From: Blepharisma japonicum
Lineage: Eukaryota; Ciliophora; Heterotrichea; Heterotrichida; Blepharismidae
Assembly (NCBI GenBank): GCA_949751835.1
Contig: CATKHK010000138.1
Location: 1 to 64,000 of the forward strand
DNA: 64,000 nucleotides
Direction: 5' to 3'
The translations under genes and the position numbers were made by a program. This document shows, one piece after another, positions 1 through 64,000 of the stretch. The stretch's first letter is position 1, and every line of letters begins with the position of its first letter. Below the pieces are notes generated by a model. The model did not search any database. It was given only the letters and a program-made list of their open reading frames with translations, and was not told the origin of the DNA.

Positions 1-1276
1 TATACACTTTAGAGCATGGTGCGCAAGTACCATCAGAGCTTGGGACAAATTCATTATCATCGCACTCAAGGCAAGTTGATTCATCGCAACTAATGCATAA
101 ATCACCAAACTTCTCAGAGCATAATTTGCATTTGCCATCGAGGCTCCAATAATAACCATCATCGCAATTTGTGCAAACATTTGGGTTTTCCTGACAGTCG
201 CTGCAATGATCAGGGCACTTGCTACATTTAAGAGAGTTAATGTAGTAACCACTTTGGCAGCTAATGCAGCCTTTTTGATTGCAATATGTGCACTTACTTG
301 AACAAGGCTGACATTTATAATTTTCATCTAAATAAAAGAGTGAATTGCATTTCATACATTGCCCTAAATGATTACATTCATTGCAATTTTCATCACAAAT
401 AGTGCATTTGCCGTCTGGAGTCAAATAAGTCTCAAGAGAGCAGGTTTTGCAACCTGATTTATCGCAATCCTCACAATGTGGAAAAGTTAAAGAGCAACTG
501 GTGCAATAAGAAAACCCATCAGTGCTATTTGAGTCTATATAATATTTTTCAGAGCAGACTTGGCATCCTGATTTGTCGCATTGTTTACAATTAGGAATTT
601 TTGAATTGCAATCCTCACAATAAGAAAACTCATCCAAAAAATATCCATCCATGCATTTAGTGCAAGAAGTCGCGTTGCATTTATCACAGTTATAATCGCA
701 TGGAAAGCATTCACTATCAGAGTCTTTATAATAATGATCTTCGCAGCTTATGCAGCCTGTTTGGTCGCAAGAAGCACAACCGTCTGGACATATAGTGCAT
801 TCTCCATCAGCATTTAGAGTGCCGATATTACAATGATGGCATGCTTTTTCATCACATGACCAACATTTTGGGAATTTCTTATGGCATTCAGCACAGCTCC
901 CAGTTTCACTGTCAAAGTATTGATCTTCATAACAGCCGTTAGCTTGAACTTTCCTTTTTGCTGGCATATATATTCTTCCATTTTTCAAAGACATACCAGG
1001 AGAAAAGTAGTTAGCTGGATATCCTAAAGTTATATGATATGAAAAAGGAGCTTCCATATCTTCTTCGTCTAGACTTTCAAATGAGTCAGAATCTATTCAT
1101 GAGGAATTTTGATTCAGGTCTATACTGTTAAGGTTTTTTTGGGTTTGAGATTTTTCAAAGTCTGTTGGGGATTGATTTTGATATTGATTTTCATCTTGAA
1201 AGTTAGTTGAATATTCTTTAGGGCTTTGAGATGCAACAAGTGCAATCTGAAAGGTTATCAAAAATATCAAAGCCAT
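1..1276 (-). CDS. Secreted cysteine-rich repeat protein, 3' end outside window
   Basis: The frame stays open from an ATG at 1276 to the left edge (about 425 codons) when TGA is read as Trp; the first in-frame TGA lies at 1097-1099. A hydrophobic signal peptide (MALIFLITFQIALVAS) is followed by a Gln/Asn/Ser-rich, Cys-free linker to about residue 105. After that come CxxC-type repeats of roughly 25-40 residues with the pattern C-x2-C-x(5-7)-C-x2-C-x4-C, like the furin-like or growth-factor-receptor Cys repeats common in ciliate surface proteins. It is a close paralogue of the gene at 5617-8125, with the same signal peptide and the linker motif NQYQN-SPTDF. By comparison with that gene, the missing part should hold further repeats and a short non-Cys C-terminal domain. 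I infer a secreted or surface protein; the ligand is unknown. The family call is firm, the function is not. Confidence 0.8.
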
Positions 1277-2128
1277 AATAATTATTAAATCATCTACAAT
1301 TTTCCTATCAAATTATACAATTTCAAGATAAATATAAATTTTTCAAAGAGCTTTATATTTTTTATTTTATATAAGGCCAAGATATAGAAAAGACTTACAA
1401 TTTTAATCAGTGGTTTTAAAATTAGCTCTTAAGCTTTTATCTTATAACATAATTATATAAATTTCAAAAGATCTGTTTATTATTTAATATTACCAAAAAT
1501 TAAGCAAATTTCGCAAATCATATTTTTAAAAAGCTTATACTTTAAATTTCAAGGCTGTTTCTAGAACTCATGGCTAAGTTTAATTGGCAATACAGACAAT
1601 TAGAATACCTAAATTTATTATATTATAATTTTTTACATTTTTATGAAAACTGACATTCATAGGTTGGTATTGATAACACTTTCCTTGAACCTTATCATGA
1701 GTGTACAGTTCAACGTACCAAAGAAGAAATGAATTTTGCCCTTGAGGTAATTAGAATTTATTTTAATTCAAAGCAATGTTGAATCTAATATCAATGGTAT
1801 TTTCTTAGGTAATAAAATAGCTAGATTTTCTTACTTATATTTTATAAAGTGTCTACATTGCCAAACACCTAATATTTCTTCTTCGAATTCTTGCATTAAT
1901 CAATTAAGATTATTAACCTATTAATAGAATCAATTTATGCAACATAAAAAATCAAAAATATTGATCAAAACCAAATAATACATAAGAAAATTAAATAATA
2001 TTACGATAAGCAAATGAATTGAATAATTTTTTTAAACAAAAGATAAAATTATAAATTATGATAGTGACTTATTATTTAAATGTGCAGGAAAACAATAGGC
2101 CATAAATGCAAAATTTGGTGATAATTAT
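1277..2128. other. Spacer with duplicated 5' flank and coding-like scraps
   Basis: No intact gene is seen. The first about 320 bases resemble the flank upstream of the paralogue at 8125. The two flanks share 'tctagaactcat' (1560 and 8432) and, on the minus strand, a conserved peptide tail around LNLAMSSR with a stop 5-8 codons later (about 1549-1600 and 8415-8460), perhaps the end of a lost gene that was duplicated with the family. On the plus strand, 1663-1740 reads as a protein-like stretch (around NTFLEPYHECTVQR) between stops. The rest is AT-rich. Confidence 0.4.
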
Positions 2129-2303
2129 TTAATGGGCGCGATTAAATGTAAGACTGATATCGATTGGAAGATCACTTTCCTCTAAGTTAGTAATAAGAAT
2201 ATATTGTCTTGGAGATGCTTGATTCATATGCCATAATGAGGTATCATAATTCCCTAGACTCTTTATAATAATTTCTTTAAGATTTAGAGGTTCTGGAAGG
2301 TCA

Positions 2304-2550
2304 TAACTCTCAATTGAGCAGGTTTTTTTTTAAAGCAATAATAAGTAATCTACAAAATATTTAAATTGCATATATTTATCGGGAAATCAATTATTTTATA
2401 AATTTTGCATTTTAGAATATGCCTGTCTAAATTTCAGGAAATTTTATAATGATTATGATTAATAGTATTTAAAAATTATTCTCTTAATAATTTGTTAAGT
2501 TCCACAAAAGTAAGATTTTTCAATGTTTTTGTACTATCAAAGAACTTGAG
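2304..2550. other. 247-bp TA-flanked, IES-like insertion
   Basis: The paralogue at 5617-8125 has uninterrupted coding sequence here (LDFAYDLPEP). In this copy the alignment breaks exactly at a TA (2304-2305) and resumes exactly at a second TA (2551-2552). Removing the segment with one TA restores the frame and the identical peptide. The ends are partly inverted: TAactctcaattgag on the left, and TActcaagttc when the right end is read inward. The inside is AT-rich and non-coding. TA-bounded, precisely excised DNA is the hallmark of ciliate internal eliminated sequences made by domesticated PiggyBac or Tc1-type systems; that it is excised here is inference. Confidence 0.6.
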
Positions 2551-2704
2551 TAGGCAAAATCAAGGATAAGATTTCTATCTTCAAAATGGGTTTGATATCC
2601 TAATGAAATTTCTGAGGCGCAAGCTGATGACTCTTTATCTATTGAAGTGCCGCAAAGATAACACCTTGTATGAGGATCACAGCTATTACAAGACTCAGAG
2701 CAAG

Positions 2705-2720
2705 CTAAATAAATTCTTAC
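2705..2720 (-). other. 16-nt intron in the third paralogue
   Basis: On the minus strand it begins GTAAG and ends TTTAG. It sits at the same codon position as the intron at 5943-5958 of the intact paralogue and differs from it by one base. Without removal the frame is lost. Confidence 0.6.
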
Positions 2721-2818
2721 ATAAGCATTCTAAAATCCCTGAATCATCATAAAGAAAATACCCTTGATCGCATTTAGAGCATCCTGAAGACCCAAATTCA
2801 GTGCAATGTGAAGCAAAA

Positions 2819-2988
2819 TACTCAAGTCAACAATTAATTTATGTATTTGATAATGATTGCAAAACATATTTTTTAACTTTGCTAGACCTCTTTTCTTTAA
2901 CGGTTTTTACCCCACAAAATCCAGATAAAAATTAGTGAGCTTAAACTGAATTCTCTATTTGCCTTTTCTCTTTTGGCTTTTAAGTAAT
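2819..2988. other. 170-bp TA-flanked, IES-like insertion
   Basis: On the minus strand the coding frame around FGKANRSSI runs into a stop just past a TA at 2989-2990 and would resume at the TA at 2819-2820 with YFASHCTEFG. Excision gives one continuous in-frame sequence. The end TActcaagt is identical over 9 bases to the inward-read right end of the 2304-2550 insertion, which suggests a shared terminal signal. There is no paralogue alignment upstream of this junction, so this call is weaker than the first. Confidence 0.45.
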
Positions 2989-4093
2989 TATATGCTACTT
3001 CTATTTGCTTTGCCGAATAATATAACATCAGAAACGCAGAAATCTTGGTTTTCAGGATGCAATGGTTGGATTATATCACATTCATAAGCAATGAGAGGGT
3101 CTAATAATAAATATTAAGAATTATAAGAGAAGTAATAATAAAATACTCTTATCGAGAATATAAAAGACTCAGTGATTTCTAAAGCACTTAGCTTTAGAGC
3201 CGCTCTCTTAAAGGCTAAATAGTAGTATTTTTAAATGAATTAGAACAATCATTAGGAAATAAGACTTTCATTTGAGCAACCCCATAAGCGGGTGAATAGC
3301 TCGCTGAATTTCAAATTTGGTCTTAATAAGGAACAGCTATATAAAATTAAAAATTAAATTAACTCAGCATGAAAAGATTAAATTTCATTGTGCAGGAAAC
3401 ATCATTACATTTTAAACAGTTTTCGATGCATTTGACACAAGCTCCATCTGTGTCCATGAAATAGCCTGAATAGCATTCATTACAGCTTGTTCGGTTGCAG
3501 GTATTACAATATACTGGACATGTGAATCCGTCACTGCTTAGGAATAAATTATAATTACATTGGTTGCATGCTGTTTCATTGCAAGTATAGCATGTAGAGA
3601 ACTTTGAACGACAATTAGTACATAAACCAGTTTTGCTGTCAAGAAATTGATCATAAAAGCAGCCGTTTGACTGCAATTGTCTTTCTGTTGCGGTAGAGTT
3701 TAAATCTTGAAGATTTCTGCCAGCCATAGTGTTATATGGATATTGGTTCTCGAAAAAATCTTTTGGCCTTCTTTAAGATTTGCATATAACGGGGCGAATT
3801 GGGAATTTGAGCTCCTATTGGATCTTTAGGAAGCTCATTTGGGTTTCAGTATTGACCAATGTCTGCTGGATAATTCTGATTCTGGCTTCTTCCTGAAGGG
3901 TAATTAGATTCTGACTTCTTCCTGGAGGATAATATTGGTATTGAGATCCTCCAAAACTAAGAAGTGGCTGATTCATGGCTTCTCTTCCATTATCATAGTT
4001 TTTTGATTGATCATTAGGGCGTTGACTTGAATATGCAAATGCCAGCTGTAAAAACGCAAGAAAAACAAAAACCATTATAATTATTCTACACAA

Positions 4094-5616
4094 TTTCCAT
4101 TTTTGTGCATTAATCTTATAATAATTAGCTGAAGTTTTTCATATTTTTTATAAATGGTGTTTCTGATAAGTAAAGGTGTTACATTTTTAATTTTTGATGA
4201 TTTTAATTTTAATTAATACACTTTGTGAAGGAAAAGCATCATGGAATTGTAATTAGATGAAATTTTTGGTTTTATGCTTTGTAGAAAAGCAATTTTCTTT
4301 TATATCAATTAAAGATGCTGAATTTTTAGATTATATGAATAATTAAAAGCTAAAATTACTCATAATATATTCTTCTTTGCTTTAAGTTCAAGAGTTTATT
4401 TATTTAGCTTATAATTGATAGTTTTTTTTATTTGAATAGAAGAATATAATTGAAATTAATTACATAGAAAGAAGTGCTCGAAAATCTGGTAGATTATATG
4501 ATGAAAACCTCAAAATTGGCGAGAAATTATATTTGCCTGTATATAATATAATAGAGTTAATAGATTTCAAATCAGAATATAAATTTAGGGCAATTGCAAA
4601 ATACATAGACACAGTTTAATCATAATTTTCTTTATTCAGATTAGCATTAAATCTATCTCACCAAAAGAATTTAAGCTTTAGTTATACCCATGTAATTATT
4701 TTATAATTGTATTATTCATTATTTTATATAGATTTGGATTGAATTACTATCGATATCAGTGATTTAGTCTTCCTAATTACAATATTGCAAAATTAAAAAC
4801 TCCACATTTACTTTCAAACTTAAAATTAGAAATATATCTTCATTACGCCACTAAATATAGAAGGCCAAAAAATAGTTTTTAAGCAAACTAAAAATACTTT
4901 GACTATTTAAATTTATATTTTTCATATATTCATTAAAAAATTTGTAATTATCCAATATTTTCTATTTTTCTTTATAATATTCTTATAGGAAATAGTTCCA
5001 TTTTTGATTAAACATACATTAGAATTAAAAAAAGCTTCAAAATAATGTCAAATTCTTTACTTTTTATAATAATAAATAAATTATTGACAATTTAAAAAAT
5101 CACTATCACGATAATAAATGCAGAGGTTATTAAATTATAAAAGTGTGCCTTATTCTCATTAAATACCAAAATGGTTCATTATTCGAGCTTCTACACAATC
5201 TAAAGCAATTATCATTTATAAAGTTATTAAGAAGCTAATTAGCGTAGCAAAAATTCTGTTAAAGCTAAAAATTCTTTCAACCAAAATAACTTTAGTATTC
5301 TCAGAAAATTGACTAGATTACCAAATTTTTGACTTAGTCTCAGACCAAAGTTTTTATTCTCATAGCAGAGTGAGGTTAAATTTTTAAATTATAAAATAAT
5401 TTAGGAATGAGATATGATTATTTTAAAATTTTATAATAAGGTAAAATTTTGCCATATGCTCTAGCAAGAAAAAGAACTGCCCCAGATTATCCAAGTAAAT
5501 TATTAAGTACATTTATCTGGCAGGAATAAACTAGCCAGCCACTAAGAACCCTTATAAATCGCCATCTTTTAAAAATATAGATACCTTATAATCATAATTT
5601 GATGACTATTAGTTAA
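4094..5616. other. AT-rich spacer with a possible relic at 4450-4880 (+)
   Basis: There is no intact gene. On the plus strand about 4452-4617 and 4640-4882 read as protein-like frames, the second with one TAG and one TGA. They contain stretches such as RSARKSGRLYDENLKIGEK and SLPNYNIAKLKTPHLLS. They may be two pieces of one decayed gene; no family is recognised. I see nothing in 4890-5616. Confidence 0.25.
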
Positions 5617-8125
5617 CTAACCACGATTAAACTTGAATCTGACATCGATAGGAAGATCACTGTCTTGAAGGTTAGTAGAAATCATATATTGCCTTGGAGT
5701 TACTTGAGTCATATGCCATGACGAGGTGTCATAATTCCCTGGACTCTTTATAATAATTTCTTTAAGGCTCAGTGGCTCTGGGAGATCATAAGCAAAGTCA
5801 AGGATTAGGTTTCCATCTTCAAAACTCGTCAAGTACCCAACTGAGTTATCGGAAGTACAAGTTGATGACTCTTTCTCTATTGTAGTCCCACAAAGATAGC
5901 ATCCAGGATGAGGATCGCAGCTATTGCAAGACTCAGAACAAGCTAAATAAAATCTTACATAAACATTCTAAGACTCCAGAATTATCATAAAGGAAATGCC
6001 CTTGTTCACATTTAGAACACCCTGAAGTTCCATATTCAGCACAATTTAATATTGGATTTTCTATTGTTGAATTCGGTAAGAATGAACCCTCACAGCGAAA
6101 TGTAGCTGAGTTATAAGTCATATTTCCAATACAAGAGCAGGACCCATTCAAATTATTCACCATATAGTAAGCATCTAAACAAGCTTCACATACTTGTATG
6201 CTATTTCTGCAATCTGCACATCCAGGCGCACAAGGCTGACAAGCTCTGGGGTACTGGTAATCAAGCCAATAGCCAGGAGCGCACTCGCACTCTCCCAAAA
6301 CGTTTTCTCTCATATTTTTATCCCCCGAGCACTTTAGTGGCAAAATACATTTGATCGATTTGCCATAAAATAAGTCCACTACTTCACAAGTTTTACAACC
6401 AAAATCTGAGCAAGGCTGGCAAGTATGCGAGTATCCAATAGCATAAGAATTTGATTTACAAGAGCAGGTTCCATCTCCATTGTTTATCATATTTGCAGCC
6501 CAACACTTACTGCAGCTAGTAGGACTGTTACAATTTCTGCATCCGTAAGAACACAGTTTTCGAGAATTTGTAGCGGCATTTCAATAAGTACCTGCAGCGC
6601 TAAAAAGTTCACAAGTTCCATCTTGATATGGTTGTATTCAATTTTCACACTCTGAACAAGAATTTGAGTCATAACACCGTTTGCAGCCAGGTGCGCATGG
6701 TCTACATTTGTTTCCGTTGTAATCTCAGTAATAGTAATCATCACAAATCGAGCATCAAATACCACTACAATGTTGACAGTTTTTAAAAACTTCAGTACAT
6801 GGGACGCAGGTACCATTAGTATTTGGGACATAGTTATCTTTAACACAACCTAGGCAAGCTGTTTCTATGCAAGAATTGCATGATTCACCAAACTTCTCGG
6901 AGCATAATTTGCAGCTTCCATCGGAGCTTATATAATAGCCATTATTGCACATCATGCATCAATTTGGGTTTCCATCACAATACAGACAATTATCTGGGCA
7001 TTTAATGCATACAGAAGAGTCTATCCAATTCGTTGTGTAGCCGCTTTGGCATAAATTGCAGCCATTTTGATCGCAATTAAGACAATTACTTGGGCAAGGC
7101 TGGCATTTTTTATATTCATCTAAATAAAAAGATTGATTGCATTGTGTACATTGCCAAAAGTCTGTACATGTAATGCAATTATCATCACAACCATCAACGC
7201 AATGGCCACTTGAGCTTAAACGATACCCTCCTAAGCAATTTCTACAACCTGATTCGTCACAATCAGCACAATTAGGATATGTTAAATTGCAATGAGCGCA
7301 AAAAGGAAATCCATCGGCACTATATGATTTTAAAGTATAGCCTCAATGGCAAGCTTTGCATCCTGATTTGTCACATGTGGAACAATTAGGAATTCATGAA
7401 TAGCATGAAGTGCAGTGAGAAAGCTCATTCATAAAACTTCAATCGTTGCATTCCAGGCAAGAGTTTGCATCGCATTTCTTACAGTTCACATCACACGGTA
7501 AACACTCACCATCAGAGTCTTTATAATAAGAATCTTTGCAAGTAATGCATCCGGTTTGGTCACAAGTATCGCAGCCATCTGGACATAAAATGCATGTTTC
7601 GTCAGCAGTAAGATTGCCTTGAAGGCATGTATTGCAGCTTGTTTCATTGCATGACAAACACATCGGAAATTTCCTATGGCAGTAAATGCAGTTTGAAGTT
7701 CGACCATCGTAGTATTGTCCATAATTGCAGCGGTTATCTTGAAGCTTTCTTTCTCCTTGTGCTGATTCGTTTAAATCCTTTATTAAATTCCCACTACTAT
7801 TCGTACTGTTTCACAAATTATCAGCATCTTGGCTTGCTTTTAAATCTGTTGACTCTTCATTTGGATTTTGCTTTATTGACGACTCATTTGGGTCTTGCAC
7901 ATTTCTTGAGTCCTCGTCTACCTTGTATAGGGCTTCAAATGATTCTGAGTCCATTTGATTTTCGCCTCCTTCATTAAGGTAGTTTTGGGGATTTCCAAAA
8001 TCTGTTGGTGATTTATTCTGATACTGATTTTTGTCCTTAATATCAGTTTGATGTTCTGTAGAGCTTTGCGATTGATTTGATATAACAAATACGATCTGAA
8101 AGGCTATCAAAAATAATAAAGCCAT
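5617..8125 (-). CDS. Secreted cysteine-rich repeat protein, complete
   Basis: A single 830-residue frame runs from ATG 8125 to TAG 5617 once TGA is read as Trp (at least nine TGA codons) and one 16-nt intron at 5943-5958 is removed. Features in order: signal peptide MALLFLIAFQIVFVIS; a Gln/Asn/Ser-rich linker to about residue 130; roughly 15-20 Cys-rich repeats (C-x2-C, C-x2-C-x4-C) to about residue 750; then a Cys-poor domain of about 85 residues ending FKFNRG. No C-terminal membrane segment or GPI signal is evident, so it is probably secreted or held at the surface by partners. It is a paralogue of the genes at 1-1276 and 2129-4093. The Cys repeats resemble those of the giant protein encoded at 9547-19542. 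Ligand and role are unknown. Confidence 0.85.
5943..5958 (-). other. 16-nt spliceosomal intron
   Basis: Minus-strand sequence GTAAGATTTTATTTAG. Splicing turns a premature end into ECL-SCSESCNSC and opens the C-terminal domain. The same intron is conserved in the broken paralogue at 2705-2720. Its length and GTA...TAG borders match the tiny introns known from heterotrichs. Confidence 0.85.
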
Positions 8126-9546
8126 AATAATTATTAAACCATCTACAATTTTTCTTTATAAAAAATTTAGATCTAGAGACATATTTTACAATTTTCGATA
8201 TAATTTATAACCTTTAGATCATTTTTCACCAGTAAATGTTTTAAATGGCGCCTTAAGCCTTCTCTTTCATAATAAAGCTAATAAAAATCAAAAAGACTCC
8301 AAATGCTTTAGCTTATATATTAGAGGATTCGAATAAAGCATTTCAAATATAAATATTATGAAATTATTTGCAAATCAAGCAAAGTTTTCATGTCAGTTTC
8401 TTAAAATCTCTAGCTTTTAAATTCCAGGCTGCCTCTAGAACTCATAGCCAAATTTAACCAAAATCAATTTAAATGCGTATTAATGGGTAATTCTATTACA
8501 ATAAAACTAGTGAGAAAAGTTTAGAATTTCTAAAGGGTTCTGGATCAAAGACAACCATTAGACAGGCCATTGATGAATTCAAAGATAATTTACGGCAATT
8601 GAAGCTTCAACAATTGATAGGATACAACTATTTGAGACTTTTCTCAATAAGACTTTTAATAGGGATAGGCTATACACATAATTTAATCCTAAAAGAAACG
8701 GCATTCAATTTTGTTGAAATTCCTATAAAAATTAGATTTTAAGCAAATAAATGGAGTTCAAAATGTATAATGCTTATTTTACAAGCTTAGTTATATATCA
8801 TAAATTCCTTAAAATGAGTATGCATATATTTTAAATCTAAAATTCCGGAAAATTGATAAAATAATTATTAATAAATGGAAGATAAAAGAATTGAGGAATA
8901 AGAAAAAGAGCAGTGCATTTTATTAAGTTTCCTAGATTTTTTGAAAGGAAAAATTTCTCAAAAAATTATCTTGGTGTAGGAAAAGACATCTTGCTTCTCC
9001 TATGTTCCATATTTCTTTACTAACAAACTTCTAAATTTTGAAAATTAGAAAAAAATTTTATATGAAGCCTTTTATGATAATAAAATTTCAAAAGAATTTT
9101 AAAAATCTTTTAGAAATATTCAGAATCTAAGAATGTTATACAAAATTATAATTCTAATTAAAGTTTATTTAATTAAGTTATGAAAAAGGATAAAATCATC
9201 ATTAAATTTGATGATTTTTGTTTAATAATTATTTGACTTTATTTTAGGTTCTCTTTTATTCTTAAATTATTCGGTAAATTCTTTTAACTATAGAAAATTA
9301 ATAGTTTATGTGTAAAAATGTATATCGATTTATGTATAATATTTTCGAGCATCGGCTTATAAAATCACAGCCAGCCAATTATTTAAAGGTCAGAACACGA
9401 TATGGAGGCTTTATTGGAATCCTTTTATGCATATTTTTATAAACATTTGATATAAAACTTTCAAAAATTATTTAGAACGTAAGCCAAAACCATTTGATTT
9501 AATTAATCTATAATTTTTATCATTTATTATAAGAAAATTATAAAAT
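8126..9546. other. Spacer with two weak coding-like pieces
   Basis: The first 330 bases are related to the flank at 1277-1600. On the plus strand about 8497-8742 is open between stops without an ATG (around SGSKTTIRQAIDEFKDNLRQ). A 36-codon frame at 9332-9442 (MYNIFEHRLIKSQ..., then a hydrophobic GGFIGILLCIFL) looks like the N-terminus of a lost membrane protein. No intact gene is seen; both pieces are probably relics. Confidence 0.25.
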
Positions 9547-12500
9547 ATGTCAAATTTAATTCTGCTTTGGCTATTTTTGCCGTTCTTTCTACTTCAAGCG
9601 GTTGAACTTGATGGTTCAGTCTTAGTTAATGATGGTACTGACGTCTACATTGAATTTACTTTAGCTCCAAAAAGTCATGCCAAAAACGTAAATCATCAAC
9701 CAAAAACAGACACTAAAAGACTTCTTCAGGACAACTCAGAACCTTGTGAAAAAGAAATGATAATAGATGCAACCCTATTTAAGTTTAGCACTGGATGCTG
9801 TCCTAAATCTACATATTATGATGGGAAAAAATGTATTCCTTGTCCTAATGAGTGTGCTGATTGCAAAGATATTACTGGTGAATGTATTCATTGCAGGCCT
9901 GAGCTTGCTTTAGATGTAGAAATTATTAAGAAAAGTCCTTGCTGCCTGGAAGGGTCTTTTTATAGTGGGTCAAGCTGTGAAAAATGTCCTGAAAATTGTT
10001 TAAGCTGTAACAGTACAAGCTCATGCGCTCTTTGTCAGCCTGAAATGACTGCTGATATTAAAATCAAAAGCAAAAAATCTTGTTGTCCTAAAGGCACATT
10101 TTATAATGGATCTGATTGCATTTCCTGCACTCCTAATTGTTCAGAGTGTGAAGATATAACTCAAAAATGCATAAATTGCGAAAAAGAAATGGCCTTAGAC
10201 ATAAAAATAGCAAAATCTAAACCTTGCTGCGACCCTTCAAGCTATTATAATGGAATTAAATGCATACCTTGTCCTGAAAATTGTTTGGAATGTGATGGCT
10301 TGGGCAGCTGCAAGACTTGTGATAAAGGGATGGACCTTGATATTAGCATCAAAGGCAAAGGAAAGTGTTGCCCTAAAGGCCAGTTCTATAATATAGTAGA
10401 AAATGATTGCAAATTATGCTCGCCAAATTGTTTAGAATGCGAAAAGTTGGGGAGCTGTAGCATTTGTGATAAAGAAATGACTCTTGATCTAGCTATAATT
10501 ACTTCAAAAAAATGCTGCCTTCAAGGACAATTTTATGATAAAATTGAAAAAATCTGTAAACTATGCTCTACTAATTGTTTAGAATGTGAAAAAGTTAATG
10601 AGTGCCAATCTTGTGATAAAGAAATGACATTGGACATGATTCTTATAAGTAAGTCAAAATGCTGCACAAAAGGAGAGTTCTATGATTTAACAGAAAATAT
10701 ATGCAAACCATGTTTAGATGGTTGTTTAGATTGTGAAGGACCAAATAAATGCAGTTCTTGTGGCAAAGAGATGACTATTGATATTGCTATTGTGAATACT
10801 AAAAAATGCTGTCCTGAAGGAGAATTTTATGACTCAGTTCAAAAAGTATGTAAGTCATGCTTATCCAATTGCTCAGAATGTGATAATGAAAACGATTGCA
10901 AATTGTGTGAAAAAGAAATGACTGTTGATACAACTATTATAAGTTCAAAAATGTGCTGTCCTCAAGGACTATTCTATGACAAAAACGAAAACGATTGTAA
11001 ACCATGCTCAGATAACTGCTTGGATTGCGCTGGAAAAGATAAGTGCTATTCTTGTGGAAAAGAGATGACGTTGGATTTAGCCATTAAAAATACAAAAAAA
11101 TGTTGTCCTTCTGGACAATTCTATGATACCAAAGAGAAGTCATGCCAACCTTGCTCTGCTAACTGTTTTGACTGTGAAGATTCAAATGATTGTAAATCAT
11201 GCGATAAAGAAATGACTGTTGATACTACAATTATAAGCTCAACAAAATGCTGTCCTTCAGGACAATTTTATAGCACACCAGATCATGAATGCAAACCTTG
11301 CTCAGAAAATTGTTTAGAATGCCAAGGACTTAATAAATGTCAATCTTGCGACAAAGAAATGACTGTTGATATAGCAATTGTAAGCTCTAAAAAATGTTGT
11401 CCTGAAGGAGAATTCTACAATTCTCCTACAAAAGAATGCATCTCTTGTTCAGAAAACTGTTTAGAATGTGAAAATACAAACAAATGCAGCACTTGCGAAA
11501 AACAAATGATTATTGATACTTTTATCGTGAGTTCAAAGAAGTGCTGTCCAAAAGGGGAGTATTATGATTACTCTGAAGATGAGTGTAAAACATGCTCAAA
11601 TGATTGTTTGGAATGTAAGGGACCAAATAAATGCAGTTCTTGTGAAAAAGAAATGGTTCTTGATACTGCTATTGTCAGATCTAAAAAATGTTGCCTTCCA
11701 GGACAATTCTATGATAAAATTGAAAATACATGCAAATCCTGCTTAGATAACTGCTTAGACTGTGATACTCAAAATGATTGTAAATCCTGTGGAAAAGAAA
11801 TGACATTGGACATGATTCTTATAAGTAAGTCAAAATGCTGCACAAAAGGAGAGTTCTATGATTTAACAGAAAATATATGCAAACCATGTTTAGATGGTTG
11901 TTTAGATTGTGAAGGACCAAATAAATGCAGTTCTTGTGGCAAAGAGATGACTATTGATATTGCTATTGTGAATACTAAAAAATGCTGTCCTGAAGGAGAA
12001 TTTTATGACTCAGTTCAAAAAGTATGTAAGTCATGCTTATCCAATTGCTCAGAATGTGATAATGAAAACGATTGCAAATTGTGTGAAAAAGAAATGACTG
12101 TTGATACAACTATTATAAGTTCAAAAATGTGCTGTCCTCAAGGACTATTCTATGACAAAAACGAAAACGATTGTAAACCATGCTCAGATAACTGCTTGGA
12201 TTGCGCTGGAAAAGATAAGTGCTATTCTTGTGGAAAAGAGATGACGTTGGATTTAGCCATTAAAAATACAAAAAAATGTTGTCCTTCTGGACAATTCTAT
12301 GATACCAAAGAGAAGTCATGCCAACCTTGCTCTGCTAACTGCTTTGACTGCGAAGATTTGAATGATTGCAAATCTTGTGATAAAGAGATGATTGTTGACA
12401 CTGCAATTATAAGCTCAACAAAATGTTGCCCTTCAGGACAATTTTATAGTATGCCAGATCATGAATGCAGGCCTTGCTCAGAAAATTGTTTAGAATGCCG

Positions 12501-15500
12501 GGGACTCAATAATTGCCAATCTTGTGGGAAAGAAATGACTATTGATATAGCGATTTTAAGGTCTAAAAAATGCTGTCTTGAAGGAGAATTTTATGACTCA
12601 GTTCAAAAAATATGCAAGCCATGTGATGAAAACAATTGCCAATTGTGTGAAAAAGAAATGACTGTTGATACAACTATTATAAGCTCAAAAATGTGCTGTC
12701 CTCAAGGACAATTCTATGACAAAAACGAAAACGATTGTAAAACATGCTCAGATAACTGCTTAGATTGTGCTGGAAAAGATAAATGCTATTCTTGTGGAAA
12801 AGAGATGACCTTGGATTTAGCCATTAACAAAACAAAAAAATGTTGCCCTCCTGGACAATTCTATGATACCAAAGACCGCATATGCCAACCTTGCTCTGCA
12901 AACTGCTTTGACTGTGAAGATTCAAATGATTGTAAATCATGCGATAAAGAAATGACTGTTGATACTACAATTATAAGTTCAACAAAATGCTGTCCCTCAG
13001 GACAATTTTATAACACATCAGAGCATGAATGCAGACCTTGCTTATCTAACTGCTCATTTTGCGATAATCCAGATAAATGCCGATCATGTGATAAAGAAAT
13101 GACTCTTGATGCACAAATTGTAAGCTCTAAAAAATGTTGTCCTGATGGAGAATTCTACGATTCTTCTACTAAAGAATGCATTTCTTGCTCAGAAAGCTGC
13201 TTAGCATGCAAAAATGCAAAAGAGTGTAATTCTTGCCAAAAAGAGATGATCCTTGATATTGAAGTCATAGGTAGTAAGAAATGCTGCCCTAGAGGACAAT
13301 TTTATGATTACTCTGAAAAATTATGCAAAGAATGCTTAAGTAACTGTTTAACGTGTGAAGGACAAAGCAAGTGTAGCTCTTGTGAAAAAGAGATGACTCT
13401 TGATACTGTTATTGCCAGCTCTAAAAAATGCTGCCCTACTGGACAATTCTATGATTTTTCAAAAAAAGAATGCAAATCTTGCTCAGACAATTGCTTAGAA
13501 TGTGATAATCAAAGTGATTGCAAGTCTTGTTACACAGAAATGACCCTAGACATAGCTCTTATAAGCTCACCAAAATGCTGTCCAAAAGGAGAGTTCTATA
13601 ATTTGACTGAAAATAAATGCATTTTATGTTTAGATAATTGCCTAGAGTGTCAAGGACCAAATAAATGCATATCTTGCAATAAAGATATGACTCTTGATAT
13701 AGCTATTGTCAGCTCCAAAAAATGCTGTCCAGAAGGACAATCTTATAACTCTACTGAAAATGCATGCAAGTGTATCCCTGGTAGCTATTTTAATGGAACC
13801 AAATGTTTGCCTTGCCCTCAAGGTTGCTCTGACTGTGAGGAGATAACAGGCATCTGTAAAGATTGCAGTAACCAAATGATAGTAGATATTAAAATAAAAA
13901 GCTCTAGCTCTTGTTGTCCCTCAAGCAACTACTATGATGGCTTGAGTTGTAAACCTTGCCAATCTAACTGTTTAAATTGCAAAGACATCTCAGGTGAATG
14001 CTATTCTTGCAAGCCAGAACTTAATCTCGATATCGCTATCACCAAAAAACCTAATTGCTGCCCAGATAAGCATTATTCTGATGGCCTCACTTGTCTTCCT
14101 TGCGGAATTATGTGTGCTAACTGTACCTCAGCTGCAAACTGCTCCGCTTGTGATGACAAAAATTTACAAGAAGTAGACTTGCTTAACCTAGGAAATTGCA
14201 AATGTGTGGAGCCTGCTTATTACGATGGAGAAAAGTGCCAGGCTTGCAGTATTTTATGCTCTGTTTGTAATGCAACTGAATGCAGCCAATGCATTGATTT
14301 GGATAATATGATCAAAGATCCTTCAAATATGACTAGCTGCAAATGCAAAGAAGAATTTTATTATAATAATAATACAAAGCTCTGCAAACCATGTATAGAA
14401 AATTGTTTTGCTTGTTCAGATGCTTTTTCATGCACACAATGCAATTCTGGATATTATTGTGATGGACTTTCATGCCTGATATCAAGCTGCTCTTCTGGAA
14501 AATACATAGAAAATAATACTTGTAAGGACTGTATAGCTCCTTGTTCCAGCTGCTATAATTCTTCTTTTTGCTATTCTTGCATAAATCCAGAAACTATGAT
14601 ATTAAACCCTACATCAGGGATTTGTTCGTGCCCATCTGGCCAATTCTATGATGCTAATTCACAAGTCTGCAGCTTATGTAAAAGTCCTTGCTCAATTTGT
14701 TCAGGGTCTGCTGAATTCTGCTTAAGCTGTATTGATAATATAATGGATTATGATGCAAACCATGGAACTTGTTCATGCCCAAATTCTAAATATCTAGAAT
14801 CTGGAAAATGCATTGATTGCGTAAGGCCATGCGAGGCTTGCTCATCAGCGACTTTTTGCTTAAGCTGTGCAGAAACCGCAATGATTCATGATGAAATAGC
14901 TGGAGTTTGTACCTGCCCTGATAAAAAATACTTTGATTCTTCTAATAAATCATGTCAAGATTGTGAAGGAAGCTGTGAAAAGTGCTTAAACTCTACATTC
15001 TGCCTTACTTGCAAAGATTCTACAATGGCTTATAACTCAACTACAGGGACTTGCAGCTGCTCTTCACATTATTATTTTAACCAAGACAGTTTATCTTGCC
15101 AAAGCTGTCATGAAACCTGTGAAGACTGTTTAGACTCAACTTCATGCACCTCTTGCATAGACTCTGCTATGAATTATGACACTACTACAAAGCTCTGCAC
15201 TTGTGGACAAACTCAATATTTCAACTCAACAGCAAAAGCCTGCCTAAATTGTAAAGGTCCTTGCAAATCTTGCACATCTGAGACATTTTGCACTTCTTGT
15301 CTTGATACATCTATTCTTGATGGCTCCACAGGAGTTTGTGCTTGTTCTCAACATGAATATTTCAATGCTTCTCTTTCTCAATGTAAAACATGTTCTGGCT
15401 TATGTTTAACCTGCTTTTCTGATACTGTCTGTAATTCATGTGTTTCGAATACCAATCCAATAAATAATGGAATCTGTTCATGCTTAATAGGGTTTTATCC

Positions 15501-18500
15501 TTTAGCTAAAGAATGCTTGAAATGTCCTTCTCCATGTTCTTCGTGCTCTAGTGCTACAAAATGTGAAACTTGTAAAAATAATGCATATCTTGATTCAGCT
15601 GACCAGTTCTGTCATTGCCAAACTGGTTTTACACTTAGCAGTTCTGAATCTTCTGGATACTGTAAAGCAGATTGTAATAATTTATGTACAGAATGTGACA
15701 TTGATAATGGAAATAAATGCTCTAAGTGTATTACAAATGCAGAGCTGTCAGGGACAGCCTGCTCTTGCACTGAGAACTCTTATTATGATAGCGCCACCAA
15801 AAGCTGCCTTTGTAGTAATGGATATGCACTGTCTAACAGTAAATGTGTAGTTTGCAAGAAATATCTTTCCTCAACTGATATAAAATCAGCAGATTTCAGC
15901 TCAGCATGGACTTATCTTTATGTCTACTTCAACGTTAAGCTTGATACCTCAATAGACCCAAGCTGCTCCAAAGTATTTGAGGCTTCAACTTATTCACTAC
16001 TTGGAAGCAGCTCGATTTGCTCATGGGCAGACTCCAAAACACTTAAGGTAGCATTAGGAACTTATTATGGGCTAAGAAGTCAACCTATTTATCTTGATGG
16101 GACATATCTCGTTAAAGATACTACAGATTCCTGCACCATTACATATCAACCACTTTCTGTAGTTATTTCATCAGCTACAGCACCTTCTCCAGTCGCTGTT
16201 ATTAGTGGCCAAACAAATCTTTACTTAAGCTGTGGGACAGACCCTCTTGTATATTCTGGTGAAAGATCACAATTGGGACTAGGCTCTCCTCTAGCATATA
16301 GCTGGTCTTCTCGTATTTCTCCATCAAATAAAAGCTTGAACGATTTTATACAATCTCAGAGTGCTTCTTCCATTTCCATTTCAAGGTCATATTTCCCTGC
16401 ATCTATGTCTACCACTTTGACTGTGACTTTAAATGTAACCAATTTCCTCGGGTACTCAAACCAAACATCGCTTACTACCACTATTAATACAGGCAGTGCT
16501 TTGTCTATTATATTTGATCAGGGCAATTCAGTTAGTATGTGGTTTTCATCATCAAAAACTCTCAAAGCAAAAATCACCTCATATTGCTCAACTTTTACAA
16601 CCAACCCTGTTTCCTGGGCATGGAGTTATGATACTTCTACAAGCCCTTCTATCAGTTATGATTCAATACTTAAAAACGCAAAATCTGATAAATTAACTAT
16701 CCCGAAAAATACTTTGCCTATCGGAGGGCCATACACTTTTATTGCTTCTGCTTCACAAGTGAATACTAATGCTACATTGACTGGAAGTGGCAAGGTTTCT
16801 ATAACAGTAACTGCTTCACCTTTGATTATTCAATTGTCTAAGACTAGTGGTGATGTTTCTCCTAGTGAAGATTATAAAATTAATGCTGCTGGCTCAAAAG
16901 ACCCTGATGATCCTTATGGAACTTTGAATTATATATGGATTTGCCAAAATAGCGAGGATGAGTCAGATTGTTTAGGAAGTGATGGCGAAATACTATTAGT
17001 TGGAGTAACAGCAGCAACTTTGACAATTCCGACAAGTAGAATGATTAAAGGTGCCTTATGGGACATTATCTGCACGATTTCAAAAGACACTCGAAGTGCA
17101 AGCGCAATGGTAGAAATCAACATTTTGGATGAAAACACTGAAATCTCTATCGCGATAACTATGAGTTTACAAAAAGTGAGTCCTCAGCAAAATATTCAAT
17201 TTTCAGCATCTATTAATTCTACAGCTCCTGCTCAGATACTGTGGTCAGAAAAATCAGGTACAGATATTTCTATTTCTCCTAATTATCTATCATCAGTTTC
17301 ATTCCCATCTAATTCTCTGGCAGAAGGCTCTAGCTATATTTTTACTCTTACCATAACAATAGACTCCTCAAATCTTCAATTCATTACTCAGCTGCCAGTC
17401 ACAGTAAATATCGGCGCATCCTGCTCTGGAGATTTCATATTAAGCCCAAGCAGTGGCACAGCCTTAGTTACGATGTTTAATCTCGGCATTTCTGGCTGTT
17501 ATGACAAAGATGAGTCAGATTACCCATTAACATATACATATTTCGACGCCTGAAATAACAAACTTTATGTTCTTGGCTATACCTCAGAAACCAATTCTAT
17601 TCAAACCTATTTGTTTCCTAATAAAAATAGTCTGACTATCCACGTGTGTGATAGCTTGAAAACTTGTTCAGATTACTCAAGCGAAATAACTACATTCGAA
17701 TATAGCAGCAGACTATTACAAACTTCTTCATTAATGGACGCATATTTGATGAATATAATAGACAGTGATAATATCCCTTCTTCTATAGCCATTTTTTGTA
17801 GTTCTGCGACAGTTGAGGCTTCTTTGTTTTCTCAGATGTGGAGCGACTTGCAAAATTATGTTGCAAATAATGATATTGATGAAAATCTTTTAGGAAGTGT
17901 GTTAGGATCGGTCTATGCTATGGCAGGCCAGACGAGTTTAATGACTATTGCGATGTTCCAGAGTATATTTGATTGGCTAGATGGGATACTTTCTAATAAT
18001 CCTGCCATTGTGCCTACTCTGGAAAATATAAAAATTGTTGTTGCTATAGCAGATGAGTATCTTTTGTATGGAAATTCGACTGATTATGAAGGGAAAACTT
18101 TAGAAGAATATATAATAGCTGCTGATAAATTCCTATCAACTTGGACAGTTGCAGCCACTGCTGACGATTTAGTATCTCAGAGCTCACTAGATGGATCTCA
18201 AAATACAATGCAGACTAAAATCTTTAAGCACAGAAACTTCCCAAGCACAATGTCTAATAAAACGATTTCTCTAGGAGAAAATAGGACTGTCTGATTCCCA
18301 GCTCACTTAAGCTATCTAGATACAAATATTATGAACATAAAAGCAAACTATTATAACACCTCAAATGATTATTCTGACGTTGCAGTACTGAGTTTTTCTC
18401 AATCTGGAGATTATAAAAACTATGTCTTAACAAAATCAGCAGAAGAATATGCCCCATTTTCCAGTATAAATTACCCAATAGCATTAGAGATGCCTACTTA

Positions 18501-19542
18501 TGACAGTATTGAGGACGGCTATAACTGGACTTGTGTATTTTACAATGAAACTGATAAAAACTGGGTCCATGATGGCTGCAGCATCAAAGAAATTAAAGAA
18601 AAAAGCATCATTTTCGAAGTCTACCATTTCTCTATGTACAAGCTAGGTCAAGAAAAAATCACAATACCTAATATCCCAACCTCAGAAGATTCAGAATCAT
18701 GCCCTCAAAATTATGTTCCCACCTATATTTTGGCATCTGTTTTCTTCTTTATTCTGATTTTAATTCCTATCGTAATCATTTTGGATCGAACTGACAACAA
18801 AGAAAAGTGCGATGTTAAAATAGTTTCTGTTAACTCTCCTGCTGATCGTAGTTTAGAGCTTGATCTACAAACTAATAATAAAAATAACCGGCAATTTGAA
18901 CAAACTATTTATGCTCAAGATTTAGAGAGACCAGAAGAGATAAAGTGTGAAGAAATTGCTGAAAGAAGAGATGTTATTCTAGAAGAACAAAAAGAAGACA
19001 AGAAAATAGAAATTGAGGATGTCTCTAAAACTGAGCTTGCTCTGTTGTTTGAAGGTCACTTAGTTTTTGGTTTATTATACTATAGAATTAATTATTCAAG
19101 AAAAGCTAGACTATTTGTATTGGCAACTGTTATTGTATTTGAGCTTTTCTTAGAAGGATTTCTGTTATATATATTTGAAAATACTAAGTCAGGATCGTCA
19201 GCATCAGCTGAAACTTTGTTTGGTGACTACGAAGGGAAATATTTAGCTTATACCACTTTGGCGCTTGGGATAACAATTCCTATTGAAATATTCTTAAGTT
19301 TGGTGTTCAGCATTAAAAGACTTAAGACTTTAGGCTTACTTGCTATTGCTTGCACAATAGGAATTATTATACTTCTTGGGTCACCTATTGGCGTTATAAT
19401 GCTGAGCTTAAAATTCTGCTCTGAATGGAGTGGGTATTGGGCAATTAGCTTCCTCTACGGAACTCTTTTACAAGCGTTTGTATTTGATACACTTTTTATG
19501 TGTGTGAGATACTTTACATTTCAAATAGTTCCTAGAAAATAA
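9547..19542 (+). CDS. Giant cysteine-repeat / REJ-like surface protein with five membrane segments
   Basis: One 3331-residue frame spans two in-frame TGA codons (17551 and 18292, both in well-formed contexts such as YFDA-W-NNKL). Signal peptide MSNLILLWLFLPFFLL. Residues about 65-1430 hold about 30 units of 45-48 residues built on 'KEMTLDIAIVSSKKCCPEGEFY...CLEC...C.SC'. Divergent Cys repeats follow to about residue 2100. Residues about 2105-2750 are Ser/Thr-rich and resemble REJ domains of polycystin-1 and egg-jelly receptors (a 'CSKVFEASTYSLLGSSSICSW' type start). About 2990-3030 is a GPS-like site with CVF...W..DGC but without the usual second Cys pair. The first membrane segment is at about 3057-3080, followed by a charged cytosolic loop of about 100 residues and four more membrane segments at 3183-3328. 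By architecture it is an adhesion or recognition receptor. There are no introns. Confidence 0.85.
10618..11165 (+). repeat. 548-bp block, copy 1 of a perfect internal duplication
   Basis: This block reads identically, base for base by eye, to 11794-12341 at an offset of 1176 bp. It covers four repeat units. Flanking units on both sides differ, so the block edges are sharp. See the partner entry at 11794. Confidence 0.8.
11794..12341 (+). repeat. 548-bp block, copy 2 of a perfect internal duplication
   Basis: Partner of 10618-11165. Divergence begins one base past each edge (T to C at 11166/12342). It implies recent gene conversion, unequal exchange, or an assembly repeat error. Confidence 0.8.
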
Positions 19543-19804
19543 TTAAGCTAAATTCTTATCAAAAAATAGATAAACAATTAAATTTTAAAATAGCTGATTT
19601 TTTTATATCTAAATCTCTTTAATTTATTTTTTAAAAATATTAAATTGACGAAAGTGAGCCTCAGTCACATCATAATTTATTATATTAAAAAATTTTAAAA
19701 AAATTATCTTCATCATAAATAAAATTCAAAATAATCTAAAGATACTAAAATACAATAAAAATAAGAATGTATAGCAATATTTATAAGAAAAATGCAAAAA
19801 TAAA

Positions 19805-20020
19805 TTACACTTTTATATAACTATTACTATAATCTTGACTTTCATTCAAAAGTCTTTGAATCTCGCATTCTGAAAGCAGCCCAGCCTGACAGATTTCGTC
19901 CTCTTCCAAAATCGACAATTTTTCACACTTTTCTCTTCCCAATATTTTCTTCCCTTTATACACCAACCTTCAAAAAGCTCCATAGCAGTCATAATAATTC
20001 AAACTTAAATTTCCTCCCAT
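19805..20020 (-). CDS. Small orphan protein, 71 residues
   Basis: ATG 20020 to TAA 19805 with one internal TGA read as Trp (CYGAF-W-RLVY). The N-terminus MGGNLSLNYY begins with Met-Gly, compatible with N-myristoylation. The C-terminal half is acidic and helical (SILEEDEICQAGLLSECEIQ). No family is recognised. It sits 23 bp downstream of the granulin gene on the same strand. It could be a separate small gene or, less likely, a relic; the clean frame and balanced composition favour a gene. Confidence 0.5.
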
Positions 20021-20043
20021 GTTTATTATATAAGCGAATTATA

Positions 20044-20754
20044 TTAATCTTCAAATAAAATGCTTATACCTCTCCCAAAATAAAACCCTTTATTTTCTAA
20101 ACTCGCGTCAGCTATTTTTGCCCATTCTCTCCATATATAATTACTTTTACTTAAAGCGTTCACAAGTACCAATTTTTCCAAACTTTCATAATTGCTGATT
20201 TGGCTAAAGAATTTTTCAAGTTTTGCAAGTCCTGGCCCTAAAGCAGTCGAGCATTCATAATTTGCATGTGATAAATGAGTCAAAGCTTGGCTTAGCTGCT
20301 GAATCGCCAAGTCAAAGTCAAAAGTAGTAACACCTCCAAAGGAGTCCAAAGATTCTGTAATTAAACTTAAAGCAGAAGATACGTCATTAAAACATTCTGT
20401 GACTAATTCGCCTCCTATTTGACTGCCGAGTCCTTCAAAAAATCCTAATACGAATTCTGCCATATAGACTCCTGAGCTTTGTAAGGCTGGCTCTTTGATA
20501 AGAATTTCTTGAGTTTGCCCAAGCAATAAGTGATTTGTGCATTTTTTATGCTTGATGTCGCAGACTGGAAAACCTAATGGACAACAGTGGCCATCTGAAT
20601 CAGCACAACAGACAGCTTGTGAAAGAGGGCAGCAACCATAGCCGCCGTCTGAACGAGCACAGCATGTTGTCCCGATTTTGCAAGCGTGACCATCATTGTC
20701 ACAAAGGTAATATTTTTGAGCGTAGGCTAATGTTAGGAATGCAAGCAAAAACAT
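20044..20754 (-). CDS. Secreted single-granulin protein
   Basis: 236 residues from ATG 20754; upstream in-frame codons lack another ATG. Signal peptide MFLLAFLTLAYAQ. It is followed directly by one granulin module with the paired-Cys ladder (TTCCARSDGGYGCCPLSQAVCC, then DGHCCPLGFPVC), the stacked beta-hairpin signature of the family. Residues about 75-236 form a Cys-poor, mostly helical tail of unknown kind (GLGSQIGGELVTECFNDVSS and so on). Granulins are secreted or lysosomal regulators in animals; in protists they occur singly or next to cysteine proteases. No protease domain is present here. Confident for the module; role unknown. Confidence 0.85.
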   Translation of the reverse strand: MFLLAFLTLAYAQKYYLCDNDGHACKIGTTCCARSDGGYGCCPLSQAVCCADSDGHCCPLGFPVCDIKHKKCTNHLLLGQTQEILIKEPALQSSGVYMAEFVLGFFEGLGSQIGGELVTECFNDVSSALSLITESLDSFGGVTTFDFDLAIQQLSQALTHLSHANYECSTALGPGLAKLEKFFSQISNYESLEKLVLVNALSKSNYIWREWAKIADASLENKGFYFGRGISILFED

Positions 20755-21495
20755 TTTTATTGATATGAAAAATAGGAGAAGAATGAGAATTCGCAATGCA
20801 AAGATAGAAAGAAAGCTGCTGATTAAGAGAACGAAAAGCTAGGATTAAATGACAATTTTTTAAGCAACAAAGACTTGGTGAAATTATTCGTAATTTCAAA
20901 AGGAACATGATAAATGAAAATACAAAAAAATTTTTCTTTGAAATATTTTATCTTAGAATGATAGGTTATTAAAACATCGTAATCTTCTAAAGTAAATTTA
21001 CAGCTTTTTTTAGGATAATGAAAAAGTTAAATGTTTCCTTAATTAATATAAGCTTGCAGGGTGCTTTAAACACATTATTACATATTATTAAAGTTAATGA
21101 AAAACTGATTTAGAAAGATGAAAAGTCTTTATACTTTTATTGAAATTCCATTTATATAATAATTTTATTCTTATCACGCTTTTGGCACTGTTGACCAGGA
21201 TTAGCTCTTTATCTATTCCTTAAAGCAGTGCCTATATTGATCCTCTAATCTTTTCATACTAGTTATTCTAGCGTGATTATTCCTTTAGGAACATCTATTA
21301 ATCCCAATAATAAACTTTCTTTTCTTCGATCTCTGAATTGTCTAAAGAAAAGAACTAAGACCATGCTTATTGTGTAAGAACTATTTTTCCTTTACAGTTA
21401 ATTAACAAATTGGAAAACAAGGATATTAGAAAGCTTTCACTATTAGGATTTAAGACTAAATTTACTAATAGCCCATTAATTCTACCATAAGTTAA
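20755..21495. other. Spacer
   Basis: AT-rich, no intact gene. On the minus strand 21364-21209 gives a protein-like 52-codon frame from an ATG (MVLVLFFRQFRDRRKE...) with internal TAA and TAG, probably a relic. Nothing else is seen. Confidence 0.3.
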
Positions 21496-22734
21496 TTATG
21501 TACTTATATTTAATTGAATTGTCATTAGTTTCAATAGCAATTTTTGCATTGCTGAATAATGATACAATAAAATCCTTCTTTCTTCTTTAAGATATTTTAA
21601 TATTTCTCTATAAATTTGATCTTCAGAATATTCTTCTTTCTCAAATTCTTTATCTCATCCTACGAAATCTTTGAAAATCTTCATATAGCTCTTCATGCTT
21701 TCAATTAAGTTTTTTTTTGTTTCTTTTCCCTCAGACTCTGATGGCAAATCCTCAAAAAAATTCATTAAATTCCCAATTTTTTTAACTTCCCCTCCAGTTT
21801 TACTTACTCTTATAGCCTCCAATAATTTAACATTAATTTCGTTTCCTTTTATTTTATATATACATTTCCCAGCAGTCCACTCCTCCAAGCATGATTGCTT
21901 ATCTCCAAGCTCATATTGAAGGAAATCATAAGGATTCTTTTCTACTACAAATCCATAAAACATAAGTAGCATCATATTTCTATCCTTTCTCCCATAACTT
22001 CATACAAATTCTTCATTTTCTGCAAAATTTCTTTCAGCTCGTAATATCAGTTCTCCTCCTAGCCCTACTTTGTAGCCAGACCAGAAATTTTCAACATAGC
22101 TTGGGTCATAATTGGCTAAATCAAGAATAGGTGCTATTACAAGCTCTTCAGTATTATTGACATTGTAAATAAAAGCTCTAGAAAGAATCATAGATATTCC
22201 TCATTTTCAATTTTCAATTGAGTGCATACATGATGATAAAAATTGATTAGATTGGAGAATTTTGATATAAGATGCATAGTCACTGAGGAAAAATGGGTCA
22301 TTTAATGGAAATTCAAAGGAAAATTTGTGATTTTTGAGAAAATTCCAATGGGTTTTGTTCCAGAATGGAAAGTTTGCGAGGAAAGAAGGGAAAGATTTGA
22401 TGTATTGAGTATGCGCGTCTGTGTCTATTGAGCAATGATAGTAAATAAGCTTTATTATAAGTTGAGAATCTCTCGATAAATCTTTAAATAAATTCATACA
22501 GGGAATATCAGAAAAGGATGAAATAGATAAGGATTTGGGGATTTCTATTACTGTTTCTCCTGAATTAAATGACTTTTTTACATGCAATCCGTATCCTTTA
22601 TCTTGAGTCCAATCTAGTTCTAAATCTTGTGTGTATAGTTTTAAAAGGTCTTCATAAAGCTCGATTGTAGACCCTGATAAAGAGTTTAGGCCGACGAGTG
22701 AAAGTAAAATTAAAAATATTTTGATTGCCCTCAT
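21496..22734 (-). CDS. SET-domain methyltransferase, SETD3/Rubisco-LSMT type, with signal-like N-terminus
   Basis: 412 residues with TGA read as Trp at several sites (for example SIEN-WKWG-ISM, EEFV-W-SYG, DFVG-W-DKE). The SET core is split as usual in this family. It has an N-terminal part with GYGLHVKKSFNSGETV, then SMILSRAF, PILDLANYDP (in place of the usual P..D..NH), and the cofactor/active-site strand W-SYGRKDRNMMLLMFYGF followed by NPYD. The C-terminal helical region fits the Rubis-subs-bind lobe. Such enzymes methylate Lys or His in proteins such as actin. Unusual: the first about 20 residues (MRAIKIFLILLSLVGLNSLS) look like a signal peptide, suggesting secretory-pathway targeting, which is not typical of the family. 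The substrate cannot be inferred. Confidence 0.85.
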
Positions 22735-22883
22735 TTGAAGTAAAGATTTAGTTTATAAATATGGATTTTAAGTTGATTATGAAGTAATTGATTTTAATAC
22801 CTTTTTCCATGTCGAAAAAATTAATTATAGATATAAATATTCATTTATTTATATTTTACTAGACTTTAATGAAGCAATTCTAT

Positions 22884-24134
22884 TTAGAATACAACACAAT
22901 TCGATTTTTGCAGATACTCAGATCTCGCTACCTCAACACTAGTGGATCTCATCCTAGCCAAATTTTCCTTAAAACAGCTCTTCCGAGCTTTCTTCGCAAA
23001 GATAAAAGACATTGGCAAAGTTTTGGACTCCGAAAGTCCTTTGCAAGAATGCTTAGGAAGAATTTCCCTATTAAGTAACTTAGGAAGATTAAGCTTTTCG
23101 ACAGTTCTTGAGCTTTCAGATGATAGCTCTTCATGTAAAAGAGAACTTAAAGTCCTAAATCTAGTGTCCCCTTCTTTGCTTTTTGACTCTTTTTCTATTG
23201 TTCGCGTTTTAATCATTAAAGTCTCTGTTTTTGTAATTTCTCTGAGTGGTAAATTTCAATCAAAAATTGCTTCTGTCATATTGATTTTTTGCTTGATTAA
23301 TGATAAAAGCCCTTTCATATAGTCGTAATCAGGCTCTGTGTCATAGTTAAGCCCTTTTACATATTTTAGCAGTTCACAGAATTCAGGTGGGGAGTCTTTC
23401 ATAAGTTTTGCCGGAGATGTTCTAGCTTTTATTTTTCTAATTTTTGTTTGTGAATATTTTTTCTTATTACGTGAAACTCAAGGCAAGTCTCCATTAAGTA
23501 AAAATGCTATAGAATAGCACATAGACTCCAAGTCATCCCTTCGTCCTTGTTGTATTCCAACATGACAATTAACCGATGCATAATGGTAAGTCCCCACAAA
23601 TGGACGATTTTCAGCATAAGCTGTATGCACCCCTGATTTATTTACATATTTTTTGGCCAGTCCATAGTCTACCAAATAAATAGTATTTTCTATGTCATTG
23701 TAAGAAGTAATGAACTGTTGCGGCTTGATGTCTCTATGTATATAGTGATGCTCATGCAAACTCCTTATTCTTTCAAGCATTTCTTCTGATAATAATAGCA
23801 CTGTTTTTAAAGAAAATGTTTTATTAAATCGTGCGAATTTCGATCTGACGCTTTCTCCTAATAGTTCCATTGCGAGCAAGCCATAGTCGCCTTCTTTAGA
23901 GGAAAAGAGAAATTTGGGGACTCCAGGGACACCTTTAAGCTTTTGCAGGATTTTTACCTCGTTTAAAAGCTGGCTGTGCTTTCCCTTTTTGGTCTCAATT
24001 TTTACTGCTACTTCTTTGTTGGTTTGAGAATCTAAAGCGGAATAAACTCTACCAAAAGTCCCTTTACCTACAAGTGCATTAACGCAAAAGCGTTCTGCAA
24101 GCATTGACCCTTTCTGTATGTTTAGTTCTTGCAT
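22884..24134 (-). CDS. Casein kinase 1-like protein kinase
   Basis: 416 residues, complete with TGA as Trp at 23479 (GDLP-W) and 23260 (AIFD-W), both invariant Trp positions of CK1. Kinase domain at residues about 10-295: glycine loop VGKGTFGRVY, lysine VAVKIE, catalytic HRDIKPQQF, metal-binding VDYGLAKKY, and the CK1 hallmark RRDDLES. The Asn that normally follows HRDIKPx is Gln here, which may lower Mg binding; otherwise the core is intact. The C-terminal about 120 residues are basic and Ser-rich. CK1s act in vesicle traffic, cilia and clock control; no specific role can be read here. It is the last gene of a minus-strand run, 149 bp from the SET gene. Confidence 0.9.
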
Positions 24135-24979
24135 TTTTTTAATTTTTATACCATCTAAAACAGCTGAAGATCAGGATTTTAATAGAGTTCATAAAATTAA
24201 AAATTAGAGGATTTAAGTAGATTCTAATATTTTGTAATAAAATAAGTGAAAGATTGTATAACAACTAGAAACTAATTATGAATTTAATATAATGTTATGC
24301 ATAGCATCCATCGGTTTTAATATTTAAAATAGGCCATTAAAGAAGTTTTATCTAGATTATAAGACTATAGTTTGGAAAATTATTTGAAAATATATATATT
24401 GGCTATGCGATGACTTATTGTCAGATTTCTGAAATCTGATACTCAAAAAAAAAGGTCATAATTAATTAAATAGAACTTTACATACTCAACTTGTTAATTA
24501 AATCACTTAATTGATATCGAATTTGCTGCTATATTAAATTTTTATGTTTTAGTGATTTTTAGCATTTAAATTAGCCAAAATTGGGAATACAACATTTTTG
24601 AGTGCAGAGCATAATTCCACGTTTTTAGAAACTATCAGCTCTTGATAACTTCTTATCAATAATTTTATCTGTAAAGAAAAAATACAAATACTAATCAGTG
24701 CATTTAATAGAGTTTTGCATAAAATTAATTTATTATTTTTAAATTGGCCATATTATTTGCATATTTAATCAGCTGCTATTTTAACATTGTTATTTAAAAA
24801 ATTGATGCATTTAAATATAATCTTTAATAAGGAAATAGCATTGTTTTGACTTTTTAAAATATTTAACATAATATTTCATTATAAATTAAAAAGTTATCTT
24901 GTATTTATTCCTATTCATAGTTTACTATTGCTTTTTCAGCCAATTTTAATAATTAATTTAAATTTTACAATTTTTGTAT
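24135..24979. other. Spacer between divergent kinase genes
   Basis: 845 bp, AT-rich, with poly-A and poly-T runs. It must contain the promoters of the CK1-like gene (left) and the CDK-like gene (right). No conserved element or coding trace is recognised. Confidence 0.4.
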
Positions 24980-25894
24980 ATGGCACAATCCCGCTATGAA
25001 AAAGTTCGATTTTTAGGCAAAGGCACATATGGAGAAGTATGGCTCAACACTGACTCACAAACTGGGACAAATGTAGCTATAAAAACCATCAAAGTCTTGC
25101 AAGAAGGAGAAGGCATCCATTTTACAGCTTTGCGCGAGATCATGATTTTACAAGAGCTGATTCATCCTAATATCATTCGTCTTCATGATGTTTTTTACAA
25201 AAATTCCAATATCAATTTAGTATTAGAGCTAGCAGAAAGTGCTTTAAATGAAGTAATTCATTTAACCGGTGAAGAATCAATCACCAAAGGATTGCTTAAA
25301 CAATTACTAGAAGGTTTAGCATTTATGCATGGAAATTCAGTTATGCACCGAGATTTAAAGCCAGGAAATTTATTAATTTCAAGAAATGGGGAGATGAAAA
25401 TCACTGATTTTGGAACTGCAAAAATTGTCTGTGATGTAGAAGCGCCTAGAACGACTGGGGTCTGTACACTGTGGTATCAGTCTCCTGAGCTTCTATTTGG
25501 TACTAAACATTATGGAAAAGCTATGGATATGTGGTCAGTTGGGTGCATTTTTGCTGAAATGATTAATAAAGAGCCATTTTTGAAAGGAAATACTTCTATA
25601 GACCAAATCAATAAAATTTTTAATACCCTAGGAACCCCTGGAGAAGAAGATTGGAAAGGAATGAATATTCTTCCTAATTATTGGCCATCCCCTGCATCCC
25701 CACGTATTTCCTTTGTAAGAGCTTTTCCTACAGCTAGTAATGAAGCCAGAGATCTACTAGAAAAAATGCTTATTTATGAACCAAAACAGAGAATTTCTGC
25801 CTCTGAAGCGCTACAACATCCATATTTTACTACAGGAGAGCCTTACGCAACTTGTGGAGAAATAGCAAGAATTTTAAGCAATTATATAAGATAA
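24980..25894 (+). CDS. Cyclin-dependent kinase, CDK7-like
   Basis: 304 residues, no intron. The ATG at 24980 (MAQSRYEKVRFLG) is chosen; a TTG six bases upstream is not a start. Glycine loop GKGTYGEVW; cyclin-binding helix GIHFTALREIMIL, closest to the NRTALREIKLL helix of CDK7; HRDLKPGN; DFGTAKIV; T-loop with TTGVCTLWYQSPE (Gln where most CDKs have Arg); DMWSVGCIFAEM; FNTLGTPGEEDW. CDK7 is the CDK-activating and TFIIH kinase, so roles in cell cycle and RNA polymerase II phosphorylation are likely. Ciliates carry many divergent CDKs, so the exact subfamily is less sure than the CDK call. It ends 16 bp from the converging gene. Confidence 0.85.
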   Translation: MAQSRYEKVRFLGKGTYGEVWLNTDSQTGTNVAIKTIKVLQEGEGIHFTALREIMILQELIHPNIIRLHDVFYKNSNINLVLELAESALNEVIHLTGEESITKGLLKQLLEGLAFMHGNSVMHRDLKPGNLLISRNGEMKITDFGTAKIVCDVEAPRTTGVCTLWYQSPELLFGTKHYGKAMDMWSVGCIFAEMINKEPFLKGNTSIDQINKIFNTLGTPGEEDWKGMNILPNYWPSPASPRISFVRAFPTASNEARDLLEKMLIYEPKQRISASEALQHPYFTTGEPYATCGEIARILSNYIR

Positions 25895-25910
25895 TTTTAC
25901 TAATAAATAA

Positions 25911-26906
25911 CTAAGGCGACATTTGCCCATTACTTCTTTTCTGAAAAAATTTCAGCAGATTTGGTCCTTTCAGCAGCGAAATGCTTGCATCTCTCTTTAT
26001 ATAAGCTTCTCCTTTATTCGAAAAATAAATTTCATTTTTATCTCCTTTTTTGACTTTAATTTCAATCACATACAAATCATTCACCCTCTGCCCATCTTTT
26101 CCATGGACATTTGCAAAATTAATCTGATAGTCATCAGCGCTTAAATGTGGGGTAAACGCATTAAGGACTGAGTCAATAATTGTGCTGAACTGGTCCCTTA
26201 ATTTTCTGTTTAATGTGACCCCAGTTACCAATCCATCATCTCTGATTCCATAAAATAAAGTCCCACCTTGTGTATTTAAAAAGGCACATATATAAGGGGT
26301 AATTAAGTCCACTGCTAAATTTGGGTTAAAAACTTTGCCTGTGCAGGCTTTAAATTCTGTATGTCTGTCTTCGAATTTTTTTACCTCTTCTTTGAGAACA
26401 TAATACCCACGCTCACTAGGAAGTCTTTTTAGGTCCGGCATTCTGATTTCTACAGGCAGCGGGGCTTCTTTTTTAGGGATTGTTTTAGCTTGCAGAGGGG
26501 TCTCGCTTTCGCTTTCAGACTCATAGCCTTCTTTATCGTTATTGTGCTTGGTCATATTTTCTCGTAATAGCTGGAATTGGTAGCGCTCTTCTGGAGAATG
26601 AAAATAAGGGCACGACATAAATGTGCAGGAAACGCCAAGTTTGCGGTTAACGCACTCCCTGGTTTTAAAATTCTGAGGATGGTAGATAAACTCGTTAAAA
26701 TTTCTGCAGAACTTGCAAGTTTCATGCAAACAATTGTCAGATGTGATCGCATCTAAGCAGAGAATAGGATCATATGATAAATTTAAAGTCCGCCGACGGT
26801 CTGTTTCATCGTGAAAAAAAGTGCAGTATTCTTTTTGGCTGCAGTCCTGGTTTTTTAGGATGCTATTACATTGTTTTGTCTTGTAAACTTTCCAAACACT
26901 TTCCAT
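25911..26906 (-). CDS. CCCH zinc-finger / Schlafen-type (AlbA_2) fusion
   Basis: 331 residues, complete, no TGA. The N-terminal 110 residues hold three CCCH-type clusters: C-x8-C-x5-C-x3-H ending YCTFFHDE, a middle C..C..C..H cluster with CRNFNEFIYHPQNFKTREC, and a last one ending CPYFHSPEER. The NEFIYHP..FKT linker matches the plant TZF and Unkempt style of RNA-binding fingers. After an acidic linker, residues about 180-325 form a Schlafen AlbA_2 domain (HTEFKACTG, FLNTQGGTLFYGIRDDGLVTGV, and a C-terminal YIKRDASI). This suggests an RNA-binding protein with a nucleic-acid or nuclease-like second domain. It starts 36 bp from NOC3, a shared divergent promoter. Confidence 0.85.
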   Translation of the reverse strand: MESVWKVYKTKQCNSILKNQDCSQKEYCTFFHDETDRRRTLNLSYDPILCLDAITSDNCLHETCKFCRNFNEFIYHPQNFKTRECVNRKLGVSCTFMSCPYFHSPEERYQFQLLRENMTKHNNDKEGYESESESETPLQAKTIPKKEAPLPVEIRMPDLKRLPSERGYYVLKEEVKKFEDRHTEFKACTGKVFNPNLAVDLITPYICAFLNTQGGTLFYGIRDDGLVTGVTLNRKLRDQFSTIIDSVLNAFTPHLSADDYQINFANVHGKDGQRVNDLYVIEIKVKKGDKNEIYFSNKGEAYIKRDASISLLKGPNLLKFFQKRSNGQMSP

Positions 26907-26942
26907 TTAAAAATATGCCTATCTTACTAATTTTACAATAAT
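26907..26942. promoter_or_regulatory. 36-bp divergent intergenic region
   Basis: The two ATGs are separated by only 36 bp of AT-rich DNA, so the core promoters and 5' leaders of the CCCH/Schlafen gene and NOC3 must overlap here or extend into each other's coding region. No specific motif is recognised. Confidence 0.4.
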
Positions 26943-28439
26943 ATGGGACGCAGAAATAAAAAGGAGGCAAAGCACCAAGAGTCCCAACAAGCCAGAGAGT
27001 TTTTAAAACACCAAGAAAAAGCTCCAAGCTACGTCGAGCTCTCCAAAGAAGAAAAAAGAATCGAAATTGCCCACGCAGCCACTCTAATTTTGTCCAGCCC
27101 TGAGATGCAGCATACCAAAATTTTGGCTTTAATCGAGCTTTGTAATGACCCAAGCGAGTATATCCAAGCTCTTGCTATAACCTCTCTGTGCTCGATTTTT
27201 ATTGATATTCTCCCTGGCTATGAAATCAAAAATGAAGAAGAAAACATCGAGCATTCCAAAGAGGTAAAAGCTGTCCAAATCTATGAAAACTCGCTATTAA
27301 ATTATTATGATAAATACCTCAATATTCTTACAGTAAAATCTCAAGCACAAAAAGGCGCTTTAAAATGTGTGGCACGGCTTTTATCTGAGCTCATGCATTT
27401 TAATTATAGAGAAAGACTATTAAAAATTGCTTTAAGCTCAGCTACAAAGCAGCCAGAAATTGTGATCCCAGCAATAAAGGACATTTTGCAGTCAAAAGAG
27501 CTGGAATTCAGATTTAAAGCTATAAAAGAAATCCACCAATTAATAAAAAGCACTTCTTATAAGCTAATACCAGATGAGCTGATTGAGGTTATAGGAGAAA
27601 TGGACCTAAACCAATTAGAAGCAGAAGAGGATGGGAAGCCTAAAAAGAAAAAAAAGACTGAAGAGGACTTCGAAAAAGATTTAGAAGAAACTAAAGAAGA
27701 AGTCATGAAGCAGAAACTTGTACAAAGCAACCAAAAAACACTAAGAGAAGTTTTGGCTATTTATTTCAGGATTATTAAGCAGTGGCCTAAATCTTTTATT
27801 TTTGCCAAAGCTCTAAAAGGGGTCGCTAAATATTGCTCACTGCTTAATATTGATTTAGTTTTAGACCTTGTTAAGCATTTATTGAAATTATTGGAATCAG
27901 GGAAATTAAAAGGAGAAAACCAGCTACAATGCATACAATCATCAATAAAAATTTTAAGCTTAATAGGAGAAACTGCAAATATAGAACAAAGCACGCTGAT
28001 AAAAGTCCTTTACACCTCAATGCTTTCTATCCCGACTGCCAAAGAAGCCCAAAAGACTTATATAAAAGCATTATCATGGCTTCTTTTAGACAGAAAACAA
28101 TACTCATATGAAATGGTTGCAGCTTATTTAAAAAGAATTTTACAAATTGCTTTTCACTGCGAACTCCAATTAATGAAAGCTATGATTTCTCTAGCAAAAT
28201 CTATTATAAATACCTACCCTAAAGCAGCTAATTTATTAGAACAAGATGATGAAGGAAATACAGAAATTTACGTCACAGAAGCAGATGACCCATTATTGTC
28301 AAATGCCAGCAGTTCTAATTTATTATACGAAATAAAAGCCTTAAAAACAATCAATGACAAAGAAGTCCAAGGTCTAGTAAAAAGCTTATCTAACCCTAGA
28401 GAGCCACTTAAAAAGAAGCCTACACAATATTTAGCTTAA
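26943..28439 (+). CDS. NOC3: Nucleolar complex protein 3 (NOC3)
   Basis: 498 residues, no intron. HEAT-like helices throughout. The N-terminal region has SYVELSKEEKRIEIAHAATL, then FIDILPGYEIK (compare DITPSYKIR in animal NOC3), a basic/acidic linker KPKKKKKTEEDFEKD, LREVLAIYFRIIKQWP, NQLQCIQSSIKILS, and a final ALKTINDKEVQGLVKSL. These follow the order of NOC3 proteins, which drive nuclear export of pre-60S ribosomes and take part in replication licensing. It is shorter than the animal protein, lacking much of the N-terminal and C-terminal extensions. Its stop codon overlaps the converging gene by 9 bp. Confidence 0.85.
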   Translation: MGRRNKKEAKHQESQQAREFLKHQEKAPSYVELSKEEKRIEIAHAATLILSSPEMQHTKILALIELCNDPSEYIQALAITSLCSIFIDILPGYEIKNEEENIEHSKEVKAVQIYENSLLNYYDKYLNILTVKSQAQKGALKCVARLLSELMHFNYRERLLKIALSSATKQPEIVIPAIKDILQSKELEFRFKAIKEIHQLIKSTSYKLIPDELIEVIGEMDLNQLEAEEDGKPKKKKKTEEDFEKDLEETKEEVMKQKLVQSNQKTLREVLAIYFRIIKQWPKSFIFAKALKGVAKYCSLLNIDLVLDLVKHLLKLLESGKLKGENQLQCIQSSIKILSLIGETANIEQSTLIKVLYTSMLSIPTAKEAQKTYIKALSWLLLDRKQYSYEMVAAYLKRILQIAFHCELQLMKAMISLAKSIINTYPKAANLLEQDDEGNTEIYVTEADDPLLSNASSSNLLYEIKALKTINDKEVQGLVKSLSNPREPLKKKPTQYLA

Positions 28440-30578
28440 AAATTTTTTGAAATCTGAATTGTTCATTGATTTTTTCTTTTTGGGAGGATTTGTGTTTGCG
28501 CATTTTTTAATGACCACTGGTCTGCCTTCTATTACTGGAAATTCCATTTCTAATGCGCTTTGGGCGTCTTCTTCTTTTTCGAACTCAATGAAGGCGAAAC
28601 CTCGGGGTTTGTCTTTCTGGTCTTTGGGAAGAGTCACTTTGCAGTTACCTTTGAAAAATGAGGATAAGCTGTCTTCTGTTATGCTGTAAGGCAAGTTGCT
28701 CACGTGCAAGGTGAAATTTTGGGATTTTTTTTCGGATTTTAAGAGCAGCACGCTACGACCTTTTATGGTGATTTGAGCTGCTTTGATAGCGTGCTCTACA
28801 GCTTCTTTTTCATGGAATTCTACATATGCGTAGCCTTTGCATTTTCCTTCTAAATCCCTAATAATTCTTATAGTAGAAACATCTCCGTAGCTGCTCAAAA
28901 TTTCTTTTAGCTCATTTTCTTCTATTTCATACGGCAAGTTGTTAACGAAAAGCAAAAATTCGTCGTTTTTAGTCTCTTCTGGTGGCTTAGAAGCTGCTAC
29001 AGTTATTTTGGTTCCTTGTAGCTCTATACCATTAAAAACCCTTATGCACTCCTGTACATCTTGCTCAGAACTTAAGTCAATATACCCATATCCTTTAGAT
29101 TTTCCTTCACGATTTCTTACTATTCTGCAAGCTTTGACTGGAATTACCTGTGAAAAAATTTCTTGAAGCTCTGTTTCTTTCATTTTCAAAGGAATTGGAC
29201 GTATAAAGACTGTAAATCTTGCAGTCTCAGCTTTAACTGGCTTAGCCTGCTGTTTTACTAGCTTTTTCGGAGGCTCTAGATTTCTCCTTATTCTGTTATG
29301 AGTCTTGGTAATACTCTGGATTATTTCTTCTAAATTTCCGTGGCTTGACTCCCATTCTTTATATTTCCGTGCTATTTCTTGAGGATAGTCCTTTGTATAT
29401 TCTAATGCTCTTCTGAAGACTTCTCGAATGGATTTGTTATCGGATTCCTGGATAAGAAAATCAAGATATAAAGTTCATAAGGTGTAAGAATCGCCTTTTT
29501 CTCTGACGATTTCTTCATATAAAGAATGGTCTTTGAGAAGAGAAGCTCTATACGATTTTAAGACTAAGTGCTGAGGAGGCATGCACTCCCCAAGCCAGTT
29601 TTCACCTTCTTCTAAAATAGCGAGCTGGTCGCCGCCTGTTCTTTTTATATGATTGCTGTACTCTTTTCAAAACTCTGTGTAATCAGATGCATTTGTTAAC
29701 GAAGAAGTCAAGGCTTTATGCTTGATAACTAATTATTTCTTACTCTCTGTTGGTTTTCCAGCACGCTCATATGCTAAAATTGCCAATTTCCACAAACCTA
29801 TATCCCAGTAGCAATTCCTAACAGCTCTTTTTGCAACTTTTTTATATAATTTCTTATTTTTCACTGCAAAATTCAAATAATCATACCAAACTTCAGGAAA
29901 TTTTGGTGCCTTTTGTATGGTCTCTTCCAATATATATCCTTTTACTTTATCATCTTTTATATTTTCTAAATACACTTTTAAATGTGCCAATAAAGCAGCT
30001 TCACTATTGGTTTCAATAGACAAATCAATTTGAGTTTTATATTCACTTTCTTCTTGCCATTTAGCAAAGGTGTCAAGGTATTTTTCTTGGATTTTTGTTT
30101 TAAGCTCTAAATCAGATTCTCATGACAGGTAATTTTGAAAGGATTTTTCCATATGTTCCATAGGGATAGAAAATTGTTTATTATAGAGCTCTCGGATTTC
30201 ATTTGGGTCTGTTTTAATAGAAATATAGTATTCTCATAAAGGCTGATATCGGATATGCCAGGTTAATTCCGCAAAAATTTTGGCATGTTCAGGAGTATTT
30301 TGCTTTGGGAAGAATTTTAAGTAGGAAAGGCAAATACTTGGGTCTAGATAAAAGTTACAGTAAAAATCTTTGAGCGAACGGGTAAAGAGGCTATTAAATG
30401 GCTCATCTTCAAGCCATTCTAGTCACATTATTTCAGATAATGGAGTGATTTCTAATAGCCTTTCTCTCGCAGCGTTAGCTTCAGTAATAAAGCCAGACGT
30501 TCGATAAGCTTTTATCAAATCTTCTTTGATTTTTGTGTCATAAGGGAATTCCCTTTCCTTTTCTTCAAGTTCTTCCAT
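28431..30578 (-). CDS. U4/U6 snRNP assembly factor, PRP24/SART3 type
   Basis: 710 residues from ATG 30578 once a 15-nt intron (29729-29743) is removed and TGA is read as Trp. Residues about 1-430 are half-a-TPR (HAT) repeats, with signatures such as PLSEIMWLEWLEDEP, FPEVWYDYLNFAVK, WDIGLWKLAILAYERAG and YTLWTLYLDFL. Residues about 460-680 hold three RRMs (RNP motifs KGYGYIDL, KGYAYVEFH, RGFAFIEFE). The tail is basic: PPKKKKS...DFKKFLS. HAT plus RRMs is the SART3/Prp24 layout, which anneals U4 with U6 snRNA and recycles them after splicing. A functional splicing factor fits a genome whose introns are only 15-16 nt. Confidence 0.88.
29729..29743 (-). other. 15-nt spliceosomal intron
   Basis: Minus-strand GTAAGAAATAATTAG. 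Removal joins ERAGKPTE to IIKHKALTSS and keeps the HAT region in frame; unspliced, a TAA ends the protein. Confidence 0.88.
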
Positions 30579-31343
30579 TTCCTATTAAAAACTCAAGATT
30601 GATTTCTAATAATTTCCAATAATTTATAATCTCTTAATTCTTGGAATTGCTTTACTTATATAGCATAATTAGGGTATAAATATGTAAAAGATTAAGGGAG
30701 AATTTAAAAATCTACTAATAATTTTAAGCCATTCATAAATAGTTTTAGCCTATTTTAAGCTTTTATCATTAGCCCAATTCTTTTCAGACGTTATATTTTA
30801 TTAATAAAGAAAATTATTGTCTCACCAAAAATTTAAGGAAATAAATCAAGCATTGATATTAAATTTTAGGCAGATCAGAATCGAATTATTAAAGTAAAGA
30901 TTAATAAATAAACTATTCTTCTCATCAAAACTTATATTTCCTATTAAAATTTAATCATTGCAAAAATACAATAATTATAATGGATTCTATGGTCGAAATG
31001 GAATGAAAATTTACAAAAATTTTTTTGTTAATTCAAATTAAAAATAAATTCAAATGCTTATTAATCGCCAAAAATTATATTTTTATCTGAAATGTTGCCT
31101 AAACCAAAGCCCAACTTATCATAAAATTTTTTGAAATCTTCATAAGTATTTTGTGTATAGTTCGTAACTTATCAATATCCAAATTTTTCTTAAGCTTCAG
31201 CATAACATTTTCTGCGAAATATCATTATCTAAAAGTTTCATATGAATTTATTTTTTGATCTATGAAAAAGATGGAAATTCCAGACTTTTCTAAATCAACT
31301 TTTGAAGCATTGACAAATTATAGGCACTCTTATAATACTTAAT
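30579..31343. other. Spacer
   Basis: AT-rich. On the minus strand 31225-31061 is a protein-like 55-codon frame from ATG (MIFRRKCYAEA..., later NTYEDFKKFYDKLGFGLG) with two internal TAA codons, probably a relic. Promoters for both flanking genes must lie here. Nothing else is seen. Confidence 0.3.
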
Positions 31344-31796
31344 ATGGACGAAAAACGTGACCTCTACAAGATTTTAAGTCTCCCACGTACTGCATCGCAA
31401 AAGCAGATACAAAAGGCTTACTATAAACTGGCAATTCAGTGGCATCCCGATAAAAATAAATCAGCAGAATCCTCTTCAAAATACGAGGAAATATCAGTAG
31501 CCTATCACACTCTTCATGATTCGAGATCAAGGGCTTTCTATGATCTGTTCAATTATCCTCGAATCTCTATTCCCAAAACCCTCGATGTTCCAAAAAAGCG
31601 ACCACTTGATCCTCTTTTCGATTTTTCTGCTGCAGATCGTGAAGAAAATGAGATTTTAAGCAAACTTGAAAAAGTTATGAAGGGAATTAAGTCTGATTTT
31701 GCGTTTAGCCCATCTATGAAAGCACAAAAACGCAAAGAAAATGATGACGCATATACTGCAAAAATTGAAAATAAAGAGATTCCTAAGATAGAATAA
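31344..31796 (+). CDS. J-domain protein (Hsp40-like), short
   Basis: 150 residues, no intron. An N-terminal J domain (residues 6-70) has DLYKILSLPRTASQKQIQKA, the catalytic loop WHPDKN and SRAFYDLF. It would stimulate an Hsp70 ATPase. The remaining 80 residues are charged and lack the Gly/Phe, zinc and substrate domains of type I/II Hsp40s, making it a type III J-protein whose client is unknown. No signal peptide, so cytosolic or nuclear. Confidence 0.9.
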   Translation: MDEKRDLYKILSLPRTASQKQIQKAYYKLAIQWHPDKNKSAESSSKYEEISVAYHTLHDSRSRAFYDLFNYPRISIPKTLDVPKKRPLDPLFDFSAADREENEILSKLEKVMKGIKSDFAFSPSMKAQKRKENDDAYTAKIENKEIPKIE

Positions 31797-33196
31797 GAAC
31801 CAAAGCCAAAATGTTTGAAATATTACATAAATCTTCTTATAATAATATAGGTAGGAAAATATTAAATTCCAGATCTTTTAAATGAAAGCAAATTTTTTTT
31901 TTATTTTTGCTGACTGAAGACTAAAGAGAAATTGGAGACTAAAGAATAAAGGCTGGTAAAAAGCACTTGAAAGAGTAGGAATTCTATATTTTAGCAATTA
32001 GTCCTATTAAATTCAGCGCAGTTAAAGCAAGCGTCCCTTTATGCAAATTTTTAATTAAATTGAGATTATTCAAATTTTCCTGTAAAATTAGCTGTATCAT
32101 GCAAACATATTATTTAATTTCTAGACATGAAGCTCCTTGATAAACCTTCTTTCTTAGTTTTGTTCGTTATTCAAGTTTTTTAGTATGACCTGCTGACTGG
32201 ATCATTTCTTCTAATTCCCTTTGAGGTTATTTTTAAAGCGAAAGCCAGATTCAGTTAAAAATTCACTTCAAATTTGTGAGCTAACTTCTCCTCACGTCTA
32301 GGCTGCGATTTATTTAATTTTCTGTTCCAATTTGAAAGTCATTAATTTTTTTCACAATCCTTATTTTCTAGCATATTTTCTTGATTTCGTGATATAAAAA
32401 TTATAACGAAATAAAGAATAAAATAGAATTCAATATTTTAGAATTTATATTGCAAATTTAGCTGAATCGGATACATGAAAACTTTGCATTATTTAATTGT
32501 ATTAATTTTGATCAATTTCAAAAATCAATTTATTAAAATAGCATGATGAATCAGATTCAATAAGAAATAAAAATAACGAAAAGAAAACATCAGAAAGTAT
32601 AGGCCACCTCCTTCGAAAATCCAGCAAAAATATTCCTTATCTTTAAATATTAATATGTTTGATAAGAATAAATTAAGGCGATAAAATCTTTGTTCAAATA
32701 TTTTTAAGACTTCTTAGAAGAAAATATCAATAAAAAGTTAAGCTTGCTTAGTTATTAAAAGTCTGCTTCAAAATAAAACAATTTTAGGTAAGCCAAAATT
32801 TTCATGATAGCCTAGATACACTCGAAAATTTTATCAAAGTCTACGAGTAATAAAAATTTTTGTAATAAATAAATTGATCAAAATTATTAATTAATTATAT
32901 AAAACTTAATGATTTGAAAGTCTATGAATTATAATATTAAAAAGATTATGGAAAAGAATATTTATTACTATAAGGCCAAAATGCGTATTAATAGAAATAA
33001 CGTGAAATATAGATATAAAATAAAGGGCCATATGATGCAAATTCTATATAATATTTTTAAATATAGCCAAATGAGGCTATATATTGTACTATTTTGTAAA
33101 ATTTCGATAAAACCTATTAAATTCTTTATGACAAAATTTTGGATTCAAAATGATTTTCATTAAAAAAAAGTTACAGTTTATAAAACCTATATAATA
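31797..33196. other. 1.4-kb AT-rich spacer
   Basis: No intact gene. A plus-strand frame at 32127-32345 starting MKLLDKPSFLVLFVIQVF has a TAG and a TAA inside and may be a relic. An ATG frame at 32924-33163 is Lys/Ile/Tyr-rich, as expected of translated AT-rich DNA, and I do not accept it. The CDPK promoter lies at the right end. Confidence 0.35.
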
Positions 33197-34645
33197 ATGG
33201 GCTGCATTCCTCGAAAGAATATCTCGGCAAAAGCCACAAAGCATGTAGACCTCGTAATCACTCCTAGCATCTTTGTTCGTGAGAACTCTCTTGACATAAA
33301 TGAAGTATATGACTTTGGTCAATCCTTGGGTAGAGGTGCCTTTGGAGAAGTTCGTAAAGCTAAGCACCGTAGCTCCAATCTTTTAAGAGCTGTAAAAATA
33401 CTACTCAAAGATAAACCCTCCACTGAGATAAGCAATGAACTTTTAAATGAAGTTGAAATAATAAAGGCAGTTGATCATCCCAACATCATAAAAGTTTTCG
33501 AGTACTTCGAAACCCCTAGAAAATCATATATTGTGATGGAACTTTGTCAAGGAGGAGAGCTATTCGACGAATTTTCTAAAAGAAACGTCTTAAAAGAAGA
33601 TGATTGTGCAGCCGTAATTAAGCAGCTGTTATCGGCAGTTTCATACTTGCACAGCCACAATATAATTCATCGAGACCTGAAGCCAGAAAACATTTTGATA
33701 GAAACGAATGGTGATCTTTCCAATGTCAAGATTTCTGACTTCGGGACAGCCACCTTGTGCGCAAAAAACGCAAAAATCCGCGGAGCCCTAGGAACTGTTT
33801 ATTATGTGGCTCCAGAAGTTCTACTCGGGAATTATGACTCAAAATGCGACATGTGGAGTATTGGGGTCATAATTTTTACTTTATTAAGTGGGAGTCCTCC
33901 ATTTGATGGAAGCAATGACAACGCAATCTTGAATAAAATAATAAAAGGGAATTATTCATTTACAGGGTCAATATGGACAAATATATCTAGGGAAGCTAAA
34001 GACCTAATTTCAAGCTTACTATGTCCTGTAGAGACAAGGTTATCAGCAGAATCAGCATTAAATCATCCTTGGATTCAGAGAAGATGCCCAAATAATCAAG
34101 ACCTGCATTCACTAGGAAATGTTTTAACAAAATTAAAAGATTTCCATTGTGCAAGTAAATTAAAAGAAGCTGTAAGCATTTTTATAACCTCTCAATGTAT
34201 TACTTCGGAAGAAACCAAACAATTAAAAGAAGCATTTAAAGCTCTTGATACAAGTGGTGATGGAAAAATATCCAAAAAAGAATTAGCAAATCAGTATATG
34301 AAATTCATGGAAGGCGGAGAGTCAAAAGTTGTTATCGAAGAAATAATGGGAGTGGTTGATAGTGATAAAAGTGGGTTCATTGATTATACAGAATTTTTAA
34401 AGGCAACACTTGATAGGAAAAAATTGGAATCAAGTGAAAATTTAAAAGCTGCATTTAATTTGTTTGACAAAGATAAAAGTGGGACTATTTCTGCAGCTGA
34501 AATTAGGATGGTTTTGGATACTGGAAATGTAGAAAACAGTAAAATTTGGGATGAAATTCTGGGAGAAGTTGATACCAATGGGGATGGAGTCATTGATTTG
34601 AGAGAATTTGAAGCACTTGTAAACAGAAAGACTACATTCGGATAA
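33197..34645 (+). CDS. Calcium-dependent protein kinase (CDPK)
   Basis: 482 residues, no intron. The N-terminus MGCIPRKN has Gly2 and Cys3 for myristoyl/palmitoyl anchoring. Kinase domain at about 38-295: LGRGAFGEVRKA, RAVKIL, HRDLKPEN, DFGTATL, GTVYYVAPEVL. A junction region follows (to about 335), then four EF hands with intact loops: DTSGDGKISKKE, DSDKSGFIDYTE, DKDKSGTISAAE and DTNGDGVIDLRE. This is the standard CDPK layout of ciliates, apicomplexans and plants. Calcium binding to the C-terminal domain releases the kinase. It is membrane-associated by inference. It converges on the CaMKK-like gene with 53 bp between stops. Confidence 0.95.
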   Translation: MGCIPRKNISAKATKHVDLVITPSIFVRENSLDINEVYDFGQSLGRGAFGEVRKAKHRSSNLLRAVKILLKDKPSTEISNELLNEVEIIKAVDHPNIIKVFEYFETPRKSYIVMELCQGGELFDEFSKRNVLKEDDCAAVIKQLLSAVSYLHSHNIIHRDLKPENILIETNGDLSNVKISDFGTATLCAKNAKIRGALGTVYYVAPEVLLGNYDSKCDMWSIGVIIFTLLSGSPPFDGSNDNAILNKIIKGNYSFTGSIWTNISREAKDLISSLLCPVETRLSAESALNHPWIQRRCPNNQDLHSLGNVLTKLKDFHCASKLKEAVSIFITSQCITSEETKQLKEAFKALDTSGDGKISKKELANQYMKFMEGGESKVVIEEIMGVVDSDKSGFIDYTEFLKATLDRKKLESSENLKAAFNLFDKDKSGTISAAEIRMVLDTGNVENSKIWDEILGEVDTNGDGVIDLREFEALVNRKTTFG

Positions 34646-34698
34646 ATTATAAAAATTATATTATTTGACTATAGAATATTACTTTTAATTTTAATTAT

Positions 34699-36396
34699 TT
34701 ATACATTTTTAAGCCAAGGATGGGCTTTGATTTGTTCTAGAGTCGCTCGCTGCTCTGGGTCTTTATTAAGCATTTTTAAAATCAGGTCTTTTAAATCCTC
34801 ATTAAACTTTTCAGGAACGATGACTTCTTCATTTTTAACAGCTTCATATAAATCTATTAGTCTTCTCCCATTAAAAGGTGTTTTTCCTTCTAACATATAA
34901 AATAATGTCACCCCCATCGCCCATATATCAACTGGCCTGCCTTTAAATGACCCATTTCCTCCATGCAGTTCAGGAGCCATGAACGCCCAAGTCCCTGCAC
35001 TATTAGAGAATTCGTCTCTGCCGTTTGCCATTTCTTGTGCAGATCCAAAATCAGATATTTTCAAATTATTATTTGCATCGAGTAGCAAATTTAAGGGTTT
35101 TATATCTCTGTGTACCACAAGAGCTTTTTCATGGAGATATTCCATGCCAAGGATTAGCTGCTTGAAATAATGCTTAGCTTCTTTTTCAGGCATAGGTGAA
35201 TGATCATTAATAGTTCCTCCAGGGGCGAATTCTAAAATCATGTAGATTTTATTAGAATCATCATTATCAATAACTTCTAGCAGATGCAAGACATTAGGGT
35301 GCTCAAGCTTCTCCATTACTTCTATTTCACATTTTACAGCAAAAAGCGCTGTCTTTGCTTTTCCTATTCACCTATGCCTCAGCTGCTTTTTGTTATATAT
35401 TTTTATTGCTACAAGATTGCCGGAGTTGTCTTTTGCTTTATAAACTTTACCAAATGCTCCCTGCCCTAATAAGCCTTCAGCCGCGTATTGATTTAGCTGA
35501 AATTTATCAGTTCCAAGCTTGACTTTGTTGACTTCTTTTGTGCGTAAAATTTCTAGTTTTTTATTTGGTAGCAAGGAATTTCTAGATGTGGGTCTAAGGG
35601 TTGATTTTTCAAGACTTGAGCTTTCTCTTGAATGATTTCTTGCCGAAGATACATATTTTTTCATAGTTTTTGCAGTTTGAAAGTCTTTAGTTTGGTCTTC
35701 CAATGGCGCGTGAATATCAATAGGGGATATTCTGCCTTGGTAAGAATCAAAACTCTCGTTAAAAACTGCAGAATCTTCACTGAGAAATGACTCTTGACGA
35801 TTAATTACTGTTCCTGGAATATTCAGAAAAGACGATGTCTTAGATAGCAAGTTTCTATTTTGAGTTGGGGTGGTTTCTGGAGTAAGTTGGCTTATGTTTA
35901 AAGACATAGTAGGTGATATTTTGATACCACTTGTTTCTACATGCCTTAAAGATATTTCTGGCTGTACTGCGCTCATCGATATCGGACTATCAAAACTTGG
36001 GTTTCTAGTTCTAATTAAGCTCAATAAATCTCTTGGTCTGCTTTCAGGGCTTCTAAAAGTTTCTACTGCACTGCTCATACTCCTATGTGGAGGCTGTATA
36101 TAGAAATTTTGTTTTTGATTTTCTTCAATTTCGTTAAGCGGAATTAATGGCAAATTCGATCTTCTCGAATCTCTTCTATTATTTTCTATCTCATAACCAT
36201 TATTTTTTATGGGTTTTAGGTCTTTTTGAGGGAAATTAGATGACGAGCAACCTGCTTCAATACAGATTGAGCTTACGATAATTCCGATATCTTGGGTTTC
36301 GCTTTTTACAGTTTTTGACATTCTTTTTGTTATTATTTTACCTGCAACAAAGGCAGTTTCTTTTTCTTCTTGTCTTTTTGAGCAGCATATTCCCAT
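34699..36396 (-). CDS. Protein kinase, CaMKK / GRIK (LKB1-group) type
   Basis: 565 residues with one TGA read as Trp (RHR-W-IGK at about 35372). MGICCSK at the start offers Gly2 plus Cys4/Cys5 for lipidation. Residues 8-280 are low-complexity and Ser-rich. Kinase domain at about 285-560: GLLGQGAFGKVYKA, VAIKIYNKKQL, EIEVMEKLEHPNVLHLLEVID, VHRDIKPLNLLLD, SDFGSAQ, GTWAFMAPELHGG, VDIWAMGVTLFYMLEGKTPF. The order and wording match CaMKK and plant SnRK1-activating kinases, which phosphorylate the T-loop of AMPK/SnRK1. No calmodulin site is obvious. The neighbouring CDPK is also lipid-anchored, but co-function is speculation. Confidence 0.88.
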
Positions 36397-37416
36397 TAGA
36401 TTTTTATTATTTTATTTATAGGAAGTGAACCATATTTTACTAATTTACAGATTATGTTTTACTAACAGTGTTTTAATGCAATTTTAGGTAATTCAATGAA
36501 CGGAATAGGTAAAAATAAGTTAATAATTAAGTATTCTCCTATTTGTAGAGAATTTGATAATATAAAACATTATGAAAGGCTGCAAAACAAACTTTTCGAA
36601 CTGGCTATCAAATTTTTTTATATTAAGAATTTTTTAAAAAAAAATGAATGATAAAATAGAAGCAATTATTTGGAGTAATGATATAAAGAATATTTAGGCT
36701 ATATCTTAAATAAACGCTGAAACTGAATTTTTTTATTATTATGAGTTTTCATATCAGATTTTTTTTCTTTACTAACTAAAAGAATTATTTTGTAAGATGG
36801 AAATTCAAAAGCTACCTATAAATTCGCGGCTTATTAAAAGAGAGGCGAAACTTCATAATTATAATTTTATGACATATAATGTAAACTGCTTAAGAAATAA
36901 AATTGCACTGAATTTTAAGCTGAAAAGTCTTTTCTTTATAATTTTGAAAAGCAGAAGCTGTTGGCATTCATAGATCATTATATAAATTCTTATTCTAATT
37001 AGCATTTTTATTATTAGCAAAACCTGCTTCATGATTTCAAAATTATTATAAACTTTTTTAGAGTAACAGCAAATTCTTTGAAATTAAAAAATTCGATTTA
37101 TTAGCTTTTTTACGTTCTTCTTTATTGCCCTAATTTTATATATGCCAATTTTTACTTTACTGTAAAAATAGATAGTTATTTAATTTTTAGGTCTAAAAAA
37201 GCTCAGATATTCTCCATTTTGATTTAAATGAAAAATATAAAATATCTATACGTTTTATCTTCAACCAGGTCATATTTTCCCCAGCATTTTTATTCTATCA
37301 ATATTTGCCTTAACCCTCTATTTCACTTTTCAAATTCTCAATAAATTCTATAAATATAATTTGACTGACAACTTTATTAAAATGAGCTAACTTATTTTTA
37401 TATCCTCACACATTAA
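36397..37416. other. 1-kb AT-rich spacer
   Basis: No convincing gene. A 58-codon plus-strand ATG frame at 36797-36973 (MEIQKLPINSRLIKREAKL...) is clean but short and unsupported. The rest holds nothing I can read. Confidence 0.3.
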
Positions 37417-38211
37417 TTAACTAGACTCCTCTGAATTTTCGTTTCCCATATCCAGGTCTTCAGAAGCAGTTGTCTCAATCCTTATATCAGAAACTTTAGT
37501 TTCTTCTGGCTCTCCGAAATTATACTTGGGAAGAATGATTTCTGAAGGAACTATAGGCTCGTTGCCCAGTTCGCTTATCATATTAAATTGAATGACATCC
37601 TTGATGAGTAGTCACTTTTCAATGCATGTTCCATCATGCTTTCGTTGCTTACAGCACCAGAAATCAAATTTTTGACATAAGATTTCTGGATTTAAATCTG
37701 AAAACACAAGTTCAACATATAAAAAATAGCTTTCCCGTATAGAAGCTGGGCTAAAATAAGATTCACAGAACGCAATATTGAAGCTGTTCTCTACAGGAGT
37801 CAAAGGCCTGTGTTTTCGCTTTGTCCTTCCATCTGTAGCCGGACCATTAGAGGTATCGCTTAATCTATCCAGCAGCTCAGCATTTCTATAATAGCAACTC
37901 CTGAGCATTTCAAAGAGCCTACGTGCGCTATGACTTGAATGGTCGAACCTATTCAGCGTCTTTCTAGGCATCAAGCACTTTTTTAATTGTCGTAAAATGC
38001 GCTTATGACCCCTAATTAGCTTGCAACGCAGATATTCTTTTTTAGGTGGCTTCAAGGTCTTACTATTTGGGTTGCAGAAAAAAGTAAGAACAAGCGACCA
38101 ATGTTTCAATTTTCTCTTATTTTTGTAAAATGGTATGATGCTTTTAGCAATTTGGTAGTCCATCGATGGTAGTCTGTTCATCTTTTTTGTAAGTTGATCC
38201 AGCAAATTCAT
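37417..38211 (-). CDS. Unknown basic protein, 264 residues
   Basis: ATG 38211 to TAA 37417 with TGA as Trp at about 37612 (CIEK-W-LLIKD). No family is recognised. The first 120 residues are strongly basic, with repeated KxxK/R patterns (KNKRKLKHW, RCKLIRGHKRILRQLKK). A helical middle carries HSSHSARRLFEMLRSCYYR, then FDFWCCKQRKHDGTC. The C-terminal 60 residues are acidic (EDLDMGNENSEESS). No signal peptide or membrane segment. A nucleic-acid-binding or nuclear role is possible from charge alone. The clean frame and mixed codon use support a real gene. Confidence 0.7.
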
Positions 38212-38798
38212 TTTTAGTTTTGCTATTGTTAATGTCCATTAGTTGTTAGATAATATTTATCAATTATAGATATTTGGCTTGAATATAAAATTAAGTAGCA
38301 TTTTAAAGAAAAATTTTGAGCTTTCCTGGTTTGTTTGAGCCTATAAAATAACTTTACAGTGACATTCAAAAAATGCTGGAATTTCATATAATCTGAGCAA
38401 AATCTATTTATAAAGGATGATAAATATTCTGAAATTATGAATCAGTAATTAAAATTCTTCTTTAAAGTTAGGGTTTTCGGGAAATTTATTTCATTTTACT
38501 TTCGGGATCTAATATGGAATCCCCTTACAATTATTATAAAAATATAGATATATTCAATAATTATGGACAGTCTGGAATTGATTGCGAAATTAATTTCAGG
38601 ATAATAAGTTTACTAAGCAATAAAATATCGTTACTAACTCCCTCTAACAATAGCTTTAAACTAAAAATTTCGCTATTATTTTCGATACCAAAATTACTTA
38701 GTAATCTTTCTTAATGCAAAAAATTTACTTCTTTTTTTATAATAAATAATATCACAGCATTTAAAAAAATTAAATTTTAAATTATTTAAAAATAATGA
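38212..38798. other. Spacer, one doubtful 66-codon frame
   Basis: A plus-strand ATG frame at 38514-38714 (MESPYNYYKNIDIF...) is open but rich in Ile, Asn, Ser and Leu, as translated AT-rich DNA would be. It may be a tiny gene, a relic or chance. Nothing else is seen. Confidence 0.25.
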
Positions 38799-39581
38799 TT
38801 ATGGGCTTAGATCTTCAGAAAGTTTCGAGTATTCCAGACTTTCGATGTCAGCTACTGATTGAAATTCTCTTGTTTCCAAGCCGACTTCTTCAATAGTCAT
38901 CGGATTTCTATCTGTTTCCTGTGGCAAAGAATCAAGTGGATTTTTCCTTGATGTCTCTGCATAATTAGAAAATCTTGATGAATTTCCACCATCTTCTGGC
39001 GAAAATCCATTTTTGCCTGATCTTTTTGTGCTTGTCCCTGACGATTTGGTACTTGATGACCTTAACGGCAGCGGGATCGACAAATTTGAATTTTTTAAAG
39101 CAGTCATGATTGATCCTTGAGAAACCAGCTCAGCAGTATCCAAAAAAGCAGGTTCTTCTACTTCTGGAGATTCTGCCTTCTCAGTCTGTGTACTCACACA
39201 AATCGAAAAATGGTTGCTTAAGCTTCTTTTTTGTATTATCTTAATAGGTGAGATCCCTTTATCTTGGAATCTGGGCTGATTTGGGTTTATTTCTGTAAAT
39301 GGGACTCGTGTGCTTCTGCACCTGCTTGAGCAATTTTCATTTTCTTTTGAGACCCTAATGCTTGCTCTGTACTTGCTTTCAAGTTCTTGGCTTCTTCGTA
39401 AATTTTTCCTTTTTTCTGACTCAAGCCTCTTAATTTCATTTAAATACATTTCTTTTTCCTTCAGGCTTTTTTCATAAATAAGTTGAGATAAAATTTTTTC
39501 ATGGTCCAATTCTTTTAATAATGCCTCATGCTTTGCATCGAGACGAAAAGAAGACAATTTAGTCAAATTTGTGCAGCTCAT
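38799..39581 (-). CDS. Unknown coiled-coil and Ser-rich protein, 260 residues
   Basis: A complete frame without TGA. Residues 10-85 are a charged helix likely to form a coiled coil (ALLKELDHEKILSQLIYEKS, EIKRLESEKRKNL). The rest is disordered and rich in Ser, Thr, Pro and Glu, with possible phosphosites (RSSSTKSSGTSTKRSG). No catalytic motif, signal peptide or membrane segment. It is divergently arranged with the oligoribonuclease gene, 69 bp between ATGs. A cytoskeletal or scaffold role would be a guess. Confidence 0.7.
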   Translation of the reverse strand: MSCTNLTKLSSFRLDAKHEALLKELDHEKILSQLIYEKSLKEKEMYLNEIKRLESEKRKNLRRSQELESKYRASIRVSKENENCSSRCRSTRVPFTEINPNQPRFQDKGISPIKIIQKRSLSNHFSICVSTQTEKAESPEVEEPAFLDTAELVSQGSIMTALKNSNLSIPLPLRSSSTKSSGTSTKRSGKNGFSPEDGGNSSRFSNYAETSRKNPLDSLPQETDRNPMTIEEVGLETREFQSVADIESLEYSKLSEDLSP

Positions 39582-39650
39582 TTTTATAAACTTAACGGAA
39601 AATACGTTAATGTTATGTATGTTCTAAGCTTTAAATATGATTTTATTAAA

Positions 39651-40196
39651 ATGGACAATAGAAAATGGGTATGAATTGATCTTGAACTCACAGGGCTCAA
39701 CATAAATAAAGACACAATCGTAGAAATTGCGATGGTTTTATCAAATACAAAAGGAGAAAATTTGATTTATGGTCCGAATATCACGATTCATGCTGATGAT
39801 TCCATTTTAGAAGCTATGGATCCTTTTGTTATTAATATGCACCAAACATCAGGTCTCTATGAAAATATCAAAGCTAGCCATACTACTCTTCACCAAGCTG
39901 AAGAGCAGATATTGACTTTTTTGCAAGACAATAACACTGAGAATGGAATAATCGCCGGAAATACTGTACACATGGATCGATTATTCCTCATCAAAGACAT
40001 GCCAAGGCTCTTTGAAGGCTATCTCCACCCCTACAAAATCCTTGACGTCACAGCCTTCAAAGAAATAGCAAGAGTTTGATACCCAGGCTTAAATCCCCAC
40101 ACAAAAGTTGCTCCTCATAGAGCTTTTGAAGACATTGTCGGAAGTATTGATGAGTTTCTCTACTACAAACAGAATATTATTAAAGAGTCAATATAA
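39651..40196 (+). CDS. Oligoribonuclease (REXO2/Orn family)
   Basis: 181 residues from ATG 39651, needing TGA as Trp at two sites (KWV-W-IDLELTGL and ARV-W-YPG). It has the DEDDh exonuclease residues: Asp and Glu in WIDLELTGL, Asp in TVHMDRLFL, and His and Asp in APHRAFEDI. The length matches the family. It degrades 2-5-nt RNAs to mononucleotides with two metal ions, in the cytosol or mitochondria. No clear mitochondrial presequence. It ends 11 bp from the converging debranching enzyme. Confidence 0.93.
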
Positions 40197-40207
40197 TTAA
40201 TAATAAA

Positions 40208-43200
40208 TTAATTTAAATCATAAAGGACTTCTATTAGAGTTGACACGCTCAATACATAAGCCATATTTGAAAATTTATTTTCTTTCCCATCACGATCAGT
40301 CAGCTCACACATTGACATTCATGAAGAATTTTCTATATATTTCCTATGCTCACTGAGGCATTTCATGACAAAACTGGATTTTGAAGCATTGCGGAGGAGT
40401 AGTGCTCGTAAGAAATAGCCAACAGGCCATACCCATTCTGGACCATTATGACAGCTAAACCCTTGCGCAATCAGCCCATCATTTGAGTCATTAGAACTGT
40501 CATAGAAAGGTTTATAATGCTTATCTTCCTCATTTAGTGTCCTAATCCCAAGCTGACTATTTGCAGCATTTGGCATCAAATATTTAGAAACCTGGTTTAA
40601 TGCAATAACTGCACGCTCTGGGCTAAATAGCTTAGGAGCAACAACCATGGCTATGCATTGGTTAGGCCTTAATTGATAATCAGCATAATCTATCGAGCTT
40701 CTAAAAGTGTCTTTATAAATCCCAGGAATCCCAATATACTTTTTAACTGCAACAGGAGAGCTGCCATCTTCTGGAATATAAAAATGAGTCTCAAAATATC
40801 TTTCAATTTTTGCTTTCCATTCTACATAACTCAAATTTGTACGGTCAGGCAATATAACCCCTTCAAATGGAAATTTTCCTTCAATATGCAATTGTGAAAA
40901 AAAGTCTAAGCTAGAATAAAGAAGACCAATAATTTCAATTGCAGCGCCATCTCGAGAGGTTGCAGGAGTACCTTTATTGCCAGCCTTAGAGGAGCTACCT
41001 ATTTTGTCCATCCAAGTGCCACAGTTTCATTTATTTCCACCTAGAATAAAGCCTGTATGAGGATCAAGGCGGATTTTTATATTAAAGCCTTCATCTTTCA
41101 TATGTGGATCTATTCGGGCTCCAGCATTTTTTTCTCTAAATTCTATCCCAGTTGCATGGGCTTGAAAAATTAATTGGACAAGCTGAGCTAACTGTATTGG
41201 CGGGGAATTAGAAAAATCGATTTGCCCATTTTTAAAGCGAAGTTTTATATTTTCATGGAGAATTTCGCAGCCTTCTGGGGACATTTTGATATAGTCTTGT
41301 AGAGATTGCAAGAAAAATCATGAAATGTCACGAGCGTTATAGCGGTGGTTATTATTGGGGTCTATAAGATTTGGAATTAAGCCATTCTGCATTAGGGAGG
41401 CATAAGTTAATATGATTTCTCTAGCTTCTTGCCACATGCCTGTGCACAACAGTAGCCCTCTTAATGAAATAAATGTGATACGCCCGGAGCATCTCATAAT
41501 ACCTATTGAGTTGTGAGGCAAACCTGCACAAATGGATTCTGAAGAAATTGATCTTGGGACTTTTCCTCAGAACTGTGACACAGAAATTCCTAATAGATCA
41601 ACCAAGCTGTCATCAGAAGTATGAAATAGCCTGCTTTCTTTGAATAATTCTCTTAGAATAAATAGCTTTAAGTTTCTAAATAATAGCAGAACACTCTTCG
41701 CATAGTGTTTAGGGACGATTCCTCTTGGCAAATTCTTTATTCTACCAAAATGGTCACATATAAATTGCTTAAATCTTCCAGGGAGTTCATAAGCCTGCAG
41801 TCTTGCTATTGAATAGTCAATAAGCCAATCGCCTTGCTTTAAATTATTACAAATTTCATTTCCAAGCTTATTTTCCTCAATAAGCGGCAAGAATTCAGCA
41901 GTAAGTCCTCCTAGCCCAGCATATTTAAAAGCTCTATATCCAGGAACAGCGTACAGATCTCTTTTTTTGCCAGACATTTCTAGCTCTTCTTGGCTGGATC
42001 TCCAAAGAACATGATTTATCTGCTGCAAGCTTAATCCTTCAAATATATCCTTACAAGAATAAAAACTTGACATACACTCATATCCCTGCTCTATAGATTC
42101 TAAACTCCCTGCATCAAATTTTGTTTTAAAAATAGCTATAAAGGCTGGCGGGACTCTAAAAAAATTCAAGACATCGGCATTTAGGTTATTATCTCTATAA
42201 ACATTGCAAAAATGAGCTAAATTTGTGCTAAACTCCAAATTTCCTAGCAGTCCGTTTATTAGCTCAGAGTGTTCTTCGAAAGGGGCTTTTTTCACTGTTA
42301 AAGTGGCTACAAAGTCAGTCCTATCCAAAACTCCAGGCAATTTGACGCCGCTTACAGCGATAGGATCATGAGATAGATAATGAGCAGTTCTTGCAATCAA
42401 GATATAGCTGTCAAGATTTGTGGGGTTTTGCCTGACGACCATAATTACGTCTTCTGCACAGTTATTGACAAAAATTTCACTATACCCAGCTTCTGCTAAA
42501 TGGGTATGCAAAAAATTAAGATACTTTTTTGCAGGGCACAAATTTTCTGAGTTTCCAGGGCCTTTTGCTTTAGCATTGACTGATAAAAGATTATTAATAT
42601 ACTCTCCAGTGCCTGTATATCTATATTTAGGGTCATATTTTCATACTCCATCCGCCACATATTTATAATTAAACTCTCTCCCTGCATAAGATTTGGGAAA
42701 CAGCAAAATAATTCCTCATCGATTATCCCCAACTCTTTCTAAGTATATATGCTCAGTCCAGCTATCTCATTCGCCTTTCAAATAGACTTCTCTGGCAGGC
42801 TCTTCTGCATGGTATTCTACCCAGACTTTTACATACTCAGGAAAATCTTCATCAAAAACTCTAATTTCAGATACTTTACGCTCTATACTTGTTGGTAACT
42901 TATAGAGCCTTCTTTCAGAATTTGTTGAAAGCTGACAGGGGACGAGCTCGTCATATCCGCGTGTAGAAGAAATTGCACAGTTACACATAGCTACAAGTGC
43001 TGCGTTTGGTAATGCGTCTTGAGCTGTCCGGGACTGTGCTGGAGCTTCATTTTTGTGGGAGCAATCGTAAAATATTGCAGGAATAGGCGTTGCAGATAGT
43101 TTGATGTCTCCTTGCTCAGGATTTATTCCAAGTAAGCTGCTGCTGTTTAAATCAGACTTTTCAAAGCTCCCTAAGGCTGAGATTTCTCCATTTCCATACT

Positions 43201-44962
43201 CATGAATCATTTTTCCAAGGGTTTTGGTGCTATTTGCTACCATAGCTTCACGGACAATACAATTAATGCCTATTCTTTTGGCAAATAAAGCTTCTACGCT
43301 TTGGTCACTTGTGTGAAATTCTGCAATGACAAAAAGATCTGGATTTGCCATACGAGCTTTAGTAATCAAATATTCAGACACGTGTAGAGGAATATTATGC
43401 GCATTGTCAAGGTAAATTCCTTTGAAAATTTTAGCGACACTTGTGATGTATTTTTCCATTCTGTCCCAGAGTTCCGGGCAATCATCTCTATTCCTTCCAT
43501 ATCATAATTTAACAGAGTCAGTCCTTATGATGACATTTCTTCTAAAATAGTGTCATCCTTCTTTGCCAGCAAAATCTTTTAATACTTCATTGTTTCCAAT
43601 AACAAATCCATCAAGTAATGCAAAATTCCCATTTGTTAGCTTAGAGAAATAAGGCTTAACTAATGGGTTTTCTGAAGTGATTTCTATGTTGTTTTGTTCA
43701 ATCTTGTGATACATTATTTCAGTTTCAATATTACTTATGATTTCTACAAGGTGTTTTTCATATCTCCCTAATAAATATGTGTTTATCCCATTTATCAATT
43801 TTCTTGCTTCTTGTAAAATTAAATTTTTACTTGATTTGAGGCAGTTAAGTACTCTTCACATTACTTGGCAGTTGATTTTAGTAGAAAACCTTCCTTCTCC
43901 TTCTCCAGTGACAGCATATTTTCTTAGGAAATAATCTGCCCCTTTTAAATGTAACTCTTCGGCTAAGTTTGCATCCAAAATTTCAGATGTTTCACAATTC
44001 AAAAAGTCTTGGTAAGCTTTTTCAGCATTTATCTGGAAAAACTCTTGAAGCCTTATAGAAGGAAGCAGCTCAGTCTTCAGAATTCTTATAATAATGCTCA
44101 AATCTCTATCATTTTCAATTCTATTTCTATTCCCATAGCTTTTAACCCTCCTTTTTCATAATGATGTAGAAAATTCTTTCAATGCTTTATCAAGCTCATA
44201 AGCAGCAGCTAAGTAGGGAGAGTTATTTAGATTATAAGTAGCATTTGGATATTCTTCTAAAAACTCACTGCCTTCTGCCACATGGCTAAGAACTATATCT
44301 TGAATTAACCCGACACCTTCTCCCTCTAACTGAGCCAAAATATTTTGCAATGCATAAGTTTTTGACTCTTCCTATTTATTTTTTACATTTTCAGGTCCTG
44401 GAAATAACTCAGGGTTTAGCTTATTAGGGTCATTAATACAGTATAAGTCTTGTGATGAGCTTAATTCTTGAATTGGGCTCAGGTGAAATAAATTGTAGCC
44501 AAATCCTCTTTGGTGCTTAAATACTTCAAGCCATCTGTTTACAGGGCCAAGAGAGAGTGATAAGACAGTTTGCATGCAGATTCCATTGAAAGGAAGCAAT
44601 TTCCCTCCGATTCTTAGCTCTGGGTTGACAATAAGATTATTTACTGATCCTTTTATTTGATCTTCAGAATTTGTGTGGGTGTATTCAATAAAAATATTAT
44701 AGTTTCCTGGAGTAGAAAAAGTGATATCACAGATTCAATGACCTAGAGGACTGAGGAAGCCTTGAAATCTTTGCATTTCTGGATCTAAACCTCGGCTTAT
44801 GTCAACTATGAGAACGGTGCTTTCTGTGTTTAAGGATGACCCTGCTTCTATTTGGAAGCTCACTGTTGTTCCTAACTCTATTTGATAAATGAAATTTGAT
44901 TTATGAGGCCGGGGAAAGCTCCCATCACTTCCATTAAGTGTGCAAATCAATCTTTTCACCAT
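40208..44962 (-). CDS. Glycogen debranching enzyme with CBM48-like insert
   Basis: 1579 residues after removing a 15-nt intron (44372-44386) and reading about 18 TGA codons as Trp. The N-terminal half is the GH13-type 4-alpha-glucanotransferase: RWLEVFKHQRGFGYNLFHLSP, LDNAHNIPLHVSEY with the catalytic Asp near residue 516, and VIAEFHTSD with the acid/base Glu near 539. Residues about 710-790 form an extra AMPK/CBM48-like glycogen-binding fold (EVYLKGEWDSWTE, REFNYKYVADGVWKYDP). The C-terminal half is the GH133 amylo-1,6-glucosidase: FILGGNKWNCGTWMDKIG near 1312 and GPEWVWPVGYFLRA near 1505. Both activities empty glycogen branch points together with phosphorylase. It is cytosolic. Confidence 0.93.
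44372..44386 (-). other. 15-nt spliceosomal intron
   Basis: Minus-strand GTAAAAAATAAATAG. Without it the frame ends at TAA after GPENVKNK; splicing joins GPEN to EESKTYALQNILAQ, continuing the glucanotransferase domain. Confidence 0.9.
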
Positions 44963-45455
44963 TATTATTTGGATTAAGTTTAAGACATTAAATAAAAACG
45001 AATTTTTTTCTTCACTATTTTCTTGAAGAAAATAAAAAATAATTTTTCTTATTAATTCTTAAAAATCTATTTATTAAGATGAAAGTAAATGATAATTCTA
45101 AGCTATCTTTCAGAGCTTTACATTAAAAGTTTCTTCGCCTTAAAAAATTGCTATATATGAAAAATCTTTGTAGTTTCATCTTAAAGCCCAATCTAAAATT
45201 CAATCAATGCTGAAACAATATATTTTAGTGAATTATTAATACCAAATATCAATTATGATATGTTAATCAGCATATATTTAGTAAAGTATTAATACTAAAT
45301 TTCAATTATGATATGTTAATCTGCATATAAAGAAAAGTAAAAAATGATTATAAATGTGTGTTAATAACTTTAGTCAGAAATCCAATTGAAGGTAAATTAA
45401 TTACCCCATATTTAAATTGTTTGTCAATAGCTAAAATTTCCATAATAATCTTAAA
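44963..45455. other. Spacer between divergent genes
   Basis: AT-rich promoter region for the debranching enzyme and the CHHC protein. It contains the direct repeat at 45221-45329. No coding trace. Confidence 0.4.
45221..45329. repeat. Two tandem copies of a 54-bp AT-rich unit
   Basis: Copies at 45221-45275 and 45275-45329 share the core caattatgatatgttaatc and most flanking bases, with a few substitutions and a small length change. The function is unknown; the position fits the upstream region of both divergent genes. Confidence 0.7.
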
Positions 45456-45935
45456 ATGGAAATTAACACTTCAGAACTTGACTTATACGATTTCACAACC
45501 TGCCCATTCAACGAAAATCACCGACTGCAATCATCAGATCAGTTTAAATTTCACATTTCTCGTTGCAAAGATCGAAATTTCGCCCACATTAAACATCAAA
45601 TAGTTTACTGCCCTTTCAACATTTGTCACGTTTACATTTCCCAAACCAAACTAAACTATCATGCTCCTAGGTGCACTTCTCATCCTTTGAGAGAAGCATT
45701 GAACTCGGGCACATTTGGAGAAAAGCCAAAATCTCTCGAATACACAGCTTGTAAGTACAATTCAAATCACCAAATTCTAAAAAACGATAGCGAAGCCTAT
45801 CACATTCATATATGAAGTTGCCCAAGTGTTAATAATCCTCTAAAAAGGCCACCTCCTATAGTGCTTGATTTGACACCAACAGGTCTTGAAAATAATACCC
45901 ATGGACTAATCCCGGTATTAAGGTCATTTAATTAA
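45456..45935 (+). CDS. Three-finger CHHC zinc protein (GTSF1 / U11-48K type)
   Basis: 159 residues with one TGA as Trp (HIHI-W-SCPS at 45813). Three CHHC units: CPFNENH...FKFHISRC (C-x5-H-x10-H-x3-C), CPFNICH...LNYHAPRC, and CKYNSNH...AYHIHIWSC, where the last has either H spacing. The C-terminus is short and disordered. CHHC fingers bind RNA. Families with tandem CHHC are GTSF1/Asterix (cofactors of PIWI proteins), tRNA methyltransferase TRM13 and the minor-spliceosome 48K protein. No methyltransferase domain is present, so GTSF1-like is most probable. In ciliates PIWI-linked factors guide DNA elimination, but that role here is inference. Confidence 0.8.
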
Positions 45936-46841
45936 TATACTAAGTTTTTGCATATTTATCAAGATAAATAGATAACTCTTTTTATTAAGATAAATAGATA
46001 CCTCTTAAAATATAAATGTTCAACAACTCGAAAAATTAGCCTTTTATATAAAGAATTTATATAGTGTAATAATAAAAGAATTGTATAAGCTAGTTAAGCA
46101 CTGAAAAACTAAAGAATAGTGGTGGCTATTCAAAAACTTAATTAAAAATATTACTTGAAAATTGAAACAGTTTCTTTTAAATAGACAATGATATAAAGGT
46201 AAATTATGCTTAATTTTTAAAATTTTCCTAACAAAACTTCTAATATAACAAAAATTAGACCTATAATTTATTTTTAAAGCAAATTTCCCTTATTTTTGGT
46301 TTCATAAACAGGAATAAATTCGCTCATCATTTCAAGTGAAAAGATGCTTAATAGAAGCTGCAAATAGTGTTAAACGAACTAGAATAGGAAAACTGATTGG
46401 CCCAACAGTCTAGAATTCAATTGCCAACTTATCAATTGCCGTAATTTTAGTTATCAAAAATAAAAAAATCTCTTTGGATTTTTTCTGATGAATAGTCCAA
46501 CAGCAGATCATTCCATTCTTAGTGATGCTCATATAAATTTCTGCATTTGCATAATCAAAACAACTTCGATCAATTTGTTTTCGTCATGTTTAAATTCCAG
46601 ACATATTTAGCACGTAATTACTGGGTAAGATAACTACTTAAATAGATAACAAATGGATAAGTAACCGCAAGTCTTGTATTTTTAAAATTTACTCAAATAT
46701 TGGTAAAATTAAAAGTTTCCTATTGAGATTTCCAACATAAAAAATAATTTTCTTTTATCATTTAGCCATTGTTTATGTTAATTGACTGAAGCCATTATTT
46801 GGTTTACGATCTCAAATGGCCAATATAATTAAAATTCAGTA
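45936..46841. other. Spacer with short direct repeat and a minus-strand relic
   Basis: The 20-bp motif aagataaatagata-ctctt occurs at 45961 and 45987. On the minus strand 46604-46290 is a protein-like frame of 105 codons (around SCFDYANAEIYMSITKNGMI and PILVRLTLFAASIKHLFTW) interrupted by one TAA and one TAG. No family is recognised; probably a decayed gene. The rest is AT-rich. Confidence 0.3.
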
Positions 46842-47906
46842 ATGGTCAAGATCAGATGAAAAAACAGCTTCCGCGATAGCGACTCGGACTCAAACCCCCG
46901 CTATCGATCCAAAACGATTCCAAAAAAATCAAAATCCGTCTTAGCAGGCTCTAAAAATATCGCAGAACGTGATTTGATTGATTCAACTTACCACACAATC
47001 GCTGGGGATATTCAAAATGGAAAAGCGCTGATTGATAAGCTAGAGCACTCTTCATGACAGCACCTTGATGGTCCCCACGCATCAGGCTCCTACCAAAAAT
47101 GCCCGATTTGTCTTGATACATACGATTCTGTTGAAAAAATGCCTCTTTGTCTGCCGTGCGGCCACACATTCTGCCGAGTTTGTATGGGCAAGTTCAAAGT
47201 GACTATTGGTATGAGCCAATGCCCATATGATAGAAAAGAATTCAACTCTTTTATGGAATTTCTGCCCATAAACTGAGCACTAATCCAAGAAAAAGAGCGT
47301 TGCCCTGAGCATGGCCTGTATATAATTGGCTATTGTCAAGAACACATAAAACTCTTGTGCGGAAAATGCCTATTTGAGCACAAGGAGCACTCATGTATGG
47401 ATTTGCAGTCTGAGCAGGTTTCAAACCTGATATCCCAAAAAATGGACCAAATCAGCAAAATAGAGGCAAAATTGGAAGAGCAGATCAATATCTGGACAAG
47501 TGCTTATGAAATGATTAACCAATATGTTCATCATATAGACGAAGCTTTGATGAGCAATTCTATTGAGATTGCTGAAAAAGAACTGATAGAAATGATTCAA
47601 AAAAATGCTGAAGAATTCAGGAGAAAAATGGCAGAGTTCCAGCAGTTTGTAAGTGTAGAACTGAGAGAGTCAATGAATAATATTGTTGGAGGGCTTCAAA
47701 AACATTTGAATGTTGTGAAAGAGGTCAAAAGAAAATTTGAAAATATGGACACAGGGGAGAAATTAATGACGAATTTGGAATATAATTTACCGGTAGGCGA
47801 AGAGCCAAAATCTGTTAAGAGTCTGAAGAAATTGTGCAAAATGATAGATAAGCCAGCTTATCATGAGAGGCGACTTATATATGGAATATCGTCTGCTGAT
47901 GAATAA
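46842..47906 (+). CDS. RING and B-box (TRIM-like) protein
   Basis: 354 residues from ATG 46842 with TGA as Trp at three sites (KIR-W-KNS, HSS-W-QHL, PIN-W-ALI). RING at about 90-140: CPICLDTYDSVEK, CGHTFCRVC, and QCPYDRKEF with Asp in place of the last Cys. A B-box-like cluster follows (CPEHGLYIIGYCQEHIKLLC, then CLFEHKEHSC), then a long helical coiled-coil region from about residue 190. It is probably a ubiquitin ligase with coiled-coil dimerisation; no C-terminal substrate domain is recognised. It is related to the protein encoded at 48825-50093. Confidence 0.85.
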
Positions 47907-48126
47907 ATTATTGGATATATTAAACGATTTAGATTTTTAAAGGTAGGATTAAAATAATGTTTTAATTAAGCCTTCTTATCAAATAATAGCTATTAATGTG
48001 AATTTTATTTTATAATATTTTATTATGGTCTATTTAAAAACTATAGAAAAAATTAATTTTTTACCTTAACGATATGAAATAAATATTGCTCATCTTTATT
48101 GTAAAATTCAAAATACAAAGATAAAT

Positions 48127-48384
48127 ATGGGAAACTGCATTGAAAGAAAAGAAGCATCAACGACCACAGTCAATTGTGAGAACTTAAGGCGTGCATTAAA
48201 TTTAAGTCATTCCTCTAGGAAAAGCAGACATCAAGATGACTTAAGAAGACTACGCTATGGCTTGAGGGGCAATACAAAAGAAGAAATGCTCAAAACAATT
48301 GTGCTAAATCAGCAGATATTTAACGCGAGACTAAACAAAAATAAGCAATCTCTATCAAGAACAAACACATCAGAGGAGCCTTAG
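48127..48384 (+). CDS. Small Met-Gly-Asn-Cys protein, 85 residues
   Basis: A clean short frame. MGNCIERK is a textbook myristoylation/palmitoylation start, as on many signalling adaptors. The body is basic and Ser/Arg-rich (LRRALNLSHSSRKSRHQDDL), with a Ser/Thr tail (RTNTSEEP). No domain. It may be a membrane-anchored adaptor or peptide inhibitor. It lies between the two RING/B-box genes on the same strand, which may be chance. Confidence 0.6.
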   Translation: MGNCIERKEASTTTVNCENLRRALNLSHSSRKSRHQDDLRRLRYGLRGNTKEEMLKTIVLNQQIFNARLNKNKQSLSRTNTSEEP

Positions 48385-48824
48385 TGCTCTTAATTTTGAA
48401 ATATTATTATAAATAAAAATTTTGTAACCACATGAATTATTTAAAAATTTAATATGATTTATTCTCTCTATTATATCAGATCAGATACTAAATCTAATTA
48501 AATGAAAAATTTGCTGATTAAATTTTGATTAGATTAAATCGTGAGATTTAAAAAGTATAATTGATATTACTTATGATTAGACTATTCCAAAATTTTCTTC
48601 ATAAAATTAGGTTAATTTTATTAAATAATAAAAACGTTATATTATAAGATATAGAGAGCAGCTAGCAGTACCACAAAAGAATTTTTCTATAATATATCTA
48701 TATATCAATCAAGTCTTTTTACATAAAAATTTAACCTTTTCCATAACATCTTTAACGTTTAGCACATTCTTTGTATTTTTAAAGAAAATACATATTCCCA
48801 TTTCAATCATTAATCTTATTTAAA
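48385..48824. other. Spacer
   Basis: 440 bp of AT-rich DNA with no coding trace; presumably the promoter of the next RING gene. Confidence 0.4.
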
Positions 48825-50093
48825 ATGGACACAATCCAAAGTGACCAAGAAGAGCACGAACAAGAGCTCTTCAGAGAAGGGTGCTGCCCTTACTGCAGCG
48901 AAGAACTCGGCTCTATTCATTTGCACATCCACCTGAACTCCTGCGACGTCTACAATGAAATCGTTGATCGGACTGAAAATATTGATATCAACTCAAGATG
49001 AGCTTCACTGCGAAATTCTATATCCCAAGCAAACCCAAATGAAATTTTCGACTCAGACGAAGATATTCACATTTCAAGCTCTTCAGACTCATATTCTGTC
49101 TCAGAATATGAAAACCTTGGATATTCGTTTCCATTTCCTTTTGATTCAAGAGCGGATACCCCTCAATTTGGGTACACTTTTATGAAGCACTCAAAACTTC
49201 CTTCATATCCTTGTGTGTACCCTCTCAGACCTCAGTCAAAGCATAATCGTCAATTTATAGGCTGCCCTGTATGCTTTAATGAGTATAATGTAATATCACA
49301 TTTCCCATTAGTTCTTCCAGCTTGTGGGCATACAGCTTGTAAGGTTTGTCTTGAAAAAATTGCAGAAGAGAGATCAGTCATCAAGTGCCCAGTCTGCCGT
49401 TCAATGAATTTTAAAGAAGTTTATAGCTTGCCTGTTAATTATGCATTACTTGATGTGTCTGAGCATAAAGAGCATAAAGAATTGTGTAGCACGCACAATT
49501 CAGAGATAATAGCCTACTGCAAAGATGATGATATTTTGCTATGTGGAGCGTGCATTTTTGATCACAAAACCCATGACTCTTTCTTACTCAGCGACTCAAG
49601 AGCTACAGAAGTTGCTAAAAAAAGAATGGAAAATATTGACTCACAAGAAAAAGAAATAAATAAAGTCAAAAGGATATGGCAGACTACAGCAAAAGAAATG
49701 AAAACTTATACAGACGAAATTAATATTGCTATGGATATTCATACCGGTGAATTGAAAAAACATGCAAAAATTATGATTAAAAAAATAAAAGAAAATACAG
49801 CTCAATGCATAAACCAGCTTGGGAATTTTTTGCAAAAAGAAAATATTGAAAAAATTAAGAAAAAAATCAATGAAAAAATAAAAATTGTAAATAATGAGCT
49901 GAAGCTGCTTGATGATAAAAAATCAAAATATGAAGAGCTAAGCATTATTGAAAAACTAAAAAAACCTTCGATTGAGGCACTAGAAGATAAAGAGCCTCCA
50001 AATATTGATAATTTTAAAGCAATTATATCAAAGCTGAGGGTAGAAATTAATTATGAAGATGCTATTATGAATATGAACTTCCCTTTAAAATAA
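48825..50093 (+). CDS. RING and B-box (TRIM-like) protein with extra N-terminal zinc cluster
   Basis: 422 residues from ATG 48825 with one TGA as Trp (NSR-W-ASL). Residues 20-45 carry a C-x2-C...H-x3-H..C cluster (CCPYCSEELGSIHLHIHL), and an acidic Ser-rich stretch follows. RING at about 147-195: CPVCFNEYN, CGHTACKVC, KCPVCRSMNF (standard C3HC4). B-box-like cluster at about 220-255: CSTHNSEIIAYC, LLCGACIFDHKTHD. A Lys-rich helical region to the end is probably a coiled coil. It is likely an E3 ubiquitin ligase. It is a paralogue of the gene at 46842, with a different N-terminus. Confidence 0.85.
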
Positions 50094-50139
50094 ATTCATC
50101 AATATGTATATTTTTGCAAATAACTTATATTTAAATTAA

Positions 50140-51630
50140 CTAAAATATATAGCATCTCGAACACTGGCAGCTCGATACCTTTCTCTCCACCATTAATTGT
50201 GGCAGATCTTTCTTAATAGGCCTGTTCATAAATTCAAATTCTTGATTCATATATACAAACCCTCGATCCCCCAGTTCAGTGATTTCTGATTTATAAAATG
50301 TATTATCATGAGTTTCAAGGGACATTTTTATATCAGTCAAATTAAAATGTTTTTTAACGTCTTGGATCGTATAAGCCCCTTCTCTTGGAGAATTTAATCT
50401 AGTTAAGCTGTCATTTAATTTGGTTTTGCAGTTATCAAAATGGTTTGATGCTGGGCTGTCATTTAAGTTATCATGCTGTGACTCGCTATACTCCAAATAA
50501 GAATCTCTTACAAATTCAGGGACTGATCCCATGCTTACAGACCCTGGAGTTTGATGTGGCTTTGACAGAGTTTCAAGGCCAGAAAAATTAGTAGTAATAG
50601 TCCCACTTAGTCTAAACGGTGAATTGCTTTGTTCTTCAGAAGCTGAATATTCAAGTTCAAAAGGATCAATTCTGAGCTCATCGATTTCGTCACTTTTGAA
50701 GTCGTAGCTGTTGCTTCTTTGGGTTCTAGAAGTCATTGATGATATCTGAATACTTTCCCGGTTTGTCGTGGCGATACTTGCTTCTTCGTTTATTAAATCT
50801 GTGTTTAATTGAGGGATAAAGGGCTTATTTTTGATTTCATGAAAATATTTTATTTCTTTGGATTTGCTGTTTATTGTATTGGTGATTTCTTTTATAGGAA
50901 ATTGTAATGATTTTAGAGAGGATTTCTCTCTTCTTGCAAAAGCAGGGATAATGTTTTCATCGGCACTTGGGGAAAATGATAAATTTGAATGATCTAATTC
51001 AGAGTCTTTTAAGTGGAAAGCAAGCTCTCTAGCTTCTTGAATTAGAAATAGTAGCCTTTTGGCAGGAATCTTGGATAAGCTGTAGACAAAATTAATAAGC
51101 TCTTCAATTATTATTTGAGGATTTTTCTTAATTATCAGCTGATCAATGGCTGACTTGGGATCTTTTAAATAGTTTCTTGCCGTTGTGACGAAGTTGCAAG
51201 CAAATTCTGGGGAATCTTCTAGAGGAATTTCTTTGAATTTTACACTGTTGAATTTTTCCAAGAGACTCATAATATTTGCCTTTTCTTCATCTATAGTTTT
51301 CTCATTTGAAATTAGTGTTACCTTTTTATTTCCCTCACTTATTTCAATATGAATCAAGATTCATTCTTTAAGTACGAAAATCTGATTTGCACTTAAATCA
51401 TCAATTTCCTTGGGAATGTCTTCTAAAAATTGAAAGCAATTTTGCTTTATATATCTAGATATAGATTACTTAATATAGAGTGAAACAATCTTGAAATCAA
51501 TTTCTTTAGTATATTCAAGCTTTATAAGGTCTGAAACGAAGATTTTATCATAAATTTGTGTGTTTAAGCTTGAATTAAGAATAGCTTGCTCGTTAAAGTC
51601 ACTTTTTGAATTATGGTTTTCTTTATTCAT
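50140..51630 (-). CDS. Unknown 491-residue protein
   Basis: The gene starts at ATG 51630 (MNKENHNSKSDF). A 15-nt intron at 51455-51469 and one TGA as Trp (LKE-W-ILIHIEI) connect it to the long frame ending at TAA 50140; a TTG at 51357 is not the start. The N-terminal about 200 residues are helical (IYDKIFVSDLIKLEYTKEID, EELINFVYSLSKIPAKRL). The middle is Ser/Thr/Asn-rich and probably disordered. The end has a Cys cluster, SSCQCSRCYIF. No family is recognised, and there is no membrane segment. It converges on the RING gene with 46 bp between. Confidence 0.75.
51455..51469 (-). other. 15-nt spliceosomal intron
   Basis: Minus-strand GTAATCTATATCTAG. Removal joins KIVSLYIK to YIKQNCFQFLED and links the ATG at 51630 to the main frame. 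Confidence 0.8.
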
Positions 51631-52328
51631 ATTATTTAAACTCAAAATGGAATCTATTTAATCATAAAATTAAGAAATTAGCTTTTTTACCATTTGATTA
51701 AACTTAACCAATAATAACGATTTTAATATAGAAATCAAAAGCATGCCCAGCAATAAATACAAACTGCCTAAAATAACTTAAATCATATTTGTGAAATTTG
51801 ATATACGATGATATTTTAATTTATTAATATAGTTTCAATTTCTATAGGATATTTTGAATAAAATTCTTGAATTTCTTTAGTTTTTAAATATTAATTTAAA
51901 TTTGTATATCTTGTATCCTGCACGTTGCAACTTTATTTACTGCTTCTATATATCTTGATCTATTAATTCATTTTCAACAATTTTTACTCAATTTTTAATT
52001 CCTTCGCTGTTTTAAATTACTTCTCCAGTATCCCATAAATAATAATGTCGTTTTTTTGCTTTTCTGAGTAAAGTTGTATGTGAGTTGCAATGCAAATCCT
52101 ATATACTCAATAGCAGCTTCATCAGCATTTCAAAGTTCATATTTATGGATTCAATTTATATGAGTAGGTGCTATCACATCATAATTCTTTGGTTTAATCT
52201 TTTGCTTTATTTTTATGATAGATCAGTCTTCCTATGCTTATTATCTTAAAATAATTAAATTTGTAAGGAAAAAGTAATGGCTTATGCTTTATAAAGTATG
52301 TACATAGACTTAAAAGAGCCTAATAATT
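51631..52328. other. Spacer with a minus-strand coding remnant
   Basis: Minus-strand 52231-51995 is open for 78 codons with three TGA read as Trp (around YDVIAPTHIN-W-IHKYEL-W-NADEAA) but has no upstream ATG. It lies 97 bp past the stop of the kinase-TPR gene. It may be the end of a lost gene or of an older, longer version of that gene. The rest is AT-rich. Confidence 0.35.
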
Positions 52329-55300
52329 TTATAAATTCTTTGCTTGATTAAAGCAATCCATGGCTTCTTCTATTCTACCTAACTCATATAAAGCATTTCC
52401 CTTATTTTTATAGTATTTTGCATCATTTGGATCGATTCTAATTGCATCATTGTAATAATTTACTGCTTCTTCATATCTCTCTTTATTATAGAAGATATCT
52501 CCTATGTCATTATATGTTTCAGCATCATCTGGATCAATTCTGATAGCTTCTTTATAGCATTCCATAGCTTCTTCTCTTCTGCCTAACTCATCTAGAGTTT
52601 CTCCTTTATTTGTAAAATACATCACACTATTTGGATTGACTCTAATTGCATCATCAAAATATTTTACTGCTTCTTCATATCTCTTTTCATGAAATAAGAT
52701 ATTACCTATGTTATTATATGCATCATCATAATTTTGATCAATTCTGATAGCTTCTTTATAGCATTCCACTGCTTCTTCTCTTCTGCCTAACTTTCTAAGA
52801 GCTAATCCTTTATTATAGCAATAAAGTGCAGAGTTTGGATTGATTCTAATTGCATCGATGTAATAATTTACTGCTTCTTCATATCTCTTTTCATTATAGA
52901 AGATACCTCCTATACCATTGTATGCATCACTATTATTTGGATCAATTCTAATGACTTCTTTATAGCATTCAATAACTTCTTCTCTTCTGTTTAACTCTAT
53001 AAGAGCTTTTCCTTTATTTGTATAATACTTTGCATCATTTGCATTGATTCTAATTGCATCGTTATAATATTTTATTGCTTCTTCATATCTAAATTTATAA
53101 TATAATTTATTTCCTATGTCAAAGTATGTAGATGCATTATTTGCATCTATTCTGATAGCTTCTTTATAGCATTTCATTGCTTCCTTTATTTTCTCTAATA
53201 CATATAGAGCATGTCCTTTGTTTAGATAATATTTTGGATTATTTGGGTTTATTCTAATTGCATTGTTGTAATGATTTACTGCAAATTCAAAGTGCATGTC
53301 AGCATAGAAGATATCTCCTATCCCAGAGTATGCATCAGCACTATCTGGATCAATTTTGATAGCTTCTTTATAGCATTCCATAGCTTCGTCTAATTTGTTT
53401 AAAAATCCAAGAGCATTTCCTTTATTTATATAGTATTTTGCGTTATATTCACAGATTTTAATTGCATCGTTGTAATATTTTACTGCTTCTTCATAATTCT
53501 TTTCATCGGAGAAGATATTTCCTATGCCAAAATATGCCATATCATAATATGAATCAATTCTGATAGCTTCTTTATAGCATTCCATAGCTTCTTCTCTTCT
53601 GTGTAACCCTCAAAGAGCATCTCCTTTATTTGTATGATAATCTGGAATTTCTGGATCGATTCTAATAGCATCATTATAATATTTCACTGCTTCTTCATAT
53701 TTCTTCTCATCAAACAGGATAAGCCCTACACTATTGTAATGTCCATCTCTATTTGGATCAATTCTGAAAGCTTCTTTAAAGCATTCCATAGCTTCTTCTC
53801 TTCTACTTAATAATCTAAGAGCTTCTCCTTTATTTCCATAATATTCTGCATCATTTGGATTGATTCTAATTACATTGTCGAAATATTTTACTGCTTCTTC
53901 ATATCTCTTTTCATTATAGAAAATATCTCCTATACCTTTGTATGCAAATTCATCATTTGGATCAATTCTGATAGCTTCTTTATACTCTTTTAATGATACC
54001 TGGATATTTTCCTCTTCACTCTCAAAGTTCATATCCTCTAGAAGAGTGTTTTTCAAGTCTATTTCATGTGAAATGACTTTGGACTTTTCTGCATGAAAGC
54101 TCTTTAAAATTGCATCAATTTTTATTCCTTTATCGTAGAATAACTTGATATTTTTATTTGATGATGTTGTAAAAATTACTTTAGCTTTTTCAACAGCTTC
54201 ACTTGGCTGCAAGGTTAGCAAATTTAAAGCAGGATCTCTCTCCAATTTTGATAATTTTTGTGCTTGCGAAATCTTTTCAATGTAGCTGCCAATTTTTGTA
54301 GAATCAGAGTCGATTTCGTTTAAAACTTGTTCAAGGATATTTTCATAACTGCAAAGAGTTTGAGAAAAGGATGCAGTTATACTTGCCTTTATTTCTTCAA
54401 TTTTCGATTTTTCTTTTGCAAAAAGCGCAAGGATTGCTTCTTTTGTGCCTTTAACAGGCTCTACAAAAAGTGAGATGAAATTATGAGGCTTGTTGCTAGA
54501 TTTACAGTGCTCCATTAGGTGTTTTTTGCAAGAATAAGTATCAGGTGAAGTGCAGTTGCATGAAAGCTCAACCTCACGGTCGCACTCTGGATCATAGCAT
54601 TTTATGGTGTTCATATTTTTACAATTTATTAAGCTGCTTAAGGGAGCTATTTCTGTTTCAGGTGGCCTAATTTCTTTTTTTTGGGCCATGCTCTTTTTTC
54701 TATATTCAGATAGCTCTTTTTCAAGCTTCTCATTTCTTTCCCTTTCTTTATTAAGTTGAATTTTCCAAATAGCTGCATTCATAGCAGAAGTTTGTGGAAT
54801 TGTAATGCCTAAACTTTGAGTTTTGTTGACTATAAACTCATGAGTTAAAATATCAAAAATTGTTGGCCTTTCCATTCGCTTCTTTTTTAAGCATCAATCT
54901 ATGAAATATCTCAGATCATTCGAGTATTCACTTCTTATTGGTTTATGAGACTCATTTTTTATTTTACTCACATTATCGCCAAAAGGATGCTCAAGGTTGC
55001 AGAGATAATATAAAATGCAGCCAACAGCCCAAACATCACTTTCTTTAGTTTGAGTATCTCCACTATGAGTTCTAGGAGACTGGTAAGCTAAAACTCCCTG
55101 AACTTTTTTTGTCGGTAAAGAGCGAGAAATGCCAAAATCAGCTATTTTAATGTCATTGTTTTCATCTAAAAGGATATTTTGTGGATGAAGATCTCTATGA
55201 ATAAATCCGTTGTAGTGCAAAGACTCGAGCCCAAAGCAGATCTGGATAAAATATTTTCAGATTTCGTCTTCTTCAAAGAGTTCATGAATGTGAATCTTGT

Positions 55301-55613
55301 CAGCGATGGCTTTAAGAAGATCACCACCCCTGCAATAATCTATGATCATAAAGAAGGTGTTTTCATCCACAAAAAAGGAGTCTAAATGAAGCTTATATGG
55401 GCTGACCCATGAAAGTACTTGCAATTCAGTTTCAATATCCTTTCAGCTTGACCCAGCATTTTCTCTGACCACAGCCTTCATCGCATACATTTTTTGATCG
55501 CCTGAATAAAAGTTACTTCTCTTTATTACTCTATAGATAGTCCCATAAGCTCCACCATTGATGTGATTCTTTACTTCAAAAGCATTTGTTAATTCTTCTG
55601 GAAAAGTTGCCAT
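52329..55613 (-). CDS. Kinase / Cys-His coiled-coil / TPR mosaic protein
   Basis: 1094 residues from ATG 55613 with four TGA as Trp. Kinase domain at residues 10-270: INGGAYGTIYRV, YAMKAV, IHRDLHPQNILL, ADFGISRS, AYQSPRTHSG, SDVWAVGCILYYL. The catalytic-loop Lys is His and the APE Glu is Arg, but the Lys, HRD Asp and DFG are intact, so activity is plausible. About 330-395 is a Cys/His cluster (CYDPECDREVELSCNCTS, SCKKHLMEHC), followed by a helical region with LLTLQPSEAV. From about residue 540 to the end there are some 16 TPR units (EEAMECYKEAIRIDPNDAEY). The TPRs should bind protein partners. It shares its middle module with the gene at 58179 and its TPR style with 61679. Confidence 0.88.
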
Positions 55614-58178
55614 CGTTATTACAATTATCTATCGAAATTATAGTTCTAAGAAAAGTAAAGCCTAATTCTGTTCTGATTATGCATTTTGGTTCTTAGTTAA
55701 GATTGCTGAAGTTCAAATTGGTGAAAATTTATAATACTTGCTATAAATTATGCATTTCATGTAATAAAAAATCTAGCTTCAGTCCACATTATTAGGGAAT
55801 TGGTTAAGGTCATATAGACTTTAAAGTTTTACCTTAAGGCTTCATATATCTCTATTGTGTATCGCTATTTCTCTCATGCTAGAACAAAACTGGTGCTACA
55901 AAAAATACTTCTGTTCGCCTACTAATAATAAACTTCTATGTTCCTTCTGGGACTACGTACATAATGCAATTGATCCCTATTCTTTCTAAGGCAGGCCCTA
56001 TCTGTATTCTCATCTTCATTCTTGGTGTTGCACTGCTGGTCAACCTCTTTCCTTGAGATCCTTACTTCTTCAGTAATGTTGTCGCTGCATTGCATGATGA
56101 CAATCTTATACACCTTGACACATCGCCAACATTAAAGGACGCTTCTAATGAAATTATAAAGGAACAATGTGAACTTCGCTTCATCTCTTCATCACCTTTC
56201 TTTACAAATTTTGACAAATAAAATTCGGTGTGCAATCAAATCATCCTGCATCATATACTCTTGGCGGTTTTACTTACAGCTGCAACACTAACCACCTCTG
56301 CCAATCCCAAGGCCTTAAATCTCCTCCTCCTTCGGGGCTGAGATTGGTTTGTTTTTGCTTATTACTTTCCCACTTTGATCTCTAAAATTTCATGAGAATC
56401 AAATACTTTATGCCTTTTGGGAAATTGCTTATATTGACTGCTGTCACATAATGGTATCATTTTTACTAGACAAATCCTTTATTTTTATATCATCTTTCTC
56501 AATATCATTATCCTCTCTTGTGATTCTTTTTAAGATTTTATGAACAGCCTAGGTTAAATTATCTCTACTGCCATTTATAGTGTGACCATATGCAATCTCT
56601 TCAAAATCCAATAATTTTTCTTTTATAATTTCAATTTACTTCCTACTCTTTTTGGTTTTCGACGTTCTGCTAACAATTCATTGCTTAAATCTTCAATAAT
56701 CTCTTTTAAAAAATGTTTTCTTCTGAACTGAGATTGCAATGATTCATATTTTTAGTAAAATCCTCTGAATTAGTAATGCGTGCTTTGTATCATTTTGAAT
56801 ATGTTTAAATTGTATTGCAAGGTTTTGACTTTCAGATGATTCTTCTGCTAGTTTATTGTTTAATAATTAAATTCTTTTATTAATCTCTCATTTTCTATTG
56901 CTTTTGCTTCAAGCTCACTAGCTTGATCTTTAATCTTTTATTTTATAGATTGATTTTCAGCTAAGGGACTAATATTTTTCTCTTTAGCCTGCTCAACATC
57001 AGGTTTTAATTCTTTTAAATTGCCCTTCAGATTAGAATTTTCTTAATCTATTTGGTTGTTTTCTTTTTCAAGTACTTTAATTTTTTGATTTAAAGGATAA
57101 AACTCGGTCTCAGCACAGAGTTTTGTATTGTGGAATATATTTATATTCTCTATAAGTTGCATTTTATTATTTTCAAGACTTTAGACTTCCCTTTAAAAGC
57201 CTCTTATTAGATTTTTTTTATATTTTTCAACTACAAGGCAGTCTGATGAATTTATATTGACTATGTCAGAGAAACAAGAATAGAAAAGGATGAAATGAAA
57301 ATTAAGAAACAGTTGAAAAATCAATTTTAACACCATTCATCTCCTAATGAGATGAAAAATCTGAATGAACCTCTATCTGATAATCGTAGAAATCCATTTA
57401 TAACTGTTCTATAACTCTCAAACTCTTTATATATCATCCAGACTTAATAGATAGAGTTTGCAGTGAGAGCAATTTCCAATAAAACAGCCCAAATTGTAAG
57501 CCTATTCACCTAAATCTTCTTACAGACCTTGCAAAAATTGTCGACATCATGTTGGGAGAATCTAGATATGTACGGGGTAAGAGTAATAATCTTGGAGAAT
57601 TAATTTCCAGGTGGCGGAAAGACTGGTGCCTCTAGGCGTCTGACGGACCCATATAAACTCACTGTGTTCAAAGGAGAGTTGTAAAGGCCTAAACTTCTAT
57701 TATTGGGATTAACTCAGAGAGGTCATTTATTTGCTGAATAAAATTTGCAAACATCTAAAGTGGTCTAAATAGGCGATTGCAACCAAGCCTATACTTTCTA
57801 GCAGACGCTAAACGAGCATGATTTATGATAAAGTGTAAATATGAAGATGGCAGTATATAAATTATTTGAGCAGATATATGGTTATGTCTATTTAAGGAAA
57901 GACAAATTTGATGCAGATTTTTTACTATGAAAACTATAAAGCAAATCATCAGGTAGCCAATATAAGAATTTTGATAGCCTAAATTTTCCAAAGGGATTCT
58001 TGCCATTATTAATCCTGGAGTACTCAATTTATGCTAATTCAAGTAAAGCCCTAATCAATTATCTTTTATCATGAGAATGCAAATAATTTATTGAATATTT
58101 CTGTATTTAAGATTGTCTAAAAAACGAGATTAATGTACATTTTTTCATATAAATTAGCTATTTTAATAATAATTGTAG
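55614..58178. other. 2.6-kb relic-rich region without an intact gene
   Basis: On the minus strand I read a coiled-coil relic at 57180-56820, continued with frameshifts to about 56450, and a frame of about 100 codons at 56330-56020 (around FKALGLAEVVSVAAVSKTAK) that faintly recalls an Alba domain. A GC-richer patch at 57600-57700 has no recognisable RNA. Minus 58027-57755 begins at TTG and is not convincing. All frames are broken by TAA, TAG or shifts. Confidence 0.4.
56820..57180 (-). pseudogene. Coiled-coil protein relic
   Basis: About 120 codons with a heptad-like charged pattern (KIKVLEKENNQID, NSNLKGNLKELKPDVEQAKE, DQASELEAKAIENERL), broken by T-A-A codons after QID and SIK and by a frameshift near 56860, after which the coil continues in another frame. 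A similar relic lies at 60181-60790. No start or intact end is found. Confidence 0.5.
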
Positions 58179-59921
58179 ATGAATCAAAAGAAGTGCTTCG
58201 AGCCAGACTGCAAAAATGAAGTTGAGTATGCATGCAAATGCACCTCTCTTGAATCTTTCTTCTGTGAGCTGCATATCCAAGGGCATATTAAAAAGAAAAT
58301 AGTTGGCAGGGATCATTCAGTTGACTCTATTTTTGTAGAGCCTAATGAAGAGACAAAGCAAGCTGTTCTTAGATTTCTTATGAAAGAAGATTCAAAGTAT
58401 AAGAAGCTAAAGAAGTTAATTATAGATTCATTTAATCAGCGTCTAGCTAATTTAGGAGAAGAAGTAAGACAATACTCTAGAAATTTAGATACATTTTCAG
58501 CTAATATAGGAAATCTGGTTTTAAAAATTTGCAAAGCTAAAAAATTGTTAAAGTCAAACCGAGACTCAATTTCAGAGTTATTGACTTTACAGCCTGAAGA
58601 AGCTGTAAACAAAGTAAAATCGATAATCTCAGCCGAAAAGGATTGGTATAATGTTGCAAAGTTGTTTCATATATACAGTAAAAACTTAGAAAGTTCAATT
58701 GCATCTTTCGTTAATAAGAGATTTCAAACATTTCTTAATACTATGCTCTCCAATAAAGAAAGCAGTATTGAAGCAAATAATAAAACTATAAATTCGGCTA
58801 GGATTAAGGTAGCAAACATTGAGGATTCGACTTCTTTAAAAGCAAATGAGTACAGTGAGAGTTTAAAAGAGCTTCAAAATTTAATAAGATTCAAAATAGA
58901 GAATGAGAGTGAGGCAAGGCTGCTTAATTCTAAAATAAAATCCATTACTAGTGATATCAACAGTAAACTCGAAAAAATAGAAAGCCAATTAAATCTTATG
59001 AATATTAATGTCTTAAGACATAAAACAGCTGAGTTCTTGAGTAGACCAAACAATCGAGAATTAGAGATGGATTTCAGAGCAACTTGCTCAGCGTACCATA
59101 ACAATTCTAGTTTTTATGATCCAATGCTAGTGCAAGCTTACCAAGATTATCTTAATGCTTACCAACAAAAGACATCTCTTTATAATCTTAGAGAGAAGAA
59201 TAAGAGAACTGAAGTAACTATTTATATCACTGAAACTGAAACCAAAGAAGTCAAAATCTTGCAGACTCCAGAACCACTAGACCATTTCACTTGCATAACT
59301 CAACTTCCGAATGGCAAGCTATTCTGTTTTGGTAATTGACAACTTTCTGGAATTACATTGCTATTTGATGTGAATGGTAGAGTCAAAGTGCTGCCATCTG
59401 GAACTCATTGCTTTGACTCATCATGTATCTATTTCAACAACAGCGTCTATTGCTTTGGAGGATATGATGGGAATTATTTAACTCTATCTAGTAGATTTGA
59501 TTTGGATCAAAATCGATGAATTCAATTAATTCCATTGCCAAAAGCTGATTTTAGATGCAATAGTATAATATTTAATGGGGATATTTTGATTTCTGGATAT
59601 AAAAATAGAAATCTTTGGCTATACACAATTGATATTGACTCTTTCTCAACAATTCCTTATGCGTTTGCAGAAGATAAAGGAAAGATCCTGATAAATGCAG
59701 AGAGACTGTATTTAATTGAATATAATGGATCAATCTATGAAAGCGAAATTGGAAGTGATACGAAGTGGAAAAGAATAGCAGACATATATATAAAATTTGC
59801 TGATCAAGTGTATTGTTCATATAACAAAGGAGGAATATACATTGGGATAATAGATGAATACCATGTTATAGAGTACTTCAAGTTTGATTTGAATGCAAAG
59901 AGACTGATTAGATTAAAGTAA
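58179..59921 (+). CDS. Cys-His coiled-coil / Kelch-type protein
   Basis: 580 residues from ATG 58179 with TGA as Trp at two sites (FGN-W-QLSG, QNR-W-IQLI). Residues 1-45 are the Cys/His cluster (CFEPDCKNEVEYACKCTSLE, then CELHIQGH). About 50-375 is long coiled-coil helix with the shared marker LLTLQPEEAV. Residues about 376-580 hold Kelch/beta-propeller blades (QLPNGKLFCFGN, IYFNNSVYCFGGYDG, LYTIDIDSFSTIPY). The first half matches the middle of the kinase-TPR protein (52329-55613); the last blades match the start of the gene at 61679. By layout it is a scaffold, with no enzyme domain. Confidence 0.85.
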
Positions 59922-60180
59922 TTATAAAATGGTTAGTTAAAAGTAATTTTTAATGCTTTTGAAATATAAATGTTAAGGATAGTTAATTCTTATAATAGTT
60001 TTCGCAATTGTTACTGCATAATTATCTAGTAATCACATCCTTTTAATTAAGGACAGGGAATAAATTGGAATAACTTTCTGATAATGCTGTATATCACCTA
60101 TTTCTGACCGTAAACCTGCATTTTGTTCTGATAACTGGCTCTTCAAAGCTATAAATTTTCTCTTGTAATAAATGTTTTAT
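59922..60180. other. AT-rich spacer
   Basis: No gene or coding trace seen; 3' flank of the Kelch gene. Confidence 0.4.
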
Positions 60181-60790
60181 TACTATAGATACTTTAGATA
60201 AGTTTATTTTCAAGTGTCCCAATGTTTGGTATTAGAATAATTTTGCTGTTGTTGTTGCAATTTTTCAATTTTTCTTTTATAATTATTTTCATTAATAGCA
60301 ATCTGCTTTTTTTCAGCTAAAGCAGCTATTTCTTGTTTTTAATCTTTTATTTCTTTATTGAAAGTATCATTAATGTTGTTTCTCAGACCTAAATTTTCAT
60401 TTTCCAAATCAGATTTGCGAAAACATTGACTTTTTGGCAGATTGGTTACTCAAATTTTGAATCTGTTATTTTCTCTTTCTAAAGCTAAATTGGAAGTCTA
60501 AATTTCTATATATTATTTGAATGGTTTATCTTTATTCAACACTATCACAATTAATTTGATTTTTAAGCAGGTGCTCCGCATTTTTAGATTTTATATAATC
60601 TTTTTTTTCTCAGTTCTGTGAATCTATTATTAAGCTCTATTGCACAAATTCAATAATCTTTCATAGTGGATTCTTGAGTGCTTAAAATTACTTCTTTTTC
60701 CTCCACTTTTGTTTTAACTCATTAATTTCTTCTTGATACTTTTTCTCCAGGCTGTGCTCAGCTTATTAATCTTTTTTGGTACTTTTTTAA
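60181..60790 (-). pseudogene. Second coiled-coil protein relic
   Basis: Coil-like pieces in changing frames: EHSLEKKYQEEINELKQK (about 60760), KVEEKEVILSTQESTMKDY (about 60700), then SDLENENLGLRNNINDTF and QEIAALAEKKQIAINENN with KIEKLQQQQQNYSN (60410-60230). They are broken by at least three TAA/TAG and two frameshifts; TGA still falls where Trp would fit. Probably the same family as the relic at 56820-57180. Confidence 0.5.
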
Positions 60791-60847
60791 ATATTAAGCA
60801 CAGATAATTTCAAACTTGCAGGTGATTTTGAATCTAATTTATTTTTT

Positions 60848-61345
60848 TGGCTGGCTACCGATAACTTTGCATACACTGGACCATTAATTGATGGAGTCTT
60901 TAATTTAGGACTCGATTATCTGAATTATCCATCTTTTATTGAGTCTTTGTATTATGATGGTATTATAGACTGGCCTTCTTTTGCTTTATATTTGAACGAT
61001 ATAAATAATAATAAAGCTGGTATTGATTCAATGCTTTTTCTTGGAAGTGCAGATCTAAAACCTTATAAAGGTGATGGTTGATGGTTTGACATTGATATTT
61101 ATGCATATGAGGATTTTATTAATTCTCATGGTTGTGATAACATTTCAAATATAATAGAATGCAGTGATACCAATATTACAAATTATCCTTGAATATGATT
61201 TGAATTGAGTAGAGAAATAATGTATATTGATAGTTCAGCATATCTTAAATACAACAATGAAGCTAATAAAGTAGTTATGCTTCTTATGCCGACTAGTAGT
61301 GTATCTTGAGTATTAGGAAGCTCGTTTTTAAGACAATCCATATAA
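60848..61345 (+). pseudogene. Pepsin-like aspartic protease fragment, C-terminal lobe
   Basis: A 165-codon frame without an ATG, with TGA as Trp at four places (GDG-W-W-FDI, NYP-W-I-W-FEL, SVS-W-VLG). The order fits the pepsin family: YTGPLIDGVFNLGLDYLNYP, SMLFLGSADLKPYKGDG, EIMYIDSSAYLKYN, and the C-terminal hallmark VLGSSFLRQ, then a TAA. The N-terminal lobe with the first catalytic Asp is missing, so it cannot be active. The 3' end looks truncated or shifted just after FLR. Confidence 0.6.
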
Positions 61346-61409
61346 CAACTCCTTTTATTTTGACTCCTTATAATGATTTATATTGTATTTACGATATTTT
61401 TAAAAGAAA

Positions 61410-61658
61410 CCATGACTGCCGAAATGGTCCTCAAATAACTTTAATTGTGACAATATAAATAAGTATCCAAATATAACGTTTTTTATGGGTAAACAATCAT
61501 TTTTGCTTTCTCCTGAAAGATACTTACAGTATAATTCCTCAATTGGTGAATATAGGTTATATCTTGATTTCCTGACTAGTTTCCGTTTGAGCACGAAGTG
61601 CTTAACTTGAGCATATATATTCTGCATAAGACCAAAATTTATTTTTATTATAAGTTAA
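61410..61658 (+). pseudogene. Second, shorter aspartic protease fragment
   Basis: An 83-codon frame (WSSNNFNCDNINKYPNITFF, GKQSFLLSPERYLQYNSS) that matches the same part of the pepsin C-terminal lobe as the end of the fragment at 60848-61345 (disulfide Cys, 'YPxITF', 'xLxPxxYL'). It is therefore a tandem second copy, not a continuation. An antisense ATG frame at 61627-61400 is its shadow. Confidence 0.5.
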
Positions 61659-61678
61659 ATTATTTTCTTTAATCTCCA

Positions 61679-64000
61679 TTATTGCTGAATAGATAGCTGG
61701 AGCTTGACAACTATAGCGGCTGCTACTTCCTGGAGCTCATTTTCTTCTTTTTCTATTTGCTCAATTGCCCTGATAATCTCATCATCAATTAAACTAAGGC
61801 TATCAACTGCTGCTCAAAGAATTTGCATATGCTTAGCCTTGACCATTTTCTCTTTATCTTCAATTTCTTTGAAGAGCTCTCTATTAGTTTGAAAAGCATT
61901 TTTAAGACTCTTAAACTCTTCTTTGGTATCAACAGCTCTTTTCTGCAAATTATAAAGCTTTTGAAGCAATTCAATGCAATATTGACTTAAATTTTTATTT
62001 TGAATGTTAATATTTCTTTTCAAAGAGTTTTCTTGGAGGTCTCTCTTTATTAAAGTTATCGGATTTTTTTGCATTGCTTGCATTAATTGATATGCCTCAT
62101 TAAACTTTTGAAGGGCATCTGTCTCTTGACCAAGATAATCAAGCAGTTTAGCACTATAGCAGAATTCCAAAATACTATTAGAATTTATTTCTATCGCTCT
62201 ACTATAACATTCCATTGCTTCAGGCTTTTTGTTTATATCATAAAGAGAATTTCCTTTGTAAATGTAAATATCAGGATTGTTGCAGTCATTTTTAAGATCA
62301 CCAATTAATTCGTCATAGCATTCTATTGCATCAAGGTTTTTACCCAACTTATGCAAAGCGCATCCTTTATGTATAAGACAAGCTTGCATATCATGCTTTG
62401 CTTTGAGAGCTGCATCATAGCACTCAACTGCTTCAAGATTTCTCCCTAAGTGCATCAAAGCGCAGCCTTTATTGAAGTAAGCATCTCCATATTCAGGATT
62501 GAATTTAATGGCTTCACTATAGTACTCAATTGCTTCAAGATATCTGCTCAAAGACTTTAGGACGTTTCCTTTGTTGAAGTAAGCATCTGCAAATTGAGGG
62601 TTGAGCTTGATTACTTGGTCATAACACTCTACTGCTTCAGACTTTTTATCCAATTCAAGTAGAGCTAATCCTTTTTGATTAAAAATAGAAGAATTATTAG
62701 GCTCAAGTTTGATTACTTCATTATAGCAATCTATTGCTTCAAGATTTCTGACTAATTTATGGAGAGCATCTCCTTTTTTAGAGTAAAAAATCGCATTCTC
62801 AGGATTTAATTTAATTGCTTGGCTATAGCATTCAATTTCTTCGAGAGTTTTGCCTATTTCGTGTAAGCCATATCCTTTTTGTAGATAATTTTCAGCGTTG
62901 CAAGGATCCAGTTTGATTGCCTCGTTATATGCATCTATTTTTTCAAGTATTCTTAAAAATTCATCAGGTGAATATTCATGATTTTTGTAAGAAAGGAGAT
63001 AAGAGTAGCCAAATTCGATATATGCTTTGTAGGAATCTATTGCTTCAGGAAATCTTTCCATATCCAATAGAACCTCTCCTTTACCGCAGCAAGCTCAATA
63101 ATCCTCCGGGTCAAGTTTGATTATATTGTCATAGCATTCTATTGCTTCAAAATTTCTACCTAACTTATATAGAGCAAACCCTTTATTCTCATAAGCACTA
63201 ATATCTTGAGGATCAAGCTTGATTGCTTCATCATAGCATTCTATCGCTTCAAGAATTTTGCCAAATTCAAGCAAGATATTACCTTTGTAAATATAAATAA
63301 AAGCATTATCAGGATCAAGCATGATTGATTCATTACAAAATTCAATTGTCTCAAGTTTTTTACCCAAATCATCATAAGAGTTTTTTTTACCAATTTGAAT
63401 ATAAGTAGCAATATCATTATTAATATCATCACGGCTGCGAAGCTTTATGGCTTGATTATAGCATTCAATAGCCTCACGCTTCCTCCCTAACTTATACAGA
63501 GCAAGCCCTTTTCAAACATAGGCAAGAGAATAATAAGGGTCGAGCTTGATTGCTTCGCTACCGCAATCTATTACTTCAAGAATTCTATCCATTTGATAAA
63601 GAGCATTACTTTTTAGATTGTAATTATTTGTAGCAGAAGGATTAGATTCGATTTTCATTGTGCACATTTCTATTAATCCAAGCTGATTGCCTAGATTATG
63701 AAGAGAGTCATTGTTTTTGAAATTGAGCTCAACTATTTGGTTATTGCAATTTATTGCTTCAATTTTTGATCCTATTCTTCTAATTGCTCCATATTTATCA
63801 TAGTAACCATTTTGAATGAGAGATTTTTGTTTTAAATCAAACTTGTAATATTCTCTGATACATTTCCTATCAATAGTTGAGATAAAAATTCCTCCCTTAT
63901 TATAAGAACAGAGAAGTTGATTATAATCGCAATAACATCTCTCTTCGGTAGTAATTGCTGAATTTGTTATTTGCGTCCAAGCATACTCATCCATAATGTC
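61679..64000 (-). CDS. Kelch / TPR mosaic protein, 5' end outside window
   Basis: The frame is open from the right edge to TAA 61679 (773 codons) with TGA as Trp at three sites (AYV-W-KGL, PEDY-W-ACC, QIL-W-AAV). The first about 60 residues match the last Kelch blade of the 58179 gene (LLCSYNKGGIFISTIDR, YYKFDLKQKSLI), so the ATG at 63994 is probably internal. About 15 TPR units follow (EAIECYNQAIKL, NKGFALYKLGRNFEAIECYD), then a helical coiled-coil end (ELQEVAAAIVVKLQLSIQQ). The missing start may carry the Cys/His coiled-coil module of its relatives. It is a scaffold by layout. Confidence 0.85.

What the first reader, a model, noticed from the sequence alone, without database searches (positions are those of the whole stretch)
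2129..4093. TA-flanked insertions split a coding region: candidate retained IESs
Comparison with the intact paralogue shows a 247-bp insertion bounded by TA at 2304 and 2551 whose precise removal restores the peptide. A second (2819-2988) and two possible ones (3102-3259, 3297-3359) likewise rejoin frames at TA. Two ends share the 9-mer TActcaagt. This is what TA-bounded internal eliminated sequences look like. Either the window is germline sequence, or these IESs escaped excision in a somatic assembly, or a dead gene keeps old ones. Coding genes elsewhere in the window are IES-free, which argues for somatic DNA with local retention.
Basis: partly seen in the sequence, partly recalled or inferred. 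Interest (0 to 1): 0.75.

Follow-up and report, generated by a model that had tools for sequence, protein, structure and literature searches.

The report
Retained TA-flanked insert in dead gene
One dead copy of a cysteine-rich protein gene in a Blepharisma-like ciliate's working (somatic) genome carries a 247-base insert with the ends of the DNA segments ciliates normally cut out, most simply such a segment or a small transposon that was left in because the gene is already broken; the other inserts proposed could not be confirmed.

Summary
The genome is Blepharisma-like (TGA read as Trp, CCCTAACA telomere, 15-16-nt introns). The window looks somatic: 22 long open frames cover 40.6 kb, where germline DNA at B. 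stoltei IES density would carry about 36 IESs (frames were picked for being open, so the probability is only a guide).

Insert 1 (2304-2550, 247 bp) is real. Four paralogues lack it, a TA sits at each end, and leaving it out keeps the C-terminal exon in frame. A random insertion looks TA-bounded 3.4% of the time. Only one copy was found; ungapped comparison shows no terminal inverted repeat.

The other three segments are not supported. The middle (about 2820-3390) has no detected homology, and one 541-bp TA-TA excision rejoins the frame as well as three. The shared 9-mer TACTCAAGT is modest evidence for an element end at 2819.

Leaving out the proposed inserts does not revive the gene: it is frameshifted near its start and lacks about 460 residues.

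Best reading: an IES-type, TA-targeted insert left in the soma because excision no longer matters in a dead gene. Paramecium offers precedents. Reads are needed to tell failed excision from a never-excised element.

The parts
2304..2550 (.). Insert 1: 247-bp TA-bounded insertion (TA 2304-2305 and 2551-2552), 21% GC, one copy found in the assembly
   Evidence: absent from 4 paralogues and from a dead copy; one match in the genome search; 3.4% chance of a TA-bounded look
2138..2303 (-). C-terminal exon, downstream half
   Evidence: 74-82% nucleotide identity to paralogues; open frame
2551..2702 (-). C-terminal exon, upstream half
   Evidence: 77-81% identity to paralogues over about 2551-2808; its frame joins 2138-2303 when 2304-2550 is left out
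2705..2720 (-). 16-nt intron GTAAGAATTTATTTAG, at the same place as 16-nt introns in three paralogues and a 15-nt one in a fourth
2819..3359 (.). Middle stretch without detected homology; its left end TACTCAAGT repeats the right end of insert 1; could be one 541-bp TA-TA insertion, several, or filler
   Evidence: no homology; TA-pair counts; motif count
3392..3751 (-). Cysteine-rich repeats of the dead copy
   Evidence: 39-48% amino-acid identity to four family loci
3773..3922 (-). Frameshifted stretch: 29-bp-spaced repeat starting at 3922 and 3893, stops TAG 3815-3817 and TAA 3773-3775 in the starting frame; no 15/16-nt GT-AG intron lies in 3380-4075
   Evidence: the frame changes were judged by eye against the C48_323 protein
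3818..4075 (-). Start of the dead copy (ATG at 4075; hydrophobic, signal-peptide-like by eye)
5620..8125 (-). Intact paralogue used for comparison (830 aa with one 16-nt intron left out)

Best explanation
The 2129-4093 gene is a decayed member of a tandem cysteine-rich protein family in the somatic genome of a Blepharisma-like ciliate. The 247-bp segment 2304-2550 is an IES-type insertion: in the germline it entered at a TA and duplicated it. In a live gene such a segment is cut out at the TAs during macronuclear development. Here it is present in the somatic sequence, most likely because excision has failed or weakened and, in a gene already broken by frameshifts and an internal deletion, nothing selects against that. 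Shown: the insertion, the TA pair, its absence from four paralogues, and lesions of the gene outside the insert. Well supported: the somatic nature of the window. Inferred: insertion in the germline, past excision, and loss of excision by neutral decay.
For: Four of four live paralogues aligned here lack it, with the joint at TA. The exon reads in frame when it is left out. Pairwise dN/dS of that exon against the four is 0.14-0.24, upper bootstrap bounds 0.26-0.40 (dS is 0.8-1.3, so rough), so the exon evolved as coding sequence for much of its history. The 247-bp length sits near the 255-bp median of B. stoltei IESs, of which about three quarters are TA-bound (PMC9942856, Results). The rest of the window looks somatic. 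The gene's other lesions are independent of the insert. Paramecium precedents: among quartet paralogues 6 cases of IES 'recruitment into the exon sequence' and 23 deletions, often marking a pseudogene; one IES assembled into the MAC reference (PMC3464196, passages).
Against: TA ends arise by chance in 3.4% of random insertions. Insert 1 has no ungapped TIR: 4 of 15 end positions match, P = 0.93. Its GC (21%) is that of local intergenic DNA, below the 33% average of B. stoltei IESs. No relative was found in the assembly and no empty copy of this locus. Both TAs are intact, so the cause of retention is unknown. The defining property of an IES, elimination from the soma, is not seen in this sequence. 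No reads were available.
Confidence: 0.5

Rival explanations
1. Insert 1 is a non-autonomous TA-target transposon (Tc1/mariner-type MITE remnant) that landed in an already dead gene and was never subject to excision.
For: A TA duplication is equally expected; a dead gene tolerates it; germline MITEs are known in Blepharisma (PMC9942856).
Against: No ungapped TIR, no second copy found in the assembly, no strong hairpin in either half (fold z-scores 0.44 and -1.02). In Blepharisma the described MITEs are largely IESs themselves, so the two ideas overlap.
Confidence: 0.25
2. Insert 1 is an ordinary insertion (repair filler or other decay) in a pseudogene, and the TA pair is chance.
For: 3.4% of random insertions look TA-bounded. 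The copy has other plain lesions: a 29-bp-spaced duplication, frame changes and a large internal deletion. GC of 21% is close to that of local intergenic DNA, 23%.
Against: The joint falls exactly on TA in the alignments to three paralogues. The end 9-mer TACTCAAGT recurs at 2819.
Confidence: 0.2
3. The contig carries germline (micronuclear) sequence, as the finding's first option.
For: Only the insert itself.
Against: 22 open frames covering 40.6 kb, where about 36 IESs are expected at B. stoltei density; the 9,996-bp ORF alone expects 8.8 (frames selected for being open). No BogoMITE TIR in the assembly with up to 1 mismatch, though that element is known from B. stoltei and this may be another species.
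Confidence: 0.02
4. The insert is an intron or a lineage-specific extra exon.
For: It lies inside a coding exon.
Against: The family's introns are 15-16 nt with GT-AG ends, as in B. stoltei (PMC9942806). The insert has TA, not GT-AG, ends and contains stops in the three frames read.
Confidence: 0.03

Closest known systems
TA-bound IESs of Blepharisma stoltei (PMC9942856)
   Same: TA at both ends, intragenic, length near the median (247 vs 255 bp), no single conserved end motif
   Different: Present in the somatic assembly; excision not shown; GC 21% against 33% average for B. stoltei IESs
Paramecium IES recruited into an exon, or retained in the MAC (PMC3464196)
   Same: A TA-bounded segment kept in somatic DNA in one paralogue only
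   Different: Here no paralogue is shown to carry an excised version; the host gene is dead
BogoMITE and other MITIES of Blepharisma (PMC9942856)
   Same: Short non-coding insert in a gene
   Different: No TIR found, TA rather than TAA/TTA duplication, one copy found

Membership tests
Ciliate IES (TA-bound) | TA direct repeat at both ends, one copy left after removal | tested here: met
   Insert 1 only; the other three proposed segments had no empty site to compare with
Ciliate IES (TA-bound) | Removal restores the flanking coding frame | tested here: met
   C-terminal exon only; not the whole gene
Ciliate IES (TA-bound) | Eliminated from the somatic genome | tested here: not met
   Present in the somatic consensus; no empty copy of the locus found in the assembly. 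Partial excision not testable without reads
Ciliate IES (TA-bound) | Targeted by development-specific small RNAs or by the excisase | not testable with these tools
   no small-RNA or knock-down data
Tc1/mariner-type MITE | Terminal inverted repeats | tested here: not met
   4 of 15 end positions match, P = 0.93, ungapped; none of the 3 inverted pairs in 2290-2570 is terminal. Gapped end matches were not tested
Tc1/mariner-type MITE | Multiple related copies | tested here: not met
   one match in the 45.2-Mb somatic assembly (the tool's counts are lower bounds); the germline genome was not available
Spliceosomal intron of Blepharisma | 15-16 nt with GT-AG ends | tested here: not met
   247 bp with TA ends

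The most novel reading that the evidence does not exclude
Dead genes in a heterotrich somatic genome act as a record of IESs whose excision has been lost neutrally: 2304-2550 and a 541-bp segment 2819-3359 (sharing the end TACTCAAGT) are fossil IESs of one end-family kept in the soma. Excision would then be maintained only by selection on the host gene.
Probability: 0.2. Interest if true: 0.5.

Novelty: new member of a known kind. Interest (0 to 1): 0.3.

Why it matters
If reads confirm it, this gives a clean locus for asking whether IES excision decays when a gene no longer needs it. Dead copies in somatic ciliate assemblies could then be mined for former IESs. As it stands it is one well-supported insert, with known parallels in Paramecium.

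Tried and rejected
Tried without result: relatives of the inserts in the genome; the BogoMITE TIR as a marker of germline DNA (0 hits with up to 1 mismatch); TIRs and hairpins in insert 1; an excess of TACT/AGTA in 2810-3400 (7 against a shuffled mean of about 4.8, P = 0.20). A 28-nt imperfect inverted repeat at 3140-3167/3204-3231 (20 of 28; 1 of 40 shuffles reaches it) lies inside the proposed third segment but gives no TA-exact limits. Pfam gave no family at E 0.001 for the 734-aa intact frame.

Looked for the same thing elsewhere. In 130 kb compared with itself (70 kb of C138, 50 kb of C48, 10 kb of C224) insert 1 was the only clean large insertion by my reading of the list. The gaps at C138:66-69k (about 95-120 and 300 bp) fit whole 102-bp repeat units by size, and those at C48:329-335k lie in what look like internally repeated genes; I did not translate or check either. 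Four further regions (C48:290001-300000 and C221-C223) were fetched and not analysed. Of the 50 domain matches (two are the halves of this copy), I fetched 6 of the partial ones and one full one. In 5 of the 6 the missing part lies 10-66 bp away, without room for an insert of this size; in the sixth (C116) the rest of the domain was not found. The other partial matches were not fetched. The dead copy at C48:348.2k has a 42-43-bp insertion: it is TAT-bounded only if an extra T in the neighbouring T run is a separate change; at the exact paralogue length the end repeat is a single T (read by eye). I therefore do not count it.

Changes private to the dead copy in the C-terminal exon are 9 synonymous and 19 non-synonymous; the site-corrected ratio is 0.30, against 0.00, 0.00, 0.13 and 0.18 in the four live copies (this copy was compared with four others, each live copy with three). 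This fits constraint followed by relaxation but rests on small counts.

Dropped before a count: one of the 23 ORFs (58163-58945, minus strand, antisense to a longer ORF) was left out of the 22.

Organism: no rRNA match was obtained, so Blepharisma-like rests on code, telomere, introns, GC and genome size. The assembly (45.2 Mb, 224 contigs) differs from the published 41-Mb B. stoltei assembly and may be another strain, species or version.

Full report
Setting. The window is the first 64 kb of a 72,232-bp contig (C138) of a 45.2-Mb, 224-contig assembly. Reading TGA as Trp lengthens the longest frame from 2,669 to 3,332 codons, against 2,700 if TAA and TAG are read as Gln. The repeat CCCTAACA (three units) has 168 overlapping pattern hits against 0 for the reversed control; in the part of the list shown, those on C36, C47, C69, C78, C80 and C89 begin within 8 bases of the contig start. 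Introns of 15-16 nt lie at matching places in the family. GC is about 32%. These traits match the published Blepharisma stoltei somatic genome (PMC9942806: abstract, one Results section and passages seen), though this assembly is larger and in more pieces.

Somatic, not germline. B. stoltei has 39,799 IESs on a 41-Mb somatic genome, about 70% of them intragenic (PMC9942856: abstract, two of three parts of the Results, one Discussion section and passages seen). At that density 22 open frames of the window (40.6 kb) would hold about 36 IESs, and the 9,996-bp ORF alone 8.8. They are open throughout. The frames were picked for being open, so the formal probability (3e-16) overstates the case, but frames covering 63% of the window could hardly exist in germline DNA of that density. 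The argument assumes that this species has a comparable density.

The gene. 2129-4093 (minus strand) belongs to a tandem array of cysteine-rich proteins with neighbours at 1-1275 and 5620-8125 and on C48 at 323k, 344k and 349k. The C-terminal domain has 50 matches in the genome, two of them the halves of this copy. This copy has a signal-peptide-like start, a block of cysteine repeats and the C-terminal domain; residues 224-684 of the paralogue between them found no counterpart. Pfam has no family for the intact frame at E 0.001.

Insert 1. DNA alignments to four paralogues stop at 2305-2306 and resume at 2551-2555 while the paralogues are continuous, with a 2-3-base overlap in three and a 2-base gap in the fourth. 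All four paralogues read CATA at the site, and TA is present at both edges of the 247-bp unit. Leaving out 2304-2550 gives a 108-codon open frame in line with the paralogues. In 40,000 simulated insertions of local non-coding DNA into the paralogue, 3.4% show a TA-containing end repeat. The insert has 21% GC, like local intergenic DNA (23%), no ungapped TIR (4 of 15, P = 0.93), and one match in the genome search, itself.

The other segments. From about 2820 to 3390 nothing resembles the family: translated pieces give only very short matches. The DNA search (E up to 1) and the search with the 41-aa open piece (E up to 10) find only the locus itself. The proposed limits therefore rest on frame alone. 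TA pairs that rejoin the frame number 4 of 158 (segment 2), 1 of 169 (segment 3, not at the quoted limits), 1 of 463 (segments 3 and 4 as one) and 2 of 808 for a single excision across the stretch, namely 2819-3359 and 2835-3378; segment 4 alone was not tested. One 541-bp insertion is as good as three. The positive sign is TACTCAAGT, found twice in the window, at 2544-2552 on the minus strand and 2819-2827 on the plus strand, both reading inward from a proposed end (0.52 expected, 9 of 100 shuffles with two or more). Nine leading identical bases were reached by none of about 20,000 random TA-started pairs, but over 15 bases the match is unremarkable (9 of 15, P = 0.06), and the end was chosen after the fact.

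The gene is dead anyway. By eye, the N-terminal part changes frame twice relative to the paralogue C48_323; a repeat spaced 29 bp (starts 3922 and 3893) probably causes the first change. In the starting frame there are stops at 3815-3817 and 3773-3775, and no 15- or 16-nt GT-AG stretch exists in 3380-4075 to remove them. Pairwise dN/dS of the C-terminal exon is 0.14-0.24, and the ratio on changes private to this copy is 0.30 against 0.00-0.18 for the four live copies. This fits past constraint and later relaxation, on small counts.

How it most likely works. A TA-targeted element inserted in the germline copy. In live genes such segments are excised at TA during development. Here the somatic sequence keeps it, and in a gene with other lesions failed excision costs nothing. 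Insertion in the germline and past excision are inferred. Arnaiz et al. 2012 (PMC3464196, passages seen) report IESs recruited into exons (6 cases), deletions that often mark a pseudogene (23 cases), an IES assembled into the MAC reference, and that any mutation of a flanking TA abolishes excision. The Blepharisma authors note that excision is a continuum and that assemblies present an oversimplified view of partly retained IESs (PMC9942856, passage). Here both TAs are intact, so a TA mutation is not the cause of retention.

What is not shown. No reads, germline sequence or small RNAs were available. The defining IES property, somatic elimination, is not met in this consensus, so I do not file the insert as an IES; it is IES-like. 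Paper searches for IES retention with pseudogenes and for somatic retention listed 4 and 1 papers; I make no claim of priority.

Noticed in passing
C48:349411-350344 and window 1-1275: C48 ends and C138 begins inside the same kind of gene; judged by eye against the C48_344 protein the two pieces would join with about 76 residues missing, so the contigs are probably neighbours broken in the tandem array.
   Followed up: partly
C48:348155-348415: Another dead copy of the C-terminal domain, with a 42-43-bp insertion that is TAT-bounded only if one extra T is a separate change.
   Followed up: partly
C48:346977-347271: A third, strongly decayed copy of the same domain with stops, without a large insertion between its two matched pieces.
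   Followed up: partly
window 3140-3231: Imperfect inverted repeat (20 of 28 pairs; 1 of 40 shuffles reaches it) with ends AAAATACT / AGTATTTT inside the unexplained middle stretch.
   Followed up: partly
C138:66000-69000: Repeated sequence whose copies differ by gaps of about 95-120 and 300 bp, which by size fits whole 102-bp (34-residue) repeat units such as the TPR-like genes nearby; not translated.
   Followed up: no
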